IMG/VR virus record: IMGVR_UViG_3300011258_001167
Span: 1-35,850 of that record
DNA length: 35,850 nucleotides
Origin: a virus
Direction: 5' to 3' (one strand)
Below the pieces are notes generated by a model, which ran no database searches, had not been told where the DNA came from, and was given only the letters and a program-made list of their open reading frames with translations. The translations under genes and the position numbers were made by a program. Shown here piece after piece: positions 1 to 35,850 of the stretch; the stretch's first letter is position 1, and each line of letters opens with the position of its first letter.

Positions 1-21
1 CCCCGACAGATACAAGGGAGG
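1..21. repeat. 21-bp terminal direct repeat (circular contig closure), left copy
   Basis: Bases 1-21 are identical to 35830-35850. The repressor frame that runs off the right edge continues across the joint and stops at 29-31, overlapping the next start. The repeat is therefore most simply the assembly overlap of a circular or circularly permuted molecule, leaving a unit of 35829 bp. Headful packaging, expected for a P22-like phage, gives circularly permuted ends and would assemble this way. Confidence 0.9.
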
Positions 22-27
22 GAAGGA

Positions 28-372
28 ATGAGCAACAAAACAATAGTGGTAATCGCCGTTATCCTGTATATTGGCGTGTCGATCTTATTACTAGGGCCAT
101 ATAGTGGCGGTCAGGCAATCGGAGGAATTGTATCGATTTGGTTGCTATACACCCTGATAGGGTTCTTAGCTAAAAAAATCAAAAATGATAGCCCTGTTTT
201 AAGAATGGTATCAGGCGTAATAACCTATATGTTAGCAAGCACCTTGTATGCTTTTGGCTCTGCGGATGGTGGTGACCCTAACTTTCTCATTGGGTTCTCG
301 CTTTACATTTTACCAACTCTTTTTGTTGTGCCCCTTGATTTATACCTACACGAAAGACAGGAAGAACAATAG
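28..372 (+). CDS. Small multi-pass membrane protein of the immunity region
   Basis: A 114-aa protein with about four hydrophobic segments (roughly residues 5-24, 29-49, 60-78 and 85-106) and a charged C-terminal tail rich in Glu and Gln. I recognise no family. The start is supported by GGGAGGGAAGG just upstream. It also overlaps the repressor stop as ATGA once the contig is closed into a circle (repressor stop at 29-31), so it is translationally coupled to the repressor and should be expressed in the lysogen. Superinfection-exclusion proteins are often small membrane proteins in this position, but that role is inference only. Confidence 0.8.
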   Translation: MSNKTIVVIAVILYIGVSILLLGPYSGGQAIGGIVSIWLLYTLIGFLAKKIKNDSPVLRMVSGVITYMLASTLYAFGSADGGDPNFLIGFSLYILPTLFVVPLDLYLHERQEEQ

Positions 373-381
373 CAATCAGCA

Positions 382-594
382 ATGAAACGTGACCACGCCC
401 TTCACCAAGCCGTAATAAGCGCATTATCCGCCCTTGTACATCAGCAACAGGCCATAAGCGCTATGCAGGGAATTATTAACACACCTAAAGGCGAAGATCG
501 GAAAGCGGCAAACGATATAATCGACAAAAATTTAAAAAAATCTCTCGATATATTAAAAAACACCCTCGAATTGCTAGGGAAAGAATATGAGTAA
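382..594 (+). CDS. Hypothetical 70-aa helical protein
   Basis: A 70-aa, mostly helical, charged protein with no recognisable domain. It lies 9 bp after the membrane-protein gene and overlaps the next start by 8 bp, so it belongs to the repressor operon. The N-terminal half has an HxxxxAV...ALVHQQQA amphipathic pattern and the C-terminal half a Leu-heptad-like pattern, so self-association or pairing with the following coiled-coil protein is plausible but unproven. Confidence 0.7.
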   Translation: MKRDHALHQAVISALSALVHQQQAISAMQGIINTPKGEDRKAANDIIDKNLKKSLDILKNTLELLGKEYE

Positions 595-868
595 CGTAAA
601 AGACTTCAAATATCACCGCGCCCTTAAAAAAACCGTAAAAGAAGTAGAGGAAAAGTTTGCAAAATCCGGTGACGGAGGCGATAATGGTGATATGGAACAC
701 CTAATAGGCAAGCTTGAAGGCGCAATTGCAGGACTCGACAAGAGAATATCTCTTGTTGAGGGCGACCTAAGAAAAGCGGTCGAAAAAATTGATCGTAATT
801 TCCTGTTTATGCTGGCTGGCTTTGCGAGCGTCCTTGGCGTTTTAGCAAAAGGCTTCGGCTGGCTCTAG
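587..868 (+). CDS. Coiled-coil protein with C-terminal membrane anchor
   Basis: A 93-aa protein with a charged N-terminus, a Gly/Asp-rich linker near residues 27-35, a coiled coil at about 37-68 and a hydrophobic segment at about 70-92. This is the architecture of XhlA-type phage membrane proteins, and also of the 113-aa protein encoded at 15190-15531 in the lysis cassette. Here it sits in the immunity operon rather than with lysis genes, so a role at the host membrane during lysogeny is more likely than lysis. It is the last + gene before a convergent gene on -, with which it overlaps by 3 bp. Confidence 0.75.
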   Translation: MSNVKDFKYHRALKKTVKEVEEKFAKSGDGGDNGDMEHLIGKLEGAIAGLDKRISLVEGDLRKAVEKIDRNFLFMLAGFASVLGVLAKGFGWL

Positions 869-1011
869 CCCCTAATGCCCTTCGCCCTATTCCGCAATAA
901 TTTTGCTGTTTCCTCTAATGATCTTGCATAAGCCTCTTTAAGAGCTTCTTTTTCATTTACACAGTCTTTGCACACGCAGACTGCAACATCTTCCTGTTTT
1001 TTTGGTTGCAT
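865..1011 (-). CDS. 48-aa Cys-rich small protein, convergent with the immunity operon
   Basis: ATG at 1011-1009, stop at 867-865. The 48-aa product has Cys at positions 12, 14 and 17 (a CxCxxC pattern) near the N-terminus, followed by a charged helix rich in Glu, Lys and Ala ending in RAKGIRG. A GGGGAA sequence lies about 7 bases upstream. A promoter with a perfect TTGACA and 17-bp spacing stands about 85 bases before the start, which is the best support that this is a real gene. Transcription from it would run antisense into the immunity operon. The family is not recognised. Confidence 0.55.
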   Translation of the reverse strand: MQPKKQEDVAVCVCKDCVNEKEALKEAYARSLEETAKLLRNRAKGIRG

Positions 1012-1101
1012 ATTATTTTCCCCGTACAATCTATAGTTTTTCCTCTTTTATAAGAGGCTGCTAATCTTGTCAAATTTGATTCGCCCTGAAGAAGAACAAA
1101 G

Positions 1102-1130
1102 ATAGTACAAACAAAATATTTTCCTGTCAA
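1102..1130 (-). promoter_or_regulatory. Sigma70-type promoter for the 48-aa gene
   Basis: On the minus strand: TTGACA (1130-1125), 17-bp spacer, TACTAT (1107-1102). A second TTGACA lies at 1073-1068 with TATAAA 15 bp on. Both point toward the 48-aa gene at 1011-865 and away from the early operon. No 17-bp operator overlaps either promoter, so expression may be independent of the repressor. Confidence 0.55.
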
Positions 1131-1178
1131 TCTTGATAAATCACCCCCAAAGCCGCAGAAAATCTAGCCTTAAAATAA

Positions 1179-1232
1179 TTTACCATTTTGGTGAAAAAAG
1201 ATGTTGACCCGTTCACCGTTTTGGTGAATACT
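1179..1232 (+). promoter_or_regulatory. Repressed early promoter with two operators (PL/OL-like)
   Basis: Two near-palindromic 17-mers, TTTACCATTTTGGTGAA (1179-1195) and TTCACCGTTTTGGTGAA (1212-1228), have centres 33 bp apart. TTGACC (1204-1209), a 17-bp spacer and AATACT (1227-1232) form a promoter whose spacer is almost exactly the second operator. Repressor binding there would block RNA polymerase and shut the operon that begins at 1267. The same 17-mer occurs three times in front of the repressor gene near 35456-35530. Confidence 0.8.
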
Positions 1233-1266
1233 ACCCCTACGAACTAACCGAAAGGGGAATAAACAA

Positions 1267-1503
1267 ATGAATAACAGAGATCAAGAACTACACGCACAGG
1301 CCATAAAAACACTTTATGCGGGCCTCGAACAGATCGAGAAGGAAACACCCGACTCGTTCCCATATATAGAAGAGATAGAGGACATCCTATATCGCCTCGA
1401 TGATTTGCAAGGCGCTGTATTGGCCTTTGACCTTTCCGAACATTTAATAAACCAAAGAGACGCTGCGATTGAGGCGCACGCAGACCAGAGGGCAGAAAGA
1501 TGA
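1267..1503 (+). CDS. Hypothetical 78-aa protein, first gene of left operon
   Basis: A 78-aa acidic, helical protein with no recognised domain. GAAAGGGGAA lies just upstream of the ATG. It is the first gene after the operator-controlled promoter at 1204-1232, so it should be among the earliest products on induction. Lambda-type phages often place host-takeover or anti-host-defence proteins here, but nothing in the sequence shows a specific function. Its stop overlaps the next start (ATGA). Confidence 0.75.
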   Translation: MNNRDQELHAQAIKTLYAGLEQIEKETPDSFPYIEEIEDILYRLDDLQGAVLAFDLSEHLINQRDAAIEAHADQRAER

Positions 1504-1763
1504 TTAAAGACGAAAACTTAACAATACCTGTTATGGCACTGCCAGCAAACCAGAATGTCCATGTTGAGCCGGTAAGACCGCTTCCAACCTATTCAGCACG
1601 TGAGTTTGATGCACAAAAGCAGATAGCAATCCTGACAAACGCCCTTGAGGTCATACACCGCAGAGCGAAGGAAACTTACAAGATGCGCCCTTACCACGAT
1701 GAAGAAATTTCATTCATGGGAATGGTTGCCGAAAACGCCCTTATTAACGCAGGAGAGATGTAA
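1500..1763 (+). CDS. Hypothetical 87-aa protein
   Basis: An 87-aa protein with a Pro-rich N-terminal third and a helical C-terminal half. The core at about 36-58 reads like a short coiled coil, and the end resembles the small phage proteins that finish with a conserved helix around MVAENAL. It overlaps its upstream neighbour by ATGA and shares one base with the next gene. No function is recognised. Confidence 0.75.
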   Translation: MIKDENLTIPVMALPANQNVHVEPVRPLPTYSAREFDAQKQIAILTNALEVIHRRAKETYKMRPYHDEEISFMGMVAENALINAGEM

Positions 1764-2080
1764 TGGATATGAACCAAGCGCCAGCAACATTATTCGAAGC
1801 CAGCCGTATATACGAGGCTGGGCGCATAGACCAACTACATGCGGATATTAACCACCTTGAGAGGTTAGACGCTAGAGAGCCGCGCCCCCGTAGAAAAACA
1901 AGCATTCACGACCTTCGCAAGAAAACAGTTATTCGCGATTTAAAGGGCGTGTCCCCTCTTCCTACGAAGGAAGTCCCCGAAACTATTGGCTTTGGCACTT
2001 TCGTGCTTTCCATGATTACTGTCATTGCCACTTTTTTCTCAAGCATTGGCCTCTATGCCGTGATTGCGGGGTTGATATGA
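1763..2080 (+). CDS. Hypothetical 105-aa protein with C-terminal transmembrane segment
   Basis: The N-terminal about 75 residues are charged with a basic stretch (REPRPRRKTS near 40-49). A single hydrophobic segment follows at about 78-104. The topology is a cytoplasmic basic domain with a C-terminal membrane anchor. No family is recognised. It is translationally coupled on both sides (TAATG with the upstream gene, ATGA with the downstream gene). Confidence 0.7.
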   Translation: MDMNQAPATLFEASRIYEAGRIDQLHADINHLERLDAREPRPRRKTSIHDLRKKTVIRDLKGVSPLPTKEVPETIGFGTFVLSMITVIATFFSSIGLYAVIAGLI

Positions 2081-2220
2081 AAACATTCAAAGAATTACTG
2101 AGTATGCTGCGTAGCAAGCTCCGGCGGTTTCCCCGTTCAACTGTACCGCCGGAGCAAGCGCAGGATAATGAAGAAGATTGGGAGGAATACGGGCTTTGGT
2201 GCGAAGGGAAATTAAAATGA
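2077..2220 (+). CDS. 47-aa hypothetical protein bridging two coupled genes
   Basis: An ORF of 47 codons with a basic N-terminal half (LRSKLRRFPR) and an acidic C-terminal half (NEEDWEEYG). Its ATG overlaps the stop of the previous gene, and its TGA overlaps the ATG of the annealing-protein gene at 2217, so it fills the gap exactly. That overlap pattern is the main evidence that it is real. It also fixes the start of the next gene at 2217. Confidence 0.7.
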   Translation: MKTFKELLSMLRSKLRRFPRSTVPPEQAQDNEEDWEEYGLWCEGKLK

Positions 2221-2852
2221 AACTACAAGCTGCAATGGATGAAATAGCTGGCATTAACCAAGCCGGGAAAACTGGAACTACCAAGGTTCAAGGCGGAAAG
2301 ATTTACACGAATGTATCTGCCCGCGTTGAAGTTTTAAGAAAGCATTTAGGGCTTGAGTGCGGCATAGAGACAGCCCCCCTATTCCCGGCTAATGGCGGCA
2401 TATTTATGCAAGCATGGGTAAAAGACAAAAGCGGATTTATTCTAGGTACAGGTCACGCTTATGCGACTAGCGTATCCAAAGAAAAAGGTATTGAAAAGCT
2501 TGAAACTACCGCCGTAGGACGCGCCCTAGCCTCTCTTGGTCTTGCTGGTGGGGAATATGCCTCTGATGTTGAAATGAATACTTGGCAAGAGCGGTACGAA
2601 GAACCCAGCACAGGCATCCATATTGAAATAAGCGCGGATGATGTGGCGCCAGAGGATTGGCTTGCGTCTAAAATTTCACTCATTGAAGAGTACGCTACTA
2701 AGCCCCGCTCTACGCCGGAGGGCGTGGGGAAGGCATATGATAAAGCCATCCATGATCCTATTTGGGCAAAACTCACGCCAGAGCAATGCGCCGAATACGA
2801 AGAGACAATCAAACAAATTAAATTCCAACTCAAACAGAAAGAAACAGCATGA
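2217..2852 (+). CDS. Single-strand annealing recombinase-like protein (ERF/Rad52-type)
   Basis: A 211-aa protein. Residues about 25-110 carry the pattern seen in ERF/Rad52-like phage annealing proteins: a strand-rich stretch with an aliphatic GHA motif (about 77-79), then an E-T-TAVGRALASLGLAG segment (about 95-110), which is the most recognisable signature. The C-terminal half is a variable, charged, helical tail. The start was moved to the internal ATG at 2217 because it overlaps the previous stop (ATGA) and has AAGGGAA upstream. It is followed directly by an SSB-like gene, the usual partner. It probably anneals single strands for phage recombination, genome circularisation and repair. Confidence 0.75.
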   Translation: MKLQAAMDEIAGINQAGKTGTTKVQGGKIYTNVSARVEVLRKHLGLECGIETAPLFPANGGIFMQAWVKDKSGFILGTGHAYATSVSKEKGIEKLETTAVGRALASLGLAGGEYASDVEMNTWQERYEEPSTGIHIEISADDVAPEDWLASKISLIEEYATKPRSTPEGVGKAYDKAIHDPIWAKLTPEQCAEYEETIKQIKFQLKQKETA

Positions 2853-3088
2853 GCAAAATGAAATTCAAATACGAAGCCGTTCACACGGAAAAATACACTG
2901 ATAAAGCAACAGGTGAGGAGCGCAAGAAATACACCAAGATAGGCGCGGTCTTTGAAAGAGAAGACGGAACACTGTGCATGAAGCTTCTCGATAGTTGGGT
3001 TAATTTCTATCCGCCCAAGATCAAAGAAGACGGCTATCAAGCTGCAAAGCAAGCCGTAGATAATACATCCGACGACATACCTTTTTAA
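2849..3088 (+). CDS. SSB-like single-stranded DNA-binding protein
   Basis: A 79-aa protein, far shorter than bacterial SSB (about 170 aa). It ends in the acidic tip DDIPF, which in SSB proteins docks partner enzymes. The N-terminal part is strand-rich with Lys and Tyr (KYTKIGAVFE, LLDSWVNFYPP), consistent with a minimal OB-like fold. It overlaps the annealing-protein gene by ATGA. I infer it coats single-stranded DNA for that protein. The tail motif is seen directly; the fold is inferred. Confidence 0.7.
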   Translation: MSKMKFKYEAVHTEKYTDKATGEERKKYTKIGAVFEREDGTLCMKLLDSWVNFYPPKIKEDGYQAAKQAVDNTSDDIPF

Positions 3089-3108
3089 CCCCAAAGAAAG
3101 AGAGAAAA

Positions 3109-3564
3109 ATGACCGACTACACACAAACCAAAACCTATCGTAGCCATGTAAAAAGAGCGCAAAAGCTGGACTTTCCAGAAGGTGCAATTGCCAATAAATC
3201 ATGGTTTCAAAAAAAATACTCTGATGAAAAAAGGTGTATTTATTCCCAAGCGACCTGCTCGGATGCCTACAAAGGCATGAGTGTCGCCTTTAAAGCCGGT
3301 AACAGTGTTTTCTTTAAGGTAAGCAAGTACAATACATACCGTAAAAACGTGGATAATTTGATTGAGAAATCCCTAGCCAAAAAGCCCATCAAGGATACGC
3401 CAGCACCAAGAGAGGATAGCCGGATTGACCGCCTAGAAGGGGCGCTGAATAGCCTTCGCATGGAAATGACTATATTGCGGGAACGCTTGGAGAATATTGA
3501 ACCCAATATACGCGCTCCTCAAGAGCCTGTAAGACGTGAAGCAGCCAAGAGATCATTTTTCTAA
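3109..3564 (+). CDS. Hypothetical 151-aa protein with C-terminal coiled coil
   Basis: The N-terminal about 85 residues are basic and aromatic with two Cys (RCIYSQATC). A coiled coil follows at about 102-131 (RIDRLEGALNSL, then MEMTILRERLENIE), and then a Pro/Arg-rich tail. GAAAGAGAG precedes the ATG. The stop shares its last base with the next start. No family is recognised. The position between SSB and a nuclease suggests a recombination accessory role, which is inference. Confidence 0.7.
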   Translation: MTDYTQTKTYRSHVKRAQKLDFPEGAIANKSWFQKKYSDEKRCIYSQATCSDAYKGMSVAFKAGNSVFFKVSKYNTYRKNVDNLIEKSLAKKPIKDTPAPREDSRIDRLEGALNSLRMEMTILRERLENIEPNIRAPQEPVRREAAKRSFF

Positions 3565-3911
3565 TGCTTAAGAAACCTAAACCATCAACCGCAGAGCTTC
3601 GGAGACATGCCACCATGATACGCAGTATCGGTATGTGTGTAGCCGAGCTTATGCGGCCTGAGCCTTGCGGGGGAGAATTACAAAGCTGCCACGTAAGAAT
3701 AGGAGGCGGCGCGGGTATAGCTCAAAAACCACCAAAGAGAGAGGTTCCTATGTGCGCTTTACACCATAGCATACAGCACAAAGTAGGAGAAAAAACATTT
3801 TGGGGTGAGCGATTAAATGAAGTCATAACGCTTGCCTGTGTATTGGGGGTTATGACAGACGATTTAGAACAGGCGCAATTCGAATGTATGGAGTTTAGAT
3901 ATGGGTATTGA
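3564..3911 (+). CDS. HNH-like (Ref/DUF968-type) nuclease
   Basis: A 115-aa protein with a zinc/His-Me finger pattern: Cys35, Cys42-His43, then a Gly-rich loop and KPPKREVP, then Cys64, His67-His68 and His72. Order and spacing fit the phage proteins with CHxR...G-KP...PLCxxHHxxQH, known as DUF968/Ref-like, where the His pair is catalytic. FW at 79-80, after the finger, is also typical. Ref-type enzymes are recombination-linked nucleases, which matches the neighbours. It overlaps the next gene by 11 bp. Confidence 0.65.
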   Translation: MLKKPKPSTAELRRHATMIRSIGMCVAELMRPEPCGGELQSCHVRIGGGAGIAQKPPKREVPMCALHHSIQHKVGEKTFWGERLNEVITLACVLGVMTDDLEQAQFECMEFRYGY

Positions 3912-4335
3912 GGCAGAGATAGCAAAGAGAACCGCCGTGCATTTTGAAGCAAAAAAAGACGCGCTCAAACAGGTTCAAAGCGGCGATGTAAAGGTGACGT
4001 TTACAATTAACCCGGAGGAAATGCCATCGAGCTTGTATTCAGACGCTATGGGTCAAAGATATATGATTGCGGTTGTCGCTTTAAACGATGATGAAACACC
4101 CAAAGAGAGGCCCAAAGAAAAGCCCAAAAGCTTCGCCGGGCAAGCCAAGATGCTGGCGGCGGACGAAAGTTTTCACCAATACGTTGCCCGCGTTATCGGG
4201 GGCGATATAAACCCCGAAACCTATATCAAGGATGTATGCGGCATTCAAAGCTGCGCCGAGCTTATAGAAGGCACTGAGGCCGCAAAAAAGCTTAAGGGGA
4301 TTCAGGCCAATTTCTTGCAGTGGAAGGATTTTTAA
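3901..4335 (+). CDS. Conserved phage hypothetical protein (144 aa)
   Basis: The N-terminal about 60 residues form a compact domain beginning EAEIAKRTAVHFEAKKDAL and containing GQRYMIAVVAL. A Lys/Pro/Glu-rich linker (about 65-78) follows, then a C-terminal domain with the motif YIKDVCGIQSCAEL (about 108-121). I recall this two-part arrangement from hypothetical genes in alphaproteobacterial prophage recombination modules, but know no function for it. It overlaps the nuclease gene by 11 bp. Confidence 0.7.
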   Translation: MGIEAEIAKRTAVHFEAKKDALKQVQSGDVKVTFTINPEEMPSSLYSDAMGQRYMIAVVALNDDETPKERPKEKPKSFAGQAKMLAADESFHQYVARVIGGDINPETYIKDVCGIQSCAELIEGTEAAKKLKGIQANFLQWKDF

Positions 4336-4337
4336 CC

Positions 4338-4550
4338 ATGGAATACCTGCCCCTGCTATCAGCCATATTTATTACATGGTGCGCCTTTATGGGTGTTTGG
4401 TCAGAGTACACGGCTGCAAAGCTATATGATGTCTTAGAAAAAGCCATAAAGAACAATTTTGATTTGGCGGATCGAAATATACAGCTTTCAAACAAGATCC
4501 ATAAATTAACCCGAAAGAGAGACGCTAAGGGGCGCTTTGTAAAGAAATGA
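4338..4550 (+). CDS. Small membrane-anchored protein (70 aa)
   Basis: A hydrophobic segment at about residues 4-22 is followed by a charged helical, probably coiled-coil tail ending in basic residues. The ATG at 4338 was chosen over an in-frame ATG at 4320: 4338 has GGAAGGA 9 bases upstream, and 4320 lies inside the preceding gene and just before that Shine-Dalgarno sequence. The ATGA overlap with the next gene supports translation. It could form an Rz-like or regulatory membrane protein; the function is unknown. Confidence 0.6.
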   Translation: MEYLPLLSAIFITWCAFMGVWSEYTAAKLYDVLEKAIKNNFDLADRNIQLSNKIHKLTRKRDAKGRFVKK

Positions 4551-4738
4551 AAACTCTTGTCTTCATATCCGGCTTTGCTGCCTGCGCCTTTCTAAACGCG
4601 CTTATGCCTGAAGCTGCGGCAGAGATAGAGCGCGATACGGTGTTCGTGCATACGGAGCAAGTAATTGAGATTTGCTCGGCTGATGATGTGGGATTGGTGA
4701 GATTAACCGTTGAGGATATTAAGGAGTTAGTGAAATGA
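4547..4738 (+). CDS. Small secreted or periplasmic protein (63 aa)
   Basis: The N-terminus has a basic start, a hydrophobic core and an Ala-rich end at about residue 25 (PEAAAE), which looks like a cleavable signal peptide. The mature part would be about 38 acidic residues with one Cys. No family is recognised. It is coupled by ATGA to both neighbours. Confidence 0.6.
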   Translation: MKTLVFISGFAACAFLNALMPEAAAEIERDTVFVHTEQVIEICSADDVGLVRLTVEDIKELVK

Positions 4739-5013
4739 GTGATAAACCCTACTCAGTAAAGACTTTAGCCGAAAGATGGGATTGTTCTAAGCAGAAGATT
4801 CACAACATGATAAAGGCGAAAGAGATTAAAAACACGTTCCCGGTGGGAAATATGCTTAGAATTCCGGTATGGGAAATTGAAAGGATCGAGTCATGTGGAA
4901 TAGAACACCAGAACTCTACAGAGGAAAATACTACGCCAGAAGCGGCACGGGGCAGAAAACTAGGAGAAAATCACTTGGAACGTCAACCTTGGAGTTGGCA
5001 CGGCAGCGCCTAG
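4735..5013 (+). CDS. Excisionase-like helix-turn-helix protein
   Basis: A 92-aa protein. Residues about 6-50 form a MerR/excisionase-type winged HTH: YSVKTLAERWDCSKQKIHNMI, then a turn and IPVWEIERIE. The remaining about 40 residues are low in structure and are encoded out of frame with the integrase start, which lies inside this gene (121-bp overlap). Xis genes commonly precede and overlap int. Xis would bend attachment-site DNA and steer the integrase toward excision. It could also be a regulator of int; position favours Xis. Confidence 0.75.
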   Translation: MSDKPYSVKTLAERWDCSKQKIHNMIKAKEIKNTFPVGNMLRIPVWEIERIESCGIEHQNSTEENTTPEAARGRKLGENHLERQPWSWHGSA

Positions 5014-5876
5014 AAGATTTAATCTTATTTGATGATTCAAACCCGATTTTAATTAAGGATATGTGGGCGGAATACGCCAAAGAGAAGGAAAATAAATATC
5101 GAGATTTAATGTATATGTGGCGCTCATTAGAGCCAACATTCGGGCATTTGCGCCCAGACCAAGTAACGCGGCAGAAATGCAAAGAATTTAGTAAAGAGAA
5201 AAACATGAAGGCAGGAACAATCATAAGACAGCTAGGAGCGCTCAGGGCAGCCCTTAAATGGAATGACCCTAACACCCCCGCTATATTCTGGTTTCCCCCT
5301 TCTCCGCCCCCCAGAGATCGTTATTTAACACGATTAGAGGTGCAGGAATTGCTTGAGGTGTGCGAGCAGCCCCATATCAGGTTATTTATTACTCTCGCTA
5401 TTTGTACGGCAGCGCGTAAATCCGCCCTGCTAGAGCTTACATGGGATAATGTGGACTTTGAGAGAGGGCAGATTAATCTCGGTATTGGTGCATCAAATAA
5501 AAACCGCGCAATCGTGCCTATGAACTCAACAGCGGAAAGAGCCTTGGAAGAGGCTTATAGCTACCGCCTTACTGACAATGTAATCGAGTATAACGGACGC
5601 GCCATTAAAGATGTGAAGCGGGGTTTTGCGAGATGTGTAAAGGCGGCTGGTCTTACGGGCGATATAAGCCCTCACACCCTTCGTCATACCTCGGCAGTGT
5701 GGATGGCAGAGGATAGAGTGCCAATGTCTGAGATTGCTCAATATTTAGGCCATACAAATACTCGCGTTACGGAAAGAACATACGCCCGTTATTCACCTGA
5801 TTTTCTTAAAGGCGCAGCTAATTCTTTGGAATTGGGTTCAATTGCACCCAAAAATGAGGGTCTTATAAAATGCTAA
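4893..5876 (+). CDS. int: Tyrosine recombinase (phage integrase)
   Basis: A 327-aa integrase. The N-terminal about 45 residues form an arm-binding-type domain (YYARSGTG...RRKSLGTS). A SAM-like core-binding domain covers about 50-125 and the catalytic domain about 143-310. Catalytic residues are visible: Arg175 (TAARKS), Lys203, the box HTLRH at 261-265, His287 in LGH, and the nucleophile Tyr297 in the TERTYARY segment. The start at 4893 gives the expected N-terminal domain. The gene ends 24 bp before the tRNA-Asp attachment core, the normal int-attP arrangement. Confidence 0.95.
   Translation: MWNRTPELYRGKYYARSGTGQKTRRKSLGTSTLELARQRLEDLILFDDSNPILIKDMWAEYAKEKENKYRDLMYMWRSLEPTFGHLRPDQVTRQKCKEFSKEKNMKAGTIIRQLGALRAALKWNDPNTPAIFWFPPSPPPRDRYLTRLEVQELLEVCEQPHIRLFITLAICTAARKSALLELTWDNVDFERGQINLGIGASNKNRAIVPMNSTAERALEEAYSYRLTDNVIEYNGRAIKDVKRGFARCVKAAGLTGDISPHTLRHTSAVWMAEDRVPMSEIAQYLGHTNTRVTERTYARYSPDFLKGAANSLELGSIAPKNEGLIKC
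5832..5849 (+). repeat. 18-bp direct repeat flanking attP core (first copy; second at 6039-6056)
   Basis: TTGGGTTCAATTGCACCC occurs at 5832-5849, within the 3' end of int, and identically at 6039-6056. The two copies lie on opposite sides of the attP core at 5901-5945. The inner 16 bases are also an imperfect palindrome. Placement either side of the core is what arm-type integrase or Xis binding sites look like. The element also resembles a tRNA T-arm. Confidence 0.6.
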
Positions 5877-5900
5877 TTCTTCTGAAAGCCTTACCCCAAA

Positions 5901-5945
5901 TGGCGCGAGTGACGAGACTTGAACTCGCGGCCTCCGCCGTGACAG
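5901..5945 (-). other. attP core: 3' part of a tRNA-Asp(GUC) gene
   Basis: Read on the minus strand, these 45 bases match a tRNA from the anticodon loop to CCA: loop CTGTCAC (anticodon GTC), 3' anticodon-stem strand GGCGG, variable AGGCC, T-stem GCGAG, loop TTCAAGT, T-stem CTCGT, acceptor CACTCGC, discriminator G, CCA. Beyond 5945 the match stops: the 5' anticodon strand CCGCC is absent. A partial tRNA right after int is the classic attP core, and insertion would restore the host tRNA-Asp 3' end. The variable and T-arm resemble alphaproteobacterial tRNA-Asp. Confidence 0.85.
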
Positions 5946-6038
5946 AACACGGGCCTGATGCCAATGTGTTGATGTTTAATAACTTTTTAAAAAGCAGTCG
6001 TCAATATTTATATAAACGAATCGGGAACGTCAATCATT

Positions 6039-6068
6039 TTGGGTTCAATTGCACCCGCGGCCTCCGCC
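6039..6068. repeat. Second 18-bp repeat plus partial second copy of the attP core
   Basis: 6039-6056 is the second copy of the 18-bp repeat. It runs directly into CGCGGCCTCCGCC (6056-6068), which is identical to 5926-5938 inside the tRNA-Asp core; allowing two mismatches the match is 20 bases (6049-6068 with 5919-5938). The stretch from 5877 to 6102 otherwise contains no gene. 5968-6020 is AT-rich. Confidence 0.6.
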
Positions 6069-6102
6069 TAAATCCATGTATTACGAAAAGGAGTAATCAC
6101 GC

Positions 6103-6258
6103 ATGACATATATATACGAATCAGCCGCCCGGCTGCGAACAGAAGCAAACAAACTAGAGCAAGCAGCGGAGGCTTTACGAGAAGAAGCGGCTCGGCTGGT
6201 TACGGAGAATCTGAGTTTAGAAACCACTAAAAACTTAACCAAAGGAGAAAAAACATGA
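6103..6258 (+). CDS. 51-aa helical protein, first gene of accessory block
   Basis: ATG at 6103, TGA at 6256-6258, with AAAAGGAG 9 bases upstream. The product is almost entirely one amphipathic, heptad-patterned helix rich in Ala, Glu, Arg and Leu, so it probably forms a coiled coil. Its stop overlaps the start of the next gene (ATGA), which makes it a coupled partner of the 111-aa protein. No function is recognised. Confidence 0.65.
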   Translation: MTYIYESAARLRTEANKLEQAAEALREEAARLVTENLSLETTKNLTKGEKT

Positions 6259-6590
6259 GTTGTACTGACAATTTAACACTAAAGGAAATAAAGGAGTTGA
6301 TGGGAATATTCGGCTCTGGCGGCTCTGCCCACCAACCGTTCAAAATTGGCAAAGCCTACCTTATCCGCACCGTCACGCATATCGATATTGGTATTGTCAA
6401 AGAGGTTGGCGATAAGGAGCTTGTGTTAAGCGATTGTAGCTGGATAGCTGATACGGGTCGCTATCACGATGCGCTTAAAACGGGGAGGCTAAACGAAGTT
6501 GAGCCATATATCAGTGACGTTATCCTAGGGCGGGGAGCAATCATAGACGCGACAGAGTGGGAAAACGACTTACCAAGGAGCCAAATATAA
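6255..6590 (+). CDS. Conserved 111-aa protein of a metagenomic phage family
   Basis: A compact strand-rich protein: KIGKAYLIRTVTHIDIGIVKE at about 31-51, then LVLSDCSWIADTGRYHDAL at about 56-74, then EVEPYISDVILGRGAIIDATEWENDLP to the end. I recall this pattern (IRTVT...G-V...L.LSDASWIADTGR...EVEP...A-ID-TEW...LP) from a widespread uncharacterised gut-phage family, possibly Pfam DUF6948; I could not check that. I also recall it next to genes for short repetitive Gly- or Ser-rich peptides, as found here. The stop and the next ATG overlap (TAATG). The function is unknown. Confidence 0.75.
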   Translation: MSCTDNLTLKEIKELMGIFGSGGSAHQPFKIGKAYLIRTVTHIDIGIVKEVGDKELVLSDCSWIADTGRYHDALKTGRLNEVEPYISDVILGRGAIIDATEWENDLPRSQI

Positions 6591-6730
6591 TGAATGCCGC
6601 TGTGCTGAGAGAGGGTTTAAACAGGTCGGGGTTGTGGTCGAGGTCGTGGTCGTGGTCGGGGTCGTGGTCGTGGTCGTGGTCGGGGTCGAGGTCGAGGTCG
6701 GGGTCGAGGCCGAGGTTGAGGTTGAATTAA
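6590..6730 (+). CDS. Ser-X dipeptide-repeat small protein (Trp/Gly/Arg)
   Basis: A 46-aa ORF with AAGGAG 10 bases upstream and a TAATG overlap with the conserved partner gene. After about 12 ordinary residues it becomes an alternation of Ser with Trp, Gly or Arg (about residues 17-39), ending PRLRLN. At DNA level every Ser is TCG and every partner codon is NGG, with only the first base changing (TGG, GGG, AGG). The region is thus a degenerate 6-bp tandem repeat. It is likely disordered, with alternating aromatic and basic side chains. The function is unknown. Confidence 0.6.
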   Translation: MNAAVLREGLNRSGLWSRSWSWSGSWSWSWSGSRSRSGSRPRLRLN

Positions 6731-6731
6731 C

Positions 6732-6832
6732 AGTTATGGGGGCTGCGGTTCAATACGATAGAGCGTAACAGAAAACTGAGCGCCGTTGATATTACCTAGT
6801 GGGTTAACCCCACCAGCCCCCACCCGTTAACT
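6732..6832 (+). ncRNA. Predicted structured RNA 1 (three-way junction)
   Basis: Perfectly paired closing stem TGGGGGCTG (6737-6745) with CAGCCCCCA (6814-6822), extended by AGTTA (6732-6736) with TAACT (6828-6832). Inside are two hairpins. The first has GGT (6747-6749) with ACC (6794-6796), AATA (6752-6755) with TATT (6790-6793), GCG/CGC (6763-6765/6781-6783) and CAG-AAAA-CTG at the tip. The second is GTGGG (6799-6803) with CCCAC (6809-6813). The second hairpin abuts the closing stem. There is no convincing ORF. The orientation is assumed from the flanking operon. I know no matching RNA family. Confidence 0.5.
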
Positions 6833-6848
6833 AAAGGAGAATTTATTA

Positions 6849-6953
6849 GACGCGAGATGCTTATGGTGATCTAGGACGGTCAAGACGAATACGAGAGCCT
6901 AGCATAAGTTCGTTAATGGTTGGTGGAGATAACTAAAACCCCGCCCTCGCGTC
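6849..6953 (+). ncRNA. Predicted structured RNA 2 (long closed stem with inner bulged hairpin)
   Basis: The closing stem is GACGCGAG (6849-6856) with CTCGCGTC (6946-6953), 8 of 8 paired. Inside, CTTATG (6860-6865) pairs with CATAAG (6903-6908). After a 5-base bulge (GTGAT), CTAGG (6871-6875) pairs with CCTAG (6898-6902), leaving a 22-base loop. The 3' part can form GTTA/TAAC (6912-6915/6930-6933). The element lies 16 bases after structure 1 and ends 32 bases before the next gene, so the two fill the 255-bp gap 6731-6985. An orphan Shine-Dalgarno (AAAGGAG, 6833-6839) lies between them. Confidence 0.45.
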
Positions 6954-6985
6954 CAATAAGTGCTTTTAACCAAAGGATGAATTTG

Positions 6986-7420
6986 ATGAACATTAAAGAA
7001 CTCGAAGAGGCGCTAAGAAATATTGGGGACATGTGCTGTGTCTATACGGAGGATTTGCACGGCAGTAAATGGGAAGGGTCTTCTTCTGAGAAATATTTCA
7101 ACTGTATAGAACAAATCGCCAAAGAATACGCCCAAATCCTGCCACTGCTTGAGAAGATGCGGGAGGCTCGGAAGAAGGCTACGGCTGGGGAGTGGAGAGC
7201 TTGCTACGAAACCCCTACATCACACGGTCAAATAGCAATAACCAGTGCTGAGAGTGATTTAAACGTGGCTGGCGTCCCTCTTGGCCTTGCGGATCGGGAT
7301 AGTTGGGATGGATGTATTCTAATTCAGAAAGAAAACAAAGAGAGTGTAGCTATCTCTGACTTCATCACAACCGCAGCCAACAACATAAGCGCTATTGATA
7401 AGCTTTTTGGGGGTGAGTGA
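6986..7420 (+). CDS. Ea22-like accessory protein
   Basis: A 144-aa protein with two short motifs typical of lambda Ea22-type accessory proteins: ATAGEW at 65-70 (usually ATPGPW/GEW) and a DFITTAANN helix at about 125-133. The N-terminal half is helical. The ATG at 6986 was chosen because AAAGGA lies 8 bases upstream; the longer frame from a TTG at 6920 would start inside the predicted RNA structure. The function of the Ea22 family is unknown. Its 3' end shares a 23-bp repeat with the gene at 7649. Confidence 0.65.
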   Translation: MNIKELEEALRNIGDMCCVYTEDLHGSKWEGSSSEKYFNCIEQIAKEYAQILPLLEKMREARKKATAGEWRACYETPTSHGQIAITSAESDLNVAGVPLGLADRDSWDGCILIQKENKESVAISDFITTAANNISAIDKLFGGE

Positions 7421-7422
7421 TG
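7400..7422 (+). repeat. 23-bp direct repeat at gene junctions (second copy 7910-7932)
   Basis: An identical 23-bp segment, beginning AAGCTTTTTGGGGG and ending in the ATG of the following gene, occurs at 7400-7422 and 7910-7932, 510 bp apart. Each copy holds the last codons of one gene (KLFGGE), a G-rich Shine-Dalgarno and the next start codon. The intervening 7423-7909 encodes two genes. The identity at DNA level, beyond what the amino acids require, suggests recombination at the boundary. Confidence 0.8.
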
Positions 7423-7659
7423 GAAGAGCAAGAGGCAATAAGCATATGTGAAAATTGGTTTTCTTATCTTAAACAACAAGAGCAGGACACTATTACCCTT
7501 CAAAGGGCGGCGGCTTTAGCCCGTAAGGGTGACAGAGAAGGTGCGAACCGCTTAAAATCATCCGTTGATAACCAGCCAAGGATTTATGATGGGGCTACGT
7601 TATTACCGGCTGTTCAATTTTTAGTAAAACAGGCAAAGGACAACGAAGATGAGCAATAA
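7420..7659 (+). CDS. Hypothetical 79-aa protein
   Basis: A helical, mildly acidic protein with one Cys and Trp near the N-terminus (ICENWFSYL) and an AALARKGDREGANRLKS helix in the middle. ATG at 7420 overlaps the preceding stop (TGATG); the G-rich Shine-Dalgarno is part of the 23-bp repeat. An in-frame GTG three bases earlier is less likely. It overlaps the next gene by 11 bp. No family is recognised. Confidence 0.65.
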   Translation: MEEQEAISICENWFSYLKQQEQDTITLQRAAALARKGDREGANRLKSSVDNQPRIYDGATLLPAVQFLVKQAKDNEDEQ

Positions 7660-7930
7660 AACACCAGCGCAAGTGGCTTTGGGTGAACTTTATATGTTTG
7701 CTTTGGCCGGGGGATCATTCGCGCAATCGGAGAACACCAGAGAACTAAAAGAAACAATCAGCAAAGCCCTAGAAGACCAAGTCGAGAAAGATCGAGTGTT
7801 TGAGCTAATGGCGGAGGCTTTAGATAAGCTGGCTAGGTTGGGCAACGCGCCTATGATGGGTAATTCCAACGCTAATGTTGTCGCACAGGAAGCTCTTGCG
7901 GAATACCAAAAGCTTTTTGGGGGTGAGTGA
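7649..7930 (+). CDS. Hypothetical 93-aa protein
   Basis: A helical protein of 93 aa with charged segments (ENTRELKETISKALEDQVEKDRVFELM) and an Asn/Met-rich turn near 66-76. It ends YQKLFGGE, the same terminal KLFGGE as the Ea22-like protein at 6986-7420, encoded by the 23-bp direct repeat. The shared end may reflect recombination rather than homology of the whole protein. Confidence 0.65.
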   Translation: MSNKTPAQVALGELYMFALAGGSFAQSENTRELKETISKALEDQVEKDRVFELMAEALDKLARLGNAPMMGNSNANVVAQEALAEYQKLFGGE

Positions 7931-8241
7931 TGCAAAACCAGTTAAACACAACCTTTATTGGTGAACTCTTGAAAAACAGAAGAAAGCTTTTGGGGTTTTC
8001 TTTGGAGCAATTAGCAAAGCATATAGATAGTTCAAAATCGTATGTGTGGGAGCTTGAGAATAGCAAAATTGAGCCTAGCGGTCGCAAGGTCTTTTTGCTC
8101 TCTATGGCTTTGGGTGTGCCTATGGAGTTCTTTTACGGACAAAACAAAGGTGCTGATGTTTACGCAGCATATATAGGGAAAAAAGTAATAGCCTTAATGA
8201 AAGAAGAAACCCCAGATAAGGAGACAAAAGTTGAACAATAA
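7930..8241 (+). CDS. XRE-family helix-turn-helix regulator (accessory)
   Basis: A 103-aa protein with an XRE/Cro-C1 HTH at about residues 10-65: IGELLKNRRKLLGFSLEQLAKHIDSSKSYVWELENSKIEPS, then LLSMALGVPMEFFYG. This resembles host-type XRE proteins (long first helix, four-residue turn, then the LxxALxVPxxxF end) more than the phage repressor at 35540. The start ATG at 7930 lies within the 23-bp repeat. It may regulate the accessory operon or a host target. No operator for it is visible. Confidence 0.8.
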   Translation: MQNQLNTTFIGELLKNRRKLLGFSLEQLAKHIDSSKSYVWELENSKIEPSGRKVFLLSMALGVPMEFFYGQNKGADVYAAYIGKKVIALMKEETPDKETKVEQ

Positions 8242-8797
8242 AAACCCAATCAAAGCCCTAGAGGAGCTTGTCGGAGAGGCGGTAGCATTTGTTGATATGC
8301 AATACAGCCCTGACGAGCCGAGATATGCGGACAAGAGAAGCCAAGAGCTTTCGGATATCGCGGAGCTTGAGGCGGTTATATTAGGGGGGTTGCAAGATCA
8401 GATTGTAGATGTCGAGAGTTTAAAGAAAGAGATAGATCAGGAGATGTGGCGTGAGTGGGGTGAGCGCAAAGGAAACGGAGAAAAACATACTGAATTAGAC
8501 GGATGTAATACCAAATTAATAGCGAGAATAATAGACCACCTCCACGCCAAAGGCCACATACGCCCCCCAGAGCCAAGCGGCTGGCAACCGATTGAAACTG
8601 CGCCGAAGGATGGGACGAACGTTCTTTTATTAGATGTTCACGGCAATTATCGTATAGGTGGCTATCAATTAAACTATCAAAACAGAAAATGGGGAACTGG
8701 ATGGGAAGGGTGCGACTGGGATTTTAAGATAGATTTTGATCCACAACCAACACACTGGATGCCTTTACCGCCCCCACCAACCGAGGAGACTGAATGA
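8231..8797 (+). CDS. DUF551-containing hypothetical protein (TTG start)
   Basis: A 188-aa protein. The C-terminal about 70 residues begin with GWQPIETAPKDGT (117-129) and end with THWMPLPPPP, the hallmark of DUF551, a small phage and prophage domain of unknown function. The N-terminal about 110 residues are helical and acidic. I chose TTG at 8231 because AAGGAG lies 7 bases upstream and no better ATG is near. It overlaps the HTH gene by 11 bp. Confidence 0.75.
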   Translation: MNNKNPIKALEELVGEAVAFVDMQYSPDEPRYADKRSQELSDIAELEAVILGGLQDQIVDVESLKKEIDQEMWREWGERKGNGEKHTELDGCNTKLIARIIDHLHAKGHIRPPEPSGWQPIETAPKDGTNVLLLDVHGNYRIGGYQLNYQNRKWGTGWEGCDWDFKIDFDPQPTHWMPLPPPPTEETE

Positions 8798-8949
8798 TGA
8801 GTGAACAACTCAACAGAAATGCAATAGGCTGGCTTATAGAGGCTATCAAAGATCAATCTGATGATTACGATCTTGACACGTCTGATATGGAGGTGCGGCT
8901 AATGAAAATTAGAAGCTACATCCACGCGATAGAAAGGCTAGAAGGATGA
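8797..8949 (+). CDS. 50-aa hypothetical protein
   Basis: An acidic helical protein (LNRNAIGWLIEAIKDQ, then a DDYDLDTSD acidic loop, then a helix ending AIERLEG). There are tandem ATGs at 8794 and 8797; GAGGAGA upstream suits 8797 best (8-base spacing), with the stop of the previous gene at 8795-8797. Its own stop overlaps the next ATG (ATGA at 8946-8949), supporting it as a real gene. Confidence 0.6.
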   Translation: MSEQLNRNAIGWLIEAIKDQSDDYDLDTSDMEVRLMKIRSYIHAIERLEG

Positions 8950-9197
8950 CTGATATGCCACTGAATATATGGGCTTGGATATACAAAACAAACACTCCTT
9001 GGTGTGAAAAACAACCAAGCCCAACTCTTGCACCTATACAGGCCAAATACACCAACACCGCCAAGCTTCGCAAGAGGATTGAGGGGTTAAAAAAAGAAGA
9101 CGGTTTCCACATTCCCGGTTGCGCGATTGAGGTTGGATACAAGAACGAGGGGTTCAACGCAGCAATAGACAAGATATTGGAGATGATTGATGAGTGA
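8946..9197 (+). CDS. Hypothetical 83-aa protein ending in a GFNAAID-type helix
   Basis: The N-terminus is aromatic (LNIWAWIYKTNTPWC), the middle is a basic helix, and the end reads EGFNAAIDKILEMIDE. The terminal G(F/W)NAAID(K/E)IL motif recurs at the end of the neighbouring Lar-like protein (GWNAAIDEIL) and is common in small phage accessory proteins. No function is known to me. Confidence 0.65.
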   Translation: MTDMPLNIWAWIYKTNTPWCEKQPSPTLAPIQAKYTNTAKLRKRIEGLKKEDGFHIPGCAIEVGYKNEGFNAAIDKILEMIDE

Positions 9198-9768
9198 AGA
9201 ATTAAAGCCCTGCCCGTTTTGTGGCTCAGATAATATAGACCCTGAGGGTGTAGCTTCGTTTAAACCAGAATACCGAACCAGTGATATGAACTGGGAAGAG
9301 GACGCCAGTAAGGGCACGATTCAACACAGACCAGCTTGCGCAGATTGCGGGGCAACAACAGAAGAAAACTGGAACACCCGCGCCGACCAAGAGCAGATAG
9401 AGGGGCTGGGGGAGGCTTTGGGTGAACTTGATATGGTGATAAAATCTGCTTTTGCAGACTTACACGCCATCAAAAAAGTAGAAGATATGATGGAGAATAG
9501 CGGTTTAGATAAAGGAAGTTTGCCTTTAGCCCATAGAATTAAGGCAGAAGCACAGCAAAAACAATTAGAGAGAATAAAACCAGCTCTCGAAGCAGCAAAA
9601 CGATACCACAAAATGACGAAAGGCCACCTCACCCGCACCCCTCTGCCAGTCACCCGCGAGAGGCTTGAGGGGATGAAGGTATTGGAAAATACGCAGCCAT
9701 ACGATAGCGATGACTGGTATATCTACGGCTGGAACGCTGCGATAGATGAGATATTGGGGAATAAGTGA
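9190..9768 (+). CDS. Lar-like zinc-ribbon protein with long C-terminal extension
   Basis: A 192-aa protein. The N-terminal 65 residues form the Lar-type zinc ribbon: CPFC (Cys8, Cys11), then CADCG (Cys50, Cys53), followed by W-N-T-R. In Lar-like proteins this fold is linked to restriction alleviation. The family is usually about 60-100 aa; here a further about 125 residues follow, with coiled coil at about 70-130 and a C-terminal GWNAAIDEIL helix. ATG at 9190 overlaps the previous stop region; a TTG three bases upstream is less likely. Anti-restriction is inference from the family. Confidence 0.7.
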   Translation: MSEELKPCPFCGSDNIDPEGVASFKPEYRTSDMNWEEDASKGTIQHRPACADCGATTEENWNTRADQEQIEGLGEALGELDMVIKSAFADLHAIKKVEDMMENSGLDKGSLPLAHRIKAEAQQKQLERIKPALEAAKRYHKMTKGHLTRTPLPVTRERLEGMKVLENTQPYDSDDWYIYGWNAAIDEILGNK

Positions 9769-10004
9769 GCAAAGAGCCAGAAGATATTACTTGGCCCGGT
9801 ATGTTAAGATATCTACCTCAATCTTGCGCGAAGATGTTTGTTGATTTAATAGAAAAAGAACACGACCCTGCTATGATGAACGCAATTGTAAAAGAGATCG
9901 GGCAGAGGCAAAAGAAATTCGCTGTCGAAGATTGGGGGCATTACATGCGTTGGATTGCCAAACTACAAGGCTTTCCCGACCCCTATAATAAGGATTGGCG
10001 TTAG
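9765..10004 (+). CDS. Hypothetical 79-aa protein (GTG start), last + gene
   Basis: Begins with GTG overlapping the preceding stop (GTGA), with TTGGGGA upstream. It is compact, with Trp-rich ends (ITWPGML, EDWGHYMRWIAKL) and a helical centre. No family is recognised. It ends 24 bp before the stop of the convergent adhesin gene. I see no clear terminator in that gap (10005-10028). Confidence 0.65.
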   Translation: MSKEPEDITWPGMLRYLPQSCAKMFVDLIEKEHDPAMMNAIVKEIGQRQKKFAVEDWGHYMRWIAKLQGFPDPYNKDWR

Positions 10005-10028
10005 GCTACGGATGAATATAAGCCCGTA

Positions 10029-12551
10029 TTAAGTAAGAGTTAGGCTATGACGCGCTTCTAATAGCCTCATAACCCTCAAAGCATCCTCTTCGTACAAAAA
10101 CTCATTCCCCGCATACACGCCCGCTATTTCTGTTCCCGCACCCACTCTGCCAAAGCTAAAGCTGTAACCACCAATCGAAGGCGGCAAACTATAAGCATGT
10201 GCGGCGCTGTTTCTCATAAACACTTTCTTTGTAAAAGTTGGCGTGATGGAATTAGAATAAACTCTTCCTATGCCCGTATCGTGGCTATAAGTGAACAAAC
10301 AAGCGTACCACGTGTTTGTCGTTGCGGTGAAGCTGGTATCTTTAAATAAATTCCCCAACCCTCCGGCTGTAATAGATGGCCTGAAACGATTACCGTTCAT
10401 CTCCATAGTCGTTAAGCCAAAGGAATATGGATACCCGCTTATGCCAGATGTAAAGCGTATTAAGCACCCGTGCCAGAAATTACTGCCCCCGTCCTGTTTG
10501 TGCAGTGTTGAGAGAAAATCACTCGCACCGGGAAGAGTTGTCATTTCTAACACCTCAGTACCGTCAAACTCAAAATACCCGTTAGCATTATAATTCGGGT
10601 CATATGCATCCACCGCGTCATGCGTTGTTCCTAGGTGGTAATTATACGCCGATCCGCCCGATACAAGGTTGGTAAGGCTTTGACCACTACCCGGATAACA
10701 GGCGCTTTGAGAGGCATCTATGTCAATCACACAGCTTGAAGGCATATTAAACGCCCCGGCTTCTACGTTAATCGTATAGCTGTTTACAACGCTCACACCG
10801 CGCACAGTTGAGGTAATCTCTAAAGCGTGACTTGATTTAGTGGCGTTGTTTACCGTTGCGCTAAGGCTGAGTTTGTTTCCTGAGATTGAGAATTTGCTAT
10901 CAGGATCACTTGTAATTGTATGAACATCCCGCGCATTATCGCTGATTATCTCCGCGATTGTCTCACCCGTAGCGGTGTTTTCGTTAACCGTTGTGTTGGT
11001 TAGTGTTATACGGTTTGTGAGAACATCCCTTCGAACCAATCCGCTAGAGCCATAAGCAAACAAGCGCATATAGCCCGTTTTGGTATCAGAGGATTTATCA
11101 ACCGCATCGTAATGGGTATCAGAAGATCGCTCTTGGAATATAAAATCAAGCTCGGCATCGCCGTCTTTAACGTGCATAGGCGCGGACAGGCTGTGTTCGG
11201 ATGAATCGGCCTCTTGGATAAGGGACGCGCTTCCCCACGTTCCCCCTGCCCCGCTATTGCTGCGAACAACCTTATAAACATCACCGTGACGATAATCATC
11301 CGGCGTTGCCTCATCAATATAGGTCACTTCAATCTGGTCAGAACCATTTATCTTAATAGAATAATTGTCGTTTCTATGTCCCAAAACCGCGCCGGATATG
11401 CTCTCAGGGGTTTGCCAAGATGTACCATTATGCCAAACATGCTTTAACTGGTATGAGCCTTGAGAGACACCTGTGCCGGATTTTCCTACATTAGCGCCAT
11501 CTGTGAATATAATATGGGGATTGCCAGAGCTATCGAAAGCAAGGCGTGGAAGGTTTCCAACATTCGAGCCAGTGTGTTCGAATATTCGATAACTGGCGTT
11601 GCTGGTTGTGAGATTAATCGGCAGAGAAGCCGCGGCTGTGGAAGTGCTATCAGCGAAGTTTCTTATCTCATTCGCCACCGGGTCATACACATAGTAATAA
11701 ATATGCTTGCGCTCATCATCACCAAAATCCGCTCTTGTACCCAAGAAATGAACCTCACCGCCTTGAAGGATATGAGAACCAAGATAAAAACGGCTATCAT
11801 AATCCAAATCAACGCCGACAACGGGGCTGGCCCACGTCACCACACCATCCGTTATATCTGTTGAGATATAGTAATCATAATACATGCGGTAATTCCCGCC
11901 CGTACCGCCCGCCTCGTCTGTTCTTCTGGCGCCAACATATATATTGCCATCGCTCAATAGAACCGGAGAAGGATACGTCAAAGCCGCGTTCAAAGTCGCT
12001 TGTGGCCTCCACCGCGTGGCATCCCTTGCTAGAGACGTTGTAGCATGTTGCACAGCATTACCGTGACCACCAAAGAACACATGCACGTAACCATCCGAAT
12101 CCATAATAATTGATGGAACGCCGTGATCGTCATTTGTTAATTCTGAATACCCTACAATATACGGACCCTCCCAAGCGCTACTCGCATGATTGTATAAGGT
12201 CATATAACATGTTCGCTCATCACCATCCCAGCCCTCATAAGCAATCCACGTTTTATCGCCCGTACTGTCATAGATAGCGTTTGGCTGCGTTGCCATATAC
12301 CAAGAGGCTGTCCCCCCGCCATCGGAGAAATAAGCCTGTCCGCTTGGTGAGGCGGAAGATGTTAGTGTCGCGTCCTGCCCTGCAAGCGTAAACGCGCCGT
12401 AGTCTGCCGTTATATCAATATCGTTTCCAGCAAGAACTGCGTCTTGCCCCCGCACAGAAAAATAACCTGTATTGGCGTTTATACCGTCTTCTGGCTCTCT
12501 CGGCCCGCTATTCGCGTTTCCCAGCCCTAATAACCCCAACCCTAAATTCAT
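10029..12551 (-). CDS. Large adhesin / tail-fibre protein with BNR propeller and LamG domains
   Basis: An 840-aa protein. It starts MNLGLGLLGLGN, the same anchor as the next gene, followed by two short GxFxVxGQDAxL repeats. Residues about 70-510 look like a BNR_4-type beta-propeller (blades with DDHGVPSIIMDSDGYVHVFFGGH). About 525-600 resembles a cadherin-like Ig domain (TVNENTATGETIAEI). The last about 230 residues are LamG/ConA-like. BNR_4 domains occur in polysaccharide lyases, so surface-glycan binding or cleavage is plausible. No catalytic residues could be assigned. It overlaps its paralogue by ATGA. Confidence 0.75.
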   Translation of the reverse strand: MNLGLGLLGLGNANSGPREPEDGINANTGYFSVRGQDAVLAGNDIDITADYGAFTLAGQDATLTSSASPSGQAYFSDGGGTASWYMATQPNAIYDSTGDKTWIAYEGWDGDERTCYMTLYNHASSAWEGPYIVGYSELTNDDHGVPSIIMDSDGYVHVFFGGHGNAVQHATTSLARDATRWRPQATLNAALTYPSPVLLSDGNIYVGARRTDEAGGTGGNYRMYYDYYISTDITDGVVTWASPVVGVDLDYDSRFYLGSHILQGGEVHFLGTRADFGDDERKHIYYYVYDPVANEIRNFADSTSTAAASLPINLTTSNASYRIFEHTGSNVGNLPRLAFDSSGNPHIIFTDGANVGKSGTGVSQGSYQLKHVWHNGTSWQTPESISGAVLGHRNDNYSIKINGSDQIEVTYIDEATPDDYRHGDVYKVVRSNSGAGGTWGSASLIQEADSSEHSLSAPMHVKDGDAELDFIFQERSSDTHYDAVDKSSDTKTGYMRLFAYGSSGLVRRDVLTNRITLTNTTVNENTATGETIAEIISDNARDVHTITSDPDSKFSISGNKLSLSATVNNATKSSHALEITSTVRGVSVVNSYTINVEAGAFNMPSSCVIDIDASQSACYPGSGQSLTNLVSGGSAYNYHLGTTHDAVDAYDPNYNANGYFEFDGTEVLEMTTLPGASDFLSTLHKQDGGSNFWHGCLIRFTSGISGYPYSFGLTTMEMNGNRFRPSITAGGLGNLFKDTSFTATTNTWYACLFTYSHDTGIGRVYSNSITPTFTKKVFMRNSAAHAYSLPPSIGGYSFSFGRVGAGTEIAGVYAGNEFLYEEDALRVMRLLEARHSLTLT

Positions 12552-13495
12552 GTGATATCAGTCCAAGTAATGCCCCATCGGTCATCAAGATATTGCCCCA
12601 CATCATTTTTCTCAGAGGTTGATAATACAGCGCTATAAACAAGCACCTCAGCAATAGCGCCCACAAGCGGAGAGGTGTAGTTTGTGCTGCCAGAGCCGCC
12701 AGTGCGAAGCCCTATAAGCGTTCTTTCATCTGCCAAAGACAGGGTATTTGTGCCGCCTGATACGCCGTCTTGTGTCTGCGCTACGCCGTTTGCCCATAAA
12801 GCAACATCCGCATAGGTATCCGAAGCCGCATGTTCCCAGAGCGTAATTGTCGGTGTACTGGTAGAGGCGTTTGTAAAGCCTCTAAAGCCATTATTAAAGC
12901 GATATGACCTATCGCCATCATTTACCGAGATAACCGTGCCGCCGCCCGAAGCTGTCGCACCAAAGTGAACCAGAGCGTGCTGGCTTGATGCGCTTGAATC
13001 AACCTCAGAAACCACAAAGATTGTTATATTGGGGCTGCCTGTAAACCCAAGCCCGTCCGATCCTTCTAATCGGCGCTGACCTGAGCCTGTGAAGTCCATA
13101 ACATTTACAGAATTAATTGTTCTTGTACCCGTAGACGGTCTATCAGTGCCGGACGCAGTAACATGCCTTGCGTTTCCGCTTTCATCATTCCACTGGTCAA
13201 CAAGCCCGCTTGTATCGGCGATTGTGCCGTCACCTTTAAGCCATAATTCAAGGCCGGAGATATCATCAGGAGAAAACGCAGCCCCGCCGCCAGAATAGGT
13301 CAGTGTCGCGTCTTGACCGGAAAGCGTATAAGAGCCTTGCGCTGCATCTAGGGCGGTATGAGTTTGCGTTAGAATTGCTTCTTGGCCCGAAACGGTAAAA
13401 AAGCCTGCGCCTGCGATTATTGAGCCTTCTGGCTCACTCGCCCCGCCGCCTGTACCTGAATTACCAAGCCCTAGAAGGCTTAAACCCAGATTCAT
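12548..13495 (-). CDS. Adhesin / tail-fibre paralogue with LamG domain
   Basis: A 315-aa protein. N-terminal MNLGLSLLGLGN and two GxFxVxGQ(D/E)AxLT repeats (to about residue 68) match the N-terminus of the 840-aa adhesin, which suggests both dock on the same virion site. The rest (about 75-310) is a LamG/concanavalin-like jelly roll: ISGLELWLKGDG, WNDESGNARH, then LVGAIAEVLVYSAVLS and a final helix DVGQYLDDRWG. It lacks the propeller. It is coupled to neighbours by 4-bp overlaps on both sides. Confidence 0.75.
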   Translation of the reverse strand: MNLGLSLLGLGNSGTGGGASEPEGSIIAGAGFFTVSGQEAILTQTHTALDAAQGSYTLSGQDATLTYSGGGAAFSPDDISGLELWLKGDGTIADTSGLVDQWNDESGNARHVTASGTDRPSTGTRTINSVNVMDFTGSGQRRLEGSDGLGFTGSPNITIFVVSEVDSSASSQHALVHFGATASGGGTVISVNDGDRSYRFNNGFRGFTNASTSTPTITLWEHAASDTYADVALWANGVAQTQDGVSGGTNTLSLADERTLIGLRTGGSGSTNYTSPLVGAIAEVLVYSAVLSTSEKNDVGQYLDDRWGITWTDIT

Positions 13496-13914
13496 GCTAA
13501 TTGCAAAATTCCGTTAGATGCTGAAAAATCTACTGTGAAAGTCTCTGTATCCGCCAAAGTTGCGGCAGAACCATAATCCCAGTATCCAATAAGCTCGTCA
13601 TTTGTGGCGGTGTCGTTATAAAGAACCACATACCTAAACGGCCCAATAGAGCCGCCACTTGCTGTGAACACCACGTCATTCCCCACAAGCTTATATGTGC
13701 CGGAGGTTTGAGAACTCGCTGTAATAGTAACGGCAGTGCCGCCAGTGGTGTAGCCGTTGCCTGCCGCAATCTGGGTAATGTCTGCAAGCTCGTGATCTGT
13801 GGATGCGGTTGGTGCTGTGTTTGAAAGCACTAACTTTAGTGTGTCACTCCCTAAGCCGTGAACCTTCTCGGCCACATCCTCAGCGAAGCAGTGAAATTTA
13901 GTAAATGTTGCCAT
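13492..13914 (-). CDS. Conserved small phage structural protein
   Basis: A 140-aa beta-rich protein: FHCFAEDVAEKVHGLGSDTLKLVLSNTAPT, then DITQIAAGNGYTTGG, SGGSIGPFRYVVLYND and a GYWDYGS...FTVDFSASNGIL end. I know this pattern from many phage genomes as an unnamed tail or decoration protein, usually next to fibre genes. GGAGAAAAAGC precedes the ATG. The exact position in the virion is not known to me. Confidence 0.75.
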   Translation of the reverse strand: MATFTKFHCFAEDVAEKVHGLGSDTLKLVLSNTAPTASTDHELADITQIAAGNGYTTGGTAVTITASSQTSGTYKLVGNDVVFTASGGSIGPFRYVVLYNDTATNDELIGYWDYGSAATLADTETFTVDFSASNGILQLA

Positions 13915-13924
13915 GCTTTTTCTC

Positions 13925-14197
13925 CTATGTTTTGTTTAGGCTTCTTTTGGCGATACGAAGCTTGTCTCTTGTGTGTTTGTAGTCTTTTCCAAGCTCAACG
14001 TGCGTGGGGCATATTCCGCCCTCTGCTTCGTCTGCGGCGCTGTGAAGGGTTTCGCTATCGTATTGAATAACAGGCGGCAACACCAAACTGGTTGATTTCG
14101 CAGTGTCAAAACGTCCCCCTCCGCAAGCTGTCAATGTAAGCAGCGTTACTAGGGCGAATAACCGCGTCCTGCTCTTTCCTGATTTCAATATTGGCAT
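13925..14197 (-). CDS. Outer-membrane spanin subunit (Rz1-like lipoprotein)
   Basis: A 90-aa protein with a basic N-terminus, a hydrophobic stretch and the lipobox L22-T23-A24-C25, followed by GGG. The mature part would be a 66-residue periplasmic chain. Its start lies inside the preceding gene in another reading frame (92-bp overlap), as in lambda Rz/Rz1. Together the two would fuse inner and outer membranes at the last step of lysis. The overlap and lipobox are seen; the pairing is inferred. Confidence 0.75.
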   Translation of the reverse strand: MPILKSGKSRTRLFALVTLLTLTACGGGRFDTAKSTSLVLPPVIQYDSETLHSAADEAEGGICPTHVELGKDYKHTRDKLRIAKRSLNKT

Positions 14198-14339
14198 CTA
14201 TAGCCTCCTGTTTTTGTTGGTTGCACTTTAAAAGCTCTTTGTCAGCCCCCGCGCTATAAGCCGCGCCGCCAATGAATACCGACCAACCTATGAAAGCCAT
14301 GCCGATGCCGAGTATTAACCACGGGTTTAATCCAAACAT
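14106..14339 (-). CDS. Inner-membrane spanin subunit (Rz-like)
   Basis: A 77-aa protein with one N-terminal transmembrane segment (about residues 7-31) and a charged helical periplasmic tail (KCNQQKQEAIDANIEIRKEQDAV). This is short for Rz (typically over 100 aa), but the topology, position after the endolysin and overlap with a lipoprotein gene fit an i-spanin. Its ATG directly follows the endolysin stop. Confidence 0.65.
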   Translation of the reverse strand: MFGLNPWLILGIGMAFIGWSVFIGGAAYSAGADKELLKCNQQKQEAIDANIEIRKEQDAVIRPSNAAYIDSLRRGTF

Positions 14340-14837
14340 TTATATTTCCTCCGTAAGACCTTCTAGGCAAAGTCGTTTTTCCTCATCGCGCCTGCGTATT
14401 AAGCCCCGCAATTTAATACCCTTTGCGAAAACCCATCTTGATAGCTCTTCACAAGCAGCGCGGGTTTGCCCCTCATTCATCAAGCGGCGCAATGTTGATT
14501 TCTTGAAATTCTCTATACCCACGTTATACGTGAAGCTTGTAAGCGCAGCCCTGCGCGTATCAGGCATTGGAACAAATATAAAATCATCAACGGCTTTGAG
14601 GTAGATTTTAAGCTCTTCGTTTAAGAGAGCGTCACACTCTTCTTTGGTCATTGCCTGCCCAAGCTCAACGCCTTTTGTGCTGCCATAGCAGATTGTTGGT
14701 ATACCTACGGGATCAAGATACGCCTCGATGCGTAAGCCCTCCCATTTTCCAATAAACGGCGTTGCTATTGCCGCCACTCCGGCTGTGCCAATAACGCCCG
14801 CAGCCACTACGCCAACGGCTCTTGTTCTAAAATTCAT
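14340..14837 (-). CDS. SAR endolysin, lysozyme family GH24
   Basis: A 165-aa lambdoid R/T4-type muramidase. The catalytic signature E-8-D-5-T is complete: Glu33 (KWEG), Asp42 (YLD), Thr48 (IPT), followed by CYG. Residues about 8-29 form a weakly hydrophobic Gly/Ala-rich N-terminal segment typical of a signal-arrest-release endolysin, exported by Sec and held in the membrane until the proton gradient collapses. NVGIENFKKSTLRRLMN and GIKLRGLIRRRDEEKRLC are conserved GH24 elements. It overlaps the receiver gene by ATGA. Confidence 0.9.
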   Translation of the reverse strand: MNFRTRAVGVVAAGVIGTAGVAAIATPFIGKWEGLRIEAYLDPVGIPTICYGSTKGVELGQAMTKEECDALLNEELKIYLKAVDDFIFVPMPDTRRAALTSFTYNVGIENFKKSTLRRLMNEGQTRAACEELSRWVFAKGIKLRGLIRRRDEEKRLCLEGLTEEI

Positions 14838-15193
14838 TCGCCAATTCCTTTCGCAATATCCGCCACGTATTCCATAAGCGCCTCATTGTCTTTATCTTTT
14901 TCAAAAAGCTCGGACACACCTAAATTACGGTAAAAATCTAAATTGACTTTACCGAGACGGCGAACGCACCCGCCTGTGTAAATAACAAATGGGCAATCTT
15001 CTTTATTTGCGGAGCGCTTTAAATTATCGTCTGTCCTATCCGGGACTTGAAAGTCAGTGATAACAATATCGTGCGATATTTTTGATTCGAGATACGCTTG
15101 GTGCGACCCGTACAAAACAATCGAATATTGCTTAAGCATTCTTTCAAAAATCATGGCATCGACTGTATCGTCTTCGATGTATCCTATAATCAT
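14834..15193 (-). CDS. Stand-alone CheY-like response-regulator receiver domain
   Basis: A 119-aa protein made only of a receiver domain. Conserved residues are in place: acidic pair Asp8-Asp9 (YIEDD), phospho-acceptor Asp47 in DIVITDFQVP, Thr73 (FVIYTGG) and Lys99 (LFEKDKDN). The Pro usually following the Lys is Asp here. ATG at 15193 was chosen over a longer frame from 15262: it forms an ATGA overlap with the preceding stop and has AGAAGG upstream. There is no output domain. It lies between a holin-like gene and the endolysin, so it is part of the lysis cassette. A histidine-kinase partner is not encoded nearby. Confidence 0.8.
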   Translation of the reverse strand: MIIGYIEDDTVDAMIFERMLKQYSIVLYGSHQAYLESKISHDIVITDFQVPDRTDDNLKRSANKEDCPFVIYTGGCVRRLGKVNLDFYRNLGVSELFEKDKDNEALMEYVADIAKGIGE

Positions 15194-15531
15194 CCTAAAA
15201 CCTTCTTTAGCAATGCCGCGAAAATCGCTGCTACCAATGTTCCCAATACACCCCAAGCCCACATTATATTATTCCGAAGTCCTTCAAGCGGTGTGAGCCG
15301 CTTTTCCAAAACCTCCTTTAACTTGGCAAGCTCCACCTCTTGCTGCTTGCCGAAACTTTCCTGCCTTTCAAGCCTTCCCTCTATCGCTGTTTGCCCTAGC
15401 TCCATGCCGATTAGAGCCTTGTTTACAACCTTTAAATCTCTTCCCTGATCCCGCTGGTTTACAAGAACTGCGTCAATACTGCTTTGCAGCCTTCCAATCG
15501 CGCTTGATATTTGATCGATATCGCCGCTCAT
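15190..15531 (-). CDS. Coiled-coil protein with C-terminal membrane segment (XhlA/holin-like)
   Basis: A 113-aa protein. Residues about 3-80 form an extended coiled coil (IDQISSAIGRLQSSIDAVL, then VELAKLKEVLEKRLTPLE). Residues about 90-108 are a hydrophobic segment (WAWGVLGTLVAAIFAALL) ending KKVLG. This matches XhlA-like lysis-accessory or holin-associated proteins. It starts right after the stop of the multi-TM gene and overlaps the receiver gene by ATGA. A holin-accessory role is inferred from position and topology. Confidence 0.7.
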   Translation of the reverse strand: MSGDIDQISSAIGRLQSSIDAVLVNQRDQGRDLKVVNKALIGMELGQTAIEGRLERQESFGKQQEVELAKLKEVLEKRLTPLEGLRNNIMWAWGVLGTLVAAIFAALLKKVLG

Positions 15532-16134
15532 TTATGAGAGCCATAGTGCCGTTGGCACTCCAAATACCAGCGCTCCTATAATTGGCTCAGCTAAAACCCA
15601 GCCATCGCGCTTGAAAAGCATCCATGATAATTGCTGTCCTACGAATACAGCCGGAACAAACAAGAGAGACGCTACAATAAAACCAGCGTAGCCAGTCGCT
15701 AAAGCCATGAACGCCCCCATCCATACACCGCGCTGCAATCCTTTTTTAATGCCGTATTCACGACCAAAGCTTTTTTCAGCCTTAATATACGCTCCCCATG
15801 CTTTGCCAATGCGCCCTATTGCCCCGTGTTCTTCGCCCATAGAGGGCGCTACAGCAAGCAACCAAGCTGCTGCGAACAATGTAGCGGGAAGGAATTGAAA
15901 CGCATACTCAGGCACGCCGTATAGCCCGCCATTGGCGCTTATAGTTTCAGCCGTTGCAAAAAGCGCGAATACAAACACAAGCGCCGTTGAAATAACTTTG
16001 CCATCAAGCAAGCGCTCGGTGATTTTGTTTTTCCCTCTAATGCGCTCCCACCAAGGGAATATAGAAGGCCCGCTCCCGCCTTTAAGAGCGTAGAACAAAC
16101 CGAATAGTGCGGTGATTATAGTAAATTGGATCAT
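15532..16134 (-). CDS. Multi-pass membrane protein of the lysis cassette
   Basis: About 200 aa with some five hydrophobic segments (about residues 3-18, 47-63, 80-98, 143-170 and 180-198) and a conserved-looking loop SMGEEHGAIGRIGKAWGAY. I recall similar uncharacterised proteins before lysis genes in other proteobacterial phages. The start at 16134 (TAATG overlap with the fibre stop, AAGGA 8 bases upstream) is preferred to 16158. It may be the holin, but it is larger than most holins; the function is unproven. Confidence 0.65.
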   Translation of the reverse strand: MIQFTIITALFGLFYALKGGSGPSIFPWWERIRGKNKITERLLDGKVISTALVFVFALFATAETISANGGLYGVPEYAFQFLPATLFAAAWLLAVAPSMGEEHGAIGRIGKAWGAYIKAEKSFGREYGIKKGLQRGVWMGAFMALATGYAGFIVASLLFVPAVFVGQQLSWMLFKRDGWVLAEPIIGALVFGVPTALWLS

Positions 16135-17597
16135 TATGCTGTCCTTGCGTCTTTCCATCCGGCTGTGGTTACAACCAATGTTTCGCCGTTATTAAGGCGG
16201 ATACCGACTTGCGCGGATGTGTTGGTGTGAATGAATAATTGGCTCGGCGATAAATCCCCAAAATTCCCAAGAGGCGACCCGCCTGTGCTTGGCGTTTGCG
16301 CTGTTACATCAAGAGGAAATGCATACCCCTCAACATTGGCCCCTGTAGAATAGGCGTTCAATTCAGCCTCAGTTACATATCCCGTAGGAGTAGTCAGCGT
16401 CACAGTTGTTGTCACGCCGCTTGATACAGCGCCGTTTTGATTGGCAGAAGGAATTGTCGACCATCTTGTATATAGGCCACCACCAGCCGTTTCTCTCGAA
16501 ACAAACGAAACAAGATTTGAAGACCCGTCCGTTAAATTAGAGTGTACGCGGCGGTATTTTGTATAACCGCTAGGGATGTTTGCCGCACTTATAGAGGTAT
16601 CCCAGCCTATATCAATGCTGCCGTCACTATCTTTTTCAATAATAAATAAATGATACCATGTGGATGTGGCTACGCTCCCGCTAAACAATCCCCCGTTACC
16701 CGTACCCGCCGCCCATGTTGCATCTATGCGCTTAGTCATAGCAGAAGGAAGCACCAAATCAGAGGCATATGTACTATCAGCGATAGAGCCAGCCGATACC
16801 GTCACGTCATGGTCGGCATCCGCCGCCAAGCTTGGCACTAACCCCCGTGTTAAAGAAAGAACCGAAGCCCATTGTGGATTGGCACTCGCGCCTTGTGTTT
16901 GCAGGACTTGCCCTTGTGTACCAGCAACCAGCCTAGAAGGTGCGCCGGACGCGCCGTAATAAAGCACATCCCCCTGCACACCGTCTGCCATTTTTACCAA
17001 CGTAACAGCGTTATTTTCTATATCATTGGTATCGATAGTACCCTTGTCGAAAGCATACCACTCATCACCATCACAAGAGATTGCCGCCCAATTCCCAGCG
17101 CTCACCGTTAATGTGGAAGCGCCGTTTATTGTCTCAGACGCATCAGGGTCTATCGTAACCGTTGCCACGCCATCATTATAAACCCAAAACTCAAAGCCAT
17201 CAGATGCATCAGCAACCGGCAATAGTGATAAAGTTGTAGTCCCCGTTACATACAATCTAGCTCTATCGTATAATTCTGTTATCGAGGTGTTTGCCGAGAT
17301 ATCATATGAAACAATCCCGCCGGTTGACTGCCCGGCAATATCATCAACCTCTTTGATTAAAACATCACTCGAATTATAAAGCGCGAATTTGTAATTGCCC
17401 GTTGCCAGCCATATCTCCGCACGCCCAGAAGCGTCAAGGATAACAGGGTTCGCGTTTGCCGTTGTTTCATCCGAGCTTGTATAAGTGGCTTTTGGCGTAC
17501 TTGTACCCGCCTCATAGGTGTAAATCTTTCCACCAGCCAAAGGGTTTCCATCGTCATCCAATTCCTGAATGAACGCATAAGGTGATAATGTTGCCAT
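16134..17597 (-). CDS. Tail fibre / tail-spike protein
   Basis: A 487-aa protein. The N-terminal about 90 residues, beginning with LSPYAFIQELDDDGNPLAGGKIYTY and continuing AGTSTPKATYTSS...NPVILDASGRAEIWL, are the common podovirus fibre head-binding domain. A repetitive beta-rich shaft follows, with TLSLLP and GDVLYYGASGAPSRLVAG (a motif common in phage fibres). The C-terminal 230 residues are a variable tip. It occupies the slot after the ejection proteins where P22-like phages place their tailspike. Confidence 0.85.
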   Translation of the reverse strand: MATLSPYAFIQELDDDGNPLAGGKIYTYEAGTSTPKATYTSSDETTANANPVILDASGRAEIWLATGNYKFALYNSSDVLIKEVDDIAGQSTGGIVSYDISANTSITELYDRARLYVTGTTTLSLLPVADASDGFEFWVYNDGVATVTIDPDASETINGASTLTVSAGNWAAISCDGDEWYAFDKGTIDTNDIENNAVTLVKMADGVQGDVLYYGASGAPSRLVAGTQGQVLQTQGASANPQWASVLSLTRGLVPSLAADADHDVTVSAGSIADSTYASDLVLPSAMTKRIDATWAAGTGNGGLFSGSVATSTWYHLFIIEKDSDGSIDIGWDTSISAANIPSGYTKYRRVHSNLTDGSSNLVSFVSRETAGGGLYTRWSTIPSANQNGAVSSGVTTTVTLTTPTGYVTEAELNAYSTGANVEGYAFPLDVTAQTPSTGGSPLGNFGDLSPSQLFIHTNTSAQVGIRLNNGETLVVTTAGWKDARTA

Positions 17598-17600
17598 TTA

Positions 17601-19598
17601 TTACTCCGTGTCTGGGAAGTTTTCGGTTGTAGGATCGGGGCGAACCGTGACCTCTAAGGGTTTATCTTCTGCTAATGCAGCGGCAGATAAGCCGCTTGGG
17701 GGGGATGCATACAAGGCATCAAAGCGCGGAGACATAACCGAATAAGCCTTTTTAACGGTTTCTATCTCTGTTTTGGTTAATGTGCTTTTTTTGCCCATCT
17801 CATTGATGATTTTCAGCTTTTTAACAGGGTCAGTCTCGTAAAGAATATCACTGATTTTTGCCGCCGTTTTATCATTGATGCCGCCAAGATACTGCGTGCG
17901 AAGCTTTTTAATACCCTCTCTAAAGGTTTGCTGAGGCACGCCTGTTATGGTGTCTATAGCGCCGGATTCAATAAGGGTTTTTGCCTCTTCTCTTCTGGCT
18001 GTCGGGCTACCACCAAGGACCGTATTTCTAAACTCAAACAATCGGTTTTCCGCCTTTAATGAATTAGAAAGGTTTTCATATTCTTTGGGGCTTAGAATTG
18101 CTCTCAATCGGTTTTGTTGCTCTGGTGATTTAAGAATGCGATTAAACGGATTTGCGCCCTCGCGAACCTTATTAAGCTGATCTCTAAGCGCCTTACCCAA
18201 GCCAATTTTATAAGCGTCTTGCTCTTTCTCGCTCAGAGATTTAAATGTCTTCGTTACTAATTCCGGGTCTTCTTTGAGAGCGTTCTTGCCTGCATCCATT
18301 GCCGATTGAACAGATAAATAATCACCCGCCTTTGCTCTGGCTTTTGAATATGCGGGGCTGGACGCATCCATCTCTTGTAATAATGCGTTTTTAATCTCTG
18401 TACGCGATCCGGCAAAGTTACCCTTACCTTTACGCATCGCTTCGCCAATATCATCGTCTAAGATTTTTTTGGCATAGTCTAACGCTTGAATACTGTCAGG
18501 CTCGGCGTTCTTTAATTGGGTTGGGAACTGCTTATAAGCCTTCTTTAAAGCGCTTTGCACCTCTGGGACTTTAAGTATATCTTTATTTTGGATAACGTCT
18601 TCATAGGCTTCTGCATACAATGGCGCAGCCTTGGCTCTCCCCGCATTGACCAAATCTTCCGCTGTGGTGAAGTAGCTATCAACGCCGCTTACATTCTTAC
18701 GTATGCTGCTTAAAAGCCTATCATATGAGCCGGATGTTTTGCTTTCTATCGCATCTGAGGCTATCTCTCTTCCCGTAGGGAATAACGCCGAGGCTTCTGC
18801 CAAGCTAGTACTTCTCTTGCCGTAAAAATCAGAGATAGACATATCACCGTTTTTATAAGCTGATATGACATTATCAAAGTCATCTCCAAAATCTTTTTGA
18901 AGCGCTTTTTTAACCTTGCTATAGGCGGGGGCAACATCATCAACAACCGGCGCGGCTGTTTGCGTTTCTATTAATTCGTCTGCGGTCTTTGCAAGCGCGG
19001 GCTGTTTTTTAAATAAAGATTGAGCGCGTTTTGCAAGCGGGCCTAATGATAATTGGGCCACCCGAGCAGCGCCAAGCCCAACAGGCCCAGCAACAGCTCC
19101 AATACCCCCGAGCCGCATAGCCTCCTCCATACGCTCTTGCGCTCCGCCTCTACCGCTTCCCGCACCATAAATACCCCCCGATGCTCCACCAAGTCCAGCG
19201 GCGGCTGCTCCTGCTTGTAGTGGTCCTCGTTTTGCAAACTCTGCTACTCCTCTGATTTGAGGCAACGCTAACGCGGGTATTACCGCGCCCGCTACTTGCC
19301 CCGCGCCATACATATAAGGACTCTCGGCCTGCGCCGCGTCTGCCTCTGTTCTGGCTTTGTCTAAAAAATGATCGTAAGCTTGCCCTATTGTAACATTCGG
19401 GTCAAGCCCACCCCGTACTAATGACTGTATCCCCGCCTTCATTTCTTCACCAGCACCGATAGTCATAGTGTCAGCAGCCCCTTTTTGAAAGGCTACAATA
19501 TCCCCCGCTATACCTCTATCTCGGGGCATTTCTTCTATAACTTCAAAATTAGTCTCATATTCGTCCACTATTTCAAAATCAGTTTCATAATCACTCAT
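17601..19598 (-). CDS. Ejection (internal virion) protein, gp16-like position
   Basis: A 665-aa protein with an acidic repetitive N-terminus (DFEIVDEYETNFEVIEE). A Gly/Ala-rich hydrophobic stretch at about 100-190 could enter membrane, and the rest is long and helical (about 220-640). Size, order and composition fit the P22 gp16/gp20 class of proteins stored in the head and injected with DNA to form a channel across the envelope. Sequence similarity itself could not be tested. It overlaps the upstream ejection gene by 8 bp. Confidence 0.7.
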   Translation of the reverse strand: MSDYETDFEIVDEYETNFEVIEEMPRDRGIAGDIVAFQKGAADTMTIGAGEEMKAGIQSLVRGGLDPNVTIGQAYDHFLDKARTEADAAQAESPYMYGAGQVAGAVIPALALPQIRGVAEFAKRGPLQAGAAAAGLGGASGGIYGAGSGRGGAQERMEEAMRLGGIGAVAGPVGLGAARVAQLSLGPLAKRAQSLFKKQPALAKTADELIETQTAAPVVDDVAPAYSKVKKALQKDFGDDFDNVISAYKNGDMSISDFYGKRSTSLAEASALFPTGREIASDAIESKTSGSYDRLLSSIRKNVSGVDSYFTTAEDLVNAGRAKAAPLYAEAYEDVIQNKDILKVPEVQSALKKAYKQFPTQLKNAEPDSIQALDYAKKILDDDIGEAMRKGKGNFAGSRTEIKNALLQEMDASSPAYSKARAKAGDYLSVQSAMDAGKNALKEDPELVTKTFKSLSEKEQDAYKIGLGKALRDQLNKVREGANPFNRILKSPEQQNRLRAILSPKEYENLSNSLKAENRLFEFRNTVLGGSPTARREEAKTLIESGAIDTITGVPQQTFREGIKKLRTQYLGGINDKTAAKISDILYETDPVKKLKIINEMGKKSTLTKTEIETVKKAYSVMSPRFDALYASPPSGLSAAALAEDKPLEVTVRPDPTTENFPDTE

Positions 19599-20784
19599 CA
19601 GGCATAAACTCTCCGTTTATGACCTTGCCGACCTTGCCCTTGAATCTTATGGTTTTACCCTCTGCGGTTGGCGGGAATTTCTTTGTGGTCTTGGCTTGAG
19701 ATTTAGCGCCAAACATTTCTTGGTATGACCCAGCCGATTGACCAATCATTCCCTTTTCGGCTTGCCCTCTTAATAATTTTTTCTGCTCTTTAAGAGCGCC
19801 GCTATCGCCGGGCATAGGGAAATATTTGCGATACTCTTTCGCCATTTCATCCGCACCAATAACCGCACCAGATTCTTTTCTTAAGTTTGCAGTAAGCCAA
19901 TTTTCGGCGGCGTTTAAATATTGCTGCTGCTCCGGCTCTGCGCCCAAATGAACAGCCGCCGCTCCAAGGGAAGACCCAAAATCTCCAAGCGGCAAAATAT
20001 CCAATACATGCTTGGTCATCCCCAAATTACCAGTCATGCCCTCGCCGGAATCGGGGTCTTTTTGCATCAAATCATCCATAATGTTTCTGGATTCAACCAT
20101 GCGATTAGCAAAATTGGCACTGGTTAGATTGCTATCGTTAAACCTCTCAAGACCCTTTTCTTGTTTCTTTATCTTTTCTATAGCAAGAGCGTCCGAGCGC
20201 TTTAAATCGCTTTCAGCTTCCATAAGCTTTCCACGCGGCCCCAAGAACGCAGGCGCTTTGTAAGATTCTACATCAACCCCCGGTGCTCCTTCCACAACAC
20301 CCCCGCCTTGCGGCTGTGTGCCTTGCACCTGAGCCAGTACATCCCCTTGATCCATCATGGCGGGCTGTATATCGCCGTATCCGCTGCTAATGGCGGGGTT
20401 ACTACCTTGACCATACCCACCCGTAGGCGGGGCTGCGCCCAGACTAACACCAGCCCATCCTGAAGGGCGGGCGACAGTATTACCATATGAATCCGTTCCA
20501 TATACAGGCGGAGCAATTTGGCTCATTGTTTGAATAGCGGCTGATTCCTGCTCATTGATAGGAAAGCCCATATTCTTTTTAAGTAAGGCGTGTTCTGCCA
20601 TCTTTTTAAGGTTTATTTCGCCCTCTTTAGCGGCAAGCTGCCTGCGCCGCATATCCATTTCTTCTTTTTGTTGGGCTTGCTGTATCCCCATGCCCATCAT
20701 CTGCATAAGGTGACCTCGATTGGCCTCGGCCTGCCTTACAGGCAAACCAAAATCTACATTTCCGAATACATTTTCAAATGCCAT
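19591..20784 (-). CDS. Ejection (internal virion) protein, gp20-like position
   Basis: A 397-aa protein. A helical N-terminus rich in Gln and Met (LMQMMGMGIQQAQQKEEMDMRRRQ) precedes a Gly/Pro/Gln-rich disordered stretch at about 95-165, then a helical domain to about 350 and a strand-rich basic tail. Length and place (second of three large genes after the gp10-like tail gene) match P22 gp20. The assignment rests mainly on synteny. Confidence 0.65.
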   Translation of the reverse strand: MAFENVFGNVDFGLPVRQAEANRGHLMQMMGMGIQQAQQKEEMDMRRRQLAAKEGEINLKKMAEHALLKKNMGFPINEQESAAIQTMSQIAPPVYGTDSYGNTVARPSGWAGVSLGAAPPTGGYGQGSNPAISSGYGDIQPAMMDQGDVLAQVQGTQPQGGGVVEGAPGVDVESYKAPAFLGPRGKLMEAESDLKRSDALAIEKIKKQEKGLERFNDSNLTSANFANRMVESRNIMDDLMQKDPDSGEGMTGNLGMTKHVLDILPLGDFGSSLGAAAVHLGAEPEQQQYLNAAENWLTANLRKESGAVIGADEMAKEYRKYFPMPGDSGALKEQKKLLRGQAEKGMIGQSAGSYQEMFGAKSQAKTTKKFPPTAEGKTIRFKGKVGKVINGEFMPDE

Positions 20785-21929
20785 TATTGAACAGCCTCCA
20801 TCTTCACACCTATAGCGTCATAATCAACCATCTTAAGGCCGTTTACTTCTTTAACTGCGTCTGGGTGGGTTATTTCAACATCTTGGGCCATAACACCCTT
20901 GTAGGTTTGATTATCGCCAATGTAATTAAAGGTATAAATCGGCAAGCCATTCTCTGCGCCTATTTCAGATATGTTTTCCTTAACCCTTATGTCGGAAAAG
21001 AGGTAAGAACCTCCTAACTGTCCCGCCGTGCCAAGCAATGAGCCAAACATACTTGATTGTTGTGCCTGATCTGCAAGCTGGGCGTTTAATTGTGCGCCCG
21101 CAAGCCCTGTTTGCAAATTACCGGTGTTCGTAGCGTAATTCTGCCCCGCAGTCGCCATAATGCCCGTAGAACCCTGCCCCATCCCAGCAGTGCCCATAAG
21201 CATATTAAACGTATTCAACTGGTCTTGGACGTATCTATTGTATGAGTTTCCATACTCTTGACTTGCAAGATTTTGGTTAAGCTCCGAAGTTGCCCTATAA
21301 GCCTCTGGATTAATGTCACCAAAGCCAGCGCCACCTAATGTAACACCTTGCGCCGCCATCTTTCTTTCAAGCGCTTTATTGGCCTCGTCTTTTCTAAAGC
21401 CATAACCCGGATCGGCTTCGAACTCATCCATATCAAAACGCTTAAGAAGTGAGCCAAAGTTATCGGGCGTGCTTTGTGAAGACATTTGCGCGTCAACCGC
21501 TGCATTCAAAGCATCATAATCCACACTTTGTGTTGTGGTTGCCCCGGGCGAGTAAAGCGTATTTGATTCGGCGCGGTCAAAGCCTATCGCCTTGCCAATT
21601 GCCGGGTCAAAATGATTCATGCTTTGGGTTGTAATATTACCATATTTATCAGTATATAGCGGATCGCCGCCCATACCGCCGCCGGTTGTCGTTTGCGTGG
21701 TGTATTGATCTTTTAGGCTGTCATAAATCTGCCCTCTGTCCTGTACACTACCGCCCGATACGCCAAGCAAGTCAGAGAGCATATTAACAGAGCCAACGCC
21801 CATATTATACCAAGGGGCTGAATCCTCACGGGTTTGCTCATAGATTAACTTTTGCAAAGCTGTCGCTTGTGCGGTTGCTTCTGCAAGGCCGGATGTATCT
21901 GCGCCGCCACCGCCTCCACCTTTACTCAT
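20784..21929 (-). CDS. Ejection protein with C-terminal S74-like (SDIRLKENI) domain, gp7-like position
   Basis: A 381-aa protein. It starts with a Gly run (KGGGGGGADTSG) and a Gln/Ala-rich helical body with QNYATNTGNLQTGLAGAQLNAQ repeats. The last about 65 residues read SDIRVKENISEIG...YTFNYIG...YKGVMAQDVE...DYDAIG, the conserved pattern of the peptidase S74/intramolecular chaperone family, also seen without cleavage in phage virion proteins. Position matches P22 gp7. Whether the S74-like end cleaves itself cannot be told. Confidence 0.7.
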   Translation of the reverse strand: MSKGGGGGGADTSGLAEATAQATALQKLIYEQTREDSAPWYNMGVGSVNMLSDLLGVSGGSVQDRGQIYDSLKDQYTTQTTTGGGMGGDPLYTDKYGNITTQSMNHFDPAIGKAIGFDRAESNTLYSPGATTTQSVDYDALNAAVDAQMSSQSTPDNFGSLLKRFDMDEFEADPGYGFRKDEANKALERKMAAQGVTLGGAGFGDINPEAYRATSELNQNLASQEYGNSYNRYVQDQLNTFNMLMGTAGMGQGSTGIMATAGQNYATNTGNLQTGLAGAQLNAQLADQAQQSSMFGSLLGTAGQLGGSYLFSDIRVKENISEIGAENGLPIYTFNYIGDNQTYKGVMAQDVEITHPDAVKEVNGLKMVDYDAIGVKMEAVQ

Positions 21930-22341
21930 TATACTCTCCCACTACCGCTGCAATATCAAAGCCTGTCATTTTCAAAAGCCTTTCTTTTTGTTCTAAATCC
22001 TGCTCAAGCGCGTAATAAACGCGGAGCTTTCTATCGTGCTTGCTGGCAAATTCCTTTGCCGCGCCCACCAACTTCTTTAAATTTTTGTAATTTCTGTGTT
22101 CCGGTTCGAGATATACGAAGTAATCCGTGAATATCACTTCGGCGCTCCAATAGTCCGTATAGGCCGTAAGCCCAAAGAAACCTTTGTCTTTAAGGATAAA
22201 ACACGGTGCTTTTTGGTATGAATCCAGAACCTTAACACGCACATACTCGGCAATAGGCGACTGCCCTATTTCCGCTAAACCCTTAACGGTTAATTCCGTT
22301 ACCCAATCCAAATCATCGGGGGTTGCCCGCTTAACTGACAT
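21922..22341 (-). CDS. GNAT-like acetyltransferase-fold protein in the virion cluster
   Basis: A 139-aa protein with the order of a GNAT fold: VKRATPDDLDWVTEL helix at the N-terminus, strand FGLTAYTDYWSAEVIF, then the FTDYFVYLEPEHRNYKNLKKLVGAAKEFA segment. There YLEPEHRNYKN stands where the acetyl-CoA loop (QxxGxG/A) lies, but it lacks the usual Gly pair. The strand KLRVYYALEQD and FDIAAVVGEYNE close the fold. It sits where P22 has gp26/gp14. It may be a structural or assembly protein using a GNAT fold rather than an active enzyme. Confidence 0.6.
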   Translation of the reverse strand: MSVKRATPDDLDWVTELTVKGLAEIGQSPIAEYVRVKVLDSYQKAPCFILKDKGFFGLTAYTDYWSAEVIFTDYFVYLEPEHRNYKNLKKLVGAAKEFASKHDRKLRVYYALEQDLEQKERLLKMTGFDIAAVVGEYNE

Positions 22342-22516
22342 CCGTGATTTTACCGTTCACAACGGTTACGGTGTCACCGTCTCCATTTAAGAAGCTGCCG
22401 CTAAAACCCTCTTGGTTTTCATTGAAAACCGATACAAGCCATAAATACCAAGGCTGCGTAAACATCACACCATTCAAGACAGGTGATTTAGGCTCTGGCG
22501 GCGGTTCAAGAGCCAT
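22331..22516 (-). CDS. Hypothetical 61-aa virion-module protein
   Basis: A short protein with a Pro-rich N-terminus (ALEPPPEPKSPVLNG), an aromatic middle (QPWYLWLVSVF) and a Gly/Asp/Val-rich end. It overlaps the gp10-like gene and the GNAT-like gene by about 11 bp each. It occupies the tail-needle position of P22 but is far too short and lacks coiled coil, so it is not an obvious needle. I recall similar short Pro-rich proteins in other P22-like clusters. Confidence 0.65.
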   Translation of the reverse strand: MALEPPPEPKSPVLNGVMFTQPWYLWLVSVFNENQEGFSGSFLNGDGDTVTVVNGKITDVS

Positions 22517-23915
22517 TTAATACCGCCTCATTTATCTGTACTAAAATTGGATCAGATACACGGATTTTGTAAACCCTATCCCGCGCCATACCTAATTTAT
22601 TCCACTTAACACGCGAGTTATACTTGCCAACCGCGCCCAAATCACGCCATAGCTCAGACGACCACGTTCTACCGCCATCATCTGAATATTGCAGCATTAC
22701 TTTAGGGTTTTGACCCTGACCGCTTTGCGTGCCTACACCAACCTCCATATCAAGCTCTAATTGGGCGTGCGCTATCAAGCGCCGCGCCTCATCGTAATGG
22801 GGTGTAATGCGCTCCTTAACCAACGGATCACCATCATCCGAATAGTAATCAAGAGACATTTGATAAATCTTATTGGTGAGCCTATCGCCTATCAGGTGCT
22901 TTTTATTAAAGAAAACATGAACACTACCCCTATGCTGTTCTTCTGCACCGGTTACGGGGTTTCTATACACCCGCTCATGCCATAGGCCAGTTGCCACATC
23001 TAAAACAAGCGTTGTGTTTAATCCCTTTACCTGCAAAAGATAAAAGGCACTGCCACGCTCATGGTAAACCCAAGAATAGGATTCATTAAAATTCGTGCTT
23101 TCAGCTATTTTCTTCTCAATAGCCTTTGTGCTGACCCTTGATGCGTTATAACCGTTTGATCGCCAAACTATCGCATCACCATTCTCATCCGTACCAAGCC
23201 AAAATAAAGCATTGTCTATTTCTTTAATCGTGGCCTGCGCCGCGCAGCCTGTTTCAATAATCGCGCCCGGTATTCTTTGAAACGGAAAAGTCGCATTCCC
23301 TGTGTTTTGAAATACCTCCGTTGATTTAGTACCAAACGCCCATAGATTTGAGCTATCGGATTTAATACCAACCAAGCTATCAGGTGAGCTTTCAACCGTC
23401 TTTCTATCCAGCAAATCCCACGCTGTTCCATCATTTAAGCCGCTTATAGCGTATATTTGCCCTGACGTTACAATAAAGTAACCATCTTGATATGTAAGGC
23501 TTGAGGGCGTTGGAAAATCGCCGTCTGTTATCTTTGCGAATGCGTTACTCGATTTAGTGAATATATAGCCATATTGCCCGTCAATGAGCATCACCTGTGT
23601 AGGATTTTCCTCCATAGTGACAATGCCCGTACCGGTATCTAAAGACCCATGATTAACCGAAGTCCCATCCGCTAAGACCTCATAAAAATCCCTGCCAGAA
23701 ACGAAGAACGCACGATTAGCGCTCTCAATACCGCCCCTAATGCCGCCGCCGCCGATAGTGGTGAACTCTTGCAGACCCGGGGTTGATCTCAATGCCGCTA
23801 CCGCCTTGCTGGTTTGGCTTTCGGAGAGGATAGGGTAAAGATTTACGCTCCTTTGATTATCAAATGAAACGGCCTCCATCTGGTATGAAGGCCCAACAAT
23901 CGGAACTACGGGCAT
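22506..23915 (-). CDS. P22 gp10-like tail hub / packaged-DNA stabilisation protein
   Basis: 469 aa, close to P22 gp10 (472). The opening VPIVGPSYQMEAVSFDNQRS, followed by VNLYPIL, and the TPGLQEF segment are typical of this family. Beta-propeller-like strands continue (YIFTKSSNAFAKI, YFIVTSGQIYAISGLNDG, ALFWLGTDENGDAIVWRSNGY). The C-terminus (MLQYSDDGGRTWSSELWRDLG) is also characteristic. gp10 forms the tail hub that closes the portal vertex. Order gp4 then gp10 is as in P22. Confidence 0.85.
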   Translation of the reverse strand: MPVVPIVGPSYQMEAVSFDNQRSVNLYPILSESQTSKAVAALRSTPGLQEFTTIGGGGIRGGIESANRAFFVSGRDFYEVLADGTSVNHGSLDTGTGIVTMEENPTQVMLIDGQYGYIFTKSSNAFAKITDGDFPTPSSLTYQDGYFIVTSGQIYAISGLNDGTAWDLLDRKTVESSPDSLVGIKSDSSNLWAFGTKSTEVFQNTGNATFPFQRIPGAIIETGCAAQATIKEIDNALFWLGTDENGDAIVWRSNGYNASRVSTKAIEKKIAESTNFNESYSWVYHERGSAFYLLQVKGLNTTLVLDVATGLWHERVYRNPVTGAEEQHRGSVHVFFNKKHLIGDRLTNKIYQMSLDYYSDDGDPLVKERITPHYDEARRLIAHAQLELDMEVGVGTQSGQGQNPKVMLQYSDDGGRTWSSELWRDLGAVGKYNSRVKWNKLGMARDRVYKIRVSDPILVQINEAVLNGS

Positions 23916-23916
23916 A

Positions 23917-24618
23917 TTAAACTAAATACCCTTGATTGATGCTTCCTGTTTGCCCGCCTCTTGATGGAACATCTGTCATGCTTATGAAATTCTCATTTCG
24001 CTTATTTTGCGAAACCACCGCATCCTTAGAGTTGCGAGCTATTCTCTTGATCTCCATGCTGGCATCGCGCTCATATTCCGGCGCAATCCATATCGCCAAA
24101 TTATAAATTAACGCTGCCTTATACTCCTCCGGCATCGCAAAATCCGTATCAAGGTTCGTGAAGGCTGTTAAAGGCTTAAAGCTATAAAGGGTTATCGTGC
24201 TGACAGACGAAGGCTTAGGATAAAGATACAGCGTTGCTAGGGGGTAGCCCGCATCGTAGTAATAACACTCCGGGATACTCGCTATGTCTTTTTGTGAAAT
24301 TCTTGAATATTGCTGGTTGTCAATACTGCCAAGGCTATAATCTGTATCGCCCTGCGAAACAAAAGCCGCGCTAATATATTGCGGGCGAACCGTATTAAAT
24401 GTTCCGCCTGACCCTATCGTATAGCTCACCGCGCCCGTAAGGTTAAACGTCTCCTTACTCTCGGTGAATATCATATCACCTTCTGCGCTCCATATAGAAA
24501 GCATATCGTTAAGGGTTTCCAAAGCATCATTGGCCTCATCCGCATCAAGCGGCGCACCTTTGCCAAGGACATGTATTTTCCTTAGTGTTGATTTGATAAT
24601 GGATCTAGCGGTAGCCAT
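23917..24618 (-). CDS. P22 gp4-like tail accessory factor / head-tail adaptor
   Basis: A 233-aa protein. The helical N-terminus (ARSIIKSTLRKIHVLGKGAPLDADE, then LETLNDMLSIWSAEGDMI) and the EEYKAALIYNLAIWIAPEY helix near 185-203 are typical of the gp4-like adaptor family. It would form the ring between portal and tail hub. It is somewhat longer than P22 gp4 (166 aa). The gene follows the small 80-aa gene with no gap. Confidence 0.85.
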   Translation of the reverse strand: MATARSIIKSTLRKIHVLGKGAPLDADEANDALETLNDMLSIWSAEGDMIFTESKETFNLTGAVSYTIGSGGTFNTVRPQYISAAFVSQGDTDYSLGSIDNQQYSRISQKDIASIPECYYYDAGYPLATLYLYPKPSSVSTITLYSFKPLTAFTNLDTDFAMPEEYKAALIYNLAIWIAPEYERDASMEIKRIARNSKDAVVSQNKRNENFISMTDVPSRGGQTGSINQGYLV

Positions 24619-24861
24619 TTAATCTAAAAGCGCCTCAACATCGCCCTTAGTCACGTTTCCATCCTTGCCAGTACCCTCTACATCATCAATGTTGATACCG
24701 TTATCTTCTGCAAGAGCTATCGCCGCATCAGTGGCGTTTAAAACTTGTTTTTTAGTATAGGTCTTTTCGACCTTTGTGGGTTTGTCGCTGTATCCACTAG
24801 GAATCTTTTCATCATCCTGAAACAGCTTCGCACCATCTTTGCTATACATCCATACCGGCAT
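24619..24861 (-). CDS. Small 80-aa protein between coat and gp4-like genes
   Basis: The N-terminus (PVWMYSKDGAKLFQDDEKIPSGYSD) resembles short phage head-completion-type proteins. The C-terminal about 35 residues (ATDAAIALAEDNGINIDDVEGTG, then GNVTKGDVEALL) look like the peripheral-subunit/E3-binding or SAP-like helix-loop-helix. It lies just after the terminator that follows the coat gene, with GAGGAGAAAAGC before the ATG. The function is unknown. Confidence 0.7.
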   Translation of the reverse strand: MPVWMYSKDGAKLFQDDEKIPSGYSDKPTKVEKTYTKKQVLNATDAAIALAEDNGINIDDVEGTGKDGNVTKGDVEALLD

Positions 24862-24878
24862 GCTTTTCTCCTCTGGTT

Positions 24879-24911
24879 AAAAAAGCGCACCCCCGCTATA
24901 GGGATGCGCTC
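24879..24911 (-). terminator. Rho-independent terminator after the coat gene
   Basis: On the minus strand, AGCGCATCCC (24910-24901) pairs with GGGGGTGCGCT (24894-24884) across a short loop, and the stem runs into six T (24884-24879). It is placed between coat and downstream tail genes, so it probably sets a step-down from abundant head proteins to scarce tail proteins. Confidence 0.85.
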
Positions 24912-24919
24912 TAAATAAT

Positions 24920-26128
24920 TTAGGCTGTAACGCGGCACGCCCACTCAGGACGAACAGCAGATAGACCGCCAAGAAAATCAAGGCGGGTAATCATACGGCG
25001 CTTCAAAATATCAAAGTCACGGATAACCGCCACTGTGATTCCGTCTACGGTTTCCTGCGCTGCAACCTCAGCATTAGTCGGCATAATCAATGGCACTGAT
25101 ACCATCTTAAATGCGTCCTTATGATACTGGATGTTTTGAGCAAGTGCTGTCGATGCTGGCCCTACAAATGTAAGAGCAGCGTTATCAGCAGGAAGCGCTG
25201 TCACGTTTTGCAAACCACCAGAACCGGCATAAATAGCCGGGCTAATGCCAATGCTTGTTTGGCTTTCGGTAGTCGCTACAAACTGCTGTAGCTCGCCTGT
25301 ATCAACTTTAGTGATAGGGTGAACTTTATTAACACCAGCAATCGTAAACACAGAACCTACGGTGACAACGGCAGAAGCGCCGTCAATCGTAAGCACTGAT
25401 TCACCCTCGCCAAAGGATGCATCATTAACCAGTACACCGTCTACATCAGTTCCATTTGCATGGGTGCTGATAAGCTCGTTTTCATACCAGTCAAAGCCGT
25501 CTGCACGACCAATCATGCCATCTTTGTACTGCTTACTAAGCTCTGTGGAGTCTTGGAAAAGACCCTTACGATCAGCAACCGCCAAAGCACCAGAGGCGCT
25601 GTTAAGCAAGAAACGGCGGTCAGATGTTGGCGCAAGGCTTTGGTTAAGCATTGTACGGCCCGCCAAAACATCAGCAACGGTAAAGGCATTAGAGCCGCCC
25701 GTGCCTACGCTTTGGTAAGTTGCATCAGTCGCCTTCGTTAAAAAGCGGCTTTCAACATTCTGTGCAATACTTTCCGCTGCCGGTACAACAAAACGCTTGA
25801 TAGTGTTTTTAAGCTCAACCTCAGTAGCAAATTCGAATGAATCGATCTCCATACCAACTGTTGAGATTGTATCAAGTGTCAATGCTGCCTTCTCTTCTAC
25901 GCTATCCTGAATAGATGACGTAATATCGAATGCAGTTTGCGGGACATAACGGGCTGGCTTTGATGTATAGATGGTATCACCAGCTTTATAGCCGTTTTTA
26001 CCATCAAAATCAGACGCATCCGCTTTGTCGATAGTGTCACAAAAAACAAGATTGTCTTTTAGTGTTTGCGCCGCGGCTTTGGCAATAATGCCGGGTGCGT
26101 CTTTAATATTATTAAAGGTGTTAGCCAT
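24920..26128 (-). CDS. Major capsid protein, P22 coat-like
   Basis: 402 aa, near P22 gp5 (430). It starts ANTFNNIKDAPGIIAKAAAQTLKDNLVFCDTIDK, with the TIYTSKPARY and VELKNTIKRFVVPAAESIAQNVE segments of P22-type coats (HK97 fold with an inserted I-domain). About 210-300 is strand-rich and probably the inserted domain. The C-terminus ends with ITRLDFLGGLSAVRPEWACRV, also family-typical. It sits between scaffold and tail genes and is followed by a terminator. Confidence 0.92.
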   Translation of the reverse strand: MANTFNNIKDAPGIIAKAAAQTLKDNLVFCDTIDKADASDFDGKNGYKAGDTIYTSKPARYVPQTAFDITSSIQDSVEEKAALTLDTISTVGMEIDSFEFATEVELKNTIKRFVVPAAESIAQNVESRFLTKATDATYQSVGTGGSNAFTVADVLAGRTMLNQSLAPTSDRRFLLNSASGALAVADRKGLFQDSTELSKQYKDGMIGRADGFDWYENELISTHANGTDVDGVLVNDASFGEGESVLTIDGASAVVTVGSVFTIAGVNKVHPITKVDTGELQQFVATTESQTSIGISPAIYAGSGGLQNVTALPADNAALTFVGPASTALAQNIQYHKDAFKMVSVPLIMPTNAEVAAQETVDGITVAVIRDFDILKRRMITRLDFLGGLSAVRPEWACRVTA

Positions 26129-26161
26129 GAGTTTTACTCCTCGTAGGCCACCCTTAAATGC

Positions 26162-27040
26162 TTATGAATTAACCCATTTCAGAACGTCACTGCCGTCCAT
26201 CTTGTCCACGGATTTGCTCACAGCACCTTTGCCCCTTGGTTTATTAACGGGCGCGGGTGGCGGTTTATTTTCTTTGGGAGCAGGAGTGGTTAGGCTTTGC
26301 TGGATTTTATAAATCTCAATCGCGGCATCAGGCGCGGACATAGAAGCAATCTCTTCGAGTTGCCCTATATTCTCACCGTTGTTAGAACCAAAATAATCAA
26401 TGATATGCGCGGGATTACCTTTGAAGGCTTGCCCGACTATCGCTGCCTCAACATCAGGACGGATATTCGCCGTACTAATAAAAGCGCCAAACTCAGCTTT
26501 AGAAGCAGGATATTTAGGGTTTATCTCCAAATATTCCGTTTCTTTCTCAAGCATTATCTTTGCCCGAGCGTCCGCTAATTCCTTTGCCTTTGCTTGCTGT
26601 TGAGCCTCTATAAGCTCACTCTCTTTGGCCTTCACCAGCTTGTTAGCGCGGTATTCGGTCAAAGCATTCACGTAATCATCGTGAGTTTCAAAGTCGTCTA
26701 TAGAAGGTTCTTTTTCAGGTTCTTGCGATTGGATTTTCTCCTGCATCGCTTGCAATTCCTGCTGCTGCTTTTCATGCGCCCTTTGAAGGGCCGTATAAGC
26801 AGCGGTCTTGCGGTCAATAGCTTTTTGCTTCGTTTCAGCCTCTTGCTTTAACTCCGCATATTTCTCTTCGACCGTCTTTTCAGGTTCGCTTTCTTCACTC
26901 TCAGCTTCGGGCGAGGCATCCTCTGTTTCTTCCGCTTCGGTTTCTTGCGTTTCGACCTCTTGGTCTTGGGTTTCGGCTTGTTTTTGGACAGGCGCGTCTG
27001 TCACAATCGAGGCTTGCGCCTCTTGTGTATCGGTGTTCAT
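26162..27040 (-). CDS. Scaffolding protein
   Basis: 292 aa, near P22 gp8 (303). Strongly charged and Glu/Gln-rich, with an acidic N-terminus (ETQDQEVETQETEAEETED), a long coiled coil at about 60-160 and a basic C-terminal end (NKPRGKGAVSKSVDKMDGSDVLKWVNS), as expected for the helix-turn-helix that binds coat subunits. It lies between portal and coat genes as in P22. It guides procapsid assembly and then leaves. Confidence 0.88.
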   Translation of the reverse strand: MNTDTQEAQASIVTDAPVQKQAETQDQEVETQETEAEETEDASPEAESEESEPEKTVEEKYAELKQEAETKQKAIDRKTAAYTALQRAHEKQQQELQAMQEKIQSQEPEKEPSIDDFETHDDYVNALTEYRANKLVKAKESELIEAQQQAKAKELADARAKIMLEKETEYLEINPKYPASKAEFGAFISTANIRPDVEAAIVGQAFKGNPAHIIDYFGSNNGENIGQLEEIASMSAPDAAIEIYKIQQSLTTPAPKENKPPPAPVNKPRGKGAVSKSVDKMDGSDVLKWVNS

Positions 27041-27055
27041 AGGGTTCGACCTTTT

Positions 27056-29185
27056 TTAGTCTATGGATTCCTCTGATAGATCAGGCTCAGAGGTTGCCTG
27101 CTCGCCCTGTTCGCTTTCTTTCGCGTCCAGAATGATGCTCACTGCTTCGCCCATATCTGCGACTTGGGCTGCAATTCCTTGTACTGCGCCACCAAGAGCG
27201 CCAATAGCATTCATATCGAAGCCTTGCGTTTCCGCACGCATCTTCTCGATTTCTGCCAGTGTTTTCTTAATATCCGCTGCTGTTTTATTGGCCTCGATCT
27301 CAAGCTTGGCTCTTTCCTGATCCAATTTCTTAAGCTCTACCGTTTCCTTAAACTGCGCGTTTTCTTTCTTCTCCGCTAAGGCCGCTTCGTAATTCATAAG
27401 CTGGTCTTGCAGCATCTTAATAGCCTCCGCCGCCTTCTTAAGCTTATTGGCCTGCGGGTCTTCGCCGAGTAAAGCAGGGTCCATTGAAGCGCGTATTCTA
27501 TCGGCGATCTCTTTACCCATCGGCAAATCAAGCGCCTCAAACAATAAATCTCCGGTAATATCCGCAAGCTCAGGCTTGGCCCTTACCAACTCAATAAGTT
27601 TGTCTGCTGTTTCTTGGCGTTTGGAGCTATAAGAAGCGCCCACATCGCAAACAACGTCATATTTCCCTACTGATAAATTATATATGCCTGTAGGGGCTTC
27701 TCCGGGCTTAGGAAGGCGCAATTGCCCCTCCTCTTTAACGAAGTGCTGATTAACAGGGACATTCTCCTCCGTGCCATCTTCGCCGATAATTCGAAGAACC
27801 TTACGCTCTGAATAAAGGCGCGGAATCATATCAACCAAAATACGACCTACATGCGTGATACTTGCAGCCAAATTATCCATAAAGTGGAAGGTTGCATTAT
27901 CGCCTTCAATCTGGCGGTTGCGAATAGCAATCCCTGATACCTCACCAGCAACCTCACCCATATTTGATTGAGGCATACCTATCGCAAGGCGTATATCTTC
28001 ACGGGCATTCAAAGCCTCCTGCATTGCAGCAGGATGACCTTGCGGCGGCTGGCGCTCTCTTGGCGGTTCTACGCGCTGACCGTTTTCATCATGGACAACA
28101 TCATATTCAAGAAATGCAAAATTCTCTGTATTGGCATTCGCCCACTTATTCGGATAACTAGCAAACGACCCCTTCGGCCCTATTGTTGGAGCTTTAGGCT
28201 GCAACGCTATCACCTCTGTCGAGGCAGATTTGTGATAGTTATACATTTTCTGTGCGTCTTTGGCTTGGCGTATTAGCGAATGAAACTCGCGCCGCCCGTC
28301 AATATAAACCTCTTCGCCAATCACCGGAACAAGCGGTATAAACTTACATGGAAACTCTACAATTTCCTCTAACGGTTCTTCACCGCCAGCATAAATTGCC
28401 TTTTGTACGGTGACATTTTCAATCTCGCGCTCTGCCATAAGCTCATATAAAACCGTGCCATCATCATCTAATTTCTTCTTTTGCTCACGGTTTACAATTT
28501 GCGTAGAGCCATCAACCAAACGGATTTGATAAATCGTGTCCGGCTCGTATTCTTTGTAATAACACTCAGCAACAATAATCTCTTCATCGCTACCAATATT
28601 CATACTGTCAAAGCTTGTGGCCTCCGCTTCGGGCCATATCTCTTCAAAGCGCTCAGGCGTATAGCTATCTAAGATAAACCCGTATTCCGCGTCACTACCA
28701 TCAAGCGATTGACTCGCAGGATCGAGATAAACAGATTTAAAATCCAGCACGCGCTCCAAGAATATCTCTTGGTCAAACGTATCTATACCCGCATAATCAG
28801 TCTTGACCTTTATCCAGCCGATCCCTGCGCCAACCGCATTCAATGCCGCCATGCTGTAAACATTCGTGGCAGATGATTGGCGTTCTATATTTCGCCCTAT
28901 ACCTTGCAGAATATCCGCCGTATCAATATCAGCTTCATCGTCAACGGGTGAAAACCGCATTGCCATCTTCGCTTGGCGTATATCGTTTACAATCTGCTGT
29001 GCGTAAGGAAGCGTCTGGTTAAGCGTTAAACAAGGGCGACCCGCCTTCTCACGCAGGCTCTTGGCTTTTTCATCCCACTGCCCCTCGCCATGAAGAAAAC
29101 GCCAATCATCCTCACAGTTAGCGTAAAGCTCATCATAATGGGCGCGGCATTCCTGCCACTTGGTTTCTACGTCTTGTTTTTCCAT
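27056..29185 (-). CDS. Portal protein, P22 gp1-like
   Basis: 709 aa, close to P22 gp1 (725). P22-type portal features include the N-terminal CRAHYDELYANCEDDWRFLHGEGQW, the RPCLTLNQTLPYAQQIVNDIRQ segment, EFHSLIRQAKDAQKMYNYHKSASTEVIAL and the IRNRQIEGDNATFHFMDNL helix. The C-terminus is a long coiled coil (about 580-680), the likely barrel. It would form the dodecameric DNA gate at one head vertex. Confidence 0.93.
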   Translation of the reverse strand: MEKQDVETKWQECRAHYDELYANCEDDWRFLHGEGQWDEKAKSLREKAGRPCLTLNQTLPYAQQIVNDIRQAKMAMRFSPVDDEADIDTADILQGIGRNIERQSSATNVYSMAALNAVGAGIGWIKVKTDYAGIDTFDQEIFLERVLDFKSVYLDPASQSLDGSDAEYGFILDSYTPERFEEIWPEAEATSFDSMNIGSDEEIIVAECYYKEYEPDTIYQIRLVDGSTQIVNREQKKKLDDDGTVLYELMAEREIENVTVQKAIYAGGEEPLEEIVEFPCKFIPLVPVIGEEVYIDGRREFHSLIRQAKDAQKMYNYHKSASTEVIALQPKAPTIGPKGSFASYPNKWANANTENFAFLEYDVVHDENGQRVEPPRERQPPQGHPAAMQEALNAREDIRLAIGMPQSNMGEVAGEVSGIAIRNRQIEGDNATFHFMDNLAASITHVGRILVDMIPRLYSERKVLRIIGEDGTEENVPVNQHFVKEEGQLRLPKPGEAPTGIYNLSVGKYDVVCDVGASYSSKRQETADKLIELVRAKPELADITGDLLFEALDLPMGKEIADRIRASMDPALLGEDPQANKLKKAAEAIKMLQDQLMNYEAALAEKKENAQFKETVELKKLDQERAKLEIEANKTAADIKKTLAEIEKMRAETQGFDMNAIGALGGAVQGIAAQVADMGEAVSIILDAKESEQGEQATSEPDLSEESID

Positions 29186-29193
29186 TTAATCCT

Positions 29194-30462
29194 CTAGGAC
29201 ATCCAGCTTGGAGCTTGCGGAACGTAATCGTCCTCAGCTTGCCGGGGTTGTGTGGCTCTTGGTTGCTCTAACGCCTGCGCCAAATATCTAAAGGCCGCAG
29301 CGCCGTCTATTTCGTGTATTTCTTTGTATTTACCTTTGCGCTCATCCCAGACAGATTTTTCATGCCGGAGAGCCTGCAAGCCATCCTTGCAATTGTCCGC
29401 GTCTATGTAACATTCCTTGATGAGTGTCTTTGCCAGCCTGCGCGTTGCATCAACGCTGCCAGTTGGTAAAACCCTGACATTCTTAATCCCCATGGTTTTT
29501 AACTGGTCTTCAATCGACCCCTTCATTCCTAAGCGACTATGCGCTGCATCATGAGGAAGCCACGTAGCATCATTGTAACCGCTGTCCTTTACCCAATCAG
29601 CAAAGTAATCAAGGTCTTTGAAATTATCTTGGATGTAATCAACAACACGAACCTCTAAGCCCACAATCTGTGCCACCCATATCGCCGTTGCATCGCTTCT
29701 GCCCAAATCCCAAACAGTCATGTAATCAACGCCTGTTTTCTTAGGCACACGCCCTATTCTGCCCTCTGTCTTAGCCTCTTCGAGAAGTTTTGCGTAATAG
29801 TGACCGTGGAACGACGTATCGTACTCACCGAGCCAGATATGCCCGAAGTCTTCGGGATTGTTCTTCTGGTCAATCTCGACCTCGCGTAGAACTTCCTTCG
29901 TTAAAAACGGATTGTCTTCATAATTTACATGAATAATTAAACAATCAGGCTCACCGCGCATTTGATTACAAAACTCGTCTATCGCATCCTCGGGAAATTT
30001 GGGATTCCACGTGAAGATAATCTGTGACCCCTCTGCCCGTATTGTTGGGCGAAGCGTTCTTAGCGTATTGCGTGTACTGTTCTGCGCCTCTTCAAACCAT
30101 GCAACCTTAAAACCCTCAAGCGATTTTATGTTATCCGCCGTGAGGTCATTCATGCCCTGAAAATAAAACAGGCCGTCATCGTTACCCTTGCGTATCTCGC
30201 TTTGTACGGATTTGTACTGCTCAGTAAGCCCCATATCCTTGATCTTCTGGTCGACCAATGATTTTGAAGACTTGTCTATGGATTTCTGCACTTCGCGCAA
30301 ACCCACAATCTTTAAATCTTTCTCGCAAAAAGACCGCTCCGCTAAATAGTTAGCAACCTCATGCGATTTGCCCGATGATCTGCCGCCCCGTATGAATATA
30401 TATCTGTATTTTGGATCAAGAGCCTGCGCCCAATCGGCGGAGTCAATCCGTATCTCTGGCAC
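29194..30462 (-). CDS. terL: Terminase large subunit
   Basis: A 422-aa packaging ATPase-nuclease. Walker A GGRSSGKS is at 26-33, Walker B VAWFEE at 120-125 and coupling motif TWNP at 151-154. The RNase-H-like nuclease has Asp252 (VWDLG), Asp305 (PHDAA) and Asp386 (EIDGAAAFRY). It pumps DNA into the procapsid and cuts it, in headful mode if it behaves as P22. It overlaps terS by 20 bp. Confidence 0.95.
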   Translation of the reverse strand: MPEIRIDSADWAQALDPKYRYIFIRGGRSSGKSHEVANYLAERSFCEKDLKIVGLREVQKSIDKSSKSLVDQKIKDMGLTEQYKSVQSEIRKGNDDGLFYFQGMNDLTADNIKSLEGFKVAWFEEAQNSTRNTLRTLRPTIRAEGSQIIFTWNPKFPEDAIDEFCNQMRGEPDCLIIHVNYEDNPFLTKEVLREVEIDQKNNPEDFGHIWLGEYDTSFHGHYYAKLLEEAKTEGRIGRVPKKTGVDYMTVWDLGRSDATAIWVAQIVGLEVRVVDYIQDNFKDLDYFADWVKDSGYNDATWLPHDAAHSRLGMKGSIEDQLKTMGIKNVRVLPTGSVDATRRLAKTLIKECYIDADNCKDGLQALRHEKSVWDERKGKYKEIHEIDGAAAFRYLAQALEQPRATQPRQAEDDYVPQAPSWMS

Positions 30463-30736
30463 TATGTACGACTTTGGTTATTTTGTACTCTTGCGGGCCA
30501 CCGTCTTTTCCGGTGTGTTCGGTTCTAGCAAGCTTTGGGATATGATATTCAACAACACTCATAAAACAATCAAACGCCTGCTTAGGGTTCTCTTTGGCTA
30601 TATCCTGCAACCATCCCTCTAATTTAGTGGAGTTTCCATCTACAAACCTTGAGATAGCCTCTCTTGCAAGCACGGTTGTTTCGTCAATAGAGCCAGCCTT
30701 ACGGCCTGCGCCCTTGCGCTTACCACCGTGAGCCAT
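30443..30736 (-). CDS. terS: Terminase small subunit
   Basis: A 97-aa protein with a basic start GGKRKGAGRKAGS typical of small terminases and KGAGRK-type proteins, a helical middle (AREAISRFVDGNSTKLEGWLQDIA, KENPKQAFDCFMSVVEYHIPKLAR) and a strand-rich end. It would recognise the packaging (pac) site, which in P22 lies within this gene. The start at 30736 has only a weak Shine-Dalgarno; a 13-codon ORF with a strong one overlaps it (see 30720-30761). Confidence 0.8.
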   Translation of the reverse strand: MAHGGKRKGAGRKAGSIDETTVLAREAISRFVDGNSTKLEGWLQDIAKENPKQAFDCFMSVVEYHIPKLARTEHTGKDGGPQEYKITKVVHSARDTD

Positions 30737-30761
30737 TTTGATTTCTCTTGATTTTAATCAT
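30720..30761 (-). CDS. Possible 13-aa leader peptide overlapping terS start
   Basis: The strongest Shine-Dalgarno nearby, AAGGAGGT, stands 9 bases before the ATG at 30761. The frame codes MIKIKRNQNGSRW and stops at 30722-30720, 14 bases inside terS. This arrangement suggests that ribosomes loaded here terminate and re-initiate at terS (translational coupling). It may instead be a decayed start; confidence is low. Confidence 0.3.
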   Translation of the reverse strand: MIKIKRNQNGSRW

Positions 30762-30825
30762 GTTGTTCGACCTCCTTAAAAGTCTATGCAATGCAGTTTT
30801 AAGCCATGCAAAGAGGGCTGTTTGC

Positions 30826-31122
30826 TTAAGCGTTAGAGCGGTAGTAAAAATCGTCCCCGCCTGTAACTCCGTAATCTCTTGCCTCCGTGCCTACTGTCGC
30901 GTAATCGCCGTTATCAGCTACGTTGTTATCAATTGAAATTCTGTGATCCACATCACAAACAACACGAATGACCGCTGCCCAGCTTTCAAGCGTAATACTC
31001 TCCGCTGTGGTGGATGTAGTAGCATCCAATGTGCGCTTCATGCCCTTGAGAGTTAGCACTTGTGCATCCGGCTGGCCTTTGCCGCCAATATACGGATATT
31101 GCTCTATGGTAATTGAACCCAT
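30826..31122 (-). CDS. Hypothetical 98-aa protein, first gene of late operon
   Basis: Strand-rich, about 98 aa: TIEQYPYIGGKGQPDAQVLTL, then TTAESITLESWAAVIRVVCDVDHRISI and ADNGDYATVGTEARDYGVTGG. No Cys motif or HTH is visible. It reads like a small decoration- or head-type beta protein, similar to unnamed proteins in other phage head modules. AAAGGAG precedes the ATG, just after the structured late leader. It precedes terS by about 60 bp. Confidence 0.7.
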   Translation of the reverse strand: MGSITIEQYPYIGGKGQPDAQVLTLKGMKRTLDATTSTTAESITLESWAAVIRVVCDVDHRISIDNNVADNGDYATVGTEARDYGVTGGDDFYYRSNA

Positions 31123-31263
31123 CTGGTTCTCCTTTCGTTGAATTAGTCCCCCTTAGCGGCCTTCTAGCGTGAGAGTCAAAACACACCCTAGGGATAAGAG
31201 GGCATGGGAAAGCACTATCGGCGGCTTAAGGGGGTGTGCTCAGGCATCCTTGGACACCGAGCA
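31123..31263 (-). promoter_or_regulatory. Structured late-operon leader with competing stems
   Basis: On the minus strand two mutually exclusive pairings share bases. In the first, CACACCC (31238-31232) pairs with GGGTGTG (31188-31182) and is followed by TTTT. In the second, CCCCCTTA (31234-31227) pairs with TAAGGGGG (31155-31148), about 10 bases before the Shine-Dalgarno of the 98-aa gene. No ORF is convincing here. This could be an attenuator or translational control element in the late leader. No good late promoter was identified. Confidence 0.35.
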
Positions 31264-31300
31264 ATAAAAAACGCCTCAGACCGGGGGTTGGTCGAGACGT
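31264..31300 (-). terminator. Rho-independent terminator between early and late operons
   Basis: On the minus strand ACGTCTCGACC (31300-31290) pairs with GGTCTGAGGCGT (31282-31271), with one bulge and two G-T pairs, over a C-rich loop, followed by six T (31271-31266). It lies 49 bp after the Q-position gene and before the late genes, the place of lambda tR', where an antiterminator would act. Confidence 0.85.
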
Positions 31301-31348
31301 TCGGGAAATCTTAGCAGTTTCATGTAGGCACACTGCGTCAAGAGGTAT

Positions 31349-31840
31349 TCAACCACATTTTAAAATCTCCTGCAAGTCTTTTTGCATTTTTTTTTGAAAA
31401 TAATTTATTAAATCATCCAAACCGTGCTGCACCTCATGGATTACAGCGTAATACGTGGGTATTTGAACGGCCTCGATGCAAACATGCATGGTGATACCCC
31501 TGTGCGCTGGTGTAACAGCCTTAAGCGCCTTGCTGTAAACCTCGTAGGCTATGTCTGCGCTGCTAAGCTCCTCGCTTTCGTGTCCCCTCCCCCCTTCATC
31601 TATCCATCTGCCTGTGGTGGTGTGAGTGTAGTACAGATTCCGCAAATGCATCCCAGCGTCAAACTGGTCTTGCTCGATGTACCCGCCATTGATTAAAAAA
31701 TCTAACGCGCAGTGTTCAAGATCCCTATGCCCTACTGACAAAGCCATGCCGCCCTTTGATATTTCCCGTATTCCGGTTTCCATCTGCGATTTTCCCAATC
31801 TCTCCGGTGTTGCGCCTTGCCCGTGTAGAACTTTCTTCAT
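31349..31840 (-). CDS. Putative late regulator in the Q position (unrecognised family)
   Basis: A 163-aa protein. The segment GHRDLEHCALDFLINGGYIEQDQFDAGMHLRNLYYTH (about 37-73), then AYEVYSKALKAVTPAHRGITMHVCIEAVQI and a helical end, resembles the pattern of alphaproteobacterial DUF6456-like regulatory domains, but I am not sure. It is the last gene of the replication operon, directly before a strong terminator and the late genes. That makes a late-gene activator or antiterminator the natural guess. No zinc finger is seen. Confidence 0.55.
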   Translation of the reverse strand: MKKVLHGQGATPERLGKSQMETGIREISKGGMALSVGHRDLEHCALDFLINGGYIEQDQFDAGMHLRNLYYTHTTTGRWIDEGGRGHESEELSSADIAYEVYSKALKAVTPAHRGITMHVCIEAVQIPTYYAVIHEVQHGLDDLINYFQKKMQKDLQEILKCG

Positions 31841-31849
31841 GCAATCTCC

Positions 31850-33256
31850 CTAAATTTCTGCCCATTCGTAGCGGTTGAGGTGCGAATTAAACCTAAAATC
31901 TACCTTTCCGGGCTTCCCGGTGATGTCGTGATACCGAGATTTAGCGCAGATTATTTCTGTGATGTTTGAAGAGGAATCTGGCCTGTGAACAATGATCCCA
32001 ATATCGGCCTTATTCGCCCAATGAGCGCTGTCTGATATGCTGTAAAGTCCCGGCCTTGGGTAAGTACCGTCATTTGATTTAGCCATCTTAGCGGGGTGCG
32101 CTACCACCATCATGTGCGCGTTGTAGGTCTTGGCAAACCCCTTGAGCCTACGAAGGGATGAGCCTACGTATTCCGTAAGGGATTGATCCCTGCCTGAGAT
32201 ATGCTCTAACTCGTTCCAAGGGTCTAGGACGATGATGTTCGAGCCATGCCTAACACAAGATGCAGCGGCCCTTTCCATGAACCATCCAATATCTAAACTA
32301 TCTGACATTCTCTGCTCATCCGTTGGGTAGATGAACGTAAAATATTTATTTATCCACTCATCCGCTTGGTGCTGGTTTGTCTCCGGGTACATGCCCTTGT
32401 ACCACCTGCGAAGGTTTCTCAAATGGTCTTGGGTTGGGTGCTGCTCAAGGGAAGCGAAGCAAACCTTAAGCCCGTGCTTGTGGACTACCCGCGCCAACAA
32501 ATCATTCACGAAGGTTGATTTACCGTGCGATGGTATGCCCGTTACAACCGAAAAATCACCAAGGCGAAGTTTAAAATTATCCTCGAAGCCTTTCATACCT
32601 GTTTCGTAGACCTTCGCTTCTGGCATTGGTGGAAGACTGTCAACGGTAAACACCCCATCAACCTGCACCCACTCCGCCCGGTTGATTGTTTGTGTAACGC
32701 CCGATTGCCCGTATTTTATCAGGGCATCGTTTAAATCCTTGCAGCCCTTTGGATACTTGACCCACTTGCAAAAGTCCTTGCCGATTTTAACCGAAAGATC
32801 ATGGAACAAATTAGCGCCGTTCTTGTCTCCATCCACTGCCAGTATGACATACGGGCATTTTGCCCTGATAGCTTGAAGCACATCCCAGAGATAATCATAC
32901 TTCGCCCCATCTCCCCCCTTTTCGTTTGGAGCGCCGTCTGGAACTGAAACCGTGCGAACAAAACCAGACTGGATCGCAGCCCATGTGTCACATTCGCCCT
33001 CGGTAATGATTAACGGCTCGTTCTCAAGGGTTTGGTCAAAGATCACATCCTGATTGTAAAAACATTTCAACCCGTCTGAGTCTTGGTAGAAGCCCTTCTC
33101 AGCAAGATTTCGGTATTTATGATTTACGACTTCGCCAGAACGAATGAACGGTATTTTTATCCACGGATTGCCGCTTTTCTCGAACTCCTCCACCCCCATG
33201 CCAGAAATCAGTTCGCCCTCTAAACCCCTCGTTTCTAGCCATTTCTCCAGTTTCAT
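31850..33256 (-). CDS. TOPRIM primase-helicase (T7 gp4-like, DnaB-type helicase)
   Basis: A 468-aa protein. TOPRIM primase domain at about 80-190: TEGECD (85-90) and AVDGDKNG (140-147, Asp142 and Asp144). RecA-like helicase at about 220-460: Walker A GIPSHGKST (240-248), catalytic Glu271 (SLEQHP), Walker B VLDPWNEL with Asp345, and a VVAHP sensor. It lacks the N-terminal zinc-binding domain, which is encoded by the preceding overlapping ORF in another frame. The start at 33256 has AAAGGAG upstream. It primes and unwinds at the fork. Confidence 0.92.
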   Translation of the reverse strand: MKLEKWLETRGLEGELISGMGVEEFEKSGNPWIKIPFIRSGEVVNHKYRNLAEKGFYQDSDGLKCFYNQDVIFDQTLENEPLIITEGECDTWAAIQSGFVRTVSVPDGAPNEKGGDGAKYDYLWDVLQAIRAKCPYVILAVDGDKNGANLFHDLSVKIGKDFCKWVKYPKGCKDLNDALIKYGQSGVTQTINRAEWVQVDGVFTVDSLPPMPEAKVYETGMKGFEDNFKLRLGDFSVVTGIPSHGKSTFVNDLLARVVHKHGLKVCFASLEQHPTQDHLRNLRRWYKGMYPETNQHQADEWINKYFTFIYPTDEQRMSDSLDIGWFMERAAASCVRHGSNIIVLDPWNELEHISGRDQSLTEYVGSSLRRLKGFAKTYNAHMMVVAHPAKMAKSNDGTYPRPGLYSISDSAHWANKADIGIIVHRPDSSSNITEIICAKSRYHDITGKPGKVDFRFNSHLNRYEWAEI

Positions 33257-33422
33257 TTGCCACTCCTTTCCAGCCGCAATGGTGACAGTTGAATAAATAA
33301 TCTGACCCGTGCCTTGTCACCGATAGGCAAGGATCTTTCTTGTTTTTCCGAGTGTGAGAACACTTCGGGCAGGGCTGCTTTCTGCGCCGAGTATCTATTC
33401 CGGTTTCGCTCAGATGTAGCAT
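33117..33422 (-). CDS. Separate primase zinc-binding domain protein
   Basis: A 101-aa protein with four Cys in the order of the T7 gp4 zinc ribbon: Cys18, Cys21 (CPKC) and Cys46, Cys49 (CHHCGWKG), with PCLSVTR and DYLFNC strands between. This domain reads the primer-start sequence. Here it is split from the TOPRIM-helicase chain: the helicase gene begins in another frame right after the zinc ribbon, and the frames overlap by 140 bp. It overlaps the initiator gene by 13 bp. A frameshift fusion product is possible but not shown. Confidence 0.75.
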   Translation of the reverse strand: MLHLSETGIDTRRRKQPCPKCSHTRKNKKDPCLSVTRHGSDYLFNCHHCGWKGVANETGEMARNEGFRGRTDFWHGGGGVREKRQSVDKNTVHSFWRSRKS

Positions 33423-34033
33423 TGAACATCACTCCCCCCGCTATCGACCCAACCAGAATTAAAACCCTGCCATCCCCGTTGACACATTTCCTGAAGCGCC
33501 CGCTCCAATGACCAATTTATTTTTTTTGCCTCACGTTCAATTCCATCGATTGCCGTTTTTGTGATTGGTGCTTTTTTTCTTTTTCGGAGAAGAACAAAAT
33601 CCTCCCAGATTTCATCCGAAATTTTTTCGGGTCTATATTCTTTCTTTCTTTCTTTCTTCCCTTCTTTAGATGTGGTTACTTGTTGGTTACTTGTTGGTTG
33701 TTTGTTGGTTACTTGTTGGTTATCGTCCTGATATTTTTTCCAGTTAGTCACTGATATTATTGAGAATTTATTGGTTGTTTTGATGGTTATTTTTTGGCCT
33801 TTTTCTAATTTTTTTAGGCAAGTTCTGACCTGTTGCTCGCTAAGTCCCAGTGAGCGCGACATTTCAAATCGCCCTGAAACGAGCGATCCGGGGGGTATTT
33901 TATGCCCCTGATAGCTCCCATTTTTGTAATTTGCCTTCAATAAAAGATAGAGAAATAAGGACACCATATTGGGCTGATCTCTCCATTCCCAATTTTCAAA
34001 TTCCCGGTATATTTTTATAAAACCCCGATCCAT
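33410..34033 (-). CDS. Replication initiator / helicase-loader-type protein (O-like)
   Basis: A 207-aa protein. The N-terminal winged HTH (about 1-95) reads FIKIYREFENWEWRDQP, then LFLYLLLKANYKNGSYQG, PPGSLVSGR and LGLSEQQVRTCLKKLE...ITIKTTNKFSIISV. This is the pattern of phage replisome organisers. A low-complexity linker (about 104-133) is encoded by 11-bp DNA iterons, followed by a helical C-terminal domain (about 140-195) ending GWQGFNSGWV, a loader-type end. It lies directly before the primase and helicase genes. Confidence 0.8.
   Translation of the reverse strand: MDRGFIKIYREFENWEWRDQPNMVSLFLYLLLKANYKNGSYQGHKIPPGSLVSGRFEMSRSLGLSEQQVRTCLKKLEKGQKITIKTTNKFSIISVTNWKKYQDDNQQVTNKQPTSNQQVTTSKEGKKERKKEYRPEKISDEIWEDFVLLRKRKKAPITKTAIDGIEREAKKINWSLERALQEMCQRGWQGFNSGWVDSGGSDVQCYI
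33674..33724. repeat. 11-bp iterons inside the initiator gene: predicted replication origin
   Basis: GGTTACTTGTT is repeated head to tail at 33674, 33685, 33696 (as GGTTGTTTGTT) and 33707, with a partial fifth copy at 33718 (GGTTATC). The 11-bp period is one DNA turn and not a multiple of three, so the repeats fall in different reading frames and are conserved as DNA, not as protein. Beside them is a T/C-rich run (33641-33668) of low stability. Lambda has its origin iterons in the same place, inside gene O. Confidence 0.75.
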
Positions 34034-34201
34034 TTATGCGTCCTCCAAATCCAATAATTTGATTATTTCTTCTGTCTCTTCTGCTGTGAAAATATCCTTC
34101 TCCCAGCATTGGATAATTCGCTGTTTTGCTTCTGAGCTACAGGGGGTTGATAGGCACATATTGAAGATGATTTCCTTCACCGTATCGCTAATCTTTCTCA
34201 T
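34034..34201 (-). CDS. 55-aa hypothetical protein
   Basis: ATG at 34201 overlaps the stop of the upstream gene (ATGA); TAA ends one base before the initiator start. The protein is helical with three Cys (Cys16, Cys21 and Cys32) and an acidic C-terminal helix (TAEETEEIIKLLDLEDA). Exact fit between two coupled genes supports it. No family is recognised. Confidence 0.65.
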   Translation of the reverse strand: MRKISDTVKEIIFNMCLSTPCSSEAKQRIIQCWEKDIFTAEETEEIIKLLDLEDA

Positions 34202-34449
34202 GACCACCCCGATTTCTTGTATTTAACGGGGGTTCTATCGTAATCCAAAATAGTCCTTACATACTGAGCATCTACGTTTAAAAACGCGCCCAGTTCATAA
34301 TTTCTTAAATGCGGAAACTTGTTTTTTCCCAATAGGATAAGTCTATCAATCTCAGAGCAAGCTTTAGCCGTTAGAGGATCGATTAACTCGTCTATGGTGA
34401 GGTTGTTTTTTGCTGCCTCGTCTTTGAAGAATTTAATGGGGCTGGTCAT
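34198..34449 (-). CDS. 83-aa protein with helix-turn-helix-like segment
   Basis: The N-terminal helix (SPIKFFKDEAAKNNLTIDEL) is followed by a second region LRNYELGAFLNVDAQYVRTIL at about 48-68. That region has the spacing of an HTH and distantly recalls DnaA-C-terminal or CII-like DNA-binding helices. It is basic at the end. Overlap by ATGA with the RusA-like gene upstream. It could be a regulator or a replication accessory protein; neither is shown. Confidence 0.6.
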   Translation of the reverse strand: MTSPIKFFKDEAAKNNLTIDELIDPLTAKACSEIDRLILLGKNKFPHLRNYELGAFLNVDAQYVRTILDYDRTPVKYKKSGWS

Positions 34450-34772
34450 CTCAGCACCTCAATCACGACTTTGCCGCCCTTAACGACCTCTGAAAACTTG
34501 CGGGGAAACAGTATTTCAAACTGGCTGTCATCTATGCCCCACGCTTCTGCAAGGCCGTCTATACCTGATTTCATGGAAGCTATGGCGTTGTCTACGTCCC
34601 TGCGAATATTATTCGGCGGGTGAAACACCATAGAAAACCTAATCATTGGCGGCTTACCAAGCGCCAGAACCTTACAGGCCTGCTTGTAATTTTTCTTCGC
34701 CTTGCTTTTCTTTGCCCAATGAGCTGGTCTATTGGGGTTTAATATTGCTGGCGGATACGGAAGCTCAATCAT
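34446..34772 (-). CDS. rusA: RusA-like Holliday-junction resolvase
   Basis: 108 aa, normal for RusA (about 120). PNRPAHW near the N-terminus and the acidic catalytic set RRDVDN (Asp59, Asp61), Lys68, GIDGL (Asp72) and IDDSQ (Asp81-Asp82) follow the RusA pattern (PNxxxxxH...DxDN...K...DAL...DD). It resolves branched DNA before packaging. It is coupled to the 56-aa gene upstream (ATGA). Confidence 0.85.
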   Translation of the reverse strand: MIELPYPPAILNPNRPAHWAKKSKAKKNYKQACKVLALGKPPMIRFSMVFHPPNNIRRDVDNAIASMKSGIDGLAEAWGIDDSQFEILFPRKFSEVVKGGKVVIEVLR

Positions 34773-34939
34773 ACCTTACCCTTCCGCTTATCTTTTGAAT
34801 AAAGCTTCACAGGCTTTTGCACGTTTAAATATGGCGCAGCACTCTCTTGAAGGATTAAAAGCTCCTTCATAAACGAGCCTTGAGGCGCATAGCTCAATGC
34901 GTAATTGGGGTTAATGGTTTGAATTTCAGGATTTTGCAT
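34769..34939 (-). CDS. 56-aa hypothetical protein
   Basis: ATG at 34939 with GAGG about 10 bases upstream; TGA at 34771-34769 overlaps the ATG of the RusA-like gene. The N-terminus is Asn/Tyr-rich (NPNYALSYAPQGSFMKELL) and the C-terminus strongly basic (YSKDKRKGKV). No family is recognised. Coupling to rusA is the main support. Confidence 0.6.
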   Translation of the reverse strand: MQNPEIQTINPNYALSYAPQGSFMKELLILQESAAPYLNVQKPVKLYSKDKRKGKV

Positions 34940-35053
34940 CCCATCTACCTCGTAATTTTATCCGGCAGATCAGCGAATGCGTCTTGCGTACCGAACTTGA
35001 TTAAAAAATTGAGGGGGCGGACAAACTTAAAACGCTACATTTCAGCACGCCCG
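34940..35053 (-). pseudogene. Possible decayed short ORF (ATG followed at once by TAG)
   Basis: On the minus strand an ATG is followed directly by TAG. Then an open run of 27 codons reads RFKFVRPLNFLIK, FGTQDAFADLPDK, ITR and stops just before the 56-aa gene. The open run has a protein-like composition and a FVRPL...FGTQDAFADLPDKI pattern that I find reminiscent of short phage proteins. It could be a remnant, or use a non-standard start. Otherwise I see nothing in this stretch. Confidence 0.25.
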
Positions 35054-35206
35054 TTAAACCCCCCCTTTCCCTTTCGGGAAACTCTTTTTGTGGATAACTT
35101 GACATTGCTTATCCACAGGTATATATGTGTCCTCAATCGGACTGAAACGAACTGGCAACGCTGCTCCTACGGAGTTTTGCGAATAATATATTTGTGCCTC
35201 GTTCAT
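35054..35206 (-). CDS. 50-aa hypothetical protein, first gene after Cro
   Basis: ATG at 35206 with TTTAAGGAATT upstream (AAGGA, 7-base spacing); TAA at 35056-35054. The protein is short, with a Tyr/Gln N-terminus and a basic C-terminus (HKKSFPKGKGGV). It lies just past the terminator after the cro-like gene, so its expression would require read-through. Two perfect DnaA boxes lie inside it, so the DNA may be constrained for reasons other than the protein. Confidence 0.5.
   Translation of the reverse strand: MNEAQIYYSQNSVGAALPVRFSPIEDTYIPVDKQCQVIHKKSFPKGKGGV
35089..35117. promoter_or_regulatory. Pair of inverted consensus DnaA boxes
   Basis: TGTGGATAA (35089-35097) and TTATCCACA (35109-35117) are both exact matches to the bacterial DnaA-box consensus, in opposite orientation and 11 bases apart. 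Together they also form a 9-bp inverted repeat. Host DnaA could bind here to help phage replication or to regulate the + promoter that overlaps them. Confidence 0.65.
35099..35127 (+). promoter_or_regulatory. PRE-like promoter reading antisense to the Cro-like gene toward the repressor
   Basis: Perfect -35 TTGACA (35099-35104), 17-bp spacer, -10 TATATG (35122-35127). It points toward the + repressor at 35540 and runs antisense to the cro-like gene, the same geometry as lambda PRE. The spacer holds one complete DnaA box. The -10 is only 4 of 6, so it may need an activator. Confidence 0.45.
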
Positions 35207-35220
35207 AGTAATTCCTTAAA

Positions 35221-35257
35221 TAAAATCCCCCTTAGCGGTTGCAGCCGCATGTGGGGG
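35221..35257 (-). terminator. Terminator-like hairpin directly after the Cro-like gene
   Basis: On the minus strand CCCCC (35257-35253) pairs with GGGGG (35231-35227), with an inner GCGG/CCGC stem, followed by ATTTTATTT. The stem begins right after the cro stop. The position matches lambda tR1. A similar CCGCTAAGGGGGA motif recurs in the late leader at 31157-31145. The T-run is interrupted, so termination may be partial. Confidence 0.6.
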
Positions 35258-35258
35258 T

Positions 35259-35444
35259 TTACTGATAAAAACTGTCCGCAGTTACTTTGTTATCGGTGCG
35301 AACCTGAATGCGACTCATTACCCCGCGCTCAGGTATGCGTTCCCCGTTTAAATAACGGTGAATAGCTTGGACAGTGACACCCACGTCTTGTGCGAACTCA
35401 GCAGGCTTTACTCCGGTTGCTGTTAAAAAATCTTGCAGCTTCAT
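35259..35444 (-). CDS. Cro-like small HTH repressor (probably leaderless mRNA)
   Basis: A 61-aa protein with an HTH at about residues 4-38: LQDFLTATGVKPAEFAQDVGVTVQAIHRYLNGERIP. It is the first gene of the lytic right operon and diverges from the repressor across three operators, as Cro does from CI. No Shine-Dalgarno precedes the ATG. The promoter -10 (35457-35452) ends 7 bases before it, so the transcript probably starts at or within a base or two of the ATG. Confidence 0.8.
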   Translation of the reverse strand: MKLQDFLTATGVKPAEFAQDVGVTVQAIHRYLNGERIPERGVMSRIQVRTDNKVTADSFYQ

Positions 35445-35451
35445 AAAAGTG

Positions 35452-35530
35452 ATAATTTACCATTTTGGTGAATTAGTCAATAACTTTATTCACCATCTTG
35501 GTTCTTTTTTTAATTTACCATTTTGGGGAA
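35452..35530. promoter_or_regulatory. Tripartite operator (OR-like) and lytic promoter (PR-like)
   Basis: Three 17-bp operator copies: TTTACCATTTTGGTGAA (35456-35472), TTCACCATCTTGGTTCT (35489-35505) and TTTACCATTTTGGGGAA (35514-35530), with centres 33 and 25 bp apart. On the minus strand TTGACT (35480-35475), a 17-bp spacer and AATTAT (35457-35452) form the promoter of the cro-like gene, with the first operator filling its spacer. The third operator overlaps the repressor's Shine-Dalgarno (GGGGAAGG), which would allow autoregulation. The repressor's own promoter is not clear. Confidence 0.8.
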
Positions 35531-35539
35531 GGTGACGAG

Positions 35540-35850
35540 ATGAATAAATTGAAAGAGATTCGCAAAGCTAAGGGCAGAACCCTCAAACATGTAGCGGAAG
35601 CTGCGGGCACTTCTATACAGCAGGTTCAACGGTTGGAAAATAGCGAAAGACGCTTAACAACCGAATGGATAGAACGCCTAGCATCCGCCCTAGACTGCTC
35701 ACCATCTGATATAGTGCCGTCTCTTCGTGATGGCAGCTTAGATGAATGGAATCAAAAACAAATGGCTTTTTTAAAAGAGCTAGAAGAAAAAGACCGTGCA
35801 GCATTCGAACACGCGATGAAACTTACATACCCCGACAGATACAAGGGAGG
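35540..35850 (+). CDS. XRE-family prophage repressor (CI-like), continues across the circular joint
   Basis: ATG at 35540 with GAAGGTG upstream. The frame is open to the window edge and, when joined to base 22, ends GGKE with a stop at 29-31, giving 107 aa. HTH at about 4-55: LKEIRKAKGRTLKHVAEAAGTSIQQVQRLENSERRL, then IERLASALDCSPSDIV. The C-terminal half is a charged helix, with no S24 LexA-type protease domain, so RecA-driven self-cleavage is unlikely. It should bind the five 17-bp operators and hold both early operons off in the lysogen. Confidence 0.85.
   Translation, partial: MNKLKEIRKAKGRTLKHVAEAAGTSIQQVQRLENSERRLTTEWIERLASALDCSPSDIVPSLRDGSLDEWNQKQMAFLKELEEKDRAAFEHAMKLTYPDRYKG
35830..35850. 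repeat. 21-bp terminal direct repeat, right copy
   Basis: Identical to bases 1-21. It encodes the tail of the repressor C-terminus, which continues in frame past the joint. See the left copy. Confidence 0.9.

Follow-up and report, generated by a model that had tools for sequence, protein, structure and literature searches.

What is the 255-nt gap that follows the Ser-X gene in the genome of an uncultured phage, and do its predicted folds have a function? The window, the whole stretch of 35,850 nt analysed here (IMG/VR record IMGVR_UViG_3300011258_001167), is an apparently complete phage genome with a 21-nt direct repeat at both ends. It encodes a P22-type portal, a terminase, head proteins, an integrase and a replicative helicase. 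The source phage is uncultured and temperate. Just 3' of the integrase, the reverse strand of 5893-5950 resembles, by eye, the 3' part of a tRNA ending in CCA (possibly tRNA-Asp), and this resemblance makes the stretch a probable attP. A tandem 11-bp repeat, TGGTTACTTGT, occupies 33673-33727 with about five units.

The gap (6731-6985) separates the end of Ser-X (6730) from the start of P0002 (6986), an orphan gene whose WXG100 match in Pfam was sub-threshold (Table 1). It lies inside a run of plus-strand genes (1267-10004), with repressor-type operators upstream of the run. Four 17-bp operator-like palindromes (TTYACCATTTTGGTGAA) form two clusters: two of them lie at 1179-1228, where the rightward genes begin, and the others at 35456-35530, intergenic between divergent ORFs. 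These sites probably serve immunity control. The same-strand gene run and the operator-like palindromes together indicate that the gap is probably transcribed within a repressor-controlled early operon. A sigma-70-like promoter or an intrinsic terminator was detected neither in the gap nor adjoining it, and the search for a G+C-rich hairpin followed by a T run was negative throughout 5800-7600.

Table 1. Positions of the genes, gene-start leaders and predicted stems in and around the gap.
Feature	Position	Strand	Description
P0001	6255-6590	+	Conserved partner of Ser-X
Ser-X ORF	6590-6730	+	(TCGNGG)n array; stops immediately 5' of S1; second gene of a widespread conserved cassette
S1	6732-6832	+	Three-way junction, MFE fold
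S1 P1	6737-6745/6814-6822		9 bp; outer 5 bp at 6732-6736/6828-6832
S1 P2	6747-6796		
S1 P3	6799-6813		GTGGG-TTAAC-CCCAC
Orphan leader	6827-6839	+	TTAACTAAAGGAG; Shine-Dalgarno AAAGGAG; no ATG/GTG/TTG at the usual distance; +20 is TAG
S2	6836-6971	+	Also a three-way junction, MFE fold
S2 P1	6849-6856/6946-6953		8 bp
S2 P2	6859-6909		11 bp, bulged
S2 P3	6922-6926/6941-6945		
Leader and Shine-Dalgarno of P0002	6966-6985	+	From sequence and leader-copy search
P0002	6986-7420	+	Orphan gene downstream of the gap

A sequence-only reading of the window had described two adjacent closed, multi-stem structures in the gap, and folding reproduced them. The two closing stems are present, and both closed structures occur in the MFE fold of 6732-6953. 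S1 is the described three-way junction with an extra 5 bp and two nested hairpins. S2 has the described 8-bp closing stem and bulged 11-bp inner hairpin and additionally a third stem (P3), so that it is a three-way junction as well. In the fold of the whole gap, the S2 closing stem lengthens outwards to 13 pairs out of 14, with a single mismatch (6843-6856/6946-6959), and pairing beyond these positions is weak; the 14-nt arms that bound S2 are TTATTAGACGCGAG and CTCGCGTCCAATAA. Together, S1 and S2 tile 6732-6971, from the Ser-X stop codon to the Shine-Dalgarno of P0002. The closed folds have about 100 nt (S1) and 136 nt (S2) and contain no ORF, and the statement that no convincing ORF fills the gap directly after Ser-X was also borne out. 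The reverse strand of the gap folds about as well as the plus strand; given this near-equal folding, action as a plus-strand RNA is not even indicated by the data. S1 and S2 were considered as duplicates of one structure and rejected as such, their alignment score being matched by about 5-10% of shuffles.

The closures had been called unlikely by chance. This did not hold: such inverted repeats are rarer here than in shuffled genomes, and shuffles contain comparable folds. For perfect arms with a span of at most 125, the genome has 33 inverted repeats of at least 8 bp (52 +/- 7 in shuffled genomes) and 6 of at least 9 bp (13 +/- 3). S1 has the best folding z among these inverted repeats (-4.1 at 6737-6822), and shuffled genomes hold about 1.3 as good. 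Within its natural boundaries (6731-6826), unit 1 reached a z of -3.8, and 0 of 1000 shuffles were as good; for unit 2 (6840-6965), z was -2.1 on the plus strand and -3.3 on the minus strand. A 14-nt arm pair like that of S2, with at most one mismatch, was observed once in the genome, with 0.7 expected. The whole gap has a z of about -3 (2/400 shuffles) and ranks 6th of 357 genome windows, its own duplicate entry left out; stronger structure was seen in windows near 35.4 kb and 17.7 kb. The gap is moderately structured and not exceptional. Closing stems of 8-9 bp spotted by eye in a 36-kb window are to be expected by chance and call for caution.

The view that the structures match no known terminator, tRNA or riboswitch was supported: an Rfam 15 search of the window gave no match above the gathering threshold to any RNA family, and neither a tRNA nor a terminator was found in the gap. 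On 6500-7100, Rfam returned two chance-level matches only, SAH with 15.2 bits (threshold 37) and mir-9412 with 16.2 bits (threshold 70). A tRNA relic was also considered and discarded: ARAGORN and Rfam were negative for the gap, and relaxed ARAGORN settings yielded only low-scoring predictions that were unassignable.

A homologue of the gap was found neither by blastn in 50,697 phage records or PLSDB nor by exact-pattern scans of IMG/VR. Searches anchored on four proteins (P0002, P0001, integrase and portal) were equally negative for the gap, and relatives of P0002 were absent from phages and from IMG/VR and GTDB contigs; the IMG/VR and GTDB scans require short exact peptide matches, which distant relatives could escape. 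Blastn over about 100 loci sharing P0001 and 17 whole records gave no homologue, and single-sequence covariance models of S1 and S2 recovered only the window's own copy from 594 kb of P0001 loci. A Ser-X ORF follows P0001 in 84 of the 104 fetched loci with a P0001 match, and the sequence 3' of Ser-X differs between them and is unrelated. As no homologue was found, there is no sign of selection on the gap. By these comparisons, it appears to be lineage-specific.

One part of the gap has relatives within the genome. The 12-mer TTAACYAAAGGA occurs in three exact copies, of which one precedes P0001, one lies between S1 and S2 and one precedes P0002. With one mismatch allowed, 5 were found against 0.37 expected. 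The copies before P0001 and P0002 have an ATG at exactly +20 (6255 and 6986). Since the middle copy has no start codon, S2 may stand where a small gene began, and some of the spacer is probably a relic of that gene. A leader peptide from the orphan Shine-Dalgarno was unconvincing as a candidate: the possible starts were limited to an AUU at 6845, which opens a frame of 9 codons, and an ATG at a distance of 18 nt.

Hairpins behind Ser-X were also surveyed in other phages that have P0001 and Ser-X. In an initial test, the first 80 nt after Ser-X contained a hairpin in 20/67 loci, compared with 4-10 at other offsets. Against other gene ends with a similar gap, the numbers were 13/47 after Ser-X and 47/304 in the controls (p = 0.06, three related loci included). 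The enrichment is weak, and a link to Ser-X is not claimed. An RNA conserved after Ser-X across phages was rejected as an explanation because the downstream sequences are unrelated. The related loci L066, L068 and L078 have a closed structure between Ser-X and the next gene, with z from -5.5 to -7.0. In this element (3565-3665 in L066), a 17-bp inner stem, ATCGGGATTTTGTTTTC/GAAAACAAAATCCCGAT, is enclosed by an outer stem; Rfam gave no match for it.

Tentatively, with a probability of about 0.42, the gap can be read as a folded spacer of the early operon that is untranslated, specific to its lineage and at most of general effect in cis. The rightward early transcript would carry it midway, flanked by Ser-X and the orphan P0002. 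The mRNA would fold into two adjacent three-way junctions that reach from the Ser-X stop to the Shine-Dalgarno of P0002. Its most likely role would be that of intercistronic structure in general, which might hold ribosomes finishing Ser-X away from the next start site and might set mRNA processing or stability between both cistrons. S2 would be built around the third local gene-start leader, which has lost its start codon. The reading draws on the z of the gap and on unit 1, which beats 1000 of 1000 shuffles. The tiling by S1 and S2, the plus-strand gene run below the operators and the three leader copies argue in the same direction, as does the absence from the gap of a convincing ORF, a terminator, a promoter and any known RNA family. 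Against it stand equal folds in shuffled genomes, several windows with more structure and the folding of both strands, with S2 folding better on the minus strand. The gap also has no homologue, and hairpins after Ser-X elsewhere are only slightly commoner than after control genes.

Close behind the folded spacer, and with nearly the same claim to be correct, is the explanation that the gap has no function. It would be a decayed small gene or a neutral spacer, and its pairing would be ordinary for 255 nt of such composition. The folds would have been chosen in hindsight from 36 kb of sequence. Similar inverted repeats are no more numerous than chance predicts, or fewer, and shuffled genomes contain equally strong folds. 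An orphan Shine-Dalgarno that lacks its start codon hints at a gene since lost, and conservation of the gap was found nowhere. On the other side, one small non-coding gap contains both the genome's strongest closed fold and its sole 14-nt near-perfect inverted repeat, and the z of the whole gap is about -3.

It is improbable that the gap gives rise to one or two independent small RNAs, for example a prophage immunity RNA or a host-targeting RNA. The compact closed folds of S1 and S2 and their lack of an ORF would suit such RNAs, but the gap has no sigma-70-like promoter or intrinsic terminator in it or next to it, Rfam gave no match and neither strand is favoured. The last point would rather suit inverted repeats acting at the DNA level, as protein-binding sites, as a cruciform or as terminal repeats of a small inserted element, and so would the 14-nt arms that bound S2. 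This explanation is slightly less probable still. The search for a MITE-like element found no second copy of the S2 arms in the window and no arm pair in that arrangement in IMG/VR; a target-site duplication was not seen either, and the repressor-type sites are located elsewhere.

The upstream neighbours of the gap, P0001 and Ser-X, constitute a widespread two-gene phage cassette matched to no described family. Relatives of P0001 were present in 299 IMG/VR stretches and 11 GTDB contigs. Pfam gave no match for the 11 members scanned, and PHROG matches were marginal and confined to a few other members. Ser-X consists of hexamers in an array, each a serine codon followed by NGG. Over 85 distinct arrays, the serine codons were TCG, AGC, TCT, TCA or AGT; the codon is largely uniform per locus, with two codon boxes between loci and several loci confined to a single box. 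Among the second codons, 1730/1943 were NGG; N is hypervariable and takes any of the four bases, so that these codons specify W, R or G. The serine codons of other loci (AGC, TCT, TCA or AGT) spoke against the (RG) frame as the main frame of the array, and it was rejected as such. In L018 (MW202573, 5284-5738), the +1 frame of the array starts at an ATG, encodes (RG)n and continues in frame into a protein annotated as a zinc finger; in this locus, one array may carry two overlapping frames. Directly 5' of the array in the window, the heptamer T TTA AAC (6616-6622) has both the sequence and the phase of a classic -1 slippery site; it was not seen in the other loci viewed.

The contig pairs L065/L069 and L093/L097 have identical 330 nt upstream and different Ser-X arrays, of 42 versus 82 aa, with a common first part followed by divergence. 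Unless assembly error is to blame, different arrays behind identical upstream DNA suggest that the array is rapidly rewritten. That S1 and S2 are a folding element of this hypervariable gene, an RNA hairpin or DNA cruciform in the putative rewriting, is very unlikely and is suggested by analogy with the hairpin of diversity-generating retroelements (DGRs). The gap alone, a folded and unconserved spacer in one uncultured phage, matters little. The cassette of P0001 and Ser-X is the notable result, far more interesting than the gap, and deserves its own study.

In DGRs, a hairpin is located downstream of the variable repeat, and the gap resembles them by its hairpin directly 3' of a hypervariable gene. 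In contrast to DGRs, no template repeat was identified; the sequence-only reading had noted no reverse transcriptase and hence neither a retron nor a usual DGR, in agreement with the subset of window ORFs scanned against PHROGs and Pfam, which included none. The variation in Ser-X also differs, falling on a single base in each hexamer of the tandem array. A second comparison is the put RNA antiterminator of the temperate phage HK022, a structured part of its early transcript (PMC9378689). The gap would likewise be a folded portion of an early transcript made by a temperate phage. In general, put sites are short, comprise two stem-loops near the early promoters and act on the transcribing polymerase. 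The folds of the gap, in contrast, form three-way junctions and lie about 5.5 kb 3' of the operators, a position that argues against a put RNA. The last comparison is with the intercistronic mRNA structures of phage operons that act as processing or stability elements. Like them, the gap would be folded, untranslated and placed between two genes of one probable transcript; as a difference, its fold is a predicted one and no homologue of it was found.

Follow-up and report, generated by a model that had tools for sequence, protein, structure and literature searches.

Does a receiver domain encoded within a phage lysis operon connect the virus to a phosphorelay of its host, and is lysis itself the process concerned? 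The question is raised by a gene for a protein of 119 residues lying in the lysis cassette of the virus record IMGVR_UViG_3300011258_001167, whose 35,850 bases (positions 1 to 35,850) were analysed as a whole and are referred to below as the window. Phages rewire the transcription and metabolism of their hosts; to our knowledge, phage proteins entering a host phosphorelay by means of a bare receiver are almost unstudied. An earlier note, made from the letters of the window, had described the protein as a stand-alone receiver and suggested that the timing of lysis, or a late host response, is tied to a host phosphorelay.

Judging by its terminase, its homologues of the P22-type portal and stabilisation proteins and its tyrosine integrase, the virus is a temperate P22-like podovirus. 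The best match of its replication helicase is found in a Bradyrhizobium phage and its integrase has relatives in Rhizobium phages; the structural proteins resemble those of phages of many gammaproteobacteria. The helicase and the integrase, together with the type of receiver described below, make an alphaproteobacterial host plausible.

The receiver gene and its neighbours

On the minus strand, the tail gene is followed in order by the genes of a 208-aa membrane protein, a 113-aa coiled-coil protein, the 119-aa receiver and a GH24 endolysin, and by two small overlapping spanin-like genes (Table 1).

Table 1. Features of the lysis cassette, with their positions in the window and the basis of each assignment
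Feature	Position	Strand	Basis
90-aa lipoprotein overlapping the 77-aa gene, candidate outer-membrane spanin	13925..14197	-	lipobox LTAC; L007 homologue
77-aa one-TM protein, candidate inner-membrane spanin	14106..14339	-	position and topology only
GH24 endolysin, signal-arrest-release-like N terminus	14340..14837	-	Pfam, PHROGs, motif
ATGA overlap, receiver gene stop and endolysin start	14834..14837	-	sequence
Stand-alone receiver protein, 119 aa, divergent FATGUY-type	14834..15193	-	ORF, profiles, alignment, predicted fold
ATGA overlap, coiled-coil/TM gene stop and receiver gene start	15190..15193	-	sequence
113-aa coiled-coil protein, one C-terminal TM segment, XhlA-like, candidate holin or holin accessory	15190..15531	-	weak PHROG 1193 and Pfam XhlA matches
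208-aa multi-spanning membrane protein, possible holin	15532..16158	-	hydrophobic segments read from sequence; just before the coiled-coil gene

The 119-aa gene is real. It is joined to both neighbours by ATGA overlaps, as the earlier note had stated in proposing translational coupling between a holin-like coiled-coil/TM gene and a SAR endolysin. Shine-Dalgarno-like sequences precede the start codons of the receiver (GAAGG, 15205-15201, minus strand) and of the endolysin (AGGA, 14849-14846, minus strand), each located 7-8 nt upstream. The codon usage of the receiver frame is like that of the other phage genes (0.19 bits per codon), the other five frames scoring from -0.3 to -1.1. A promoter scan gave no excess over shuffled sequences. 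The operon position shows late co-expression only.

The endolysin is readily classified (Pfam Phage_lysozyme, 1.2e-41; PHROG 7 endolysin, 1e-59). Its E-x8-D-x5-T catalytic spacing is intact and its N terminus, as read from the sequence, is rich in Ala and Gly and weakly hydrophobic. Possessing the GH24 domain, the catalytic triad and such an N terminus, it has the characters of a SAR GH24 enzyme, and signal-arrest-release is predicted. The 113-aa coiled-coil protein weakly resembles PHROG 1193 hemolysin (E 1e-3) and Pfam XhlA (E 0.59); no relatives of it were found in viral contigs or phages, and related viruses carry similar short genes at the same place. Neither the 208-aa membrane protein nor the 77-aa one-TM protein has a family match in Pfam or PHROGs. 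A homologue of the 90-aa candidate spanin stands after the endolysin in a related viral locus (L007).

Assignment of the 119-residue protein to the receiver family

A Pfam scan of the protein returned nothing up to E = 10, hence no match to the PF00072 (Response_reg) family, and a search with PF00072 across the window genome was equally empty. The PHROGs scan produced only an unrelated match (E = 0.21), and the cREC profile (PF20274) had no match in the protein at E <= 10. The earlier note had named the lack of a significant receiver match as the result that would refute its claim; Pfam and PHROGs literally give that result, but it is reversed by a PDB search, by closer profiles, by hhalign and by the predicted fold. 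The PDB sequence search (E <= 10) retrieved just two chains, CtrA and FixJ. Both are receivers, and their alignment to the phage protein is in register across D47 as far as T73. Over 72,556 plasmid records, most tblastn matches were to response regulators, led by a Microvirga sequence (E = 0.006) whose own nearest solved relative is SdrG (1.1e-11), a member of the FATGUY group. FATGUY single-domain regulators are alphaproteobacterial proteins that possess no output domain and serve as phosphoryl shuttles of the general stress response.

Profiles were ranked against a background of about 20,400 sequences, made of 20,000 shuffles and the ORFs of the window itself. A profile of 30 ordinary receivers gave the phage protein 7.3 bits, about rank 19, while a profile of 18 FATGUY receivers placed it first with 20.8 bits, the best shuffle reaching 8.8. 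Two Microvirga sequences in the FATGUY set had been found with the query itself and were dropped in a leave-out test in order to avoid circularity; the phage protein still ranked first with each of the three resulting profiles (16.7, 14.4 and 14.7 bits). In hhalign comparisons the probability was 88.9% against the FATGUY set (E 2.4e-6) and 57.6% against the ordinary set, and none of 300 shuffles reached the score in either case. A profile-profile comparison (A2-A4) was set aside because A2 contains FATGUY rows. Generic receiver profiles are insufficient for this protein, since the ordinary profile ranks it only about nineteenth, and the FATGUY profiles are decisive. The phage protein is, on this evidence, a divergent stand-alone receiver domain beyond the reach of Pfam, its homology being detected from closer profiles. 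Its gene occurs once in the collections searched; viral contigs, phages, plasmids and bacterial genomes yielded no close homologue. One match (L002) was rejected as a chance alignment inside HtpG.

The structure prediction recommended in the earlier note points in the same direction. With the single sequence AlphaFold2 gave no confident model (pLDDT 36). When ten receiver rows were supplied, pLDDT rose to 76 and pTM to 0.73, with the strand and helix order of receivers, (beta-alpha)5; this model is biased toward the fold of the receiver alignment supplied. Its best matches in the PDB are receivers (Z up to 13.9, rmsd 2.5, 115 residues aligned). SdrG is missing among the fold matches listed, an absence that is not counted as evidence. 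The model supports a (beta-alpha)5 receiver fold and does not prove it.

Active site and comparison with known receivers

An alignment of the phage protein with the two sets, 30 ordinary and 18 FATGUY receivers, shows every one of the five active-site positions to be retained: the acidic pair, the phosphoacceptor D47, T73 and K99. The last three agree with the earlier reading, whereas the acidic pair is Glu7/Asp8 by alignment and not Asp8/Asp9. With these residues kept, the protein is apparently a phosphorylatable receiver.

Four characters separate the two groups of receivers, and in each of them the phage protein sides with FATGUY. The combination of P at T-5 and F at T-4 is found in 16/18 FATGUY and 0/30 ordinary receivers, Glu at the first acidic site in 18/18 and 4/30, and a D-to-T spacing of exactly 26 in 18/18 and 0/30, respectively. 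Conversely, Tyr or Phe at K-3 occurs in none of the 18 FATGUY and in 28 of the 30 ordinary receivers, the phage protein having L96 at this position. The published FATGUY motif is PFXFATG[G/Y], suggested to serve Rec-to-DHp/Hpt transfer (PMC9981736). The phage counterpart, P68-F69-V-I-Y-T73-G74-G75 (PFVIYTGG, or PF-x3-TGG), agrees with it in P, F, T, G and G and reads I-Y for the inner F-A; Rhizobiales members have PFIVYTGA or PFIIYSGY, so that V-Y or I-Y occupies the inner positions in several of them.

Other features depart from the group. The T73-to-K99 spacing is 26, versus 19-21 in FATGUY and 22 in ordinary receivers, the range 19-21 being an observation from the compared set and not a published defining feature. 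The E7-to-D47 spacing is 40 versus 44-46 in the comparison, alpha2 is short and atypical, and Asp comes after K99, where Pro is usual. The T-K and E-D spacings could indicate an altered active-site geometry. An alpha4-like helix is predicted in the phage protein because of the longer T-to-K stretch; Sma0114 reportedly has none. As the 26-residue T-K stretch and the short alpha2 do not fit a typical member, the protein is, from its sequence, designated as FATGUY-type, that is divergent and atypical rather than standard. This assignment is what is new here: it points to candidate partners and opens the function to direct testing.

The best characterized comparisons are SdrG of Sphingomonas melonis (PDB 5IEB, 5IEJ) and MrrA of Caulobacter, FATGUY single-domain response regulators that consist, as the phage protein does, of a receiver only. 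The three have in common PFx3TG[G/Y], the Glu-Asp acidic pair, the D-to-T spacing of 26 and the absence of Tyr/Phe at K-3. The phage protein differs by being phage-encoded within a lysis operon, and by an identity to FATGUY members of only about 15-25%, in addition to the shorter alpha2, the T-to-K spacing and Lys-Asp for Lys-Pro. The best cellular matches are stand-alone receivers of Microvirga plasmids (L023, L024), whose PFIIYSGY and PFVIYSGY are near the phage PFVIYTGG; they are cellular, their identity to the phage protein is 25%, and one of them (L023) is detected by Pfam (43.9 bits) whereas the phage protein is not.

The earlier note rightly called phage-encoded receivers rare, though precedents exist: CheY-like stand-alone receivers are already known from the Alteromonas phages V22 (gp30) and A5 (gp11) (PMC7289586, PMC10579305). 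Like the phage protein studied here, they are stand-alone and encoded in the late region of a tailed phage. By contrast, V22 gp30 belongs to the ordinary PF00072 receivers (79 bits), is extended at its C terminus, lacks the FATGUY motif and is encoded in a host-recognition module; its identity to our protein is 15%, with no BLAST-level similarity. In V22 (L191:1-1199; MN877442.1 24959-26198) a papain-like amidase and a hypothetical, possibly coiled-coil protein precede the receiver, an order of hydrolase, coiled coil and receiver that loosely mirrors the window cassette, the receiver standing two genes after the amidase. In a 59.9-kb viral contig (IMGVR_UViG_3300005613_004609, hereafter L184; 2572-3814, plus strand) an endolysin-like gene is followed 8 nt later by a PF00072 receiver and then by an overlapping cupin gene. 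As in the window, a stand-alone receiver lies next to an endolysin-like gene; the hydrolase is of another type (weak PHROG 894 match), the next gene encodes a cupin and the receiver is 18% identical. Pfam gives no match for the endolysin-like gene of L184, and its PHROG match is weak (E 0.0024). Three different receivers near hydrolase-type genes are suggestive and do not make a pattern.

Possible roles of the receiver

The explanation that we tentatively favor, and regard as quite possible, is that of a FATGUY-type phosphoryl acceptor, made late, that taps or drains a host relay of the HWE/HisKA2 type. The gene would have been acquired from a bacterium with HWE/HisKA2 phosphorelays and inserted in the late lysis operon, and its product, a predicted phosphorylatable FATGUY single-domain receiver, would be made late in infection together with holin and endolysin. 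Having no output domain, it would act solely by phosphoryl exchange: Asp47 would take phosphate from host histidine kinases or histidine phosphotransferases, as the earlier note had proposed and as the FATGUY features indicate, and the phosphate would be either drained, as in a sink, or passed on. The latter is the behavior of the cellular relatives. Several HWE/HisKA2 kinases donate phosphate to MrrA, which hands it to others as a promiscuous hub (PMC5964349), and SdrG hands phosphate to PhyR via PhyT (PMC5898713); each of the two is a promiscuous phosphoryl hub or an intermediate in relays of HWE/HisKA2 kinases (PMC5964349, PMC5898713). A general-stress or envelope phosphorelay of the host may in this manner be muted or redirected while virions are completed. 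The place in the lysis cassette would set when the receiver is made, and contact with lysis proteins would not be required. Since the cellular relatives are hubs of the alphaproteobacterial general stress response, the FATGUY-type receiver constitutes a specific lead: if the phage protein drains or feeds such a relay late in infection, it would give the virus a direct handle on the stress response, and would put to the test whether host signalling can be built into lysis operons, as it already is for gene transfer agents.

The gene may also be an accessory passenger, a host receiver gene that settled in a late-operon spot, where it benefits the prophage or the state of the host, or does little, with no specific role in lysis or infection. 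We consider this somewhat unlikely. Its distribution speaks for such a passenger. The earlier note proposed a search for receivers beside GH24 endolysins in other P22-like prophages. In none of 99 related viral loci, retrieved via the stabilisation protein or the tail N terminus, did the two profiles or a search with the protein itself find a receiver. In L007, L021, L089 and L090, the closest relatives for which the cassette is visible, the endolysin follows shortly after a small membrane or coiled-coil gene, and the lysis region contains no receiver; another (L088), with a different candidate hydrolase, has none in the region either. Because related podoviruses with intact lysis cassettes do not have the gene, it is interpreted as an accessory insertion, and because none of the 99 loci encodes a receiver, lysis in this lineage appears able to do without one. 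The GC content of the gene (40%, against 47% in each of the two neighbours) suggests recent insertion, and its single occurrence is in keeping with a passenger. Against it stand the intact ORF, flanked at either end by a tuned ATGA overlap and a Shine-Dalgarno site, and the conservation of all five receiver positions despite great divergence elsewhere, which together argue for a maintained function.

The suggestion that lysis timing is tied to a host phosphorelay holds up in part: involvement of a relay is the likeliest role, whereas the link to lysis is positional and the cassettes of relatives are built without a receiver. A direct role of the receiver in lysis timing is possible and unsupported so far. 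As a phosphorelay-gated timer, the protein would bind the coiled-coil/TM protein or the endolysin in a phosphorylation-dependent manner, advancing or delaying lysis according to host stress; this appears unlikely. It is consistent with the translational coupling on both sides, with the receiver 8 nt after the endolysin-like gene of L184 and with that of V22 two genes after its amidase. There is also a precedent in the gene transfer agent of Rhodobacter capsulatus, where endolysin expression and release are under the control of the DivL/CckA/ChpT-CtrA relay (PMC6363796), a host phosphorelay thus governing the release of phage-like particles; that relay, however, is host-encoded and acts through CtrA on transcription, with no particle-encoded receiver. 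Operon position alone is no proof of interaction, and the weak endolysin call of L184 and the host-recognition module of V22 reduce the weight of these two cases. In its strictest form, a dedicated checkpoint in which the kinase-phosphorylated Asp47 form binds the coiled-coil/TM partner encoded on the same message, or the endolysin, so that burst time is set by the host stress phosphorelay, the idea is quite improbable. If true, the receivers that follow hydrolase-type genes in L184 and V22 would represent separate origins of the same strategy.

It is similarly improbable that the protein is a pseudo-receiver that keeps the fold and works without phosphorylation, for example as a decoy that binds or blocks a kinase or phosphotransferase. 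The indels around the active site, the long T-K segment, K99-Asp100 in place of Lys-Pro and the very high divergence with no Pfam match would suit such a function; by definition, however, a pseudo-receiver lacks one or more of the five active-site residues (PMC12632262), none of which is missing here. A chance resemblance, or an unrelated alpha/beta protein, is very improbable, for in spite of the absent Pfam match, the low single-sequence pLDDT and the biased confident model, the protein ranks first above 20,000 shuffles with four FATGUY profiles, no shuffle reaches its hhalign score and the diagnostic residues are in register.

FATGUY receivers as phage genes were also sought elsewhere. Two FATGUY queries against 50,697 phage records found no FATGUY receiver, just weak matches in short unannotated fragments. 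Candidates in viral contigs (L168-L183) were rejected: three (L168, L174, L183) lie beside histidine-kinase or other host-like genes, and most others are near the ends of prophage contigs, so that these candidates are probably host genes. In L169-L173 and L175-L181, a nearly identical FATGUY-like receiver is found at about 4977-5357 (plus strand), within about 2 kb of the contig end, which suggests a recurrent prophage boundary marked by a host receiver gene.

The window also encodes, on the minus strand downstream of the lysis genes, an 840-aa protein (10029-12551) that matches a BNR repeat (PF15892) and may be associated with the tail and bind or hydrolyse glycans. It adjoins a 315-aa protein (both within 10029-13495, minus strand), and the N termini of the two are nearly alike (MNLGLGLLGLGN and MNLGLSLLGLGN), resembling a shared virion-attachment or assembly tag. 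A similar start, MRLGLGLG, is also present in L088 at 11642.
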